A stretch of 64,000 bases of DNA. Source: Pilaira anomala (taxonomy: Eukaryota; Mucoromycota; Mucoromycetes; Mucorales; Mucoraceae). This document shows positions 1-64,000 of this stretch, piece by piece (positions within the stretch are counted from its first letter, which is position 1; the number at the start of each line of letters is the position of its first letter). The stretch covers positions 1-64,000 of the forward strand of contig JAIXMQ010000037.1 of the NCBI GenBank assembly GCA_025716855.1, in the 5' to 3' direction. The notes below the pieces were generated by a model. The model worked only from the letters and a program-made list of their open reading frames with translations. It had not been told where the DNA came from and ran no database searches. Position numbers and translations under genes: made by a program.

Positions 1-901
1 GCCATTTTACAAAACAATCCGACATCTAGAACGCCAGATATACATTTAAGCTCTTTGTATAACTCAAGGGGGTCTTTTAGGGGACCAAAATCACAATCAA
101 TAATAAAGTTTCCGTTGTCTGTAACCACAGGACCTACTTTGTGTGTAGGTGCAGCCATTCTAAGATTCAGGTTTGCCTTGGGAAATATCTTTTCGAGTGT
201 GATCATAATTGACGATGCTGCTACTGGCATTACTTCAACTGGTATGCCTTGTTTCCACTAATAAATTAAAATATATGTCAAATTAAATAAATCATTGAAA
301 GGTTATTTCGAATTAATATACCACTGTTCCGAGTTGATTTGATTTCTTACTGACGTCTAAGTAATTTTTAGTTGTAAGATACAAAAAGAAATAATATTGC
401 ATAATTTACTATATTTTTTATTATTATTATTACCAGCAATGAGTACATATTTACGTGAAGCTTGAGCAACAAATTTTTCTTGGAAGAAACAACCTCTTCT
501 TCCCTTGATAGCGTTTAAATCTGGGTCAATTTCATCTGCACCATCTACCATAACGTCAACTACTGGGTACCTATATAAAAATGCTTGTGTAAATGATAAA
601 ACTAAAGAACGTATTTTCTTTTGTTATCTTACTGTTCCAATGAACCTAGTCTGAGTTTATTGGAAACGATCAATTGTCGTGTTTGGAAACTTGTCGGTAT
701 ACAAGTTACGGTCTCAGCCAATGGACTTTTCCCCAAATATTCGAGAGCGTGAACGATGGTGGTTCCTGAACCAATTCCTATAACCGATGGTTTACTTTCA
801 ATCAAATCTTGTATGGCTTTGATTCCGGCCCATTTTTTTCCATTAACGTTGTCAGGTAACGTACTTGAAGGTTGCTTAAAAGTGGTAGAGCCTTGCCGCA
901 T
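1..901 (-). CDS. RKI1: Ribose-5-phosphate isomerase, four exons visible, 3' end off the window
   Basis: Interconverts ribose 5-phosphate and ribulose 5-phosphate in the non-oxidative pentose phosphate pathway, in the cytosol. Exons read on the minus strand are 901-633, 570-434, 356-322 and 257-1. The joined frame gives IGIGSGTTIVHALEYLG (substrate-binding loop), CIPTSFQTRQL, VMVDGADEIDPDLN and the catalytic-region KGRRGCFFQEK, then KWKQGIPVEVMP-type sequence near the C-terminus; all are hallmarks of type A isomerases. Exon 3 is only 35 bases, supported because it restores the frame between exons 2 and 4 and encodes the expected KKSNQLGT stretch. About 232 residues are visible of a usual 240-270, so only a short C-terminal tail is missing. 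The start at 901 is the first Met before the conserved core. Identity is firm; exon edges are inferred from consensus sites. Confidence 0.93.
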
Positions 902-1872
902 ACTATTATTTTTTAAACCAAGGAAAAGAGAAGAAGATAAATGAAGTGAACGACGAATTTTAATGATGAAGTTAGATCAGTAGTATAAATATACAAACGT
1001 TTTCTGTGTTAATTGGTATTTATATTTAATATTACTATAGGGAGAATTAGCTCGGGAATTAATGAATTGATAAAAGTACTATGCTTTTTTCAATATTTTA
1101 TGAAACTAATTTAAATCCAATTACAAATAAACTTCTTCTACGGCATTAAAAATTATGGCTCTGTATTAAGATGCCATATCGGATACTTTTTTTTTTGTAT
1201 AATGTAAAGATATAAATTATGCTCAAATATATTTTATTTGGCCAGCTTTTCTTTGTTTGAAGGATGAACTACAATCAAAATAGTTTTCTTCTAAAGTAGT
1301 ATTGTGCTCATTTTTAGATTAATTCCTTGCGAGAATTAAAATGTCAAGTTGATATAGTCACCCATCAGCAAGAGATTGGTCTGTGTGTTTTTTTTTGTGT
1401 AATGCATAAAAAAATTAAATTCAGTTACAATTTCCTGGTACCATATTAACAGGGTATTTTCAACACGGTCCATACAATAATTGCCATGACAACAAAAATT
1501 TCAGGTACGGTGGCACATTTGATAAGCGATTAAAAAAAAAGTTTAAATCGTGCCGTAATATCCATAAACAAGAATTCTATTTCTCTTTAGATGTCTTAAG
1601 TGAATGCCAAGGAATTGAAACAAAAAAGAGTTGTATTCTTTGTTGTACACCAATGGATAATAACGCTTCCCTTTTCCGACAGTCACGAGAGTTAAAAAGA
1701 AGTATGCGTCAAAATTGCTTCCGACCACCCCGGGTGTTTAAATAAATTAACCTTCCTTTTTTTTTCTGGCATCCCCCTTTCAAATCTTCTTTATCATTTG
1801 AATTTAACCAAGAAAAAGAAATAGATACTAAGAAAATAAAAGAAGACTTCTATCGAAATAAAATAAAAAATA
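902..1872. other. Intergenic region
   Basis: AT-rich spacer between the divergently transcribed isomerase and FAM210-like genes, so it should hold both promoters. A 61-codon minus-strand ORF (1728-1543) has no recognisable composition or splice context and was not called. Nothing else is supported. Confidence 0.5.
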
Positions 1873-2511
1873 ATGTCCGTCCGTTCAGCTTCTTTTGTTC
1901 GAAATATAATGTTTAATAAAGCTTTAGTACCTGCTTTTCGACCTATTGCTAGAGTTAAACCAGCTGCTTTCTCGAAACCTATGAGATACTATACCAGTCC
2001 AACAACTCAACAAGAAGCATCCAAAATTTCATCCATGGCTTCTTCTCCAGAAATCATTCAAGCTGCTAAAGCCGAGCCAAAAGAATCCAAATTGAAAGGA
2101 CTTGCAAAGAAGTATGGTGTAGTTGGTGTCCTTGTATATCTCGGTGTGGGTGTAGTGGATTTAGGAGTTACATTTGGTATCATTCAAGTAGCTGGTTTAG
2201 ATAAAGTAAAGGCTTTGGAAAAGGGAGTATTGGATGTAATGTATAATACGGGAGAGAAATTTGGAATGAAAAAGAAGCAACCAGCTTTGATTGAGAATGA
2301 CAGTCATGTTGTCTTAAACAACGAACAAGATACCCCCTCTCTTGCTTCTGTATTCCTTTTAGCTTACGGTATTCACAAGACCCTTTTACTTCCTGTTCGA
2401 CTTGGTATTACAACAGCTATTACACCAGCTATCGTACGTAAATTACATCAAATGGGCTGGGCTCGTTATTTTCCTAGACTTTTAGGCGGTTCTGTGCCAA
2501 AAAAACCTTAA
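1873..2511 (+). CDS. Mitochondrial FAM210/DUF1279-family protein
   Basis: A 212-residue single-exon protein. The first ~40 residues are rich in Arg, Ser and Ala with almost no acidic residues (MSVRSASFVRNIMFNKAL...), a typical mitochondrial presequence. Residues ~76-115 (GLAKKYGVVGVLVYLGVGVV followed by DLGVTFGIIQVAG) match the DUF1279 core: a short amphipathic KKYG segment followed by one membrane helix. A second hydrophobic stretch with conserved LAYGIHKTLLLPVRLGITTA occurs at ~165-190, again as in DUF1279 proteins, which ends the family domain. Family members (animal FAM210A/B, yeast Nat2) sit in the mitochondrial inner membrane; their molecular role is not firmly settled. The start is chosen because it opens the presequence and is preceded by an A-rich leader. 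Confidence 0.8.
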   Translation: MSVRSASFVRNIMFNKALVPAFRPIARVKPAAFSKPMRYYTSPTTQQEASKISSMASSPEIIQAAKAEPKESKLKGLAKKYGVVGVLVYLGVGVVDLGVTFGIIQVAGLDKVKALEKGVLDVMYNTGEKFGMKKKQPALIENDSHVVLNNEQDTPSLASVFLLAYGIHKTLLLPVRLGITTAITPAIVRKLHQMGWARYFPRLLGGSVPKKP

Positions 2512-2689
2512 ATTACATCCTATAATTAATATCTTCTTTTTTGCATTATATATCACACTGTACAATAATAAATAAAATCCCAATCCTTTTTTTTTTTAGA
2601 AAAACATAAGCCACTATGAGTTTAGTTTTCGTGTAACACGTTAGAATAAATGTTTATTAAATAGGCAGTAAAGTAGATTGTAAATGTTA

Positions 2690-4330
2690 TTAAATTAATT
2701 GGAAGCGATCAACTTCAGTAGGACAGTATACTTCCAAGTTATTGGTCCATTTCAAGATAGATGGCTTATTAGCAATGGGAAGGAAGAAGGTATTCCATAA
2801 GGACTATATAAACATAAACGTTAATAAAGTGTAATTGATATATTATATACGAGCGTATAAATGATTGTATACCTTTGCGACGTATTCGTGGCCCAATGTA
2901 CTAGGATGGAAACAATCGACGCTACTATAAGACAGAAAGAAATTTTAGCCAAAATAATTAAATATACTGCGGCAAAGAAAAACTTACCTCAATCCTTGGA
3001 CAGGGAAACTAGCAATATCAATATTAGCAGGAGTGAACATGACACCAAATGTGTCAGTTTGCTTGGGCTTGTATTTCTCATAGATTTGCTTCAATTGTTT
3101 AGAATAACCTGTATTAAAATAAATGTCAGGGGAAATGTTTGGTTACGCACTTTTTTATATATAGGCATACCAGCAGCTACAGCATCCATGGTAGGACGAT
3201 ATTTCTTGTCGATGGCACAAGGACATTCAACAGCATTAAAGATAAAATCGGTATTTTTGAATGGCATACAGTATTCTTCGTTAGCAGTAACGGTATAGAC
3301 TTGAGTAACATTGAAGTTTCCGACTAATTTTAATAGAAAGTTAGCATAAGCATCAGACTTGCTGTTATTAGTAGCAACTTACTAAGATTAATAAGGACAC
3401 GAGGAACAGTTTGTCTGATACGTTCAATGGCATTAGTAACATGCTCACCGTACTTTTCGGGGGTTAATAAAGGAATTAAATCATTGATACAAGATGCACA
3501 TTGGTCATTACCTATAAACAAATATTTTAGTTTACAAAATACACAGTATGAAAAAAAGTTACTTACTTCCAATTTGAAGATTAATCATTTTCCAGTCCTT
3601 ATTGTAGTCAACTCCAGGAACAAATTTCATTGCTAAAAAAAAGAGGAGGGGACGTCAGTTGATATGAATTAAACAAGTCAAAAAAATTTGACATATGAAA
3701 ATACCTGGAAGAAGATAGTCAAGCATATTATCGAGATTCATAGCTAAACCAGCACTTTGTGCAGCGTTCAATACATCTCTGAGAGGTCTATCTATAGAGT
3801 TTTACATCCGTGTTAATTATTACTATACTCTTTTTGGACAGCAGTTCACTTACATTGGAAAGGGGGACAAAGAGGACCATAACAGATTTCAGCTAAATGT
3901 TCGCCTACAGAAGCGCCTTTTACCTTAGGACTGTACTTTTTGATAAAGTTAGGGATAGTAATAGCACCGGAATCTCCACCGCCGCCATAACTAATACCAC
4001 GATACTCAGTAATACTCTTAAGGTTAATGACTGATCCTTGAACGCCAGCAGCAGCAAAACCAGCCATAATACTATAATAATAAATCAATATCCATACATT
4101 TATTAGAGACGGAAGTCTTAAGGCTAAACTATTCTTCTTATATAAACTTACCTATCACCGAGAGCAGCGACAACTTTAATGTCATCAGGACGAAGATCAG
4201 ATACCTTTGTAGGAGGACTTGATCTAGGTGTTAATGCAGGACATTTATCGATTGATGGAGCAGTACCAGCCTGGACTCTAGCAAAAAGGAAAGTTGTAGC
4301 TAACGTTAAAGCAACGAAATTAAAACGCAT
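2690..4330 (-). CDS. Secreted GDSL lipase of the phospholipase B1 type, nine exons
   Basis: Predicted esterase/phospholipase that hydrolyses acyl esters, probably secreted. Exons on the minus strand: 4330-4152, 4071-3854, 3791-3705, 3632-3567, 3511-3383, 3323-3171, 3108-2988, 2924-2873 and 2803-2690, about 372 residues. The N-terminus MRFNFVALTLATTFLFARVQAG is a signal peptide. DDIKVVAALGD plus S, split over the first intron, is the GDS nucleophile block; YRGISYGGGGD is block II; WKMINLQIGSNDQC is block III; VDCFHPSTLGH carries the catalytic Asp and His of block V. The spacing and the order (IKVVAALGDS, YRG, GGD, GSND, DCFHPS) match animal PLB1 repeats rather than bacterial GDSL enzymes; animal PLB1 carries four repeats, this has one. 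Every intron starts GTA and ends AG. Orientation is convergent with the FAM210-like gene. Confidence 0.9.
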
Positions 4331-6110
4331 TTTGTATTGTTGCTGTTTATTTGTAATTAGTTAATAATAAAAAAAGAAACTGTGGATTTTTGCCTCCTTT
4401 TTATACATGTTCTTTAGATGCTTTGATACTATACTATAAACGGATGCAATTCCATTTTCTTTTACACAAGATATTCTCTCTTTTTTTTTTTGTTACACGT
4501 CCTTTTGTTTTACATGTAATGTATGCATGATATTTTTTGGAATTACTACAAGTGAGATATGAACAAGAAAAAATACAGATTAATAAGCATCTGATGTATA
4601 TCTGTTCATATATGTAATTTACGGCGACTTTTTCTTCGTGAATTACATGTCTTTTAGCGTAACATTGTACAAGGCAAATTGAGAAGAATATAGTGAGAAA
4701 AGTTTATGAAGATTTTTTTTCCAAGTTACAATAGCAAAAGTAATAGGGCCTTAAAAAAATTGTTGCATTATATCCACAAAATAGGTTACAAAGTGCATCA
4801 TGTGTAATATACATAAATACGGGAGAATTAAATGTGAGTGTTTTTCTGCTATATCGTAAAGTTAGATATTATTTATAAACGTATATATAATAATATATAT
4901 TCCCAAGAAATACTGCTTATTTATTGACACGAATCCCATTTTATCTGTTTGTTTACTAAAATTAAAGAAAAACACGTACCTAATTTTAATAAGATTTTAT
5001 GTTACATTCGATCCGTACGAGTGTAACCGTACACTTTATGGAAATTTACGATGGATCATACTACTTAATTAATTCTGTGTAAAAAAAAAGGTCCTTTCTC
5101 TTCATTTTAACGTAGCATTAAAAAAGAACATGCTAGATTGAGCATGACCTGTTTGCATTAATAAATATACCTCTTTACACATACGCACGCAATTAACATA
5201 TTACTAACACGTCTATCTTTTTTGGATTCAAACTTTTTTTTTTTAAAAAAAAAAAGGTAATTGGTTCATAACTTTACTCAGATTATGGGTTTTGTATTTT
5301 TTTGTACGAGTTGAATGTTTACTTTCAGTTGAATTGACATGACAAGGGTATAAATCTATTGGTCCCACTTTTTTTTTTTTTAGCTTTGTTCATTCGAATA
5401 AGTAAACTGCATTTTAATGCTCGTACCACTCAGTTCTACTGATCGGTATGGAAAAATTCACATGTAAATACTTGAACTACATAGTCAATGTTTATAATAT
5501 GGGTAAGTTACATGTTATACTACGATCAGATCGAGTGTCAGATGACCAGAATTCCTCTGCCCTGTCCTCTGGGAGAAAAAAAAAATAATTCTGTGATTAA
5601 TTCTTTTTTCCGGATGAACTGTTCCCGGTATTATTATTATACAAAACGAGTCGTCTTGTAAAACGTTATTAAATACTAAAACAAGAATAAAAGATTTTAG
5701 TAATAAATGAATTTTTAATACAGCCCTCCGTTTTGGTATACATTATTACTAATATTCCGTTCCCATAAAAATTGTGTTTCCAAGACTAATAATAAAAAAA
5801 AAAGTTAAAAAGTACCTACATCTTTTTGATATACTATTAACTCTTCTCTGCATATAATAAATTTGTGTACACTTGTTTTGCTTTAAGCACTCTTGATCCC
5901 GGGGCATCCTTTTATTATAAGTATCCAATTTTTCAATTTAATTTGTCGAATGCGATATAAACGAGAGATGCTTATAAATCACATTACACAGAAAGGAACA
6001 AATAATGCAAAGAAATGTCTGGTCCTTTTTTTTTTAAAAGAAATTTTTTGACAGCAAGAAAAATAAAAGACAAATCAACATCTCACGAAATTACCAAAAT
6101 CAACAAAAAG
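4331..6110. other. Intergenic region, no gene seen
   Basis: About 1.8 kb of very AT-rich DNA with many poly-T and poly-A runs between the lipase promoter and the tRNA gene. I found no ORF with plausible composition, no splice-joined coding frame and no second tRNA. Confidence 0.5.
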
Positions 6111-6193
6111 TGCTGACTGTGAGATTCGAACTCACGCCTCTTGCGAGACCGCAACTTGAGTGCGGCGCCTTAGACCAACTCGGCCAAATCAGC
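6111..6193 (-). tRNA. tRNA-Leu (anticodon CAA), no intron
   Basis: Read on the minus strand the 83 bases fold as a class II tRNA. The acceptor stem pairs 5' GCTGATT with 3' AGTCAGC (one G-U type pair) with discriminator A. The D-arm region has TGGCCGAGTTGG (A box), the anticodon stem CCGCA/TGCGG encloses loop CTCAAGT giving anticodon CAA, a variable arm follows (CTCGCAAGAG), and the T arm has GAGTTCGAATCTC (B box). A long variable arm and G18G19 are as expected for leucine tRNAs. Its first 15 bases, plus one base upstream, are duplicated at 11234-11249 by insertion of the adjacent LINE. Confidence 0.95.
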
Positions 6194-6194
6194 A
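6179..6194. repeat. Left copy of 16-bp target-site duplication
   Basis: CTCGGCCAAATCAGCA, identical to 11234-11249. This copy is the 5' end of the tRNA-Leu gene plus one flanking base; the element body starts at 6195. Flanking bases differ (A at 6178, C at 11233), so the repeat is exactly 16 bases. Confidence 0.88.
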
Positions 6195-6413
6195 CTGCTC
6201 TTTCACTTTTAAAATTTTTCAAAAAATTTGAAACTCCGCATTTTTTTTTTTTTTAATTTTAGAACTATCCATCCATCTATAAAAAGTATATAGTTAGATT
6301 AAGCAACACTTTTAGAAGGTACATCCAAAAACCCCAACTCTCTATCACCTTTATTTCTCGAGATATCCGATTTTGAAAAACAACAACTTTTTTGAAATTA
6401 ACTTGAAAATAAG

Positions 6414-7532
6414 ATGAACAACCCTAATGTCGAAATGCTCCTGCAGGAACTTTCCTCCGCCATCGCAAATTTAAACTCAAAATTTGACGCCACCTCGGCC
6501 CGATATGAAACTATGATCCAGGAACTCCGTTCTGAAAATCAACGTCTCAGTAACGAAATGTCTCGCATACAATCGATTCTTAAAACTCTCCAAGGCTCTA
6601 CCCCTGGTACTGCCATGGAAATTGATGCTGCTCCCTCTGGTTCTGCTGCTAGTAAGTACAGTACTGCTACACCTATTGCTGTTCCATCCAATAAGCCTGC
6701 TACCGGTACTACTACTGTAACAAATAGTAAAAATAAACCTGTTACTACTGCTGCTGCCCCTTCTAACAACTGGGTTCAGGTTCTTAAGCGCAAGCCTAAG
6801 GCCCCCCTCTCGGATCGCAAGAAATCTGCTACTGCTCGTGCATTTTTCGCCCCATCTACTAACGACAGTAACGCCCCTACAGGTTATTGTTACGTGTACA
6901 TTCCTCGTTCACGCAACATTAACCGAAAGGATGTTCGTCATCGTTTCTCTGTTTTAGGTATTGAAACAGCTCGTGTTTTGGATATCTCGTTCCCTGCCCG
7001 ATCAGTAATTGGTGTATTACTTCATGAAGAATACAAGTCTACCTTCTTAAAGGTACTCACAGATTGTAAAGTGAAGCCTATCCAAGATTTCAACCCATGT
7101 GACCCTGTCCATATTGCTGATCCCAAGTACCAAGACTGGCCTGCTCCCCAACGTTCTCGTTTGGCTGTTGCTTTACAACAAGATAGATGTTATAATACTT
7201 TGAACTTCATCCGTGAGTATTTAGTTCCTAGTGTATCTAAATTTTTTGTAGCTCAAGCATGGATCCCTCAAGCTCTTGCCGCCAGTGTTATTCAGCACCG
7301 TCTTCCTCGTCCTGTTAAGAAGACACGTACTGAAAGCAGCTATGGTAAGTCTGCCGCCGATGAATTTGTTTCTGCTGTTGTTATTGGTGATCAAGACTGC
7401 GAAATGGGTGAAGAATTTGCAGAGAATGCGTACGATAGTGATAACAGCAATGACTCCACAACTGACGATGATGATGAAGCCCCTTGTAGTGAACAAGTTG
7501 ATCAACAGTCTCCCTCCTCTCTCTCTCAATGA
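6414..7532 (+). CDS. LINE ORF1 protein (nucleic-acid-binding, coiled coil)
   Basis: A 372-residue protein expected to bind element RNA and form the ribonucleoprotein. Residues ~5-60 (ELSSAIANLNSKFDATSARYE... and MSRIQSILKTLQG) have heptad spacing suggestive of a coiled coil. Residues ~60-145 are a low-complexity Thr/Ala/Ser/Lys linker. Residues ~160-240 (GYCYVYIPRSRNINRKDVRHRF onward) resemble a small RRM-like fold by strand/helix pattern, which is inference. The last ~60 residues are acidic (DSDNSNDSTTDDDDEAPCSE). No CCHC knuckle is visible. The stop overlaps the ORF2 start in the sequence ATGA. Confidence 0.85.
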   Translation: MNNPNVEMLLQELSSAIANLNSKFDATSARYETMIQELRSENQRLSNEMSRIQSILKTLQGSTPGTAMEIDAAPSGSAASKYSTATPIAVPSNKPATGTTTVTNSKNKPVTTAAAPSNNWVQVLKRKPKAPLSDRKKSATARAFFAPSTNDSNAPTGYCYVYIPRSRNINRKDVRHRFSVLGIETARVLDISFPARSVIGVLLHEEYKSTFLKVLTDCKVKPIQDFNPCDPVHIADPKYQDWPAPQRSRLAVALQQDRCYNTLNFIREYLVPSVSKFFVAQAWIPQALAASVIQHRLPRPVKKTRTESSYGKSAADEFVSAVVIGDQDCEMGEEFAENAYDSDNSNDSTTDDDDEAPCSEQVDQQSPSSLSQ

Positions 7533-10500
7533 TTGAGGAATACAACTACAACAATATCACGATAGGTCTTTGGAATGCTAATGGTCTCACCACTACTAGT
7601 ATCTCAGATGTCCTTTCCCACTGTCACTCCTTTACAATCCTCTTTATTACCGAAACCAAACTCCTTCCTCCTTTCCGCTTCGAATATACCAACAATTGGA
7701 CCCAATTCCATCTCTACGGCCCTCCTGTATTTGTCAATGCAAATTACAATAGAGGCTCCCAAGGAGTAATGGCTTTGGTCAATCCAAATTGTCCCGTCAC
7801 CGTCACTCATCTATTATCACCTAATCCGTACACCCTGTCTCTCCAATTTGGTAAATTGCGTATCTCCTGCCTCTATCTTCCTCCTTCTCTCTCTCTAAGT
7901 CAAGCCTTTACCGCTCTTAACTCTATACCCCTCCAGCAAGACTCAATCCTTTGTGGCGACTTTAACGCTCGTTTTCATCAGCTCTTAGGAGACGGTGATT
8001 GTAACGTTAGAGGAACTCAAATGGTTTCTTGGTGTGAAGAACGTGATCTGTCTATTCTTAATGCTACTCTAGCCTATGGTCAAGAAACATTTGCAAGAAT
8101 GATAAACAATGAAAAGCAATCAAGTATAATTGATTTATTTATTACTAATAATCCAGTTATATTACAGAATGCCTCTATGTTTGTGGATAAAAACCTGGCC
8201 CTTGGTTCTGATCACTGTGTCCTTTCTCTTACGTTTGATCTTGAAATTGATACTGCTGATACTAGAGTTATCCCTGATGCTGTAGCCCCTCGCCGCACCT
8301 GGAAATTGTCCAAACTAAAAGAATACAAACCTAGAGAATTATATAAGTCTACTTTCTTAAAAAATTCCAAAACTGTACTCACTACTTTAGATAATGCTTT
8401 ACAAGTAATCAACCATGCTCATACTACTACTGGCTCTAAACCTGACTTTGATGCTTTAAACAATTCAATTTGTACTGCTATCTACTCGGCTCTTGATACT
8501 ACTATTGGTGCTCAAAAACCAAGGCCTAAGACATGGCACAAGTACTGGACTACTGCCCTACAAGATGCTGCTGATCTTCGTAACCGTTGCTATCGTCGTT
8601 GGCGTAATGCAAATGGTATTGATAAGGTGGCTCGCTGGTCGGAATATCTCATTGCCAACAAACGTTTCCGATATGATATCCTAATTGCAAAACGTCTTTC
8701 GTGGCGCGATTATTGTCAATCAGTGGAAAACGATGTTGAAAAAGCCGTATCAATGATTAAACGCCAAAAAAGAAAACGCGAACAGTCTGGTACATTTTCT
8801 CATCCTGATGGTCCCACTGCTGCTGCTTCTGAAATGGTTGCTCATCTCGAACAGGTATACAACGGTAACTTACTCCCATCACCTCGATCTACTTTTTCTT
8901 CTTTTAGTGACAGTGACCTACCTCATGCTGTACCCGAAGATGATTCTAATACTGGTATATTTGATACTGACACCATAGAAGATCTTATTAAGGCCCTTCC
9001 ACGTCGAAAAGCTCCCGGTATTGATCACTTGCGTGCTGAAATGCTTGTCCCTATCAAGTCCCAACTTGCAATTATCTTGTCCAAGATGTTTGAACTATGT
9101 TGGTGTTGGTCAGATACGCCATCTCAATGGAGACATGCTCAAGTCTTTCCTATTTATAAGAAAGGTGACCCGGCTCTAGCATCTAACTACCGACCTATCT
9201 CGTTGACTTCTACTATTAGAAAACTATTCGAAATGGTCATCAAACCAACTGTAGAACTCTTCTCACCTCGAATTGATGTAGCTCAAGGTGGTTTCAAGAC
9301 TCAACACGCTGCACTGGATCAAGCACTCTGCCTCCATGAATTGATAAATGACTTTTACCGTCGCCACCATGACCGGTATCCAATTGTTGTTTTTCTGGAC
9401 ATTGCTATGGCATATGACTCTGTTGATCGCAATATAATTTGGAAATCTCTACAAGACACTGGAACACCTAAACCTTGGATTGGCCTGCTACAAAGTCTGT
9501 TTGACGATGTCTCCATCTCTGTACTCATTGGTAATGTTTCCTCTACTTCATTTTCACCAACAACAGGTGTACTACAAGGTTCTGTCTTAAGTCCCCTATT
9601 ATATTCTATATATATCAACACGCTGCCTGCTCTTCTCCGTGCTTATGCCTCTGCTGCTACTACCAAAATTGCCTTGCCCAATACTGACTCATCTGATGCT
9701 ACCAACTTTGAATTTACTCCCATTAATTCATTGTTATTTGCTGACGATGTAGCTATTTTTGGTACTCGTCCAGAAGTTGAAAGAATGCTACAAGCTGCTG
9801 CTGACCATTCGATCAAACTTGGTTACCGCTGGAAACCCGAGAAATGCGCTGTACTAAATCATACCACTGCTCGTTTTACCTCTGAAACACACTCGAACCC
9901 ACTCAAACTGTATGGTGTACCACTTCCTCAGGTTTCTGAATTCACCTATCTAGGCGTTCCTTTTGACAAGCGTGGTATCGACAATCGTGCTATGACTACA
10001 ATTCGTTCTCGTGGTACAATAGGTGCAATGGCTACATTACATCGTCTTGGTGCTAACCGCTCTGGCTTTTCGGTCCTTCTCAGCTCAAAACTGTATCGTA
10101 CTTTTGTCCGTCCAAAATTTGAATATGGCTTGGCCATTTCAAATTTATTCAAAAAAGATATCAAAGTTCTCGACCAGCTACAAGATCGTTGTTTGCGTCT
10201 AATGGTTGGTGGCCACCCTACTTCGTCAACTGTAGCTCTCAAACTCATGACAAACATACCATCAGTTAGCTGGCGTATTGAAGCCCTTATCACCAAGTAT
10301 TGCATTCGTTTTTCTACTCTGCCTGAAGACTGCCTCTTGAAACTGTTACAGCCTGCTCTCTCTGGTCCTTCTCTGCTTGAATCTCGTCTGAAAAAAAATC
10401 GTCTCTTCTTGTCGCTCCCGCCTGACTTTGACAGCTTCAGCCCATCTCAACTGACGCAATTTTTCTATACCGATCGCCAAAAACTACTTGATTCATTCAT

Positions 10501-10951
10501 GGAAACTACCGATCGTGTCCTGGCCAAAGCTTGTAGAAAAAAAATAGAAATTGATCCAATCCTGTATATACCTGCAACACGTACCGATCGTAGCCGTTTA
10601 CTTCGCTGGCGAATGGGCTGGTTACCCGGACGTCCTGTATCCTGTGTTTGTGACAATGACCATACTTCCCGCCGCCACTTTTCAACTATTGACTGTGATG
10701 CTATACCAAGTTCTGTTTTCGATAACCTCCCTCAGCCGCCACCTGGGGTTCATGTTATCGATTATACACTTAACTTGCTTTCAACTAATCCAAAGAATTA
10801 CTGCTCTTACTGGCCATATCTTCTTGAACTCCTCTGGTATATTGAATGCTGTATCTCTCCTACCACCAATTTCCCTGAAGATCCCGACTTTGGCTCCAAA
10901 TGGCGTATCCATTGTGCTCGTCGACCACTAGCTCCCGCTGTTTCTGACTAG
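7529..10951 (+). CDS. LINE ORF2 protein: APE endonuclease plus reverse transcriptase
   Basis: A 1140-residue polyprotein that nicks the target and copies element RNA by target-primed reverse transcription. Residues ~5-235 form an APE-like endonuclease: IGLWNANGL, FITETKL (catalytic Glu), CGDFNAR, SIIDLFITN and GSDHCVLS (catalytic Asp-His). Residues ~470-770 are the reverse transcriptase: PRRKAPGIDHL, NYRPISLTSTIRKLFE, VVFLDIAMAYDSVDR, TGVLQGSVLSPLLYSIYIN and the active-site LLFADDVAIFG. Near the C-terminus RWRMGWLPG followed by C-x-C, two His and a final Cys (~1030-1060) is a zinc-binding motif typical of several LINE clades. No RNase H domain is seen. It starts inside the last codons of ORF1, implying coupled translation. 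The frame is intact throughout. Confidence 0.95.
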   Translation: MIEEYNYNNITIGLWNANGLTTTSISDVLSHCHSFTILFITETKLLPPFRFEYTNNWTQFHLYGPPVFVNANYNRGSQGVMALVNPNCPVTVTHLLSPNPYTLSLQFGKLRISCLYLPPSLSLSQAFTALNSIPLQQDSILCGDFNARFHQLLGDGDCNVRGTQMVSWCEERDLSILNATLAYGQETFARMINNEKQSSIIDLFITNNPVILQNASMFVDKNLALGSDHCVLSLTFDLEIDTADTRVIPDAVAPRRTWKLSKLKEYKPRELYKSTFLKNSKTVLTTLDNALQVINHAHTTTGSKPDFDALNNSICTAIYSALDTTIGAQKPRPKTWHKYWTTALQDAADLRNRCYRRWRNANGIDKVARWSEYLIANKRFRYDILIAKRLSWRDYCQSVENDVEKAVSMIKRQKRKREQSGTFSHPDGPTAAASEMVAHLEQVYNGNLLPSPRSTFSSFSDSDLPHAVPEDDSNTGIFDTDTIEDLIKALPRRKAPGIDHLRAEMLVPIKSQLAIILSKMFELCWCWSDTPSQWRHAQVFPIYKKGDPALASNYRPISLTSTIRKLFEMVIKPTVELFSPRIDVAQGGFKTQHAALDQALCLHELINDFYRRHHDRYPIVVFLDIAMAYDSVDRNIIWKSLQDTGTPKPWIGLLQSLFDDVSISVLIGNVSSTSFSPTTGVLQGSVLSPLLYSIYINTLPALLRAYASAATTKIALPNTDSSDATNFEFTPINSLLFADDVAIFGTRPEVERMLQAAADHSIKLGYRWKPEKCAVLNHTTARFTSETHSNPLKLYGVPLPQVSEFTYLGVPFDKRGIDNRAMTTIRSRGTIGAMATLHRLGANRSGFSVLLSSKLYRTFVRPKFEYGLAISNLFKKDIKVLDQLQDRCLRLMVGGHPTSSTVALKLMTNIPSVSWRIEALITKYCIRFSTLPEDCLLKLLQPALSGPSLLESRLKKNRLFLSLPPDFDSFSPSQLTQFFYTDRQKLLDSFMETTDRVLAKACRKKIEIDPILYIPATRTDRSRLLRWRMGWLPGRPVSCVCDNDHTSRRHFSTIDCDAIPSSVFDNLPQPPPGVHVIDYTLNLLSTNPKNYCSYWPYLLELLWYIECCISPTTNFPEDPDFGSKWRIHCARRPLAPAVSD

Positions 10952-11095
10952 AACTAGACTTCGTCATACTGCTTTCGACTACCCACTATTACAATTTAAA
11001 CAACTTAGATGAGTAGCGTTCAGATGGCTAGTTAAATTCTTTATAGGATTTCACGTTCAAAACCTACACCTCAACCTTTTTATATTCTTTCGTTG

Positions 11096-11113
11096 CAGCT
11101 GCTTTAGCAGCTG
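11096..11113 (+). other. Perfect inverted repeat (hairpin) in LINE 3' region
   Basis: CAGCTGCTTTAGCAGCTG: two 8-base arms that are exact reverse complements around TT; in RNA it would fold as 6-7 pairs with a 4-6 base loop. It lies 145 bases after the ORF2 stop and may be a recognition element for the reverse transcriptase, as 3' stem-loops are in some LINEs. That function is inference. Confidence 0.5.
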
Positions 11114-11233
11114 AAGATTATTTTTAGTATTTTTCCTTCTTTTTTCCTACGGAGTGCAATAATGATAAAAGCAAATCGACTGCATAAACTCCCTTTATTA
11201 TTATTTCTCTTTTTAATAAACTAAATCTTTCAC

Positions 11234-11249
11234 CTCGGCCAAATCAGCA
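11234..11249. repeat. Right copy of 16-bp target-site duplication
   Basis: Identical to 6179-6194. It marks the 3' end of the LINE and the point where pre-insertion DNA upstream of the tRNA-Leu gene resumes. Confidence 0.88.
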
Positions 11250-13113
11250 TTAGATGATTATTTTAATTATAAAATAATATTTATATTAAATTTTAAAATA
11301 AAATCATCACGTGACAAACACGTGACTGAAGTTAGGCTCCTTTTGGGATTTATGCAAATATTTAAAGTAACTTTTTGATGTATCTCGTAATGATTCACGG
11401 GTTTGGAGAGAAATATTACAATGGTTTATTATTTCAATTGTCTGCTGTCATACAAAAAACAATAACTAATCATAGATCAAATTTTGTAATGGTAAGATAA
11501 CTGTAAGAGAAAATGTATTTAAAAGTAATAACAACGATAAATGAAAATATTGCATGTCTGATCTAATTTAAACAAACAAAAAAAAAGGATATCATTGTAT
11601 TACAAAAGAAAATTTGAAGGTAAATTCAGAGATTGAAACAATGAACAGGTAGAAATTAAAAGAACAATACTCTGGATATTAAATAGGTGAAATATTTGAT
11701 ACGGTGATATTTATAATGAGAGATAATGATGATTGAAGATTACCTAGATTCTTTTGATAAATAAATAGAATGTAAATGCTTAAAATGTCATAGGTATTGT
11801 TATAGTGTTTGATTTTGTCGTGCATTACACATCCAAAAGACAACATAAAAATATTCTTTCGCATTATTCAAAACTACTTTTTTTGTCATTCTTACAAAAT
11901 AGATATACCTGAATTTAATACTAGATATATATTCATACTAGTATGAACGGGGAAAGAACTTACAATTGTAATTTCGTGTTTTATTATTTTAAATCTTTTT
12001 CGATTTTTTAACAGCTTCTTTTTTTCTATTTTGAGATGATGTTTTAGTTCGACGTTTTCTAGTAGTAGTAGGCTTTACGACGATATCATCTTCATCATCA
12101 TCATAATCATCCTGGTAACGGACAAGAATCATAGCCATAATTGTTAACATTAAATAATCGTCATCTAACATCATAGCTACAAGAAATAAGATTAAAAGTT
12201 CCTCGTCTTCTTCGAAAATAGCGTTGAGCGTTCTTGGAGCCATGGAAAAATAACTAGGTTTTGTATAGATAAATAAAAAAATAAAAAGGGAGAAATATTT
12301 GTTGATTTTGAACTTAAATTAAAAAGTTTGATTTCAGAGAATGTATTGTGAAGGGCAAAACTCTGTGATGCATGAAATATGGCATAGTTGCAGCCGATAC
12401 CATAATATGCGTCTATTCAGTAGCACAAAAGTCTAACCTATAAAAAGGAAAAATCACCTAGTTGAACTCATTGACTGTCAAGTACATAAATCAATTGGTA
12501 GATTAAAATGATACAAGGCTTGAAGTTGTTCCTATTATTAAAATAATTCAGTGAATGAAGGATGTATGGCTCAACTTATAAATTATTATAATACAGAAAT
12601 AATAATTTGTTGTCAATGTATAAACAAACAATACATTTATTGATGTTGTTGGTTATTTAATAATCTAGATATATATACATACTGATTCATCATTATCTTG
12701 TATCGATATCCTACAGCTAAATACAAATTGATCAGATCGAACCCTGCAAAACCAATACATTTTAAACTGAGTAAAATCCCTTTAAATTTCAAATATACAT
12801 AGATATTAAATTACAAATAATCGCAGAATTCGTCAGGTACCATAACCGTGTTGTCTCCGAGTACAAAGAAACATTCATATGATTCTCGATTTTTATTAAA
12901 GCAACAGAATTATATCAAAATGCCCACCAGTTACTGGTTATAAAAAATCTGGAACCGATTTTGAAAGATATATGAATTAAATTTAGAAACCTTCAGGTTT
13001 TACTTTTTTTTTTTTTCTAATGATTATTAAGATTTCTTTTATTTTATTTGACTCCCTTACGTCTTTCTTTTTTTAAAAAAAAACTTGTTTTTAAATACTG
13101 GAAAAAAAAAAGC
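11250..13113. other. Intergenic region with one doubtful small ORF
   Basis: AT-rich DNA that before the LINE insertion was the upstream flank of the tRNA-Leu gene. It contains the small minus-strand ORF described at 11989-12243 and nothing else I can support; the last ~100 bases are the promoter of the MFS gene. Confidence 0.45.
11989..12243 (-). CDS. Small hypothetical protein, acidic N-half and basic tail
   Basis: An 84-residue ORF starting MAPRTLNAIFEEDEELL. The first half alternates acidic clusters with hydrophobic Leu/Met/Ile runs (LILFLVAMMLDDDYLML), then an Asp-rich stretch (DDYDDDEDDIVV) and a Lys/Arg/Ser/Thr tail resembling a nuclear localisation signal (RKRRTKTSSQNRKKEAVKKSKK). The biased ends and clean ATG context make it more convincing than neighbouring ORFs. 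The N-terminal half has a general resemblance to the start of PIF/Harbinger-type transposases, but no DDE domain follows. I do not recognise it; it could be a relic exon or a small gene. Confidence 0.35.
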   Translation of the reverse strand: MAPRTLNAIFEEDEELLILFLVAMMLDDDYLMLTIMAMILVRYQDDYDDDEDDIVVKPTTTRKRRTKTSSQNRKKEAVKKSKKI

Positions 13114-14707
13114 ATGGAAAAGGATGAAACAGTACTTGACAAGAAGACAAGAATTAAAAATTATTTTTGGAAGAGGTGCGAAATATCACCTGTGCTAGAA
13201 GAAGATCCTCGTCTCTTGAGTAATCGAGTTAAATCCAATATAATCTTATGTGCTGCACTTGTTGCTTGTACTGGAGGATTTTCAAGCACAATTTATTTTC
13301 CAGGTATTTAAACAAGAATAAAATAAAACAAGATATAAAAAGAGTCTTTTTTTTATTTGATTAATGTACTTTTTAATATATATAATAGGACTTCCCGATG
13401 TAACAAAAGAATTAAATGCACCACCAATAGCCACAACGCTCACAGCAGCTCTATTTATTTTCTTTATGGGTGTTGCACCTGTGGTATGGGCAGCTATTTC
13501 CGAGTACTACCATATACGTCGATTTATTTTCTTATGTGCCATGTTGATATATATTGCAACTTCCATAGGTGCAGCCTTTGTTAACAATATTTGGGCACTG
13601 GTCGTAGTACGTTGCATACAATCCATTGGTGTCTCAAGCGGTCAATCTGTAGGAGCAGGATACATATCTGATTTATACCCAGTAGAAGAACGAGGAAGTG
13701 CATTTGGAAAGTATATGTTTGGTGTTATTTTGGGCCCACTCTTGGGTCCGATTGTAGGTGGATTCTTGATCATGTCGCCTTTAGGTTGGCGAAGTACCTT
13801 TTGGTTTTGTTTTGCCTTTGGCATATTAATATTTTTTATCACCTTTTTTTTTATACCCGAGACGTTTCGTGATGATGATCGATTTGATAAGAAGCTTCCT
13901 CTTACAACAACAACAACAACAGCAGCAGTAGCAAAACAACAAGGTCGTCGTAGTGGTCGTAATACAGTAGGTCCGATGATAGAGAATGAACCGAATCAAG
14001 ATAATGTAGTGGAGATAAATGCAAATGAAGAAAAAAAAGTATTCAATCCATTTTCACCGTTTTCATTGATGCGACATCCATTTGTTTTGATGCCTTCAGT
14101 CACAGCAGGCTTTTTCTTTGGCGCAATGTTTGCTACACAAACTATCTTACCAGAAGCATTTAAAAATACATACGGCTTAAATTCATGGCAGACAGGGCTC
14201 TCTTATCTTGGAGCAGGTATTGGTAACTTGAGCGGATCCATCTTGGGAGGAAAATTATCAGATCGTCTCTTACTTCGTGCTCGTCGTTTACGTGGAGGTA
14301 AAAAAGTAGTAGAAGATCGATTCACGATAAACATGTGGATTGCAGGTATCATCTTTAATCCGTTAGGATTACTTTTGTTTGGATGGATTGTAGAGTATAA
14401 AATGAGTATATGGGGAGCCATCATAGGATTTGGTATACAGTGCTTTGGAAATATTCAGGTCTTCACAACAGTGACGGCCTACCTTGTGGATTCTTTACCC
14501 GGTCGTGGAGCAGCGGCTACAGCAGTAGCAAGCTTTGTTCGGTTTGGATTTGCATGTATTTTATCCTTGGTTGCGACACCAATGGTAGCTGCTTTAGGTC
14601 CTGGATGGACTACTACTTTATTTGCTTGCCTTTCTTGGGTTGGAATGGTTATTATATTTATTTTAAAAATTCGAGGAGAACAGATTCGAAAGTGGAGTGG
14701 ATATTAA
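13114..14707 (+). CDS. MFS transporter, DHA1 (drug:H+ antiporter) type, two exons
   Basis: Predicted plasma- or vacuolar-membrane proton antiporter for drugs or small metabolites. Exons 13114-13303 and 13389-14707 give about 502 residues; the intron (GTATTT...ATAG) splits a Gly codon. About 12 membrane segments are seen in two halves of six separated by a charged loop (~residues 230-290, Thr-rich with polar Glu/Asn). Motifs: TGGFSSTIYFPGLPDVTKEL in TM1, VVRCIQSIGVSSGQSVGAGYISDLYPVEERGSAFG around TM4-TM5 and GVILGPLLGPIVGGFL (antiporter motif C) are typical of the TPO/FLR/QDR-like DHA1 group. The start at 13114 is preferred over an upstream in-frame ATG at 13048 because the latter encodes a low-complexity Lys/Phe extension from a poly-T/A tract. 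Substrate cannot be read from sequence. Confidence 0.88.
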
Positions 14708-14930
14708 CGCAGCAGTGATCTTCGGAGTGTTAATGTTTTATTGTTGTTTTGTGTATTTATTGATAAAAAGGCTCATCCTAATCCTAACAGGGAAGACTGC
14801 TTCTGTATTATAAAGTTGCTTGTAATAATAAGCTCACGGAATGAAACAATAATAATAAAAAAAATTTGATTTTCCCTTTTTTTTTTATTTTATTTTTTTT
14901 TAAAACTTCTTTTGTTGGTTCTACTTTATC

Positions 14931-15963
14931 ATGGCTGAAGGTTTGTTATCAAAGAATAATTTTAAATAAAAGGTGAAGTGAACTGACTTAATCTAGATCT
15001 TAAGTACAGACAAAAATATAAAGACTTGCGAAAGCGTATTCGAGATATTGAAGAGGTAAAGAAAAGAATAAGTTCCTTTTTCTTAATTTTTCTCATCTAG
15101 ATAAAATTATTGATAGGAAAACGACGTGCTTAATGTACGACTCTTTAAAGCTCGTAAGAGTATTCGCCATCTAAAGTTGGAGAGAACGTAAGTGATGTAT
15201 AAAATAATAATAATTTTTTATTTATTTATACATAAAAATAGTTTCTTACTTGATCGTATGGAGAAAGTGAGTCACCCTTCAGTTGACTATAACAGTGATA
15301 ATTCAGATATGGGTTCAGAAGTCTATTCGCATGATGAATCTGATATGGTAAGAAAATATATAAATTCATATATATATATTTATTTTAATAAAATATATTA
15401 GTTATTACAAAAGTTTCAGGGCAATAAACATGGTAGAATGGAAAAATTAATAGTAAATAAACCACAACGTAAAAAGAAAGATCCAAACGCGCCAAAAGGA
15501 CCAGGCAATGTCTTTTTTCTATACTGTAGACTAGAAAGAGATAAAATCAAAGATGAACATCCAACAGAGAATTTAGGAGAAGTAACCAGACTCTTGGGTC
15601 AAAAATGGAAAAGTCTTTCAAAAGAAGAAAAGAAAGTAAAAGTCTTAATTTTTCATCTCAATGATATCGTAACTAATTCATTTAAATATATAGAAATATT
15701 ATGATATGTATAAGCGTGAGTTGGAAGAATATGAAGAAGCTATGAAGACTTATACTTTGAACGGTGGCACAGGTGGTGTTCCTACTCCTACTACTGCTAT
15801 GGTCTCAGTTATCTCCTCTCCTGCTCAATCAACAGAAATGTCAATGGATTTTCCTAGTGATCCAGTTCAACCTCATGATTCACCTGATGTTGGTTCTATA
15901 TTAATGGGTGAAGATGATAAAGATGTACCCATTTATAATCAAGAGATTATGTGGCAAAACTGA
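14931..15963 (+). CDS. HMG-box protein, likely INO80-complex subunit (Nht1-like), six exons
   Basis: Nuclear chromatin protein. Exons: 14931-14940, 14997-15055, 15117-15187, 15242-15347, 15402-15635 and 15694-15963, ~249 residues; the acceptor of exon 5 could instead be 15420, in the same frame. Residues ~5-55 (LKYRQKYKDLRKRIRDIEEEN, then VRLFKARKSIRHLKLERTFLL) match the short coiled-coil domain shared by INO80 subunits. Residues ~115-185 form one HMG box: KKKDPNAPKGPGNVFFLYCR, WKSLSKEEKKKYYDMYKREL, with the usual Pro, Phe/Tyr and Trp positions. The tail is Thr/Pro/Ser and acidic, ending IYNQEIMWQN. The coiled-coil plus single HMG-box order is that of fission yeast Nht1, a component of INO80. 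Exon 1 is only ten bases (MAE plus one base), short but required by the conserved domain that begins at residue 5. Confidence 0.82.
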
Positions 15964-16145
15964 TTTTTTTCAAGTATAATAAATAAAATTAATGCGTAGT
16001 CACAGAACCCTACGCTAAAAAAAAATAAAAAGTGCGATTTGTTCCCTGTAAGTCCCCCGAAATAAAAAGTTTTTCTTTTTTTTTTTTTTTTTTTTTTTTC
16101 TTCTTCTTTCTTCTTTAACCCCCAAACTCTCTTATATTATATACC

Positions 16146-16808
16146 ATGAGTTTCCTTCGTGCTGCTACTAGAACCGTAAGTATAAATAGATAAAGATTTG
16201 AATTTTATTAGAAGAATAATTGATTAATCTAGTTGATAATAGTCCGCTTTCTTGCGTCCTACTGTTAACTTGCGTTCTCCCGTCGCATCTTTATATGCTC
16301 GTTATCTTTCTACTGAAATGAAGGCTCGTTTAGATAAGGTAAAAATATATTTTATGCATAGATTTGTATCTCTGTATTTCTAAACTCTTTTTTTTTTATT
16401 ATTATTTTAATGATAGGATATTAAATCAAACGATGTTGTTTTATTTATGAAGGGTACACCTGAACAACCTATGGTAAGATCCGGATAGTTTTTTCTTTTT
16501 TTGAAAAAAACAACTAATGGAAATAATAAAAATAGTGTGGTTTCAGTCGTGCTACAGTTCAAATTATGCAAGTTCAAGGTGTTGATTTTGACAGCAGAGT
16601 TAATGCATTCAACGTATTAGAAGATGAAGAATTAAGACAAGGTATTAAGGAATATTCAGAATGGCCTACTATTCCTCAAGTTTACATCAAGGGTGAATTT
16701 GTTGGTGGTTGTGATATTTTATTAAACATGCATCAATCTGGAGACCTCGAAGATCTTTTAGTAAAGAACGAAATTGTCTCTGTTGAAGAAGATGAAGAGA
16801 AGAAATAG
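16146..16808 (+). CDS. GRX5: Mitochondrial monothiol glutaredoxin, Grx5 type, four exons
   Basis: Carries [2Fe-2S] clusters in the mitochondrial iron-sulfur assembly pathway. Exons 16146-16175, 16243-16338, 16417-16473 and 16536-16808 give ~151 residues. The first ~36 residues ([20 protein letters not shown]...) are Arg/Ser-rich and lack acids, a mitochondrial presequence. The mature domain has [24 protein letters not shown] with the single active-site Cys in CGFS, followed by [19 protein letters not shown] (cis-Pro TIP and glutathione-binding GGCD). These define the single-domain class II monothiol glutaredoxins; Grx3/4 would carry an N-terminal thioredoxin domain, absent here. Convergent with TRP1; only ~100 bases separate the two stop codons. 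Confidence 0.95.
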
Positions 16809-16911
16809 ATTATTAAATAAAGTCATGTTATTATTAGTCATCAAAAAAAAAAAAAAATATAGCAGTTTTATTATTATTGTTCTATTTTCTTATCTAATAT
16901 ATGTGTGTATA

Positions 16912-19191
16912 CTAATGATGGTATGTAGATTTGACAGTTTCAACAAATGTACGAATCTTATTTAAATCTTTAACACCATCCGTTTCAACGCCAGAAGAAA
17001 CATCCACTATCCAAGGTTTAGCTTGATGAATAGCAGAAGCTACGTTGCTAGGATCAAGTCCACCAGCCAAAATAATAGGGAAATCCTTGTTACCCAAAAA
17101 TTCAAATTGTTTATGATTAACAATATCTCTTGCAATTGCCCAATCAAATGGAACACCTTGTCCACCTTGTCTATCAGAAGGTAAACTAGCTACCTTAGCA
17201 TCCAAAAGAACATATTGATGACTACCAGGTTGAGTATAATTTGGCATTTGAGCACGTTTATAACTGAAATTATCTATATGGAATGCCTTGATAACTGGTA
17301 CTGGTAAATATCTAGCTAATTCAACTGATTCAGTACCATGTAATTGAATGATATCTAATCCAACATCCAAAGCGACTTGTGTCATGTATTCAATACTTTG
17401 ATTCACAAACACACCAACAACCAAAGGTTTTCTTTTACGTGCTTCTAATAATTGACGATGCATTTGAAACCAATCCGCAGTTTTAACCATAGGTGATTTA
17501 GAAGGTCTTGAAATATTTAATTCTCTTACAGATTTAACAATTTCTGTGGCTGTTTCTAAAGAGACTTTACGTTTGGATTTCTCTGCAAAGATAAGTCCAA
17601 TTAAATCAGCACCGGCATTGGCTGCAACCACAGCAGCTTCTACGGATGAAATACCACATACTTTCACAAGTGATTGTTTTGGTTCCTTTGGTAAAGGTAC
17701 TGGATTTTTCTTTTCAAATCCAAGCAATTCAGTAACAAATTCTTTCAAGTTCCAAGCACGCATCAATGCTTCACCTACAAGTACACCCTTCACGCCTTGC
17801 TTTACATACATTTCCACATCGGCTCTACCTGTGATACCAGAAAGTGCACATAAAATAGTTCCTTCAGGTACCATCTCAGCCAAGCGAGAAGTAGTTTCCA
17901 TATCCACATCAAAACTATGTAAATTACGATTATTCACACCAATCAATTTCGATCCTAAAGCATTTGCACGAGCCATTTCTTCTGCATTGTTTACTTCAAC
18001 TAAAGGTTCCATACCAAGACTCTTTGCGTAATCGTATAATTCACGCAACACAGGTTGAGTCAACATAGCTACAATCAATAAGACTGTATCTGCACCATAC
18101 AATCTTGCTTCTAAAATTTGATACTTGTCTACAATGAAATCCTTTCTCAACACACAGGGACGGTTAGGTAAATCGTTAAATGACTCACGCACTTGAAGCA
18201 TATCATGGATAGTACCACGGAACCATTTAGGTTCAGTCAAGACAGAGACAACACTTGCACCAGCTAATGCGTACTGTAAGGCTTGTTCAGCTGCATTCAC
18301 AGTGGCATCAATATTTCCTTTGGAAGGAGAGGCTCGCTTTACTTCAGCTAAAAGAGCAGGTGTAGATTGATTTAATCGAGCAACAACATCAGCAAGTGGT
18401 GGAGCTACATGCAAAGATAAGAGTTTTTCCAAATCGAGCATACTTTGTCCTGGAATTTCTTGAGCGGCCTGAACGTCCTTGACACGTTGAGCATAAATAC
18501 GAGTCAAGATAGAAGGTGCATCACTTGTAGTCTTGGTTTCAACATTATTCTCTTGAGAGGGTTCACGTACTACTTTATGAGGTAAAATACCCGCACTTGG
18601 GTTCTCTACCCAACTACCTCCATTCAATGATAAAAAGTTGGCAATCATCGTATGTCCATTTTCACACAAGATACTTTCAGGATGGAATTGAAGTCCTTCT
18701 ACAGTGAATTCCTTATGACGAACACCCATAATTACACCATCGTCGGTGGTTGCCGTGACCTCTAAACTGTCAGGAATGGTCGAAGGAACACCGGCCAAGG
18801 AATGGTAACGAGTTACAAGATTGTTTTGAGGAACAGACTTAAATAATCCTCGACTGTCGTGCTTGATAGGTGAGGTTTTACCATGAATAATATCACCTGC
18901 GTATGATACAGTACCGCCATACACTTCAAACATACATTGCATACCCATACAAATACCAAGAATAGGTAATTTACCAGCGAAATGGGAGATGGCTGCACGA
19001 GAAATACCTGCATCCGTTGAAGGGTGACCTGGTCCAGGTGAGACTACAATGTTACGTGGTGAAAGCTTCTCAATTTCTTCTATCGTAATTTTATCATTAC
19101 GGTAGACAACTACATCAGCTCCTTGAGAACACAAGTATTGATATACATTGTAAGTGAAACTGTCATAATTGTCGATTAATAAGGTTGTCAT
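16912..19191 (-). CDS. TRP1: Trifunctional tryptophan enzyme: GATase / indole-3-glycerol-phosphate synthase / PRA isomerase
   Basis: A 759-residue fusion for three steps of tryptophan synthesis. Residues ~1-195: glutamine amidotransferase of anthranilate synthase (component II), with VSPGPGHP, nucleophile Cys81 in GICMGMQ and the His170/Glu172 pair in QFHPES. Residues ~220-490: IGP synthase, with [40 protein letters not shown] and [10 protein letters not shown]. Residues ~510-755: phosphoribosylanthranilate isomerase, with [12 protein letters not shown] (catalytic Cys), [15 protein letters not shown] and [10 protein letters not shown]. This G-C-F order is the usual fungal one (TRP1/trpC); ascomycete yeasts have a separate TRP1. 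Single exon, no disruption. An upstream poly-A tract of ~22 bases (19239-19260) lies in the promoter region. Confidence 0.97.
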
Positions 19192-19689
19192 GTTGCTCTA
19201 TTTTTTCAAAAAAAAAAACTATAGAAAAGGAAAAAGGAAAAAAAAAAAAAAAAAAAAAAAAGCTAAGTGGTTCACTAATCTAATTGAAAACGGAGATTGG
19301 ATGATTGAAATGTCAATCTGACTCACAAATTTTATTCAGACGCAGTATGAAAGGATTTATCAATTTTTTTATCTTTTGAAAAAGAGAAGCTACTTAGTTC
19401 ACTAACAAACTAAGAGAAGAGAAATAAAAAGTACAGAACATATGCTTCTATACAAGAGCTTCTTCAACTATCTCTTTTCATATGAACATAATTTATTTTA
19501 CTATCAATTTTCACATGTATATGCCAAAAAAGAAAAAAAAAAAAAACTTTAAACAAAAACTCAAAAGCATAAATCTTTTTGATAAATCATAAAACAATAT
19601 ACTATAAATTAATCGTATACTCAGTTTGCATAAGGGAGGTTTTTTTTTCTTTCTTTTTTCTTTTTCGGTATATAAACTAGTAATTAGCT
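19192..19689. other. Divergent promoter region of TRP1 and the homeobox gene
   Basis: About 500 bases of AT-rich DNA shared by two divergent genes, with long A runs near 19210 and 19239 and a CT-rich tract at 19640-19665 just before the homeobox start. A TGACTC-type Gcn4/CPC core, which could fit amino-acid control of TRP1, lies at 19319-19324 (read as TGACTC on plus, ~130 bases upstream of the TRP1 start); a single six-base match is weak evidence. Confidence 0.35.
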
Positions 19690-20534
19690 ATGGTAAAAGT
19701 CAAGTGCAAAAAAGCTAAAGAGGCTCCTCCTCCTGAAGAGAGCACAGAATCCGAAGCAAGTAATTCATCTGGCGAAGGTGATAATGGTTACGGTACTCCC
19801 GTCAGGCCAAGAAAGAGGTTCGCTCTTGAAGAAACTCGTCTTCTCGAAGACGAATTCAAAAAAAACGCACGTCCTACCGCGGATGTTAAGAAGAAGCTAG
19901 CAGATACTTTCGATACTGTTCCCAATCGTATTCAAATATGGTTTCAGAATCGTAGAGCCAAAGAAAAAAAAATTACAGTGCCTGCTTCAGCTCAAGATAG
20001 CGAAAGCTCTTCACATACATCTGAAAAAGCTGGCAATATCTCTGATGTCGAAGACCCCCAAGAGGAAGATTCGCGAGGAAGCAAGAGGCCTCAAGTTAGT
20101 ACTGAACAAGTACAACATTTTCGTCCAAATTTTCAATTTTTTGACCAAGCTATTATAGCGCCAAATACAGACAATTGGCCGTCAAGAGGTGTTGACCCTA
20201 GGGTCATTTTTCCGACTAATCCAAATGCATCAATGTACAATGGAATGTATCCCAATAATTACATGGCACCACCATTCGTATTTGGAAACGCAGCTGCTTC
20301 GGTCGCTCCGACAACTAACAATGTTTCAAGGGCTTTGGGACACCAGCGTGAAGATGAAGAGAGTGATGAGCGTCATTATTTTAAAAGAGGTGATTTTTAC
20401 ATTTATTATAAAACCAAATTTTGTTTGAATGTATGTGTATTTACCTTTTTTTTTTCTTTTTTTTTTTTTTTTTTTTACGTCAAAAATCAATTTTTATGCA
20501 AGATCTGAAAGGCAAAAAACGTTCGCGAAAGTAG
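19690..20534 (+). CDS. Homeodomain transcription factor, two exons
   Basis: Nuclear DNA-binding protein. Residues ~36-95 form a homeodomain: RPRKRFALEETRLLEDEF (helix 1), TADVKKKLADTFDTVPNR (helix 2) and IQIWFQNRRAKEKK (recognition helix 3, with the invariant W, F, N and R). No TALE insertion is seen, so it is a typical homeodomain. The rest is Ser/Glu-rich with a Pro/Asn-rich segment (PNASMYNGMYPNNYMAPPF). Exon 1 is 19690-20389; if read straight on, the frame runs into a Phe-rich poly-T artefact, so an intron to 20502 is inferred (donor GTGATT, acceptor GCAAG), giving a short basic tail ending KGKKRSRK and ~243 residues. The splice is plausible but the donor is not strong. The biological target is unknown. 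Confidence 0.85.
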
Positions 20535-22036
20535 TACACGTTTCGTTTAAACTCCATTTTTTTTTTTCGGTGTAAAGGAGATAAACTTGTTCCCTAAATT
20601 TATCTTTTTGTTGTAAATATTTTTCAAAGAAAAAATTATGTATTGCTAATTATAAATACTCCCATTGCTTAATAATAAAAAAATCTTATCCATTTATCTT
20701 ATTTTTTTTTTCTGTCATAATGTTATTTACTCTTCACGCTGAGTTTGCATTTTTTTTTTGAGTTACATGAAAAATCCTGCAAGCCCGATTTGCTGTCAGA
20801 GTTCATAAAAAGTACGTAGTTGACTTTTATCCAAACCTTTTTTTTTTCTGATGAAGTGGTTGGGAAGTTCTAGAATGTTACTTCAGTCTGATATATATAT
20901 AAATATATATATATACCTATATATATGTATCTTATAATACACATTTATATATTACGAGCCTCAATAACTTACTCTAGTTTGATGTAGTTTTTTCTTGAGA
21001 CCTTCGTGTGTGTAGGTATGGAAGGGTGTAGTGAGCGTACTGAAGTAAATGATGGTATCCAAGTGATAGGGCCAAATATATTGTAATGATCTCAGAGAGA
21101 GAGAGAGAAAAAAAAGATGTTCGATTCGTTATTTTATCAATTATAAAAAAGAATATTTCTCATTAGGATATATTATTGTATAGAAGATTCCAATATAGAA
21201 TATGGAGAGAAGAAACAAATCTTATGTATTACCTCAGAAGGTAATATAATCAGAGAAGAAGAGAGATAAAATCTGAGTAGGCTTTCTGGAAGAGATGTGA
21301 TAGAATAGGTAGTCCTGGGAGGAATAGATATACTGAGATATTCGAGAGCCTTTTCTTTTTTCAAAAAGTATTTTTTTCTTTGGTTATGTAGCATGATAAA
21401 AAAAAAATATACTGGGAGTCTTAAGGATGTGTTTTCACTATATAGATCTGAAGACGAGACACTTTACACGTACATGGAAGTGTACCTCTTTTACTGGGCT
21501 ATAATACATCGTTATTCAAAAAACTCATGTTGTCGTTGTCGATTTAGAGTTACTGTATAGATATTTCTATAGAAAATTAGTTTTCATAGCAAAAAATAGA
21601 ATAAATTAAAACATACTGAAGTAAATTCTATGATTAAATGACAGGGACTTTATTCCACAATAATATTTAATACGCTAATCATAAATATTATTATATTATA
21701 GCTTCAGTTAATATAAAAATTCCTTAAATTAAGACACACTGGCTTGGAAGAAGATAATAATAAACACGAAACACAAGTTAATAAGATACACCGCTTACAT
21801 AATGAAGGATGTGAAAATCAGTTTATTATTTTTTTTTTTTTGAAATAGGAAATTGTAACACTATAAAATCTTATTGCGCCTCATAAAGATAATGATACCC
21901 CTTTCTTTTTTGTTTTAATATAATTTACTTTTTGAATATATTTGTATTAAAATGCGAGGAGTATATAATCTTCAGCAACATCCCTACTGTATTGCTATTC
22001 GCAAGTATAAAAAATAAAAGTTATCTTTATTTATAC
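20535..22036. other. Intergenic region
   Basis: AT-rich DNA with poly-T tracts and a (TA)n-like stretch at 20890-20930. A minus-strand ORF of 73 codons (21394-21173) has no supporting context. A 21-codon plus ORF at 21952 is probably chance. No gene supported. Confidence 0.45.
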
Positions 22037-22127
22037 CTAGTGCTGAGCAACGGCTACAGATTTAGGAAAATTTGATTGCATTGCTGCACTCTCTTCTACA
22101 ATAAATAGATCCTTTTCGGAGAGAAAA
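22037..22127 (-). pseudogene. Orphan 3' terminal exon of an unidentified gene
   Basis: On the minus strand a good acceptor (TTCTTTTAG) at 22128-22136 is followed by a 30-codon open frame, FLSEKDLFIVEESAAM then QSNFPKSVAVAQH and a stop at 22037. Residue composition is protein-like, with little of the low-complexity bias of neighbouring non-coding DNA. Upstream on this strand there is no partner exon: the DNA from ~22220 is coding on the other strand. It therefore looks like the last exon of a gene whose 5' part has been lost or displaced. Family not recognised. Confidence 0.4.
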
Positions 22128-22226
22128 CTAAAAGAAATGTAATGTATTATACTGCAGATTGTATATTTATTCAAAAATGATTAATAAATACACAGAAAGA
22201 AAAAATTATGTATTACATATAACAAG

Positions 22227-25200
22227 CAAAAAACAAAAATACTTGGCTATGGGAAGAATGACCAAACTCTTGATGAAGATGAGATATTAGTCAATGATTT
22301 TAGAGACAGATTGTTTCACATATTTGAAAAAGGAAAGAGTAATTGGGATCCAAATGACTTGTTCCTGATGAGGGCTGTATCCGAATATCTGTACTTAATA
22401 ATTAAGGAATTATTCGATTTGCATGAATTGCCTATGGATAACTTTGGTCTATGTCATTATATATTTATTGTTCCCTGTGAATGGAGATACGAAATTCGAG
22501 AAGCATTACTTCGACCTATCTTTATTCAGTCTGGGTTAATTAAAGATGATGATGGAAGTGACAGACTTTCATTTACTTCGGATGTTGAAGCATTCTTCTA
22601 TTATACACAAGCCCTTGACAGCGACGCAAGTAAATTACTAAAAAAGCATGAATACGGTATTATGAGCATTATCTCTGCAGCAGGAGAAGATAATGAGGCA
22701 GAAAATACAGAAGCAACGATTAAATTTGTTTTATTTCAGGCTGAAAATGGTGTGTCAGGTATTCCGGATCCTATGTTATTTCCAAGAGTTATATCTTCTA
22801 TTACACTTCCTATCTCCGCTGACAGTATTAAAAAGGGCATAAGATTCTATTTAAAATCTAATCTATTTCCTGATAATGACACTAGTATTGATGATCAAAA
22901 TAAAGTTATTAATAACATAACAGAATATATTTATTCTGATAAAGCAGAGGAAAAAGTAAAAACAAAAATTAAAAAAGACAGCTATAAATAATGTTAACCA
23001 ATTTATATCGACAGGAACATGTTGCGTTTAAAGATAAAAAAGAAAGATATTCAAGAAACGAGCTCTATAATGGACAAAATGATGATTATCAAGATGAATG
23101 GATTGTTGAAGAAGAAAGCAATAGCCATAAGAAAAGAATACCTCTTAACGACGAATTTTGGGTTGATGATGATTATTATCAGGATGAGTGGATCAAAGAA
23201 GGAGAGGAGAATGTTGGTAAAAATGAATATTACAAACCCTATTATGAAAATAATATATACAGAGAGAAGTACGAGGATGACATATATAAAGAGGGATTTG
23301 TAGAGAAGGATGACATATATAAAGAAAAATATATAGAGGGGTACGAGAATGACATATATGAAGAAGAATATATCAGCAAAGGCAGCCAAACAATTTTTGG
23401 AAAATATTCAAGAGATCTAAACGTAATACAAGATCCTTCAATGAAACCCTTTATTAAAGTTAAAGATGATTGGGGATTAAATGTATCACAAACCAAGTTC
23501 ATAGAATCAATAACTATTTCCAGCATATATACCGAAATCGGCTACTCAAGTATCCTGGATACCATAAACGTTTTGACATCAATCAATCGCAAAAATCAGT
23601 ATATATATTTCTCAATTGTGTCTAGTCCTGGCAAGAATAAAGTCTTTTCCGAATGGCTGAAACAAATCTTGGGGTCCACTATATATCCCTTAAACAAGAT
23701 ACTTACTAGCTGTATATGTATGGGAAAGGAAGAAACTATTAAATTAATTGATGGCGCTTTTTTAAATGCATTCGAGGTTATCCAAAATTCAGACATGTAT
23801 TCGAGGCCATGTATAGTGCAATATAAAGATAACCAATTCTCATTTTCATCTGTTTTCCAAAACTCAAAAACAGACGCTGTAATTAACATAGGTAAGTGAA
23901 GACAACATCAAAAACTTATTTACTGTATTGACCATACATGCACATATAGATATTTTATACACGCGTTTCATATTAACTTGTTCACTTTTAAATGAGAAGG
24001 GTATCGTTGAAGATATATTTTATACGGATGACTTCACTGATCGAAAGTGGTGAGTAAACATACAAAATGACTGACCATTTAAAAAAAAAACTTTGTAATT
24101 AAATTGTGGATTTACCATTTAATATAGCTTACCTTCTTTGGAATCAATTTACAAACTTTTGGATATGGCACCGACTAACTCAATCGCAAAAGAACAGTAA
24201 GTCTTCTAAGAAACTGAATTTTTGTTTAATCCTCATATTTTAATAATTGCACAGGCCTAAATCATTCATTGAAAATTATTTACCAAGTCATGTAAACTGT
24301 TCCTCCAATGTTCAATATTTAAGTGAAGCAAAAAATGTTATAGATAACTTTGATATGAAATTAGACCATCTTTTTTCTACTAAAGAAGGCAGAATTATTA
24401 CATTAACCCAAAAACAAAAAGATACTCGATTTATTTTGCTGATATTTTTGGTTTATTTAAGCAAAATAATACAGGAAAAGCAGCCAAAATCTATCAGTAG
24501 TGATACAAACATTGGATATGTCATATCAGTTGACCAGATGTTACTGAAAAGAGCCAATACTACACAAGATGGATTTAAGGAACTCATTTACACAACTAAA
24601 TTAATCAAAAGAGAAGATAGCTCCAAAAAATTAAAAGTTATGATAAGGGGAGAGGCTCTTTTGCCAATATTTCAAAGGCATTTTGGATTATCCAAGCTTC
24701 CAATCAAATCTTACTTTGTGTTGGCTCAATTGCATGAAACTTACATACAAATGACATTGAATCAAGTAGTAACTTTCCCTTTTTCAGAAGAAGAAGAGCA
24801 GGAATCAGTGGTCATTCAAGATGAAATTATTCCTATTCAAAATCTGTATGATGCTTTATGTTCTAATGCATGGGATTATATAATACATAATACTAATGTA
24901 ATTAATCTATGCGATATTCACACTAAGAGCAATAACATTTATAAGTATTTCGATTTACTCACAGTGGAGACACAAGCATTATTTAAGATTAACTTAAAAG
25001 GTTATATATCAAATAACGTAAGTGGCACAAAATACATACTCAAGAAGCAATCTTTGTCTAACATTACATGTATATTATCGTATGTTACAGGTTCTTGCAA
25101 AAGACTCTAATATTCAAATAGACGATATAAAAAATATACGTTTGAATGGTATCTGTAGCTGTCATATTCATTTATCATGTGGAGATATAATGGATATTGC

Positions 25201-26066
25201 ATTTAAACCCACCTTACAGACTATTGCATCTACCATTTTGGCTTCTTTTATAAACAAGTGCCATTTTGGAAACTATTATTATACAAGTATAGAACATCTT
25301 TTCACCATAATATATTTTAATCGCAATGCAAAGCTTCATACGATACTTTCCAACGCACTCGAAGAAGAAATGATGAATTTTTGTGAAGAGCAACAAATTG
25401 ATGTTCGTCCTTGTAATATCACATCTGACCTTATTTTGCAACAGCAGCTACAGCCAAAACTGAATCATCGACCGTTTTTGTTGGATGTATTTCAGCTTGG
25501 AAGCTTATACCAGGTTTACAGTGAAAGTTACAGCTTTACAATAACGTTTTCTGGTGATGACGGATATAGAAGAGAAGAAGGATCCAATAGTTACTTTTAT
25601 AAGGACAAAATAACAGATACTGAAAGCATTCAATGCAAAGATGTCGTATTTCCATTTATAAAAAAAGGCGATAAAATGAACAATAGTGTAATCAACAAGA
25701 CATTTTATTTAAAGAATATTGGGGCCGGTTACTATTACGATTACTTTACAATTTGTAACTATACAAGTATAAATTTTTTTTTAAAAAAACGAGTTCACTT
25801 ATGTCAGTTTTTTTTTCTCTATCTTGAATCCAGGTATTTTGAAATGTGATTCTGGAACAGGCTTAGAGTATCTAGCTCAGTTCGAGTTGGATATAAAACA
25901 TGATACATATACAAAAGGTAGTTATATACCAGTCATGATATCGATGGAACCTAAACATTATTCTTCATCTCTACTGTTTTCCGTAAAAGAAATTAATTAT
26001 GATACTAAAGCAAGGAAAGTCAATTTGGTGGAGGTACGAGAATCCATGAATTTAGTTAGGTGCTAA
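22227..26066 (+). CDS. Large Hsp70/HSPA12-like protein with acidic repeat insert, seven exons, 5' end unresolved
   Basis: Exons as read: 22227-22955, 23015-23891, 23950-24049, 24128-24196, 24255-25017, 25091-25754 and 25834-26066, ~1140 residues in one continuous frame. The segment HYIFIVPCEWRYEIREALLRPIF resembles the actin-like ATPase region of the HSPA12/Hsp70-like proteins that are expanded in Mucoromycota, and the FTSDVEAFFYY stretch matches the following part of that fold; this is judged by eye. The expected first ~70 residues with the ATP-binding DFGTT loop were not found, and the frame is open upstream only to ~22188 with no convincing ATG, so the gene may be 5'-truncated or have a distant first exon. 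Exon 2 carries an acidic Tyr/Asp/Glu repeat (see 23050-23400). The C-terminal half is not recognised. Introns are 58-79 bases with good GT-AG ends. Confidence 0.6.
23050..23400 (+). repeat. Coding tandem repeat rich in Tyr, Asp, Glu and Lys
   Basis: Within the Hsp70-like gene, imperfect repeats of two kinds: DDYQDEWI and DDYYQDEWI, then a ~14-residue unit seen as DDIYKEGFVEKD, DIYKEKYIEGYEN and DIYEEEYIS. The DNA repeats the motif GACATATATAAAGA-like several times, so the expansion happened at nucleotide level. It inserts ~110 residues that the flanking fold does not need. Confidence 0.7.
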
Positions 26067-26447
26067 CTAGGCATATGCATGACGTATAAAATTATTTGTT
26101 GACAGCAAAAAAAGAAAAGATATATTTTGTAACTTGAAAATTTTATCACATATTACGTCACTGTCATTTGTTAATGTGGTTTTTAATTCATCATCTTTAT
26201 TACAAAAAATGATATTAAATATTTAAGTTCTTGTAACAGAAAGAAAAGGTTAAGAATAGATGAAATGCTAAAAGGAAAAATCATTTCAAGTATGGCATTA
26301 TTATCTCTTGTTTTTTTTATGGCAGTGTTTTATTTATTGCTTTTGAATCTATTTGCCGCGTATATATGTGCATAAATATAAATAAAAAGAAAAGAGGTTT
26401 CTTTTTTTTTTTTCTGTAGTATAAATTTTTGTATATATATTATATAT

Positions 26448-26489
<42 letters not shown>
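26067..26489. other. Convergent intergenic region
   Basis: Tail-to-tail spacer of the Hsp70-like and Gag-like genes, with a long poly-T/poly-A tract at 26451-26489. No gene seen. Confidence 0.5.
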
Positions 26490-28475
26490 TTACTTTCTCA
26501 TATTTGGTGGTTTAGATCGCACTTCTTTACACACGCCAAGATGTCCAGGTTTGAATAACAATCCACAGAAGATACAGTGGGTGCTATCCTTATGTTTTCT
26601 TGATCTGGACTTTTTATTATTGGCAGGTGGAGGCGGTGTCAATGGTTCATTATTTCTGCTACTACGAGCGACCCCTCCGCCTCGACGAGAAGAAATCACC
26701 ATTTGTGCCTGACGGCATTCTTTTGTGTTATGTGAAACGTTTCTTCCATGAAACACACATCCTTGTTCAGGAGAGTCTGATCTCTCACGACGGTGGTATG
26801 TGCGTTCAGGCGAACGTGATCTTCTTCTACTACTACTGCTATTAGAACTTTCTTCTCTACGATCTCCTCTTGTTGATGGATAAGAGGAAGGAGAGGAAGT
26901 ATTATTTTGTGGCCTTGTTGTAGTAGTCACTGGGGTTCCTTTAAGTACCACCATTTCTTCATTGAGTTTTTGTTCAAGTAGTGTCATAAGAATAGGTGGA
27001 ATATTTTTACTTGTTCCTGCATAGCTACATATTTGAGTCATTAGCTGAGTTGAATCCATATTCTGAAAATTTTCATCTTGTGTTTGGTTTGTTAATGGTT
27101 GTTCTTGAACAGCCTCTGCAATAGCTTGTCTAACTAATTCCTGAATAGGTTGTTTAATTAATTCCTGGGTAGCAGCAGCAGCAGCAGCAGTAGTAGTGGT
27201 AGTAGCAGTAGGTTGAGTGTTTAATTCTTGAGTAGTAATAGTAGTGATAGACTGATTATTTAATCCCTGCTTAGTAATAGGTTGATTAAGTAATTCCTGC
27301 GTAGTGAATTGATTATCATTTGTCACCATGACTGCATCATTTGAAGCTGGAGCAGGAGTAGTAGTAGTAGTAGTAGTAGGCTCATTTTTAATTGGTACAT
27401 CCGCAGCAGATGTTAGTTGATTATCTCCAACAGCTTGTTGAGAAGCAGATGTAGAGGGAATTGATGGCTGGAATGATGAATCCATGATATTTAATTGAGT
27501 TACAGGGGCAGGAGCAACAGGAACAGAAGAGTTACTATTATTCCTTGGCATGTATGATGTGCTTAAGGGAGTAAATGCCATATAGGGATATTTGACAATG
27601 ACATAGTCAGGACAAGCTGAAGTGGAATGTTCAGCTAAAAGATGAAATTCACAGTCCTTTTGATTGACTTTTTGATGATCTAATCTAACTGCTAAATGAG
27701 CAGTCTTTGAATAGAAAATAAAATCATCGTCTGTTGCCGTCGCAAACACAGCGGCTCTTTGCATAATATCTTTCAAATCGCAAGGAAAATCAGTAAGCGC
27801 ATCATATGTGATCGTTGACATCACAACGTCTTTAAGAGAAGGTGGGAGAATATTGGCGTAAGAAGTGATTGTATTGATTTCTACCTCATCAGCCAACCGT
27901 TGAAAGCCTTTGTTAGCCGATTCAATCGTTCCCAATTCAGGTACATATTTGAAATCAGATATAAGTTTCATTACGTTGTCACGCCTTGTTGGAACATCAA
28001 ATTTACTCATTAATCTTCTTCTAACTTGACTCCAATCAAGTTTTAAGTTATTTGATGACTGAAACGTTAAATGAATCCACATGAATCGATCGTAGTTATT
28101 TGAACTACACGCAAGTAGTAATTTATGCCAATCTCTGTCAATGTTCAAGTGCTTTGCCGTTGATGTTTCACAATATTCCGCTAGTTTTTCACAAAAGTCA
28201 AAAACACAGTCAAACGTTGGTAACATTGGATTAATTAAATCGTCTGTAGTCAATTGAAAAACAAAAGACGGTTTAAAATCTATTTCTGCTGTTGACTCCT
28301 TTTTGACTTCAACTAAAGCAGGCTGTGGTTGAGCGTTATTCTCTGCTTGTGCACATAATTGCTTTATTTCTTCTCCCAACCTGTTTAACTTTTCTGTTGC
28401 TTTAGGCCCTTTTTTTTCTACGCCTGGCAATAGATCTGCCCATTGAGCTAATCTTTCAAACAGATCTGACTGCAT
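26490..28475 (-). CDS. Stand-alone Gag-like protein with zinc knuckles
   Basis: A 661-residue single-exon protein. Residues ~70-270 (FDFCEKLAEYC, WHKLLLACSSNNYDRFMWIHL, WSQVRRRLMSKFDVP, IESANKGFQRLADEV) follow the helical capsid-like domain of Ty3/gypsy-type Gag. Residues ~320-510 are low complexity (Gln/Thr/Ala/Pro). An Arg/Ser-rich stretch precedes two metal-binding motifs: C-x2-H...H-x4-C at ~573-587 (CVFHGRNVSHNTKEC), the variant knuckle common in Mucoromycota Gag, and CIFCGLLFKPGHLGVC at ~634-649. No protease, reverse transcriptase or integrase lies on either side and no LTRs were seen. The intact frame without pol suggests either a host-domesticated Gag gene or a solo remnant too young to have decayed. 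A capsid-like RNA-binding role is inference. Confidence 0.7.
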   Translation of the reverse strand: MQSDLFERLAQWADLLPGVEKKGPKATEKLNRLGEEIKQLCAQAENNAQPQPALVEVKKESTAEIDFKPSFVFQLTTDDLINPMLPTFDCVFDFCEKLAEYCETSTAKHLNIDRDWHKLLLACSSNNYDRFMWIHLTFQSSNNLKLDWSQVRRRLMSKFDVPTRRDNVMKLISDFKYVPELGTIESANKGFQRLADEVEINTITSYANILPPSLKDVVMSTITYDALTDFPCDLKDIMQRAAVFATATDDDFIFYSKTAHLAVRLDHQKVNQKDCEFHLLAEHSTSACPDYVIVKYPYMAFTPLSTSYMPRNNSNSSVPVAPAPVTQLNIMDSSFQPSIPSTSASQQAVGDNQLTSAADVPIKNEPTTTTTTTPAPASNDAVMVTNDNQFTTQELLNQPITKQGLNNQSITTITTQELNTQPTATTTTTAAAAAATQELIKQPIQELVRQAIAEAVQEQPLTNQTQDENFQNMDSTQLMTQICSYAGTSKNIPPILMTLLEQKLNEEMVVLKGTPVTTTTRPQNNTSSPSSYPSTRGDRREESSNSSSSRRRSRSPERTYHRRERSDSPEQGCVFHGRNVSHNTKECRQAQMVISSRRGGGVARSSRNNEPLTPPPPANNKKSRSRKHKDSTHCIFCGLLFKPGHLGVCKEVRSKPPNMRK

Positions 28476-28641
28476 AACTGTCTTCTTTCTTTTTTTATGA
28501 ATAAGAAAAAAAAAAAGGAAAATAAAAAAACAGTTTTTTTATAAGTTTCTTTCGTTTGAAAACAGTCACCTTTTTTTTTTCTAACAAAAAAAAAAAAAAT
28601 ATGTCAATAAAAGGGTCCCTTTCGTTTTTGTTTTTTCTTTC

Positions 28642-31600
28642 ATGTTGTTATTGCATTGCCGTGTAATATTTCAACATAAAAAACCATTTCAATCACTTTT
28701 ACAACAACGTGGCATGAAAGCATATATTCAATTTGTAGGACAAAATTCACCTGAAGGACCCGCAAGTCTTATTGTTCACTACGACGATCAACGTTACTTA
28801 TTCAACTGTAGAGAGGGAACTCAACGTTTATGTGTACAAGAAAAAGCTCGACTTGCAAAAACAAGTAATGTCTTTTTATCTCGGATAAATTGGGATTGTA
28901 TTGGTGGTTTGACAGGTATGTGTATACATAGTAACAATCAATTATTATGACAACAATTAACTTCTTTTTTTAATATGAATAAGGTATGTTGTTAACATTA
29001 ACCGATGCTGGTATAAAGAAGGTTGGATTACACGGTGGAAAGAATTTAACACATTTTATCGCTGCTACTCGAAATTTTGTATACAGGTAAAAAAAAAAAA
29101 TGAAATGTCAAAAAAAAAAGCTTATTTTTAATTTTTTTCAAACTTAGAACAAGCACCACAGTAACGATTGATGAAATTAATGAAAAAAGTAAACCTTTTC
29201 AAGATAAAAACCTTACAGTTACACCAGTCATTATTTATCCTTCCAAGTCTGGCAAGAGAAATTTCCAAGAAATGTCTAGTAGTAGCAGCAGCGAGAGTGA
29301 ATCCGATAGCGAATTTCATTTCAAAAAGATCTCAGTCGTTGAAGAAATAGATGCACATTCATATAAACAACGTGTAGTCAGCATGATGTTTACCAACACA
29401 AATCTAGGACAAAAGGCACCTGGACACACAATCGAAGCAGATTGTTCTCCTCGTCCTACCAAGAAACAACCTAAAACAAATCCAGATGGTACTACAACCA
29501 CATCTCATCCACTTTCGGAAGAATCAGCTCAATCTATCTCATCTGGTCGAAAAGTAAATGCCAACCAAAGGAATTATTTAATGAAAGCATTGCCTAGATC
29601 AAATGCTGATACTGCTGCCATTACATATATTTGCCAAGGTGCATCTGTTCCACCTAAATTCAACAAAGAGGCTGCACTCAAATTAGGTTTAAAACCAGGT
29701 CCTGTTTATGGTCAGTTACAAAAAGGTATCAATGTGACTTTAGATGATGGTAGAGTGATTACAAGAGATATGGTCTGTGATCCAGAAGTACCCGGTCATG
29801 TATTTGTTGTTGTAGATTGTCCAAATTCAAAATATATAGATGAATTAGTTAACTCTAAACAATTCGACCCTTATTTGGATCCAAATGGAAAATCTAAAAT
29901 TAACGTCATGATTCATCATCTTGGAAATAATGTTATTCATGATCCTCGTTATATAGATTGGCTTAGTAAATTTGATAAAACAACTGATGTAAGTCTACCT
30001 GTGCGCACGTCTTTATAGTATACTAATTTTTATGTTCTTTTTCATCATGTAGCATATTTTTGGATCTACAAATATCTGTCCACAAACTGTCCAATTTACA
30101 TCACATGCACTTGGTCAAGTGAAATTATCTAAACTAAATGATAAAATCTTTCCAATTCCTCAGTACAGCAATATACCCGAGACTAAACTTTCAGATAGTA
30201 AGTAATAGTTAAAAAAAAATATTTTTCATAGTTAACTCATATTATGTTATAAATAGTAAAAGGTCTTCCCAAAAACAGTTTTGTTTTGGAAAACATGGCT
30301 ACATACAACTTGGAGCCAAGAAACGGAATTGCCTATTTAGATAGACCCCCATTTAATCATACAAACTTGGACTTACTTGAAATCAAAGAAATTGAAAACA
30401 ACAAAGAGTATAATACTGCAGTCAGGTCAGCTAAAATCGAAGCAAGTACAGTTGATATATCTGAAGACTTTCCCGGTAAAGATGTAGAGGTTGTTACTTT
30501 AGGTACAGGTAGTTCAATTCCTGCTAAATATAGAAATGGTAAACAATTTGTATATATGATTATGCTATATACTTGTTAGTAACCTCATAATATGTAGTAA
30601 GTGCAACTCTTGTCAAGATACCAAAGTATGGCTCGATTATGTTGGATGCAGGTGAGGGTACATATGGTCAAATGTTACGTCTTTATGGCTTAGGACAGGT
30701 GGATGAAGAAATGAGTAAGATTCGATGTATCTTTGTTTCTCATTTACATGCTGATCATCATTTGGGTGTTATCCAGTTGATTAAGAAATGGAGTATCGTA
30801 AGTAATAACAAGAAATGGACGCGCTTTCTTTTTATATATATATATATATATATATTTAACTGGTTTTTTTTTATATTTATTTAGGCTAATAGAACAAACG
30901 ATACTCTTACTGTTGTTGCACCTTTTGTTTATAAACATTGGCTTAGTGAATACCGTGATATTGAATTTATCGCATCTCACCGTAGATTAAAATATATTCG
31001 AAGTGAAAATTTGTTACCTAAATCATTTGTAAAAGGTCAAGAACAAAACAAGTAAGTCTTTTTAATTATATATATAAAAAAAAAAGAATGACGAAATTTT
31101 AATTCTTTTTATAGTTTAAAGGAATTAAAGGATAAGCTGGGTCTTGAATTAATTCAACCTGTTGAAGTAGTCCATTGTAGATGGGCTTACGGTTTATCAC
31201 TCAAGCATAAATCGGGTTGGAAATTAATGTAAATAATATGTTGTTGTTGTTGTTATTTTAATAATTTATTTATTTACACATTTTACATATTTCTTAATAG
31301 TTATTCTGGTGATACTCGACCTTGTGATAGTCTTGTTGAAGCAGGAAAAGATGCTACCTTATTAATTCATGAAGCAACATTAGAAGATGCCAGTCTTGAC
31401 AAAGCTATTGCCAAACGTCACAGTACTACCGGAGAAGCAATTGACGTAGGAAAACGGCAAGTGTATACATTCTAATTATCAAATGTTAAACTGTACTAAC
31501 TTTATTTAAAATTAGAATGAATGCCCGATTCACCTTATTAAATCATTTTAGTCAACGCTATCCTAAAGTACCAGTCCTTTCTGAAGATCAATCTAAAGTT

Positions 31601-31729
31601 TGCTTTAGTTTTGATATGATGTCTATTCCAATTAAGCAGTTACCTTTATTACCCAAGTATACAAAAGCTATTCAACTAGTTTTTAAAGATGAAGAAAATG
31701 ATGAAGAAGACGAAACTAAAATCAAATGA
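28642..31729 (+). CDS. TRZ1: tRNase Z, long form (ELAC2/Trz1), ten exons
   Basis: Endonuclease that removes 3' trailers from precursor tRNAs in nucleus and mitochondria. Exons: 28642-28915, 28984-29086, 29148-29988, 30053-30197, 30257-30538, 30598-30797, 30885-31051, 31115-31228, 31301-31456 and 31516-31729, ~831 residues, the usual long-form size. The N-half has the degenerate metallo-beta-lactamase fold ([35 protein letters not shown]). The C-half holds [16 protein letters not shown], the metal site [12 protein letters not shown] (HxHxDH), YSGDTRPCD and [10 protein letters not shown]. The last intron (31457-31515) begins GC rather than GT. The first 24 residues look like a mitochondrial leader; Met25 at 28714 could start a nuclear/cytosolic form. 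A Ser/Glu-rich linker is at ~residues 168-185. Confidence 0.93.
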
Positions 31730-31956
31730 TGAACCCAAACTATCATTTGACCTTTTAATAAAAAAAAAAAAAAAAACGCCCACAAAATAATAATAATAAT
31801 AATAGTTTTCAGGTATCACAAAAAGATAAAGGGGATAATAATGATGAAACTTATGCATCCTTGGAAAAAAAACACGTAAATTTATTCAATAAATTTTTCT
31901 TTTCTTTTCTTTTCTTTTTCTTTCGTCTATTGTACTCTTTTACAAAAAAAAAAAAA

Positions 31957-32278
31957 ATGACTGATATTTCTCCCCAGTTAATTGATACCTCTGCTTCAAC
32001 AAACAAGATGGTTGAATCACCTATTCCTTCTTCTACTATCCGTAAGTATTATACATTTCGGAATATCGTCTTATCATATTAACATCTTACTTTCTGGTTA
32101 TGTAGCACCTGTAAATGCTTCTTTTAACAAGGAAAGTGGCATTAATACCCCTCCACCTTCTACTAAGCCAGTTCAAGCTACTCCTTCTAAGCCAACTGGT
32201 AGTGCTAACAAAGGATTCCGTTATACCTCACCCAATATTAACTTTGAAGATGGTAAGTGATTTATCTAATTATGACGT

Positions 32279-32309
<31 letters not shown>

Positions 32310-33107
32310 GGTGATGTTATTAAAAATTTTTCTTTTCAAAAAATAATAATAATAGATGCTCCCACTTTCTTGAAAACAAGAGTCGAGTCACTTATTTACT
32401 GGGAATACCCTAAAAAGAGTGGTGTTTTCCTTGCAGGCACACTTGGTATCTTAATCTTGACACAATATTATTCACTTTTACAAATCTTGGCAGGTATTTT
32501 CACTCTTGTTACTGGTTTAAACTGGGCATTTGTAAACGCACACAAGCAAGGTCAAAAGTTTATTGGAGGCAAACCAAGTGATAAGATTGCTAATCCTCAC
32601 AGTGAACGTCTTCATGCTAAGGGTAGTTATATTCCTCGCGATCGTGTCTTACGTACAGCTCAGTTAACTATTGACGTCGTTGAGGTCATTACACAACAAA
32701 TTACAAAATTGGTCTTGATTGAAGATAATTGGAAATCAGCTATCTCTGTCGTCGCTTCTTATATGGTCTGGACTCTTGCAAAGTATGTTGCCACTAAATA
32801 CTTGGTTGGTTTCTTCGTCCTTTGTGCTTTCTCTATTCCTCGTTTATATCTTCAAAATAAGGAAGTCGTTGATGGTCATGTTGCTGCTCAATCTAAGAAT
32901 GCTCGCGTTTTGGCTGAAAAGTATGGTGGTGTTGCAAATGAAAAAGTAAGAGAGTTAACTGAACAAACAAGAAGTTTTATCAAGAGTAAGACCTCTGGTG
33001 CTCCCACCACTGCTGCCAAACCTACTACTACTACTACTACTACTACTGGTACTCCCGCCGCTACCTCATCTGGTCCTATTCCCCCTCAAGTACCCAAAAG
33101 AGATTAA
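31957..33107 (+). CDS. Reticulon-domain protein, three exons
   Basis: Shapes tubular endoplasmic reticulum. Exons 31957-32041, 32106-32252 and 32356-33107, ~327 residues. The N-terminal ~80 residues are a disordered Ser/Thr/Pro region. Then the reticulon homology domain: VESLIYWEYPKKSGVFLAGT opens the first long hydrophobic hairpin (~residues 92-140), a hydrophilic loop follows (HSERLHAKGSYIPRDR), and a second hairpin (SVVASYMVWTLAKYVATKYL then VGFFVLCAFSIPRLYL) ends in YLQNKEVVDGHV. The C-tail is Thr/Pro-rich (microsatellite ACT repeats) and ends PPQVPKRD with no KKXX signal. Intron 2 carries a poly-T run of ~29 bases. Tail-to-tail with the 2H phosphoesterase gene. Confidence 0.92.
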
Positions 33108-33209
33108 ATAATTTTATTTCTCCCACACCCTTCCCATTTCCCCTATACTTTTAAATACTTTTTTATGTATACAAAAAATTTTTATTAAAAAAAAACAGAA
33201 AAAAAAAAC

Positions 33210-34034
33210 TTATTCTTCTTTTTGAGAATTTGGAACTGGAGCAGTTTCTGTAAATGATGATTGTTTTGATTTAAAGATTTTGTGATACAAAGATACCAAA
33301 ATAGCTATAAAAAGAAAAAAAAAAAGAATATTTGTTTAATCAGTAAAATATCATAAACTTGACGTAATTTTTTTTCAAGTACATTTAATTAGATTACGTG
33401 TAAGAGCAAAAGCATGCCCATAATAACCATGCCTCCAACAAGTTTTATAAAGCTCTTGGATAAATTCACAATCTCGATGATAAAAATAAGCATATTTCAC
33501 CAGTAAATCCATTTGTCTCGAAGAACAAGCTTGTCCTTCTTTTAAACATATTAATGTGGCAGGACCCTTATACGTATGTACATCCCGCGGCGCAAAGCCG
33601 ACTGTAACATGAAAGTTTGCTTGATTCAATCCAACATAGTGTCTCATATATTGTCCTAATGGCCAATAAAGTACTCGAAAATAGGATACCGCATCATTTT
33701 CTCGTGAAATTCCCATACCTAAATCAACTGGTTTTTCCCAACGAGAAGGCGATCCAAATCTATCTAGTATAATACCAACAATATCCCTCAAACTACTCTG
33801 TAAATGCTTTTTCGTAGCCTTGTTGGTTTTACAATCAGCTGGTGTTGGACGTAACTTTTCGATTTCCAAATGATTAATAACTGTGACATGGTATCCTCCT
33901 TTATCTCGTTTCTGTTGGTTTTCAATAAGTTCCTTTGTCACTAAATCGTGTGGTTGATCTCCAAGCCAATCAATATAATCCCCATGTAAGGAAACATATC
34001 TTGCTACCGGTTCAATTAACATGTCTGGTCGCAT
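33210..34034 (-). CDS. 2H phosphoesterase-like protein, two exons
   Basis: Exons 34034-33383 and 33304-33210, ~248 residues. Two HxT motifs, HVT at ~49-51 (GGYHVTVINHLE) and HVT at ~142-144 (ANFHVTVGFAPRD), spaced as in the 2H superfamily (RNA ligase/cyclic phosphodiesterase fold), which acts on 2',3'-cyclic or 2'-5' phosphodiesters. DYIDWLGDQPHDL near the start and the charged HAFALTRNLIK segment near the end are not part of the core. Start chosen at 34034 (MRPDMLIEP); the open frame runs 60 codons further up through a poly-Leu/Phe stretch overlapping the neighbouring F-box gene, which I regard as non-coding. The second exon is inferred from the donor GTACTT and acceptor TATAG and ends SQKEE. 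Exact substrate unknown; RNA repair or processing is plausible. Confidence 0.75.
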
Positions 34035-34152
34035 AATGTGAACAGTAAGTAATGACAACAACAACAATAATAAAAAGTAAGAGAATAAACAAAAAAAAAT
34101 TTTTTTTTCTTTGTTTTTTTTTCTGTTTTTCTTCAAAAGCTTATCCAAAATT

Positions 34153-35985
34153 TTATTCGTTGTTAAACCAATGTATAAACTGTAATGTTCCAAGTTCAAA
34201 TCGCAAAGTATCAATTCTTTTAAATCGAAGATTCACAAAATAACATCCCTTATCGTTCAATTTAGATTCGTATTGTTCATGCGAGCATTTCGTTGCACGC
34301 CTTAATGTACTTGTGCAATCGACAAAAAAATATTTGTCTCCATTTTCTGTTGAATACTTTAAATATACATATTGATAACTCTTTGAACTTTCTTTGCAGA
34401 TATTCAGTTGTTTGAGATCAGTGTAGGGCATATTAATTAAAAGCCTCTTCCCTTTGTATTCAGCTCCACTATGTTTTAAATACTTGTTTCCTAGAAGTGA
34501 CAGATAATTCAAATTTGGTAGTCGAATTGATAGTTGATATAATACATCGAGATTGATACCAGAATGAGCCAACTTGAGTACCGTAATCGATGTGTTGACT
34601 GCTAAGTCAGGTCTACAGTGCTTTAATTCACGCAAACAACATTCTAAACTAAATAAGTAAGGACAATGTTCAAAGATGCTGTCCAAGATGTATCCTCTAT
34701 ACAGATTCTCTACGTCCTGCTGATTTTCAGGAACTATTTTCACTAATTTAATTTGCATATTTGAAAGGAGTCCTCCTACTTTCTCTAACAGTTCTGGGGC
34801 TGTAGGCGAGTCTTCAAGTGAGCGATACCAGACACTGGCACCGATTGTCTCTTTTACTTTTAAAAAAGGCCTGTCTGCATCGAGTGAGAAATTAGCATCA
34901 TTCAGCGTTAAATAAGCTCCTCTTCCCTTTGCTTTGAATTCTTCAGATTGCCAGTAATTCGATAAAACAGTAGCTATATCATCGCTGTAGAGGTATTGTA
35001 TATCATATTTTTTATCTTTGTTAGTAACATACCGAAGAAATGATGTTAAAACGGATTTGCTGTAGATTATGTTTTGATTTATATCGAAGGTGCAAATGTC
35101 TTTATTGAACTCGATATTGGTCAGATTGGGAAACACATGCATAATATAGTTTAATGATTCATCACCACCATCAATTGATACATTCATACTCAACTCTTTC
35201 AAATTGTGCTTGGGTTTCATGAGTTTAATCTCGTCTAATATTTTGGTTGAAAATCTTGGCGCGGTTGCAGTGAGAAGAGATGGTTCGTCGGTTGTTGGAG
35301 GTGTATAGGGAAGTATCAAACTAACAAGTTTTGGACACTCATTAATCAAATCATCAATTTCATAGATCTTTACATTGTTTGCTTTATGAAGTTTTAGTTC
35401 CGTCAATGATTTAAATTCGGATAGGTTGGATATCAACGGGTTATACATTTTTCTTAACTGAATAGAGTCTTCTGGGTCGTTTAAGATTAAAAGCTCGGTC
35501 AATCTATCTCGATAGGCCAAGGCTACAGTTGCATACAATTGAACTTCATCCCAAGTATTTGGCACTGGGATCTTTTTCAATTTTTTCCATTTATGTCTTT
35601 CCACAATCAACCTTAACCATAAAGACGGACATGACTCTGCAGTTGTCATCGTTTGGACATTAGGACAATAATCGCTTATTCCACTAAAGAGATTAGCTGG
35701 ATCCCAAGGACCATTAGCGTTAAATATTTTGCTGAAATGGATTTTCTTGACATGTTTTCCTAAATGTTTTGCTGATGCTACTGTAATCACAAATTTTTGT
35801 AACTGGGGTTCATAAGATGTAAAGTTTAACGTGTTGTAAATAATTCGTTCTGCTGAGATTCTCCAGCTTTTACAAACATAAAGACACTGTATAATTGTCT
35901 TTTTATCATCGATTTTGTTTAGTGCATAGTGTAAAATCTCAGCGGGTAGCTCACTCCAATAATGCGCCTGACGGTTGTTTGACAT
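34153..35985 (-). CDS. F-box / leucine-rich-repeat-like protein
   Basis: A single-exon protein of 610 residues. Residues ~8-50, WSELPAEILHYALNKIDDKK followed by QCLYVCKSWR, form the F-box that binds Skp1 in SCF ubiquitin ligases. The rest contains irregular leucine-rich segments (LTELKLHKANNVKIYEIDDL, LKELSMNVSI, LNYLSLLGNKYLKHSG) as in the many F-box/LRR proteins of Mucoromycota; it probably recruits unknown substrates. The chosen start is Met11 of the open frame (MSNNRQAHYW) because the ten residues before it (MFCLFLFFNN) come from a low-complexity leader. The gene ends 118 bases before the start of the 2H phosphoesterase gene on the same strand. Confidence 0.85.
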   Translation of the reverse strand: MSNNRQAHYWSELPAEILHYALNKIDDKKTIIQCLYVCKSWRISAERIIYNTLNFTSYEPQLQKFVITVASAKHLGKHVKKIHFSKIFNANGPWDPANLFSGISDYCPNVQTMTTAESCPSLWLRLIVERHKWKKLKKIPVPNTWDEVQLYATVALAYRDRLTELLILNDPEDSIQLRKMYNPLISNLSEFKSLTELKLHKANNVKIYEIDDLINECPKLVSLILPYTPPTTDEPSLLTATAPRFSTKILDEIKLMKPKHNLKELSMNVSIDGGDESLNYIMHVFPNLTNIEFNKDICTFDINQNIIYSKSVLTSFLRYVTNKDKKYDIQYLYSDDIATVLSNYWQSEEFKAKGRGAYLTLNDANFSLDADRPFLKVKETIGASVWYRSLEDSPTAPELLEKVGGLLSNMQIKLVKIVPENQQDVENLYRGYILDSIFEHCPYLFSLECCLRELKHCRPDLAVNTSITVLKLAHSGINLDVLYQLSIRLPNLNYLSLLGNKYLKHSGAEYKGKRLLINMPYTDLKQLNICKESSKSYQYVYLKYSTENGDKYFFVDCTSTLRRATKCSHEQYESKLNDKGCYFVNLRFKRIDTLRFELGTLQFIHWFNNE

Positions 35986-36111
35986 ATTATTAAAAAATAA
36001 AAACAAGCAAAACAATCCAAATCGTTACTTTTAAAAAAAAAAAAAAACGGGATCTCAAACTTTTGAAAAAATAAATAATGGATGGCGTATGTTTTATAAA
36101 AAATATATTTA

Positions 36112-37545
36112 TTATGATTGTGTTTTGCTTTTAGCAGCAGCCTTTTCAGCGAGATCTTTTCTTCTTGATTTACTACTGGGATCATAATAAGGTCTCTCAG
36201 CCTAATTTTTTTTTTTAAAAAAAAGTCAAGATATTAGTATAAAAAAAAGTCAGACGTCAAAATATTATATAATCTTACAGTAGGCGTAACTCTCCAACCA
36301 TGACGTTTACCATGTCCAAAATAATCGAAAATAGCACAATGGAAAGTAGATCTATTATCCCAAATAGCAACAGCATCTTCAGTCCACTTGAATCTAACTT
36401 GGAAATCATGACCGCGACTAATATGGTTAAACAAGTATTCAAGCAAGAGTTTAGATTCAGCATCACTCAATCCAACAATCGATTTAGTGAAACCAGGTTG
36501 AACAAACAAACCCTTCCAGCCGGTAACTGGATGTGTTCGAATAACAGGATGGACAGAATCAACAAATTCACGACGAATAAATTGTCCAGTACGTTTAGCA
36601 TTTTCTGTATGAACTTGACCAGTATGGATTGCAGAAAGTCCTTCAAGAAGCTTTTGTAAAGTAGGTGTCAATCGATCGTAAGCTTCATATGCAGAAGCCC
36701 AGAGTGTGTCACCTCCTACACTAGGTACTGTATCAATTTTTAGAATGGATAAACCAGCTGGTTGGTTTTCATAGGTGATATCACTATGCCAACCTAATTA
36801 TTTAAAAAGTGTGAGTTGATGAACATTCAGTAGTAATTTTTTTTATCCTTACCATCTGCGGCAGATTTTCCCTCAAAGTACTTAATAGTGTGAGGACTAC
36901 ATCGCATAATAATTAATTAGTTAATATATTCATATATATTGTGATTTAAAATTACTTTTTCTGATCATAAAGAAGACTGATAAGTTCTGGAAGACCTTCA
37001 GGATGACCAATAGTATTATGAATATGACTTTTTTTTAAAAAATCCAAGCAATTAGTATATGCCCTGACTAAAGCTTTACAGAAAATAAAAATAAAAACTT
37101 ACAGACGACCAAAGTATCTGCCTAATTCAATAGCTTGATAAGGATCAATGTCTTGGTTACGGAAAAATACAACACCACGCTCAGCAGCTAATAATGCCAA
37201 ATCGTTTTTTTGTTGATCGGTTAACTGAGAAAGTTGAATGCCATGAATTTCTGTGCCGATATTGGGAGTTAAGTCGATAACTTTCTCGGCATTATCATAA
37301 AGAGAAGCCTTTTTAGGATCAGCAAGCTTTCCTACATCATTATGCTCAAAAGGTTCAAGAGGAGGATACTATTATACACAAAACAATTAGTTTCTCATTT
37401 TTAGGTACACTTCATCCATTTATAAACTTACCGAGATTTTAGGGTAGATTTGATAGCTATCATTGTTTCGTGCCAACTGTTTCAAGTTTAATTTTTCGAA
37501 ATTTTCAGCAATAGCTTCAACGATAGGGTTTGTATTGGGAGGCAT
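36112..37545 (-). CDS. TauD-type 2-oxoglutarate-dependent dioxygenase, six exons
   Basis: Fe(II)/2-oxoglutarate oxygenase, probably releasing sulfite from sulfonates such as taurine or acting on a related substrate. Exons on minus: 37545-37432, 37368-37103, 37027-36956, 36896-36853, 36793-36279 and 36201-36112, ~366 residues. GTEIHGIQLSQLTDQQKNDL and AERGVVFFRNQDI are the N-terminal TauD signature; GWHSDITYENQPAG supplies the iron-binding H-x-D; AVAIWDNRSTFHCAIFDYFG gives the distal His; GKRHGWRVTPT holds the 2-oxoglutarate-binding Arg. The short tail (YYDPSSKSRRKDLAEKAAAK) is typical of yeast Jlp1-like fungal members. All six exons keep frame with GT-AG introns of 51-75 bases. Substrate is by family analogy only. 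Confidence 0.9.
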
Positions 37546-37579
37546 CTTCAGTATTAATAATAGTTATTTAATGACAATG

Positions 37580-37613
<34 letters not shown>

Positions 37614-40600
37614 GAACTTGTTTTTTTTTTGCTTTTATACTTTATTAAGGGCGTAATCTTTTCCCAATACTCCCAGGATTTGCATATAAGATAATAAAAA
37701 AAGACGTTTTTGATAAGACAAATTGCATCAAATCAAATATTTTTTAGTCTTGTTTCAAGACTATCTGTATTCTCTCAATGAGGTTTATACTGGATATACA
37801 ATATAAAGAAGCAATCGCGCCATACTAATTTCTTTTAACTGTTGCTGTACGTCGGCTGATACATCGGAAGAACCATTATTCCTTTTTATTTTTTTATTAT
37901 ATCAATATAGTTTTAATTTTTGAATACCTATACAAGTGGTCCTTCTCAATAGTATTTCCTCTTAAGTCATTCGCTTCGATAGACAACTTAACTATATTTA
38001 CTTTTGCTGAATACATAATTAAACGATTGCAATCAAAAAGTGCCACATGTGCAACCTTAACAAAGACAAAAAATAAATTCCGTCATAATACATTAAAATT
38101 ACTACAGGAAGATGAAGTTAAAGAAAAAACTTTTTAAAGAGAAGAGTAAAATCAGCTCTCGTCAAAGTCAAATACAGGATAATGTTTGCTTCAAATTATT
38201 AATGTACACTGATTTTTAAGGTCAAATAAGTTGTTTGGCATTATGATAAGTTGTTGGGATAATTGTTTCACATACTTGATTATGAAGAATTTCTTGTAAT
38301 TCAATTAGTTAATAGTAATGTCGTAACACGATGGTTTACGACTGCTATAATAGAATCGAAATTTTTATATGGAATTGTGAATTAGAAAACTCATATGACC
38401 AGTGATTATGGAAACTCTATAATGTGACAGATAAAAAAAAATAGTTGTACTACTTTCAATTTTCAAGCCGAAATACTTTACTGTAAACCAAGTGATAAAA
38501 AAAAATAATAATAATAAAAGGTATCCTATTGGAGCGAGAATATTTTAGTGTCATTAATTAAATCCTTTTCAAGAAGCAACAGACTTCAGTATATGACGCC
38601 ATTAATTATTAGCTAGACTTGGTATATTATAAAGGAAAACTTTTATTTAAGAAAAGATATTTGTCGCTATGTAAAAACGAGGAACATATTGATAAAATAT
38701 ACTGGCTACCTTGGAGTATTTATATTATATTAAACGAGATTAATTATGCGCATTTTTTTTAAAAAAGAACGGGAGGTTATTTTATCTGTGATGGAACATT
38801 AATGTAAAGCAAAGCATTCGGATTATTGAATGAGATCTAACCAACTAAATACATAATGTTACTTAGAAGTCATTTCCAAATGTCACACAATAGAACCAAG
38901 AAACTGTAATTCCACTATTTATATATACTTTCAAATCGAACCTTCAAGAATCTTACTTATGAATATATGGCATATACCAAGTTTGTATTAGTATAAAGGA
39001 ATCTAAACTCCAATCAAAGTATCAGAAACTGTTATAGCCATGTCAGGACCTTGGGAAAGTTTCGTACCAACTAATATACATAAAAGATAACTGACAACGT
39101 GATCTAATTTGGTATACTGTAGAAACAATGTTTTTCCGATTACTTGTTTATACATATAATTTTGAGCTACAAAATTCATGTACGTACATATCTCTTTTAA
39201 ATTGATTACTAAAGAATAACAATGGTCTGACTTCCGCCTTAAGTTCATATTATCTAAATATATATTAAATACAAAATCACTTGCATAATTCATTACTCGA
39301 AGACACGTCGATCAATTCTTTAAAGAATTATTTGCTAACTTGAGATATAAATCTACGTAGTAAAAGACGTTACATGTAAAACTCAGCGGATTTTATGACC
39401 ATCATTGTGAACTTTCAATTTTCGATTCGTCATTTTTCATTTTTTCTAAAAGATTTATTTTCATTGACAGTAACATATTCGGGCCATCAGCGTATACATT
39501 TCTGAACCTAAGTTGTACGTTAACACAATGTACTAACTTCTATAGCCACACACTCGCTGTAAGTTACAAATTTGCTTTATCAATAGGTTCAATTAAATTT
39601 CCCAGGACCATAGGAGGTAGTTACATCAAATTGAAAGGGTTTATTTTTATTAAGCAACACTTGATTTGCTATCGAGATTGTAGTACTCACGACTGAATAC
39701 TGTAAAGTTAATGTCTGCGGTTGTGCCACATGAATTAAAACTACGTGTGCCACGAGGTCCGTGCAGGTGAACTATATTTCCAGTTGTTTGCTTTTTAAAT
39801 AGATTAGAAAATGTGATAAATATTCTACAATTGTTATGCAGACTATACCTATACTATAACTCCCGTGTGATATTTTACTCTGTTCTTTAAAAAATTAGGT
39901 TAGTGGTTTTTTTTTGTTGTATTAGATAACTAAACTATCCCTATATTCCGATCATACTTTTGAGCTTTTGGGTAGAAAATATAGACCTGTTTTAGTTTAA
40001 TTCTTACAATAGAGTTTAATTATGTATAATATCAATTGGCTAGAAAAATATAACTTAAGAAGTTATCAAAAATTATTCTATAAACTAGACACGATAGTAT
40101 TAGAAAATCGCATTGAATTGATCGCTAAGATTATGACTGACATTCTGCTATCTTAGAGCTATAATAAAAGACTTGAGGGACATATCTTCTGATACGTAAA
40201 TCTGTTGTTAGAGGGGTGGGAGTTATGTTTGCGTGACCTTTCATTTTTACACGCCATCATAGAAAGTAAGTGTCTAACCGTAATTGTAAATTTAATCACC
40301 CTTCGATTTATAATATTTACCAATCAAATAAATGTAAGGCAGTTACTAACATCCGTTTTTTAATTCAAATTTATTCTTCACCCTATTTGTTAGTTAGCAC
40401 TTAATTCTTTTTTTTTTAAAAAAAATAGCTAATGCTGCATTTACTCCAAATAATTGGATTTGTTCAGTAACAGAGCATTAACAAACACAAACATTCGTTT
40501 TTAGAGAACTTTCAAACCCATGACAAAAATATCACATTTGTTTACAATAATAGTGTAACATTTTCAATGTTTAGTTATGGATGAAGAGTAAACATTCTCT

Positions 40601-41113
40601 GAAAATAAATAAGAGCGTAGGTAACAAAATTCTATATAGCTTCTAAAAATTCCTTGCAAAGTAACTAATCACAATACTTTAGTAATAATATGATGTATTC
40701 AGTGACCTCCATAGAGCTTCAATTAATAATCTCGTTTAATTTAAATACATTACTTACGTTTATTAGTACTTTCTCGGATTTCACTATTTCAAATAAATAT
40801 AGAAAGCAAATGGTTGCATCAAACAAAAAAGAGGAGGTCTAGGTTTGCCGATGAAATCAATTCAGTGCCTTGTCTTGTGTATACCACAAGTTATATGTGG
40901 CACAACGATCACAGCTTTTCTAATCCAAAAAAAGTTTTTTTTATATTTAAATGTTAAAAAGGAAATATGCTTTATTTCTTAATTCTCTCGATTATAAATT
41001 ATAATAATTCACAGCCTCACTCCATTTCTTTTTTTTTTATTTTTCTTTCCTACAAATTAAATAGACAAAATATAAAAACAAACACACACTTACATAATTT
41101 ATATACTACAAAA
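37546..41113. other. Long gene-poor intergenic region
   Basis: About 3.5 kb. A (TAA)n-like microsatellite lies at 37580-37610, in the dioxygenase leader. I checked both strands for spliced frames and found none that persuade me; the 96-codon minus ORF at 39293-39003 lacks protein-like features. Exact copies of TGTGGCAC or its complement occur at 38040, 39723 and 40896 (see findings). Confidence 0.4.
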
Positions 41114-41704
41114 ATGCTCAACGGTGATAATGCAATTAAAGTACAACTATCATTTTACGAAGAAATCGATCAACCTCATTACGAAAAAATTCCTATGGAT
41201 CTAAACTTTTCTCCATTAGAAAACTTTTTCAAACAATCTGAACTGTTAAATACCAAGACAGAAAATTCAACAACCTCTACCAATACTGCAGTTAAAACAA
41301 TGCCAGTTATTATTCCAGGGTCTTCAGAAAAAAGCATAGAAAAAAATAAGAAAAAGCACCATAAAAGAAGAAGAAAGATTTTAGCCCAAACTCTACCAGA
41401 AAATGGTCTGGAAGCTGCTATGGAGAGACGCCTACAACAAGAATTAAGTCCAGACAGTCAAACGTTTACAGTTGGAAGCTTACAAAAAAAAGCACCTGTA
41501 CCTTGGCCAACCGCTTTAACCACATCACCTGATAGTAAAAATCGGAATCGTTCAGAAAAAAGACAAAGTATTAATTGGCCACTGGTGCCGCAGTATCATC
41601 ACCGTTTATCAGAGGATGATCAAGACGATATCTTTAATATGGATGACAACTTTTATAATAGTAGCGATTGCGATGATGACAACGATTATTATATGCAGTA
41701 TTAA
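41114..41704 (+). CDS. Hypothetical protein with basic core and acidic tail
   Basis: A 196-residue single-exon ORF, MLNGDNAIKVQLSFYEEIDQ at the start. Features: a strongly basic segment NKKKHHKRRRK (~residues 78-89) that could be a nuclear localisation signal, a Thr/Ser-rich stretch before it, RRLQQELSPDSQTFTVGSL and NWPLVPQYHHR after it, and an acidic Asp/Asn/Tyr tail (DDQDDIFNMDDN, SDCDDDNDYY). The open frame extends 49 codons upstream but that part is low-complexity Phe/Leu from T-rich DNA, so the ATG at 41114, preceded by ACAAAA, is preferred. No known domain is recognised. Protein-like composition and complete frame support a real gene; a regulatory nuclear role is only a guess. Confidence 0.6.
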   Translation: MLNGDNAIKVQLSFYEEIDQPHYEKIPMDLNFSPLENFFKQSELLNTKTENSTTSTNTAVKTMPVIIPGSSEKSIEKNKKKHHKRRRKILAQTLPENGLEAAMERRLQQELSPDSQTFTVGSLQKKAPVPWPTALTTSPDSKNRNRSEKRQSINWPLVPQYHHRLSEDDQDDIFNMDDNFYNSSDCDDDNDYYMQY

Positions 41705-43309
41705 TATGATTAATGGAGCCTACTACTCCACACACTTTATTTTTTTAATTTATTAATATATAATACAATCAAAAACAAAAACATTAAATTGGTATAATTA
41801 ACTATCTGCATATAACATAATAATAAACATTCTTTTTATATAAATTACATATACTCTTGATCAAAAATATAAAATGCTTTTACTAATCATTACTGGATAT
41901 AAAAATGTGATGCTTTGTGGCACAGATTTGACTATTATATGAACATAACGTTGCTAAGAGCAAAAAAGTCCCAATGAACTTCTTATTTCAAGTTATTTGA
42001 ATTACTGAATGACACTCTAAAAATAGAAAATGATGTATATATGACACCATCAAGCTGTGGAGCAGTTTATCGCATAATTAGGATTTGCACAAAAGAATAT
42101 TCTATGATGGCGTCAATACGACAACTGCAATCGGAAAAAAAAAGAGTATCACGAATTAGATATAATCGATATTCGTTTTAATTCCAAAAATGAAAACAAT
42201 TGTAACGTAGACAACTAATTTGGGTCGTCTCAAAAAAGCAATTGTTGTAAAACAAAAATACTGATTTACTTTTTATTTATTTGAATGTTTACTGCTTCAT
42301 CAATACTATTTCAAAACCACTTAAAATAAAATGATAAACGGCTTTACTTTTCTTTATTCTATATTAGCTGACCTGTAGCCCTCATCACCCTAACAGCCGC
42401 GAGCCCTATATTTATTCTAATCAGATAAATTTGTTTTGTTCTATCAGATGAGAGGTTCTTACAATTGAAATAAAATAATGTTCAAATTCTTTAAATATTA
42501 TGATCAGTAAAAATAAATTTGCATGACACGTCCCAAACGGGTTATTTCATTTCAAAATAAAATGTCGATTTAATATTATCAATGCCTTTTTGATCTCTTT
42601 AATTTTATAACGTACAATATCCATACAATTGCTTGTGTCAAGAAACGAACATATATAATACAAGTCGTTAATGGTAAGACACCATCCATTAGTTTTTATT
42701 ACAAAGTGATTCATTTGTCTACAAAATCCTGGTAGTTAGGTTAAAAAAAAGAATCTTTGCAAATATATTATGAAGTGTGGGCACTTTCGGAAATGAAACA
42801 TCCTATAATCGTAATTCAAGAAGATCTATTACTGGAAAGTGCTGGAAGTTATATTACAGCTTCCTTGGGTCCAATTCTTATTTTGGTTGATAAACAGATG
42901 ACAATTTTGGCTAAAAGGCTCCACTTTTTTAAATAGTTAGGATAGGAAGCCTGAAATTATTTTAAGCTAGATGTTACTTTTTTATACAAAAAAAAAAAAA
43001 AAAAAAAAATTGTTGGAAATCAACGGCTAGAGTCAAAACTGAGTCACTTAAGTAGACAGATCTTGGCCTATTTATGCCTTTTTTTCACTCACTATCATGA
43101 CACGGTTGACACTTAAATAGTTACCACTTGATACAACGAACGATATGTGTCTCAAAATTAATTTACATAAATAATAAAAATAACATTAAAATGAAGTATA
43201 CATAGCTTTATTTATTTTTAAAAAAGAAAGAAAAACCATAAACAGTTTATAACTAAGGAAAAATATTTTTATTTTATTTATTATAAAAAAAGAAAAGTAG
43301 TGTTTAGCC
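41705..43309. other. Gene-poor intergenic region
   Basis: About 1.6 kb of AT-rich DNA downstream of the 41114 gene. One exact TGTGGCAC lies at 41916. No coding frame, tRNA or element end supported. Confidence 0.4.
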
Positions 43310-43535
43310 TTTCCAATGAAGGAAAGTTTCCAGGGCTTACCACGGGGAGGTACACTACAAAAGCCCCAACCTAAGGTGGACTGCCTTAGGCCAAACGCCA
43401 GTAGGTGCATCATCGATGCTTGGTGTGAAAGCAACGCTGATCCAAGTGTGACACACACTACCCGTCTGTCGCTCCCGCTTGAGAAAATCTGTTGAAGATT
43501 TAGGGCCCTCGTGTCCATGTTGAAGGATGAAGAAA
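43310..43535 (-). other. GC-rich island, possible repeat fragment or structured RNA
   Basis: About 225 bases with near-balanced base composition inside DNA that is otherwise very AT-rich. On the minus strand an open frame from 43524 (MDTRALNLQQIFSSGSDRRV and on to WGFCSVPPRGKPWKLSFIG) covers it, ending in a low-complexity tail. It has no partner exons and no family I can name. The plus strand contains short self-complementary segments (e.g. CCTAAGG and CCTTAGG at 43370-43390). It could be a dispersed repeat, a relic of an element, or a non-coding RNA. Confidence 0.35.
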
Positions 43536-44478
43536 AAAAAAAGGGAGAAATCAACTAAAAAAACCTGTTTACTATACTAAAAATTATGTCTTGCCAAATT
43601 GTGGTTATTTTTACCTGTTTAAAACATATGAAAAAACGTGTCTTCCTTTTGACATGATATTGATATAGTTCGAATTGGATAAATTTCAGGAATGGAAACC
43701 AGTAAGAATAATAATTCTTTTAAAGTAGAAATAAATAAAAATCTCAAAAATAATGGAAAATTAAGCAGTGTGTATTTATATTTTGTGTGTGTGTAACTAT
43801 GTGTTTTGGTATTCCATAGGTCTTGTATATATGCACTTAATAGCCATAATGAGTTTCTTAAATTATATAATTACGGATGCAAAAAAAAAAGTTACACGAT
43901 AATAATCAACACCAGTGAGGCATGGCTAATATAGTCGACTTCTAAAAAAAAAACATTTTTAAAAAACTATATATGATTTGGCTTTAAAAAGCTTGATTTT
44001 ATTTATAAAAAAATGATATCTTGAGTGGGAGCTATTTCTTCTTGTACCAGATTTTTGAATAAACTTGAAGCTAATCTACAGAATTTTTTTAAAAAAGAAA
44101 AAAACATTAATAAAAAGAACTTTTTAAAATTTTAAACGATACCTGTCACATTAGCTAAAAATAACATGATAGTTATTGTCTTGTTGATATTTACTTCAAA
44201 TACGATTCCAATTGTCACAAAGATGTTTAAATCCTATAATTCATTAGTAAATTTCAACCTGTTTTTTAAACTAATTATCTTACCTTCATTCATCTTTATC
44301 CAAGCAAACAAAAAAAAAACTTGGCTCAAGTTTGCTTGCTTTTGTTGCAAACAGAGTTTCTTCTATTTCCATAGGGGGTGGGGGGGGGGGACGATTCAAA
44401 TCATAGGCCTGAGTTAAGCCAACCGTGACCAAAATATAATGTCATGCTGGGTTTCTGTTTCTCTCTCTCTTCATCCTC

Positions 44479-44939
44479 TTATTCTTCGTCCAAGGAAATG
44501 TCGATTACCTCTTCATCTTCACTCGACAAAATCAATATCGCCTCTTCATCAGAGGAAATGACGATGATATTTGCATTGTAATCATCATCAATTTCTTCAT
44601 CTTCATCTTCTCGTTTTCTTTTTTTTCTGCAAGCTGGACCATCTGTTCTTCTTCTTCATCATAACTACTAATATTACCATCATATTCAAATTTTCTTTTT
44701 ACACCCAAAGGAGAAGCTGATGTGGGAAGAGGAGGAGGAGTGGGTAAAGGTGGTAGAGGGGTTGATGCTGATGGTGGTGGTGTTAAGCGTGCTGATGATG
44801 ATGATACCATAGAGATCGTTATCGTTGGCTCAACAACACTTTGGCTGGTTTCCAAAGGTTCGAAATATCCTAATATATCATCGAATCTATAAAACATTTC
44901 CCGGAGGGAAGGGAGATTATAATAGTTTTGATGGTTCAT
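44479..44939 (-). pseudogene. Acidic Pro-rich hypothetical protein with a homopolymer frameshift
   Basis: Starts at 44939 (MNHQNYYNLPSLREMFYRFD). Then a Pro/Ser/Thr-rich segment (PPPSASTPLPPLPTPPPLP) and a Lys/Arg patch (GVKRKFEYDG) followed by an acidic region. The frame as given runs to 44532 and ends in Met/Lys-rich sequence. In the frame shifted by one base after the A8 run at 44626-44619 the DNA continues as a coherent acidic tail (REDEDEEIDDD, IIVISSDEEAILIL, VIDISLDEE) to a stop at 44479. The two pieces fit one gene broken by a one-base change in a homopolymer. This may be a genuine mutation or a sequencing error. The VISSDEE/ILSSEDEE pattern resembles SUMO-interacting motifs (inference). 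Family not recognised. Confidence 0.55.
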
Positions 44940-45057
44940 GTTAAAAGATGTGAGAAGTGTAGTATCAAATTATAAAACTATTAAAGAAAAAAAAATGGGT
45001 TCTATAAAAAAAAAGGGTTTTATCCTTTCTTTTAGTTACTGCGCAATTGATTTCTCA

Positions 45058-46350
45058 CAGACAGTATCTCTCAACAACGTGGATTAAAACAAGGCGATCC
45101 ATTAAGTCCTATTCTCTTTAATCTGGCTTTTGAGCCTCTTCTTCTTCGAAGCATTCAAAAAGATATCTAACTGAAAGGCCTCTCAATTCCTCGATCAATC
45201 ACTGGACCTTCTTTTTCTGAGTCTTCTATAGCTCCTGTGGAACTTTTGGCGTGGTCAATCAACCGTGGTAAATTCTCTTATTCTTAGTAAATTATGGCAT
45301 GTTCTACGAGTTGTCACAGTGCCTATGTCTTTCTTAAAGTCAGCTCAATCTATTATCTCTAATTTTATTAGCTATCGCATCTTTCCAAGAATCAGCTTTC
45401 AATCTGCATGCTTACCTCTGTCCTGTGATGGCCTATAGGTTTGATCAATCCTATGATTCAGCAGTCTGACCTTCAATTGCGCTGGTTATTGCCTCTCCCG
45501 TCAACTTCCATGGAAGAGCTCTAGGACGAACCCGATATTAGTGACTCCATCATTCTCTAACGGATCCTTTCCTTTTTGTACTCTCAAGTTGAATTGTCTT
45601 CTGAAGATCAGCTCTTTCGCACTCCTCCAGCCCAATTAGACCATCGTTTCTTCTTTTTGTTTCCACTTCGTCGACCGTCTTTTCTCCGTCAATTGACTAG
45701 CTCTTTCTCATTACTCTTTAAAGCGATCAATATGATTCCAAAATCCTTCAGTAAGGTCGTTGTTAGCTCCTCTACTTGTCTTGAGATCCCTTTGTCGTCG
45801 CTTGTCCTGCCCAACGTTACTCTTGGTCGATCTACGGCTTCTCTTTTAAGCTCAACAGCTTATACTCTAAATACTGAACGAAACATTTGGTATCGCCTTA
45901 TTCAAAAGAAGCTTCCACACAAGTCATTTCTCCATAGAGTTATGTCTGATTATTTTACATCCTCAGCCTGCCCTATTTGTTTGGACCCGGTCGAATTTTC
46001 TTCTCACTTCCTATTTACCTGTCTCTTCAGACTTGAAGTATGGAAACATATGTGGCACACGTATATTGATTCTTCACCCTCTTCTTTTTCCTTGGATATC
46101 TTAAAATATTTGCTATACATACTCTTCGGATATCGCCTTCTTCTTCCTCTATTATAACATGTGTGCCTCCTTTATCCGCTATTGCTGCTACTCTCGAAGC
46201 TATTTGGTTGTCCCATTGGGCCTTTGTTTTCAATGAGACACCATTCACTTCCACTATTCTCACTACTAAAGTCCTCCAAAAACGTCAACAGTCTTTTATT
46301 TTAAAAGGTCTTCTTCAGGCTCCTCTTCCTCACATCGCAGCAGACTAGTG
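45058..46350 (+). pseudogene. Decayed LINE reverse transcriptase fragment, different lineage from the intact LINE
   Basis: In frame at ~45069 the DNA encodes QQRGLKQGDPLSPILFNLAF, the reverse transcriptase motif around QGDPLSP, then EPLLLRSIQKDI and a stop. Sequence similar to the following region appears to ~45290, where the YADD block should be but is missing. From 45576 an open frame of ~190 codons carries the C-terminal part, ending in CPICLDPVEFSSHFLFTCLF plus EVWKHMW, the zinc-binding zf-RVT motif. The order fits an L1/Tx1-like LINE, not the element at 6195-11233, whose equivalent motif is LQGSVLSP. There are stops, frameshifts and at least one internal deletion, so it is dead. A (TA)n tract follows at ~46400. 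Confidence 0.8.
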
Positions 46351-47000
46351 TTTCTTATCGCCACTTTCTGTTGTTCTCATTCACATTACCAGCACTTATA
46401 TATATATATATATATATTTAAAGACACCATACTGTAAATTATAAAACCCCAAATATCCCTTTAATTTTCACTAATAAATCAGAGAATTCGTCTCATAAAC
46501 AAAGATTTCCATTGGTTTAATGGAATAGGGGTTTCTAAGGGGCTTTTATATGATACTCGTGTAATCAAAACGGGTGATAACAAGATAACAAAAAAAAATA
46601 AAAAGTGATGTAAAAGATACGCATATTATCATAAAAACTATTAAGTTTGTAAAAAATAGCTATCAATAACTCTAAATAAAGGATATATAAGCAATAAGCT
46701 TTCGTTGATGAGATACATTTGGTATGATTAGAGACAATTCCTCTCCTTGTTGATTTTCCTAATGTCTATTTTTTGTAACAAGATAATAATAATGCTCTTG
46801 TAGGATATAATTTATTATTTAACACGTTCACCTAGAGATAAAGATTTCAATGCAGCAATATGTTAACACATCGTTATTACACTTATTGGTTCCTATACAG
46901 CGAATCGTCATAGAAAAGGTCATAATCCAAGGTTTTTTATTTTATTTTATCGTCTTTTATTATATGTAAAATAATAATAAAGCACCTTTTTTTAATCCAG
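46351..47000. other. Intergenic region
   Basis: AT-rich DNA between the LINE remnant and the decayed minus-strand gene; includes a (TA)n run at ~46398-46420. Nothing else supported. Confidence 0.4.
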
Positions 47001-47009
47001 CACCTATTA

Positions 47010-47650
47010 TTTCTTTTCCGCGGTATAAGAGGCAAGGTATGTTGTTTGATATTGAGAGAGATTATTAATATAGTTACAATAAATTCAAGTGTTTCAAAAC
47101 TTACATTCTGGAATTTATAAAAACCGGAGTATCACCAACATCATCATTAAATACCATTAAAGCACATAATGACAAATTGTACCAGTCATTGAAAGCAATG
47201 TTTACTCGAAAAGCCAAGGCACAGATATATAACATAGTATCAATTTCAGCGTCATATTCATATTCAGTTGAGACTTCGGAAACAAGAGCTTTTTGAAAAG
47301 TACAGTTCGAGCCTCAGAAAACCAAAAATAGCTTGATATTTTCCCTTTCTTCCCAAAAGGCCAGTTTCAAAAAGTTGATACATGTAATTACTTCATTCTA
47401 GGACATCGTTTTTAAGTAAATCGATCTTATCACCTTCTGTCTTGGACTACATCCAGAGTATATATTAATACAATGAATATATTTGTTTTAACCAAAGATT
47501 TTATTTCTCTTTGAGAAGTTCCAAGCTGTAACACGAACAGGACCAAGAATTGTACGAGAATTGTAGCACAAGCGCCATGCATACTTACAATGAAATATTA
47601 TGCAACTGTCAAATCTCTCAGAATCGAAGTCTGGAGCGTTTAGATTATAA
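47010..47650 (-). pseudogene. Decayed minus-strand gene, family not recognised
   Basis: Several protein-like stretches in series on the minus strand: APDFDSERFDSCIIFHCKYA and WRLCYNSRTILGPVRVTAWN (47650-47493), SKTEGDKIDLLKNDVLE, a stop, then SNYMYQLFETGLLGRKGKYQ (47455-47330), after a frame change ALVSEVSTEYEYDAEIDTML and YICALAFRVNIAFNDWYNLS LCALMVFNDDVGDTP (47295-47107), with a donor-like GTAAGT after it, and finally YLASYTAEKK before a stop near 47013. Each piece has non-random composition but stops and frame changes interrupt them and no acceptor is found for the last exon. This is an eroded gene. The ending is reminiscent of lineage-restricted hypothetical proteins; no function assigned. 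Confidence 0.6.
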
Positions 47651-48144
47651 TTAAAATGTTTTAAGGATAGTAATTTGTATTAATAAGTCTCTAGGTAAAT
47701 AAGATCCCGGTAAAACATCTTGACATTGATCATGTTGACTGAGATACGAAGATCCGGTTTTATTTAAAGTCTCGATGGGGGGGGGATTTGGTTTGACTTT
47801 TTAAAGGATTACCAGACTTCATTGTGTAAATACTTTTAGTTATGTTTATATTTTTTTTACATAACTGTAATTGAGCCTTATATATATTTCTTGGGAATAT
47901 GAAAATATTTCGCAATCATTCAAAAACTCAACTTTTTTTAAATGATATTCTTCACTGTCGATATTTGAGTTTTTGCTATACATGTAGGGGCTTAGCGAAA
48001 TACATAAACAAAGTTGTTAATATTACATGTGTTTCTTTATTCTTGAATATCCTGATAATTTGTGTGAATAATATAAAAAAAAAAGAGTTCTTTCAGTTTT
48101 ATTTTAACCATAAATCTTTTCTCATTAACTACTTACCCAATCAT
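47651..48144. other. Intergenic region with a poly-G run
   Basis: AT-rich DNA with G9 at ~47777. The open frame that runs into the 48145 gene from 47899 is Phe/Ile/Asn-rich non-coding extension. Nothing supported. Confidence 0.4.
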
Positions 48145-49122
48145 ATGGTCAGTCGTGATGACAGAACCATGTTTTTGAATGAAGATCCCATAAAAATACC
48201 TAAAAGAACAACAGTAACCAGTGGCGGTAATGATGATAATGGCAGAGTTAGAGCCAACGAGAGCAGTGACGATGATGATTCTTCTGAGGATGATGAGTCC
48301 ATATCTATTAAAAATTCTGAGGAAGAGTTCGGCTCTGAAGATGAAGTTTTTTCATATGAAAAAGATCAAGCCGCCAAACAGATTGATAACCAAGAAGATG
48401 TTGCTGATGACGCCAAAGTTGACAATAAGTTTAACAGTACTTTTTTTTTCTCCAAAAATTACACGCCAATTATTTTATAAACTTATGTAGTCAATGGGCA
48501 ATCAGAAAATGATTCGGACTTAAGGTACACCGACATAGAAAATATCATAAGCATCAATCCCAAATCTACCGGGAAGCAAATTTGCGAATGGTGTGTGCAG
48601 CACTATGGTGAAAGTAATCAATATTAAGGTATTATAAAGTTGGCCATGTATATTTGGGAAAGCCAATATTTGAGATACTCCTGAAATGACAATTCTGGTG
48701 GCGGTAGCCAAGGAAAGCATTGCAACTCGGAGGTGTAAATGAATCGTATTGAACTTGTAATGTCCCCAAATGGTAAAGCCAAGTGTCTCATCCCAACCTG
48801 TTCCATTAACACAAAAGATGTCAAACTGCGCAAATCATATTTAAGAGCAAGCATTATTCACAGTGTCTTACACCAGACTTGGATCCTGAAGAAAGCGTGT
48901 GCGAAGAGTCCCAGAGTACTTCCGACAATATTTCAATTATCATTTTAGTGACGCACAGGCGCAAAAATTGAAACAAAATAGATTCAATCATAAAGCTCAA
49001 AAACAGGCAAAAAAAAAAAAAAAAAAAGAATAGCTAAAAGCAAAAAAGAACAAAAAAAAGCACAAAACGCAGCCTCCAACAGTTCTCCTATCAGTGGTCG
49101 TAATCGTACTCCTGTTACATGA
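48145..49122 (+). pseudogene. Acidic hypothetical gene, probably broken, partly spliced
   Basis: Start at 48145, MVSRDDRTMFLNEDPIKIPK, followed by a long Asp/Glu/Ser region (ESSDDDDSSEDDESISIKNS, EEEFGSEDEVFSYEKD). A 54-base intron 48437-48490 (donor GTACTT, acceptor ATGTAG) joins it to RYTDIENIISINPKSTGKQI then CEWCVQHYGES before a stop at ~48626. Further downstream in other frames come a Cys/His-bearing piece (MSPNGKAKCLIPTC, 48760-48860) and a Lys-rich C-terminal piece (SKKEQKKAQNAASNSSPISG RNRTPVT ending 49122). The order acidic domain, Cys-rich middle, basic tail suggests one gene, but I could not join the last parts with clean introns, so it is probably decayed. Not recognised. Confidence 0.4.
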
Positions 49123-49489
49123 AAAAATTCACTTACCTTCATTTTTAATTTACTTAGATATCAAACCTCTATAGATTGTAATAGAAACAACATTTAAAAA
49201 GAAAAACCTAAAAATAATATTAATATAAATACTCGTACTTTTCATTACAATAAAATTCAATTTACTTTTGTCTCGAACTAAAACATTTAACTTGATCTTT
49301 TACTGATCGTTTCTTTACTTACATTGCATCTAAATTCTCTTGAACACTAAATAATCTATTCATTGTATCTCTACTTAAAAGCTACTCTTTTTTCTATTTT
49401 ACTTTATTTTACCAATTCGTTCTACTTGTCAAAAAGAACTGATGCTCATTTTTTTTTACTTTTGCCTTACCTTTTATTTTATTCTTTAC

Positions 49490-49833
49490 CATTCCTACTC
49501 CAATTCCTTCAAGTGTTACTACCCCCCCTACAACTGGTACTCATCAATGAGCTGATACTCCTCAAGGAACTGCTGCAGGTACGGTTTGTAAGAGCCAACG
49601 TATCGGTAAAATTCTTAAAGGTGAATAAACTATTCCTTTTATAATCCTCCAACTTTTTTTTTTCATTTTTTTTAATACTATACCTGGCCTTTTTCCGTAC
49701 ATAACTATGTAACAAGAAGACCTTTTTTTTATGATCAAATCAAGCAAAATGTGTTTTCTTTTTTACTTTAGCCCCAATAGTCATTGCTACAACTATTTTA
49801 ACAAGAGAGGAGCTATATGAAACGAGAAACATG
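49490..49833 (+). pseudogene. Small decayed plus-strand gene fragment
   Basis: An open frame IPSSVTTPPTTGTHQ is interrupted by TGA and resumes as ADTPQGTAAGTVCKSQRIGK, then a donor-like G|GTGAAT and, after TTTAG at ~49771, APIVIATTILTREELYETRN MAQP and a stop. Composition is protein-like and the inferred junction keeps frame, but the in-frame TGA means it is not functional as read. Family not recognised. Confidence 0.4.
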
Positions 49834-50279
49834 GCACAACCATAGTAATCTTTCCTTTTTAATTGACAAAAATAATTTTACTTTCTTATGGATTTCTTTT
49901 TTATCTTATAAAACAACACTTTGCATATTCTAAAAAAACATTTAGTGGGTTGGTTAGAGACAGCTTAGTATTAAAGGGTCAAAAAATCAATATGTATGAA
50001 ATACGCATTTATTGCTGTCAATAGTGTAACTATGGATATTTTTTATAGAATCATAACACTAAATGAAGTGTTTACACTATGTAAGTCTATTTACGTTAAA
50101 AGTAGTTCTGGATGTATATGTAGTATTATCAATATAATTATCGAACATTAAATTCCTCTCCCAACATGAATGATTTTTTACCATCATCTTCTCATTCTAC
50201 AATATGCGTATTGGATTCCATCGTCTAAAAGTTTAGATACAAATTGAACAACAAGATGTATATTATGTATACACATGAA

Positions 50280-50656
50280 ATGAGAAAAACATGCTCCCAT
50301 TTCATTCCTCGTACTCTTCTCCATCAAATCATACTCTCAATTTATTTACGAATCGCCTCTTGTTATTGAACTGGAATTAATCCTTCAATTTATACTTCTA
50401 ATTCAGAAGGTACAAATCGATTGATTTCAATATCCAAAAAAACGCGGTAATTTCGCTAAAGATTACATAAATATCCATAAAACTGACCCTCTCTTCTTTT
50501 CCTTTTTTTTTTTACCTTGTTATTATCACTATAAGATACAGGTAATTGTGAAATTTCTAATGAAACTTCTATGCCCTGTTTTTTATTTAACAGGTCTCCT
50601 CTTTCTTTCTCTTCTGCTTTATATTGAGAAGAACTTCTTCTAACTATTACTTTTTT
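50280..50656 (-). pseudogene. Stop-riddled minus-strand gene remnant
   Basis: First piece 50656-50516: VIVRRSSSQYKAEEKERGDL and NKKQGIEVSLEISQLPVSYS, ending at a good donor (GTAAAA). After an acceptor CAG at 50483 the same phase continues as FYGYLCNL, stop, RNYRVFLDIEINRFVPSELE, stop, IEGLIPVQ, stop, QEAIRK, stop, IESMI, stop. Five stops in ~60 codons while the residues between them remain coherent is the pattern of a decayed gene. Most stops are one base from Gln, Lys or Glu codons. Family not recognised. Confidence 0.55.
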
Positions 50657-51354
50657 TGTCCTCTAAAGAATCAATAAATAAAAAATCTAGGTTATACCGA
50701 CAGTTGAATTATGCACTCATTAATGAATTTATCTGTTTATGCTATCGCTCCGGCTTACTTGAAATTAACTTAATTATGGTATTCATCCACTCTTTTTCTT
50801 ATTTACTTTTTACATGCTCCCAAAGAATACAATGGGAGTTTATTTTATCTTGTGTAACTTGATCATTTAGGTATGGATAGTGTAACTTTAGTGTAATTTT
50901 TTTTTGTCAAGTCATGTCTTGATTAAAATTTTTTTGTTCTCCCTTTTTTTTTCTTTTGAGTGATATTGTACCTTAGGTGTTTTCTAAAACTTTAAATAAC
51001 AAAATCTCACGTTAGAGGTGATGTTAGGTCGAAAGACACATCGTTTGTGTGACAAGAGGGGCGTTTAAGCAACACATTTATCTGTTGTTTTTCTTTTACA
51101 TATAGCATGTGCTTTATAATTTAATGTTATGACTGATCATCTAAATCTATAAACTTTATAATAACAATTGTAAATTATTGCGCAGTATGAGAACATTTTC
51201 TATTATAATTAACCATTTGTTCAACCTGTTGCGCCATAAGTTGCATTTCGGGAGTTACACGATACGAGCCAATTAGACCTCTTATAAGTATATAATGCAA
51301 AAAAAAAAAAAAAAAAAAAAAAAGCTTTCTCTTTTCTTTCTTCTATTGAAAAAA
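50657..51354. other. Intergenic region upstream of the DHA2 transporter
   Basis: AT-rich promoter-side DNA with a poly-A run of 25 bases (51299-51323) immediately before the transporter start. A 68-codon plus ORF at 50656 has no supporting features. Confidence 0.4.
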
Positions 51355-52160
51355 ATGGCTTTATCTATACACGAAACCGAACCTTTGCTTTCGGAATCTG
51401 TAGTAGATACTCACCCGAGTTATAATAGAGCTATAGGAACAAATTTAGACGAAGAATCACTTAATGATAACAATAGAGTGCCTGAGCATGATTCAGAGTA
51501 TCTTATCAAGCATCGATTAGGAAATGTTTCTTTATTTTTGATAACTATTTGGTACCTAAATAAATTTTTTTATCAACTGCCTTTAGTTCTTTTTTTTCTC
51601 ATCTTTTTTTTTTATATCATACATAGTCTTTCAATGTGTAGTTTTTTATCCGCTATGGATACTTCTATTGTCACAACCATTTTTAATCAAATCGGAACAG
51701 AGTTTAAGAGGTATGTATGTTAAGCAAATGATAATCTGCGATCAGTCATTGACTAATTGATTGGGTATTATTTTTTTTTACTTGTGTAGCTCAAATCTTT
51801 CAGTATGGATTATGACATCGTATATATTAAGTACATCTGCCGTTCAACCATTATGTAAATACATTCAATAAATAGTATCTATTCATGCACATAGAATATT
51901 AATAGATTTTCTTATTAGATGGCAAACTTTCAGATATATTTGGTCGAAAAACAACTCTGGTAGTCATTCTTTGTTTCTTTCTGACGGGCTCAGGACTTTG
52001 TGGTATGGCTAATTCAATGGTTCAAATGGGTATAGCTCGTTCAATTGCGGGTCTCGGCGGAGGAGGATTAATGACGATGGCGTCTATTATTATTCACGAT
52101 TTAATTCCAATGCGCAGTAGAGGAAAATACCAATCTTATATAAATATGGCACAAACAGTA

Positions 52161-52204
<44 letters not shown>

Positions 52205-53394
52205 TGATCGCCAAGTGAATTAAATAACTCTTATTAAGGTTGGTACAACCATCGGGGCTCCAGTGGGAGGTTTGATCAATGATTACTTTGGTTGGCGTTA
52301 TTGCTTTTATCTCAACTTACCACCATGTATATTTATCCTTTATGTTTATATTTATAAACTTGAAAACTATAATCTTGTACCGGGTTCAAAAGCAACAGAT
52401 GATTTATCAAAGAAGTTAGAAAAGATTGATTTTGCAGGTGCAGCCTTGTTATTGATCGCCAATATTTCGTTTGTTACAGGTGCCTCTTTAGGTGGAAATA
52501 CACATGAATGGAATGATCCATTGATTGTCACTTTGTTGGCAATGTCTGCTTCCTTCTTTTTCTTGTTTGGCTTATTCGAGTATAATTGGGCTAAACATCC
52601 ACTTGTATCACGTACCTTGATCAAAAATCGTAATGTTGTTTCTGTTTGTTTGAATAACTTCTTCTTATGTTCATCCACAATGGCTTTCCTGTATTTGATT
52701 CCACAATATTTTATGGTACAGTCTAAATATATTCAAGCAACCAATTTTTATTTTAACAACATATATTTTCTAAAATTAGGGAATTTTGGGTTATAACGCT
52801 TCTTCTGCAGGTATGTGGGTATTACCAAGAACTGCCATGGTTGCATTTGGTTGTTGGTTATCTGGTAAATACTTGGGTTTAACAGGTCGATACAAGAACT
52901 TTTTGGTTTCAATCCTTGTTTTACAAATATTGGCAGCTGTCAGTACATTTTCATGGCAAATTGATACTTGGATCGGATTCCGAGTTTTATGTATGAACGT
53001 AGAAGGTTTTTGTTTTGGTGTTGTGCTTGTAGCTACTATGGTAGCTTTGGTTGCAGATATCGCTCACTCAGAAGTCGCTTCCGCTACCTCCATGATCTTC
53101 TTATGTCGTTCCACAGGCTGGTTGACAGGAAGTACTATTACGGCTGCTATCTTACAATCTTCTTTCAAAGAGAATCTTTTAAGATCAATTACTGGTCCTG
53201 AAGCTGCTGAAATTATCGAATTTGTTCGTACCTCGATTACTGAATTACGAACTTTGGCTCCTGAGGTTCAAGTAGTTGTCATCAAATCGCTGGAACAAGC
53301 AATGCGTCCTGCATTTGGTTATGGTGTGGCGTGTTCTGTCTTGTGCTTTACTGTCACTCTATTTATGAGAAATTGTCAATTAGGTGTAAAATAA
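51355..53394 (+). CDS. MFS transporter, DHA2 type (Fnx1/Vba-like), six exons
   Basis: Predicted H+-coupled antiporter, probably vacuolar for basic amino acids if the Vba/Fnx resemblance holds, otherwise a drug pump. Exons: 51355-51551, 51627-51710, 51790-51854, 51919-52157, 52239-52715 and 52780-53394, ~558 residues. A polar N-terminal tail with an ETEPLLSE dileucine-like signal (EPLL, acidic) precedes ~14 membrane segments. Motifs: FLSAMDTSIVTTIFNQIGTEF in TM1 (D at the DHA2 position), YGKLSDIFGRKTTL (motif A), ARSIAGLGGGGLMTMASII in TM4 and GTTIGAPVGGLINDYFGWRY (motif C and loop). The acidic dileucine signal is the classical vacuole-sorting type in fungi. Intron 4 contains a ~39-base poly-T run. 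The last intron uses donor GTACAG and is the least certain. Confidence 0.88.
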
Positions 53395-53577
53395 ATAAAT
53401 AAATAAAAATTAGATAGAATAATGTTTTGATAACGAATATTTATCAGTTTGTTTATTTAATATAATGTTTATCTGAGAACAGAGTGTAAATAAATACACA
53501 ACTGGATGCTACTCGTTTCAAATAACCATAGTATGTAGCTCTTTTCACTATTTATTACATAAATATATATATATATA

Positions 53578-56500
53578 TTACAAAGGAGAATGCATGCCAA
53601 GCTACAAAAAAAGAAGTGAGAAGTTAGTAATAATAGTACTTATCATTTATTTTTTTTTTTTTACCTTTGTACTGAACTCGAGTTTAGATCTCTTTTGAAA
53701 CCTAGTAAACTCTTTATTATCATGCATCTTGACTAACTCTTGTACAGGTATTAATACAATTGGCCAAGCAAAAGCCAAGAAATAGACGAACCAAGGGATT
53801 CGGGACAACTCAAATGGTCCATCTGCAAGTGACACTGCACAGAAACCGAACTGTAAAGCGACGCTTAAAAAGAAGGCCCCAATCCAAATTCTGTTTCTAA
53901 AAGGTACAAATTCAATTAAAGAGGATGTACGATGAAGGAATGAAGGTGAGACGCATGCTATAAGAGTTTCATTAGTTCGTGTGTTTATATATATATATAT
54001 CCAAATTTATTCTTTATACTTTACCCAAGTACCATACAAAAGAAACAAGCATAGCATTTTGTGCATAAATTACTGCCCACTGCTCTTCTAATGTCCAATG
54101 ATACCATCCTTTTAATCCAAATTTACCAAATGCATCTGTGATACTTAGTCCTAAAATAAAAATCAAGGTCCTACATGTAAAAAAAAAAAAAGCACTATTA
54201 GAGAAAAAAAAAATTAACTCCTCATACAGCACATAATACTTACATGGCATAAATAGCAACAGACATGAAAATCACCAGAATGAACCGAAGTATGAAATAA
54301 CACATAAACCTCCAGAAATCTGTCAAATGTTCAATATTCTTCCCAGGCATTAACAGCATGATACCGTCTTCATGCGGTGTGAAAAGCATAGACATGGACA
54401 AAATAGGTAAAATAACCCATAATACCCAAAGGATTTGGTATCCAGTAAAGATAGGAGGTAATAATAAGCAAAAACTCAACAACATCATCAAGGACATGGA
54501 CATACAACCTGCAGTATAAAATGAGAATCCCATACGCACACAACCTAATAACCTTCTTGCATCTCGAATGAGCTGTGTCACTGCGTAAAGACTAGTTTCG
54601 TATTGCATGAATAACCCACACGGTAAACTGCATAAGGATGCACCTACTGCTAAAGGAGGTTGTCGATCGTTGGTAGATAATCGACCTTTACTTTGTGCAC
54701 GTGTGTGCATTGGTTCCATTGCAATACTCACGTCAGACTACAATTTTTTTTTAAGAAAAAAGAAATGGAGAATTAAGTTAGAATTATCATTGATATATAC
54801 TTTGATTTCTGTGCTTACAAGTGCAAATGATTCAGTGTTCTTAGTATTCAATGCATTTCCAATACAACAAACGACTTCACCATTTTCTTGAAAGATACGA
54901 ATCATTTCCTTCATAGCGCGTGGAGTACATTCAGCAAACAAAGAAACATGTAAAGGAATATCATCCACATCCTCTAAATGAGGTCGAATTTCATCAATGC
55001 CTCTTGGTAACTGAGCCTTAATATCATGCGTTTGAAGGTATCCATTCCCACAATTCTCATCATCTGGATTTGATAACAAAATACAGCTATTCCAATCTGT
55101 CTCTAACCCTAATCGTTCTGCGAATGCCTTTGATTCTCTTTCTGCAGTCGTAGAGAAATAAACAAATCGAATACCAGCTAATCCTAAATCCTCAATAAAA
55201 TCCACAACATTTTGTTTAGGTTGATGACACATGGCTGTCATGCCTAAAAAGATTTGTCCTTTAACCACTTCTTTATAGAATGAAGCCTCTTCCTGTTCGT
55301 CCACAGGCTCATCTTCTTCGAATGAATAGTCACTGGATCCTGTTTCGGTGGATGTATTACTACTGGATGCTTGATGCAGATTTGAACTGGTCGAGTTACG
55401 TTTATTCAATCGCTCTACTTTGATGATTTCATTTGCAGGTTGTTTTCCATTGTGTTGTTGTTGTTTCTTTCTTGAAGAGGAAATCGAAGTGGATTCAGTA
55501 GAGTCGCTACTACTACTACTACTGTCTGAACTATCTGAACTAGGTGGTTTATAAGGCAAGACAACAAATGCACAACCTGGATCTTCATCTTCGTTATCAG
55601 AAGGATTTAAAAATGGAATACGACCATCATTTACTGTATTAATAGGTCGATAAGCATATGCGATACATTGCATATCATGTACAAGTGCATTCTGAAAGAA
55701 ATCGTTAATCTTTTTCTCCATCTATCATCCAAAAAAGAATATTTAATACATTGTCTTATATTGAATAAACTCTTAAACTTACAGTTTCGCTCATGGTCTG
55801 TAAAGAATTTCCGTCCCAATAATCAGAACATTTATCCATAACGAGTGAAGGATGTCCATCTGTCAGTAATTGATAACTACCTGAAGATCGTTCTTCAAAG
55901 ACGGTCGAAAGTGCGTTAGGTACTTCAAACTGATAATATTTGCTATACTTGAATCGTGGTGTATTTAAAATTTCATGGTAGGGTGCAAATGTATAGATCT
56001 CAGCACGAAGTGCAAATGATTGTAACGCTTCTTCTCTAAATCCAACACATTTACCTAACCTACAAAGACAAGCTTTTTTTTTTTTTTGAAAAAAAAAGAG
56101 AAATATAGTGTTGATATATAAATATAGAAATTTATCCTCACCGAAAAAAGAACTTACATTGACGTGCAGGTGCAGTTTTACCGTACACGTGTAATTTGGA
56201 TCGTCTGCGATGATAATCTGATCTTTTACGACTTTGAATTACACCACAATTTGTGTTCAACATAAAATTTAATCCAAGTGGTTTTAAGCACCTAATATAA
56301 AATAAGTTTAAGTAAAGAGAGAGGTTTTTTTTTCTTGATTCTTTACGGTAAATATTGTTCCCAATCTTGGTCTTCGAATTTTAATCCAGTAGGTTCATCT
56401 GAATCTTCTTCAACATCCAGATAAGTAATATCTTCTTCGTTATTAGGAAACATGAGTTGTTCTACAGTTGGAAAAGGCTAGCAAAAAGAAAGATGAAACA

Positions 56501-57986
56501 TTGAGTTTATCTATACATCTCTCTTATATATATATTTTTACTTTACGTTTGCAATTGTTCCTTCTCTATCTAAACAACAAATAACTGTCGTACTTCCTAA
56601 AGATTCCAATAAATTTGTTGACCTTGTCAAAGATAATCGATCCCATTTGGTCAATAAGGACAAGAATCGATCCCACACCGCATCTATAAAGAAAATGAGT
56701 CTTTAAATACATTTAAAAAAAAAACCAAAATAATTGATTTTACTTGGACTTAATTCAAGATCTTTTGTAGGAGGAGGAGCTTCTGCATCAAATTCATCTA
56801 CTTCATCATCATCCTCATACTCTGTCTTTGATATCTGCAACGCTTCAAACAAAATAAGTAACTGAGCATTTCCAAAACTACGAGCAATAATCCACATGCT
56901 TGGTATACATAAAGGTAATAAAGGAATAATTGCATAAATCGACATTGTAAATACTTCCTCCACCATTTGATCGACTGGAAAATGATTGACGAGTGTACTA
57001 TGTAACCCATACCTCAAAAAATTCACGACCAATGCAATTCCCAACACGATCCAAACCACATATCGATAAATGATTCGAATAATAACATGGCTTTCATTAT
57101 ACATGACTGTATTCGGTCTCTTTTGATTCAAAGCTCTTCGCATATTCTTTTCCAATGGTGACTCTAATAAAACAAATTGATGTCGGCCTCTTGATCGCAT
57201 ATATTCCTCCATTAATCCAGAAGGTGGTGGAATACCAAAGAAGGATGGTTTAAATGTTTGATCTTTTGCTATATAATATTCTTTCGTGTTCAGTGGTGGT
57301 TGTTCACTCGATGAATCTGTGCTAGTGGATCCACGACGATGATGATGATGTTTAGATTCACTGTGTTCTGGATCACTTGTACATGGACTTGTTTTATGGA
57401 TATACTTCATACGTCCTGGAGCGATATCACCATACAACATTTCAACCACATCTCCTTCTACTAATAAATTCACAGGGAAAATACGGACAACTCCGTCACG
57501 AACTACTTTGGCAACGGACATGGAGGGTATAAATGGGATCTTGGTATCCTGTACCATGTTCATGCCACTACGTTCAAGTGCTCCAATAATCGTCGCGGCT
57601 CGATCGGTCATTTCTCGATAGGCCAACACTTGCTCTCGATAAAATATATAGCCGTTCCAAATTGTCATGGAGAGTAATAAGATGGATTCAACAAGTAATC
57701 CTGTAATACGATATTGATAAGGTTCGCTCCTAAAGTATCCTGCAATATATATCCCTAATAATCCTAAGCCTGATAATGTACTTAAAAACATAGCTGGATT
57801 AAAGATGACCATACGGAAGTCTATTTAAATTAAGAGAATAAATAAAAAATTATGCATATTTTTTTTTCTTCGTCTTTACCAATTGTTTTATCGATTCGTG
57901 CTCTTTCTTCATCAAGTATATGGTTTGCTAAATACAATAATTTGCTAATTTCAAATTTACATTAGATGAAAACTTAGAACAAAGAA

Positions 57987-58059
<73 letters not shown>

Positions 58060-58949
58060 TTTTTATACCTCAATGCTTCATCACTAGATAATCCAGGATG
58101 TCGATTCGACTGTAAACTCTCTCTTCTACTCCAAGAATGCGACTGCAAGTTTGTCTGTAACACACGCTGTGTCCTCTTATGCAATCTTCTCGGAATCGAT
58201 CTTCTTTCATCACTATTATGTCTAAAACTTCTTTCATTATGTCTCAACATACGTTCACGATCTCCTCTTGGCATTTCATCCACTAAATCATCATCTTCCT
58301 CAGTATAAACCGTGACCATCGCTTTATTATTCTCTGCCAAGATATCCTTTCTATCTCTTTTATGATGTCGATGTCTCTTTCTTCTTGCTTTGGTTTTATG
58401 TATAACTTGTTCTTGTTCTTCTATATCACCCTCGTCTCCTTCAGCTGCTGATAAATCAGTCTCTTCTTGTTGAGAAAGTCTCGTTTCCATAAGCTGAAGA
58501 TGGGAAGGTGTAAGCGCTTGTCGACTGTTTGATTCTGTATCTGAATCACGTCGACTACTAGGTGTATAACAAAACGCATAATCACTTTCGGATTCATCGT
58601 CACCTGAGCGTAATAAATGTGCGAATCCATTCTTTTCAAGTCGTCGTGGAATTGAGCCTCCATGGTCTATAACCACTTGTGCAGACACACTAGAGCCTGA
58701 ACTACTGCTACTACTACTACTCGTTTCGGACGATTCACTCAGGTCGTCACCGTCTCGTCTACTATGACGACTATGTTTGGTCTTTTTAACTGTAGAAGGT
58801 TCTCCTCCTTCGTCGTTTACGTCTAGTAAAAAATATGTCGTGCCTTGTTCATCCGTTACTGGTTCAGCTGGTAATATATTAAGTGGTGTCTCTGAGGTAG
58901 CTGAATTATGTGAAGAACCTGAATAGGTACGTCGCATATCATCCGTCAT
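53578..58949 (-). CDS. TMEM94/ERMA-like P-type ATPase, 12 exons
   Basis: Large polytopic membrane protein related to animal TMEM94, a P-type ATPase proposed to move Mg2+ into the ER. Exons on minus: 58949-58069, 57944-57880, 57820-56744, 56683-56547, 56477-56347, 56291-56158, 56054-55783, 55721-54801, 54737-54244, 54170-54025, 53957-53665 and 53601-53578, ~1524 residues in one frame. The first ~290 residues are disordered (Ser/Glu/Arg, His-rich). Membrane pairs follow (FNPAMFLSTLSGLGLLGIYI; IVLGIALVVNFLRYG; MSIYAIIPLLPLCIPSMWII). The phosphorylation loop reads CCLDREGTIAN, the equivalent of DKTGT with Asp kept. The hinge region reads CCIGNALNTKNTESFAL then SDVSIAMEP, as in TMEM94. The C-terminal membrane domain has TPHEDGIMLLMPGKN. 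A 67-base homopolymer lies in intron 1. Length and order fit the family; transport activity is not provable here. Confidence 0.8.
57991..58057. repeat. 67-base poly-T run in intron 1
   Basis: Uninterrupted T on plus (A on the coding strand) inside the first intron of the TMEM94-like gene; the longest homopolymer in the window. Length is likely unstable and assembly-sensitive. Confidence 0.95.
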
Positions 58950-59942
58950 ATTATATAATAATACGGAGAGTTAAGAAGAGAAACCCAACTAAAAAAAAAA
59001 AATAACAAATTCACCCTCTGCCCCTTTTCTTTCCTATCGTGACTGTTCAGTTACTCTAAAAAAAAGAGAGAAATGATTTTATTGTCTCATTCTGCGTCAT
59101 GCAGGTAAGTTTTATATGTTCAGTAATGTGTATATTTTACATCAAAACAAGCATGTATAGTATATCAATGATGCCACCCTTTTTTTTTTATGTTTGCAAA
59201 GCATCATGAGTTTAAACTGCGTATGTAATGTATGATCTTTAAAACTAAAATCTGTTATCTAAAAACTAATATTTACAAACTCTTACATGCATGACGCGTT
59301 TATAGGACCTCTTACATACTTGGTTTTCAGACCTTTTCAAAAAAATTTCGGACGTTCTCTTTTCTTTTTTTGGACAATTTCTCTTTTAATTTCAGACGTG
59401 TATAGAAGAAAATTCAGACGATTTCAATTTTATTTTTTAGCTTTTTCTTTCATAGAACTGCGTTCGGAGAGAACTGGTATTTTTGTAATTCAATAAATCC
59501 TTGTTGTATCTGAACCAATTAGTAAAAATACAAATAAAAAATAATAATAAAAAACACAATTGAAAAATATAACCATAATATAATCAGCAGTGCTGGTAAG
59601 GAAAGTAAGAAGAATAATAATGATGATCTCTATTACATTCTCTTCACACTTTATTATATATAAGAAATAACTTGAACTAGTGTTGTATCAGATTAAACAC
59701 CATAATTATTAATTCAACCCAGACATCATATATTTAAACTTTCAGGGCACACAATTACCGAATCATTCTTAATAAATATACATCCTAATGATCTGATATT
59801 ACTCTTGATCTTTCTGTCAAATCTAGAAGACGATGTTCTTATGTGAACACAATAATATTAAAATGGATCGCAACTGCTACCATAATAAATAATCAAGATT
59901 ACTCATATTAAATAAAACAATCTCCGTAATTATTGACAATCG
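58950..59942. other. Intergenic region
   Basis: Promoter side of the TMEM94-like gene and spacer to the decayed gene at 59943. A 69-codon plus ORF at 59287 (Phe/Arg-rich) is not supported. Nothing else seen. Confidence 0.4.
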
Positions 59943-60907
59943 CTATTGATGCTGTAAGGTAAGCTCGTATACAACAGTCCTGTCCTTTTCCAAGACAGGC
60001 AGTCCAATCCATTCTTTTGCCTTCTTTTTCTTCTTTGAATTTGGCAACGAAATGCATTGCTGCTTTATAATTTCCACTACAACTAGAAACTTTAGCAACT
60101 TTAGATGTTCAGCATCATCAATCGAATCATCATTCTCATCATTATCAGTAACAACTTTATAGGACAAATCTTCAGCAACAAAGCAATCATTATCATACTT
60201 TCTTTTTGTCATGCATATTCTTATTTTTGCGTCGTTTAGAGCTTCTACCAGTTTCGGTTGATGGAGTGAATTTGCCAGCGTGAGTAATCGATCGTACTCC
60301 GTGATCTGACTGTGTCAATTAATTTCATTGGTAAAACACCCAATGTCCTTGGAATCGATTTGATGATGATGTAAAGCTAGAACATATAAGTATCGCACCG
60401 CTAGGGTCATCACCATATGGGTTATCAAGAATAGATTTGCAATGGCTGCTTAGAAATAATCCAAGTGCGATCAGTGGGCTTAAATGCTGTTGTCAAGTTT
60501 TGACTTAAACTATCTTGACACAGAATAAAGCACTCTGCTGCCTATGATGGTTTACAGAAGTAAGAGTAGATACTAGGGAGCCGACTATCTACGATGTCAA
60601 CTTTAATTTCTTCCGAAAGTGTTCCAACACATACAACAAGTAGAACTGGCTCTACATCGAATTTTTAATTTGCCTGTAAGCAATACCCAGCTGCTCTTCT
60701 TATAAACCTTTTGTTTACGTAGTATTGAATCTCTACAATGATGGGAGGAAGATCAATAGAAGAAGATTTAGGCTCCAAAAACACATCGGAACGAGTCCCA
60801 TCCTTCCACTCGCAATTGCCGACGAAATAATCATCTTCTGTACTTCTTGTGATTGCCTCAGTAGTATAATTTAATACTTTTGCATCTCGGACAATTCGTT
60901 TTGACAT
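59943..60907 (-). pseudogene. PD-(D/E)XK-like protein, decayed by stops and a frameshift
   Basis: Begins at 60907 (MSKRIVRDAKVLNYTTEAIT). RSDVFLEPKSSSIDLPPIIV followed by EIQYYVNKRFIRRAAGYCLQ has the Asp and Glu-x-Gln spacing of PD-(D/E)XK nuclease-like domains of the Rpn/PDDEXK transposase group, often seen as lineage-specific families in Mucoromycota (resemblance by eye). The frame then meets TAA at 60669-60667, continues as KFDVEPVLLVVCVGTLSEEI and SRLPSIYSYFCKPS, meets TAG at ~60551, continues AAECFILCQDSLSQNLTTAF, shifts frame near 60430 to LDNPYGDDPSGAIL, and after further stops ends in a Lys-rich/acidic tail (SKRRKNKN...; DNDENDDSIDDAEHLKL) finishing at 59943. Three or more lesions make it a pseudogene. 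Confidence 0.65.
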
Positions 60908-61140
60908 CTAGTCTTTTTTTCCTCCTCCTGGAGAATTGTGGGAGCTGGTTATTTACAACCGAAATTTATCAAAAAAGGAAAGCGTGTCATACGTTGCACG
61001 ACAATTTCAAAGTTATCCTCAAAAATTCTGTGAATTAAAAAGCTCGTTATTCACGAAATATTTATCCAATCACATACAACGATTTCGGCATATATCTTAG
61101 TTTGGGTTGTTTCTTCTTCTGTATAGATAACAATATTTCA

Positions 61141-61449
61141 AATGTCTAACAATACTTTAGACTTCCTCAACGCAGACTTATATGTCAACAACAACACCAA
61201 CAACAACGGAAGACCCTCTTTGTATGGCCAATGGAGCGATAAGAGAAGAATGGCTTTTGTCGAAGATATGATTGAATACCAATCCTTTTAGTGTTAAAGA
61301 AAAAGGTAGTAGCTGATGCCAACAATATAGATCAAAGCTTGAATAAACTTGCTAGATCAACACTTGAGGATAACTTGAAAACATTCATCAAGGATATCAA
61401 GGATAAGATGACTAAGAACCTTCTGGAAACAGGAACTAATGATTCTTAG
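61141..61449 (+). pseudogene. Small plus-strand ORF pair, possibly an element accessory gene
   Basis: ATG at 61141 opens MSNNTLDFLNADLYVNNNTN then GRPSLYGQWSDKRRMAFVED MIEYQSF and a stop near 61290; a second frame resumes VLKKKVVADANNIDQSLNKL then EDNLKTFIKDIKDKMTKNLL ETGTNDS, stop at 61449. The composition of both is coherent, suggesting one ~100-residue protein with a frameshift. It is divergent from the Harbinger-like transposase at 61637, and PIF/Harbinger elements often carry a second DNA-binding protein; that link is speculative. Confidence 0.35.
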
Positions 61450-61636
61450 ATAACCTTCGAGAATAGCATGCTTACTCTTATAACTATGTATGATAAATAA
61501 AAGGTTAGAAATTAAAGCACAATACTTATATATATGTATACTTTGATTCTAAAAAAAAAAAAGATGGAGGAACACGACGACTCGACGGCAAAAAAAAAAG
61601 TAAGAAGGAGCAAAAAGAATTAATCGAAAAAAGGGA

Positions 61637-62269
61637 TCATAATGTTTGATTAATTGAAGGTTCTAAAAGAAGAACGTAAGTGAGTTCTATTGAGCCTAAA
61701 TCCTTGTTCAAATCTGCTATCGAGTTGAAAACCATTCCAATCGTTGCATATGCTATGTCAAAAATCAATTCTAAGCCAATTAGTCTTGAGGGATATGCTA
61801 AACGTCTAAGCATAATAGCTAAGGCATAGTCTCGATTCATTGTAAAACTTTGAGATGAGTTGCTTCTAAAAGATATTTGTTCAGGGAGTCTCATAGCTTT
61901 AGTTATTCTTTTTTTCTCTGCGTACGTAAAGCAAAACAAGCGCTTACACAAATCATCGTAAAAGGCGGCAATGTCTAACCTTTGGCGATTGTGCAAGGCA
62001 TAGGTTCTGTGATTGCGACCTAATCGAGTGAATAAATCGTCTTCATTTTCTGATTCTTGTTCAATGAGGTTAATTAATCCCTCCGTCAAGATCTCGGCAA
62101 TAGTTAAAAGGTAATGGGTATTAAGAGGAGGTAGTATTTGATGGTATGAAAAGAGAAAAGAGATATTACGTATCAGTATCGTGACGCAACTTTTGACCAT
62201 TTCCATTTTGGTAATTTCGAGTTTTACTACTCCAATTTCGTGAATAAAAAAAGTCCCCACAACTCTCAA
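61637..62269 (-). pseudogene. PIF/Harbinger-like transposase, N-terminal part only
   Basis: A 210-codon open frame. Residues ~115-185 (FYDDLCKRLFCFTYAEKKRI, MRLPEQISFRSNSSQSFTMN, YALAIMLRRLAYPSRLIGLE, IFDIAYATIGMVFNSIADL) match the region just before the DDE catalytic core in PIF/Harbinger transposases: the F-R-F/LRIP-type segment, a conserved LRRLAYP-R block and the helix-turn-helix-like SxxxLSRIFN-type segment. The DDE core itself is absent downstream: the frame stops at 61637 after LLEPSINQTL. The first ~40 residues are hydrophobic and unlike the family. No terminal inverted repeats were found. A truncated, probably dead element copy. Confidence 0.6.
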
Positions 62270-64000
62270 ACAACTGTATATACATTAGCTTTGATTTTAA
62301 AGGCTAGAACATATAAAGACTAATACATTTTGATGCACCAAATCTCGGCACCCGATTCCATGTAGCACCGAAAAAAAAACAATGTTACATTTATGTATAC
62401 TTGCTAATTTGCCAATAGGTGTGGCAAACGATAATCATTTTTTTGTAAAATATGTATAAACTAGCAATATTTGTGCACAAATACTACATAGTTGGATGGC
62501 AAGACCTTGAATTTATTTGAGATATAATTCAAAAACTCTAATATAGACTTTGTTTATAAGTACCATTTGCTCTTTGACAAGTAAAAACTTCTGGCTCATT
62601 TACAGAGTGTTCTTTAGTGATATACCTATATAAAACATCAAACAGAGTGGACATTGCAGTATCTTATCAGTTGAAGTAAAACAAGCATTTCATAGTTGTT
62701 TTTGTAAATGAAATTTCCATGTATTATTTATTCATCTTTTACGACTAATGATGTGGCTTACCAATCCTGAAATCAAAAAAATGGTTGTTTCCGGAAAAAG
62801 ATGTATGTACATCAACGATTTATTAAAAAGAATCGTGGCTGTCTAATTGGTCCCACAAGTTAAAAATAATTACCTTTCTTTGAATAAATGTATACATTTA
62901 TAAACAAGAAAATACTTTGTTATATGAAGGGAACCCAAAGAAAATGACCGTTTCTTTATTCACAATGCTTTATCACATTCATTGATGGATAATTGTCAGT
63001 AGCATGGTAATTAACATAATCGTTCCGAGAAACCGACAATCTCTCTTCTCTTTTTTTTTTTTTTTTGGGCTTGGCATTTTGTGGAACAGCATGGCGCCGA
63101 AGGCACTCAATCTATAATCTCAGAAAGAATAAATTCGAATAAAAGCAACCGTATATATCCAAAGCTCCTGTCAGTAGTCCGATCTCTATGGACACATAAT
63201 AATTCGAAAGTAAGATATTTTCAATATTTTAATAAACTACTAGTTAGATCATGACTGTACAACGAGCGTCAAGATCTACAGAAAACAATAAATCATTATT
63301 TTACACTTTTTTAGATGTGTACATACCATCATTAACCCTTACGGAAAGAAAAAAGTTCTCATTTTGAAAATGAGACAAGTAAAAAAGTTATTCTTGAAAT
63401 ACTACATAATACCTGTATCCTTTTAACAATGCACTCCACCTACGATGATCAATATTTAAAAGAATAATGCAAAACAAATATAGCCTTTTTTTTTCTATTT
63501 TTACAACGTACAGGAAAAAAAACTATGTATATGTACACAAGTAACTAAATGCACTTTATTGTCTTTCACAGCAGTCAATCCCAATACTGAATTTAAGCTA
63601 ACAAAAGACAAAATTCAGATTTTCATTGAAATAATTTATGCATTCGATGATATGATACAGGTTTTTAAGCTTCATACTCCCTTTTTCCCCTTAAGAAAAA
63701 AAAAGCGGCATATGAAATTGCAATAAAACTATGTGTTACATGTTTTGCTTAAAAAAATACAATCTTCAAATGTACATTTATACGTCATTTAAGGGCACGA
63801 GAGCATCAAAATGATAGCAAAAACAAAACATTAGAATGCGTCACGTGCATTTGAAGTAACATTAAACAATTATAACAAAAAAGAAAAGAAGCCTTTTTTT
63901 TTATCTATTCAATTCCGTGACTATTTGTTATTTTTTTCCCCGGGCAAAATTTAATATTTTTTCCCTTTTTCCCTTTTTTTTTTTTTTTCTTTTTCTTCTT
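62270..64000. other. Intergenic region to window end
   Basis: About 1.7 kb of AT-rich DNA with poly-T tracts near 63050, 63485, 63895 and the very end. No ORF, tRNA or splice-joined frame that I can support. Confidence 0.45.

Follow-up and report, generated by a model that had tools for sequence, protein, structure and literature searches.

According to the available parts of the papers cited here, the TRE5 elements of Dictyostelium insert about 40-54 bp upstream of tRNA genes and the TRE3 elements 40-150 bp downstream, both with oligo(A) tails (PMC5911963). The non-LTR element Dp_NLTR-A of Dictyostelium purpureum sits upstream of the mature tRNA sequence at a distance of 2-6 bp, and the accessible portion of its description makes no mention of an intra-tRNA duplication (PMC5006619). 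NeSL-1_TV and the planarian LIN15_SM and LIN25_SM are non-LTR elements specific for tRNA-Pro, -Arg and -Glu genes (PMC4640811), and several lineages of Dada DNA transposons insert at tRNA nt 8-13, with putative 6-bp duplications there (PMC8869645). In Mucor, Grem-LINE1 is pericentric and carries zf-RVT, and the word tRNA is absent from the main text of that paper as far as it was available (PMC7377519), while Ty3-like LTR elements of Rhizopus oryzae are said to often co-localise with tRNA genes (PMC2699053).

The window (the whole stretch of 64,000 nucleotides of Pilaira anomala DNA that was analysed) contains a complete LINE next to a tRNA-Leu(CAA) gene. Together with its relatives elsewhere in the genome, it very probably represents an APE-type LINE with an L1-like ORF2 that integrates, in a Mucorales host, at one intra-tRNA site, namely the A box of the internal Pol III promoter. 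Searches of the open-access literature turned up no fungal LINE of this type.

The element in the window

The element and the tRNA are arranged head-to-head (Table 1), and the LINE is flanked by an exact 16-bp direct repeat (CTCGGCCAAATCAGCA), whose positions, both on direct reading and in an exact repeat search, are precisely those given in the original prediction. The reading of this repeat as the first 15 bases of tRNA-Leu(CAA) plus one base agrees with the tRNA placement by ARAGORN and Rfam, and a full tRNA-Leu(CAA) is detected. The insertion had been placed at the start of the tRNA; it is true that the duplication restores the 5' end, but the cut lies inside the tRNA, at nt 14/15 of the tRNA-sense strand. 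When both flanks of the LINE in this genome are joined in silico, a normal tRNA promoter region is obtained. A copy at tRNA-Leu(AAG) on C35 is 99.3% identical to the window LINE.

Table 1. Features of the LINE and its target tRNA (window coordinates)
Feature	Position	Strand	Remarks
Target tRNA-Leu(CAA), intact	6110-6193 (ARAGORN) / 6111-6193 (Rfam RF00005, 57.6 bits)	-	
Left copy of the 16-bp target-site duplication	6179-6194		tRNA nt 15 to nt 1 plus one upstream base
Complete LINE, 5039 bp	6195-11233	+	
5' UTR	6195-6413	+	starts CTGCTCTTTCAC; related 5' UTRs present genome-wide
ORF1, 372 aa	6414-7532	+	open frame
ORF2, 1140 aa	7529-10951	+	open frame; APE endonuclease and reverse transcriptase
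3' UTR	10952-11233	+	final bases CTAAATCTTTCAC, without poly(A)
Right copy of the target-site duplication	11234-11249		
Former tRNA promoter region, displaced 5 kb by the insertion	11250-11330		CACGTG at 11308 and 11319

Both reading frames are intact, as had been predicted, and the end of ORF1 and the start of ORF2 share 4 nt (ATGA). In a Pfam search, ORF2 matched PF14529/PF03372 (N-terminal APE; PF03372 slightly under its own cut-off), followed by PF00078 (reverse transcriptase), with no match to PF13966 (zf-RVT) up to E = 1. Elements of the RLE type (NeSL, R2) have a restriction-like endonuclease downstream of the RT and no APE, whereas by this Pfam search ORF2 does contain an APE. The best solved relative of ORF2 is human LINE-1 ORF2p (profile positions 8-801, E 2e-45), and L1 ranks above R2 among the solved structures. 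As judged from this sequence similarity, the element is an APE-type, L1-like LINE, and target-site duplications and 5' truncated copies are present, as in other LINEs of that type.

The ORF1 model (mean pLDDT 67.7) has a long N-terminal coiled-coil-like helix, followed by a beta-alpha-beta-beta-alpha segment and a helical one. In a fold search, nothing matched this model at E <= 0.001, the best E being 0.021; a probability of 0.95-0.96 was reached by three DbpA chains, but with an E of 0.36-0.49, the part matched presumably being the RNA-binding domain of DbpA. An RNA-binding, RRM-like fold of ORF1 is thus only suggested by the model.

Junctions across the genome

The genome is a single Mucorales draft (34.25 Mb, 225 contigs), close to Helicostylum, Thamnidium and Mucor hiemalis, and the census of copies is partial, with 40 and 42 of 130 candidates scored in the ORF2 searches. 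The junction count covers 35 related copies of several subfamilies with a readable 3' end; outside it stand copies without a readable 3' tail (C136, C182, two C70 copies, C44, C89, C94) and copies interrupted by a contig end (C97b, C59b, C90, C68b, C156 and a copy starting near C54:1430). A scan of viral_contigs gave no confirmed relative.

At 27 of the 35 3' ends, a reverse-complemented tRNA 5' end adjoins the element, with the cut at nt 14/15, inside the A box. Among these, 25 junctions match over 14/14 nt, one over 13/14, and one has a shorter duplication. Counted by threshold, 26/35 junctions agree with the reverse complement of nt 1-14 of a tRNA from the same genome at 12 or more of the 14 positions; the C97a junction matches over its first 11 nt, and the matching tRNA-Phe stands at the 5' end of that copy. 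The test used 23 tRNA heads, of which three were added later, two of them (a second Ala, and Asp) sought because of the junctions; before this addition, a match run of at least 10 nt was present in 22/35 junctions versus 1/14,229 neighbouring positions. The tail ends were set after the sequences had been seen, and since an A-box pattern served to define the tRNA heads, T8, G10 and A14 are constant partly by construction. Tails end in AAAC, CACC, CATC, AACC, AGCC or AATC (AAAT in C13), in no case with poly(A).

The 5' ends lead to the same nucleotide. A search with the 5' UTR of a single subfamily gave 15 hits, comprising 12 5' ends and 3 inner halves of interrupted copies; nine of the 12 adjoin tRNA genes (Lys twice, Phe, Ile, Leu three times, Trp, Thr), starting no more than about 10 bp away, and the other three adjoin a partial tRNA that a stacked copy has left behind. 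Site specificity for tRNA genes, guessed from one copy in the original prediction, therefore holds across the genome in the survey of flanks that it had proposed (12/12 5' ends, 27/35 3' ends). Eleven isotypes serve as targets, and nearly identical copies occupy different ones: C1 (Lys) and C97a (Phe) are 99.5% identical, C192b (Thr) and C158 (Trp) 99.8-99.9%. The tRNA-Lys(TTT) adjoining C1 has the same sequence as a copy of this gene that is unoccupied. Moreover, the C192a duplication was of the Thr type, so that a tRNA-Thr was expected upstream of an inserted transposon, and it was found at C192:96159-96231 with the element 5' end on it. For C158, the tRNA at C158:130566 had already been listed before the isotype (Trp) was known, which falls short of a blind prediction.

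CACGTG is located upstream of 49/54 unoccupied tRNA genes and stands at the same distance past the 3' duplication. Of 1882 tRNA candidates, 63 were scored in the Rfam search and 61 listed; among those listed, a LINE begins on four tRNA genes (C1, C84, C97, C158) and about 23 bp from a fifth (C143), the case of C183:116285 being ambiguous.

Sites without a tRNA, the finding that would have spoken against specificity, were seen for three of the 35 copies (C145, C181, C172), which have target-site duplications at non-tRNA sites, are 5' truncated and are 75-86% identical to the copies used to find them. Five further copies are uncertain: C46 and C67 match no tRNA (C67 nonetheless has CACGTG at 84/95), C143 and C183 match none of the tRNA heads used, and C75 matches a tRNA-like stretch only. 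In C143, C183 and C112 the upstream tRNA disagrees with the copy's own 3' duplication. Several other assignments were rejected. The tRNA-Asp at C160:715810 has no element end in its upstream flank and was dismissed as the target of the C160 copy, and C182 with its tRNA-Ile was excluded, the flank beside the tRNA resembling an ordinary promoter. Where adjoining copies in a stack belong to different subfamilies or are truncated differently (C193, C148, C59), duplication of the locus was discarded as the origin of the stack.

Proposed integration cycle and alternative explanations

In the proposed cycle, the ORF2 endonuclease opens the tRNA-sense strand with a nick at nt 14/15, most likely after the conserved A14. 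In tRNAs with G15, cuts after 14 and 15 are indistinguishable; a cut after G15 was the first reading, but tRNAs with A15 pointed to A14 instead. The freed 3' end would prime reverse transcription of the element RNA, which ends in a short conserved tail, and the second strand would be cut around tRNA nt 1 (nt 4 to nt -2 across the copies seen). Because the resulting duplication would carry the tRNA 5' end, one side keeps a whole tRNA, with the element head-to-head against it. The rebuilt tRNA usually survives and is again a target, so that later copies may land between it and the earlier copy, forming stacks. Positions, duplications, orientation, stacking, whole tRNAs and 5' truncation on tRNA sites (C59a, C193a, C148a/b) are directly observed; we infer the identity of the site-recognising protein, the order of the cuts and present activity.

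Alternatively, the Pol III machinery bound at tRNA genes (TFIIIC/TFIIIB) could be the main guide to the site, a mechanism that has been put forward for TRE5-A and Ty3, and the endonuclease would then exert only a weak sequence preference. The targets are indeed Pol III genes, eleven isotypes with different acceptor stems are used, and in the part of the source available, TRE5-A ORF1 binds TFIIIB and box-B mutations abolish TRE5-A targeting (PMC5911963). However, the cut falls at one nucleotide rather than in a window, lineages in the ORF2 tree mostly stay with one A-box variant (C97b and C143 being exceptions), and the cut context is TCA^A at two of the three off-target sites and GTC^A at the third, which makes this explanation rather unlikely, although it is possible that docking on Pol III factors and sequence reading act jointly. 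The tendency of lineages to keep similar A boxes would also fit pairing of the RNA 3' end with the nicked tRNA strand, where read-through tRNA sequence from the donor 3' flank helps to pick a target with the same A box. In line with this, 34/35 tails as delimited end in C (C13: T); at A15 tRNAs (Ala, Glu, Trp) this C is absent from the target and must therefore come from the element. Nevertheless, the near-identical copies at Lys/Phe and Thr/Trp show that pairing need not extend past the GCTCA core, and such guidance is considered doubtful.

Two further explanations have very little probability. The association could reflect selective loss of other insertions from a gene-dense genome, for which the truncated, diverged state of the off-target copies could speak, but loss cannot put 27/35 junctions at the same tRNA nucleotide, a precision that excludes it as sole cause, nor does it account for stacks using the same site again. 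An equally improbable assembly artefact, in which unrelated repeats are joined through short tRNA-like words, would be in keeping with the draft state of the 225 contigs, several of which end inside copies, and with three copies having mismatched ends; against it stand copies whose two ends both bear the matching tRNA and duplication and which are located within contigs C157 (314 kb), C35 (679 kb) and C1 (1.3 Mb), as well as the displaced promoter motif at the right distance.

Beyond A-box integration by the window element, it seems reasonably likely that the Pol III A box is the target read by an entire radiation of APE-type LINEs in Mucorales, with lineages that have switched between A-box variants (GCTCA, GCCGA, GTATA, GTTAA, GTCCA) but kept the cut at nt 14/15. 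As each insertion rebuilds its target, tRNA genes would then be reusable, self-renewing landing pads, with stacks recording the order of insertion.

Comparison with known systems

Fungi, and the A box itself, join the few known cases of LINEs using tRNA genes. Whether an APE endonuclease locates tRNA genes via DNA reading or via docking on Pol III factors becomes a testable question, for which the cut common to eleven isotypes and the few off-target sites as variants are natural material. Stacks could be used for relative dating. For safe gene placement, an enzyme able to insert into tRNA genes and still leave them whole is of interest.

TRE5 and TRE3 resemble the LINE described here in being APE-type elements with ORF1 and ORF2 that are associated with tRNA genes, and TRE5 also lies in opposite orientation to the tRNA. 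The comparison with TRE elements made in the original prediction nevertheless stands as an analogy only, since position and tail differ: the P. anomala LINE lacks poly(A) and cuts inside the A box, outside the TRE insertion distances, with nine 5' ends within about 10 bp; only that of C143 is farther away, by about 23 bp from its tRNA. As far as the available descriptions go, Dp_NLTR-A is the nearest in position, but it carries RNase H, is only distant kin of the TREs and has a non-fungal host. Likewise, NeSL-1_TV, LIN15_SM and LIN25_SM belong to the NeSL-related restriction-like endonuclease lineage with one isotype each as described, in contrast to APE and eleven isotypes here. Grem-LINE1 is also an L1-like LINE of Mucoromycotina, but is set apart by the zf-RVT in its available description, for which the P. 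anomala ORF2 gave no Pfam match. The Ty3-like elements of R. oryzae come from the same fungal order, but are LTR elements, and for LINEs the accessible text gives amounts only (PMC2699053). Dada elements, finally, are DNA transposons, yet on their available description they use the same A box, which represents a convergence with the P. anomala LINE.

The window copy

As the original prediction of an intact element had it, the LINE in the window has both ORF1 (372 aa) and ORF2 (1140 aa) open, the two overlapping at ATGA. Its target-site duplication, CTCGGCCAAATCAGCA, corresponds to nt 15 to 1 of tRNA-Leu(CAA) plus one base upstream, which bears out the claim made for it. ORF2 contains APE endonuclease and reverse transcriptase domains; human LINE-1 ORF2p is its best solved relative, and its close relatives with organism names are from Rhizopus, Mucor, Phycomyces, Cokeromyces and Dichotomocladium. 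The element ends in CTAAATCTTTCAC, without a poly(A) tail. A copy on another contig (C35) is 99.3% identical but, unlike the window copy, has an interrupted ORF2; together with a 99.5% pair (C1 and C97a; suffixes denote separate copies on one contig), these identities suggest recent movement. The Trp1 protein encoded nearby is 85-87% identical to its homologues in Helicostylum pulchrum, Thamnidium elegans and Mucor hiemalis, which together with the ORF2 relatives places the genome in the Mucorales.

Features of the LINE copies and their target sites (C157 is the contig whose bases 1-64000 form the window; other C numbers are other contigs)
Feature	Location	Detail
LINE window copy	6195-11233	between two exact target-site duplication copies
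Target-site duplication copies	6179-6194, 11234-11249	exact
CACGTG pair	window 11308-11324	beyond 3' duplication
Trp1 protein	16912-19191	near LINE
LINE stack	C157 far end, 306279-314245	two copies with tRNA-Ala fragments, Ala/Ala
LINE stack	C192	Thr/Thr
LINE stack	C193	Ala/Ala/Ala
LINE stack	C144	Gly/Gly
LINE stack	C148	His/His
LINE 5' end	C1	tRNA-Lys(TTT)
LINE 5' end	C84	tRNA-Lys(TTT)
LINE 5' end	C97	tRNA-Phe
LINE 5' end	C174	tRNA-Ile (ARAGORN, below Rfam cut-off)
LINE 5' end	C217	tRNA-Leu(AAG)
LINE 5' end	C35	tRNA-Leu(AAG)
LINE 5' end	C157 (window copy)	tRNA-Leu(CAA)
LINE 5' end	C158	tRNA-Trp
LINE 5' end	C192	tRNA-Thr
tRNA-Trp	C158:130566-130638	bears missing LINE 5' end
tRNA-Thr	C192:96159-96231	with LINE 5' end
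Chimeric tRNA	C112 (segment L031:5500-5572)	tRNA-Gly(TCC) first 14 nt on tRNA-Pro(AGG) body
LINE derivative	C13:159230-160010	tRNA-Ala fragment at 3' end
CACTA-like ends in LINE 5' UTR	C158 ~130687-132840	
CACTA-like ends in LINE 5' UTR	C84 ~17447	
CACTA-like ends in LINE 5' UTR	C192 ~96288-98226	
CACTA-like ends in LINE 5' UTR	C141 ~1043	
CACTA-like ends in LINE 5' UTR	C85 ~17480	
A-box variant GCTCA		Phe, Lys, Thr, Trp, Ala
A-box variant GCCGA		Leu
A-box variant GTATA		His, Asp
A-box variant GTTAA		Gly
A-box variant GTCCA		Glu

Genome-wide junctions at tRNA genes

ORF2 searches of the draft assembly (34,252,262 bases, 225 contigs) gave at least 46 and at least 48 matches (40 and 42 of 130 candidates scored), and truncated copies were added through six 3'-UTR searches. 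In this partial census of one draft genome 35 3' junctions were read, of which 26 match a reverse-complemented tRNA head of this genome (nt 14 to 1) in at least 12 of 14 nt (14/14 at 25 junctions, 13/14 at C160). At C97a, whose duplication is shorter, the match ceases after 11 nt; the corresponding tRNA-Phe stands at the 5' end of the copy. Including this copy, 27 of the 35 junctions lie at tRNA heads, which supports the suggested site specificity. Tail ends were placed after the sequences were inspected, and an A-box pattern served to define the heads. The 23 heads finally compared include three that joined the set only later than the first pass. Two of them, a second tRNA-Ala and tRNA-Asp, had been sought because of LINE junctions and were confirmed by tRNA genes at 5 and 6 loci. 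Without the three, 22/35 junctions showed an uninterrupted match of 10 nt or more in the first pass, versus 1/14,229 neighbouring positions. Across all extracted segments on both strands, junctions and tRNA genes included, 12/14 was reached at 59/386,102 positions.

Sites without a tRNA, which the original prediction had named as evidence against targeting, do occur at 3 of the 35 junctions, with duplications of 10 bp (C145), 14 bp (C181) and 13 bp (C172). Three further junctions (C143, C183, C67) match none of the 23 heads (C143 has scattered 11/14 matches to tRNA-Glu), and carry CACGTG 74-95 bp from the cut, a distance typical of tRNA promoter regions. C75 repeats on its 3' side a tRNA-like sequence from its own 5' side (below the Rfam cut-off), and one junction (C46) is assigned to neither class.

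The C1 copy's 5' UTR, used as query, gave 15 matches: 12 are 5' ends, and three (C192, C158, C141) are inner halves of copies into which another transposon has inserted. Of the 12, which were picked on 5'-UTR likeness, not tRNA proximity, nine start at a tRNA gene, all in opposite orientation to it; the other three (C59b, C97b, C192b) contact a tRNA fragment that an adjacent copy left as its 3' duplication. Further copies on tRNAs are C59a (Thr), C193a (Ala), C148a (His), C85 (Glu) and C156 (Gly). Among the tRNA genes listed by the Rfam search, 4 of 61 carry a LINE 5' end. The two ends of one copy agree in 11 cases (window, C35, C97a, C1, C59a, C193a, C148a, C85, C158, C192a and, by its tRNA-like site, C75), and in three (C143, C183, C112) the upstream tRNA and the 3' duplication derive from different tRNAs, a mismatch due either to misassembly or to ectopic recombination among the copies.

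A CACT...AGTG transposon interrupts the 5' UTR in both C158 and C192a. In C158 the 3' duplication is tRNA-Trp, and the tRNA bearing the missing 5' end had been listed before its isotype was known; in C192a the duplication is Thr, and the corresponding tRNA-Thr was subsequently located. The interrupting elements, named from their end motif, resemble CACTA DNA transposons. Those of C158, C84, C192 and C141 lie within or next to the same 5'-UTR T-run, and the flanks in C158 and C192 are compatible with 3-bp duplications.

In the upstream regions (81-200 bp each) of 54 tRNA genes at which no LINE end was recognised, CACGTG, possibly a bHLH motif associated with Pol III genes, is present in 49; in 34 there are two copies spaced by 11 bp, mostly at ~60 and ~71 bp from the gene. 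A search of the open PMC literature found nothing on such a motif. Five LINE-occupied tRNA genes (C84, C158, C192, C217, C174) have no CACGTG upstream, and the motif lies past the 3' duplication at a corresponding distance, 73/84 bp from the cut in the window and 75/86 bp in C35, C1 and C144; joining the window flanks places it upstream of the tRNA, at 65 and 76 bp. Four of five second-type tRNA-Ala(AGC) genes have no CACGTG, nor do three unstacked LINE flanks at tRNA-Ala (C157b, C13, C193c).

Cut position, stacks and the state of the tRNAs

In tRNAs with G15, cuts after nt 14 and after nt 15 are indistinguishable. At A15 tRNAs (Ala, Trp, Glu) the element side has C where the target has T (C193a, C158, C85); this C, being absent from the target, is part of the element, which puts the start of the duplication at nt 14. 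C13, at tRNA-Ala, has T in place of the tail C. ORF2-tree lineages mostly track A-box variants, the exceptions being C97b, which sits in a Phe stack with an ORF2 closer to the Leu copies, and C143 (GTCTA), which groups with a His copy. C1 and C97a lie at Lys and Phe, and C192b (Thr) and C158 (Trp) are 99.8-99.9% identical; near-identical copies at different isotypes thus indicate that only the A-box core is needed. Off-target cuts are TCA^A (C145, C181) and GTC^A (C172).

The tRNA fragments agree in every stack with at least two 3' ends seen, because the duplication rebuilds the target; C97 (Phe) and C59 (Thr) are also stacks, their outer 3' end being lost at the contig end. The youngest copy should be the one nearest the tRNA. 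The tRNAs next to C1 and C143 are identical to paralogues (unoccupied in the case of C1), and that next to C97a differs solely in the last base listed. The chimeric tRNA of C112 adjoins a LINE 5' end and scores 41.3 bits in Rfam versus 55 for the tRNA-Pro of C192; it is possibly a LINE-mediated head swap. The C13 derivative has its 5' UTR fused straight to the ORF2 end and, to judge from this structure, may be a non-autonomous form.

Proposed mechanism and known systems

Site, orientation, duplication, truncation and stacking of the copies are directly observed. As for the mechanism, the ORF2 endonuclease would make the first nick, target-primed reverse transcription would then follow, and a second cut would fall near tRNA nt 1. 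Target choice by reading of the DNA sequence is more likely than guidance by Pol III factors on their own, but the two may act jointly.

In searches of open PMC papers no tRNA-targeting LINE in a fungus was found. The Lichtheimia corymbifera genome paper, in its available part, names non-LTR elements without linking them to tRNA genes. The tRNA co-localisation reported for Rhizopus oryzae (PMC2699053, available part) concerns Ty3-like LTR elements, whereas the elements described here are LINEs. In the table of a 2018 review (PMC5911963, likewise in part), the non-LTR elements at tRNA genes are dictyostelid only.
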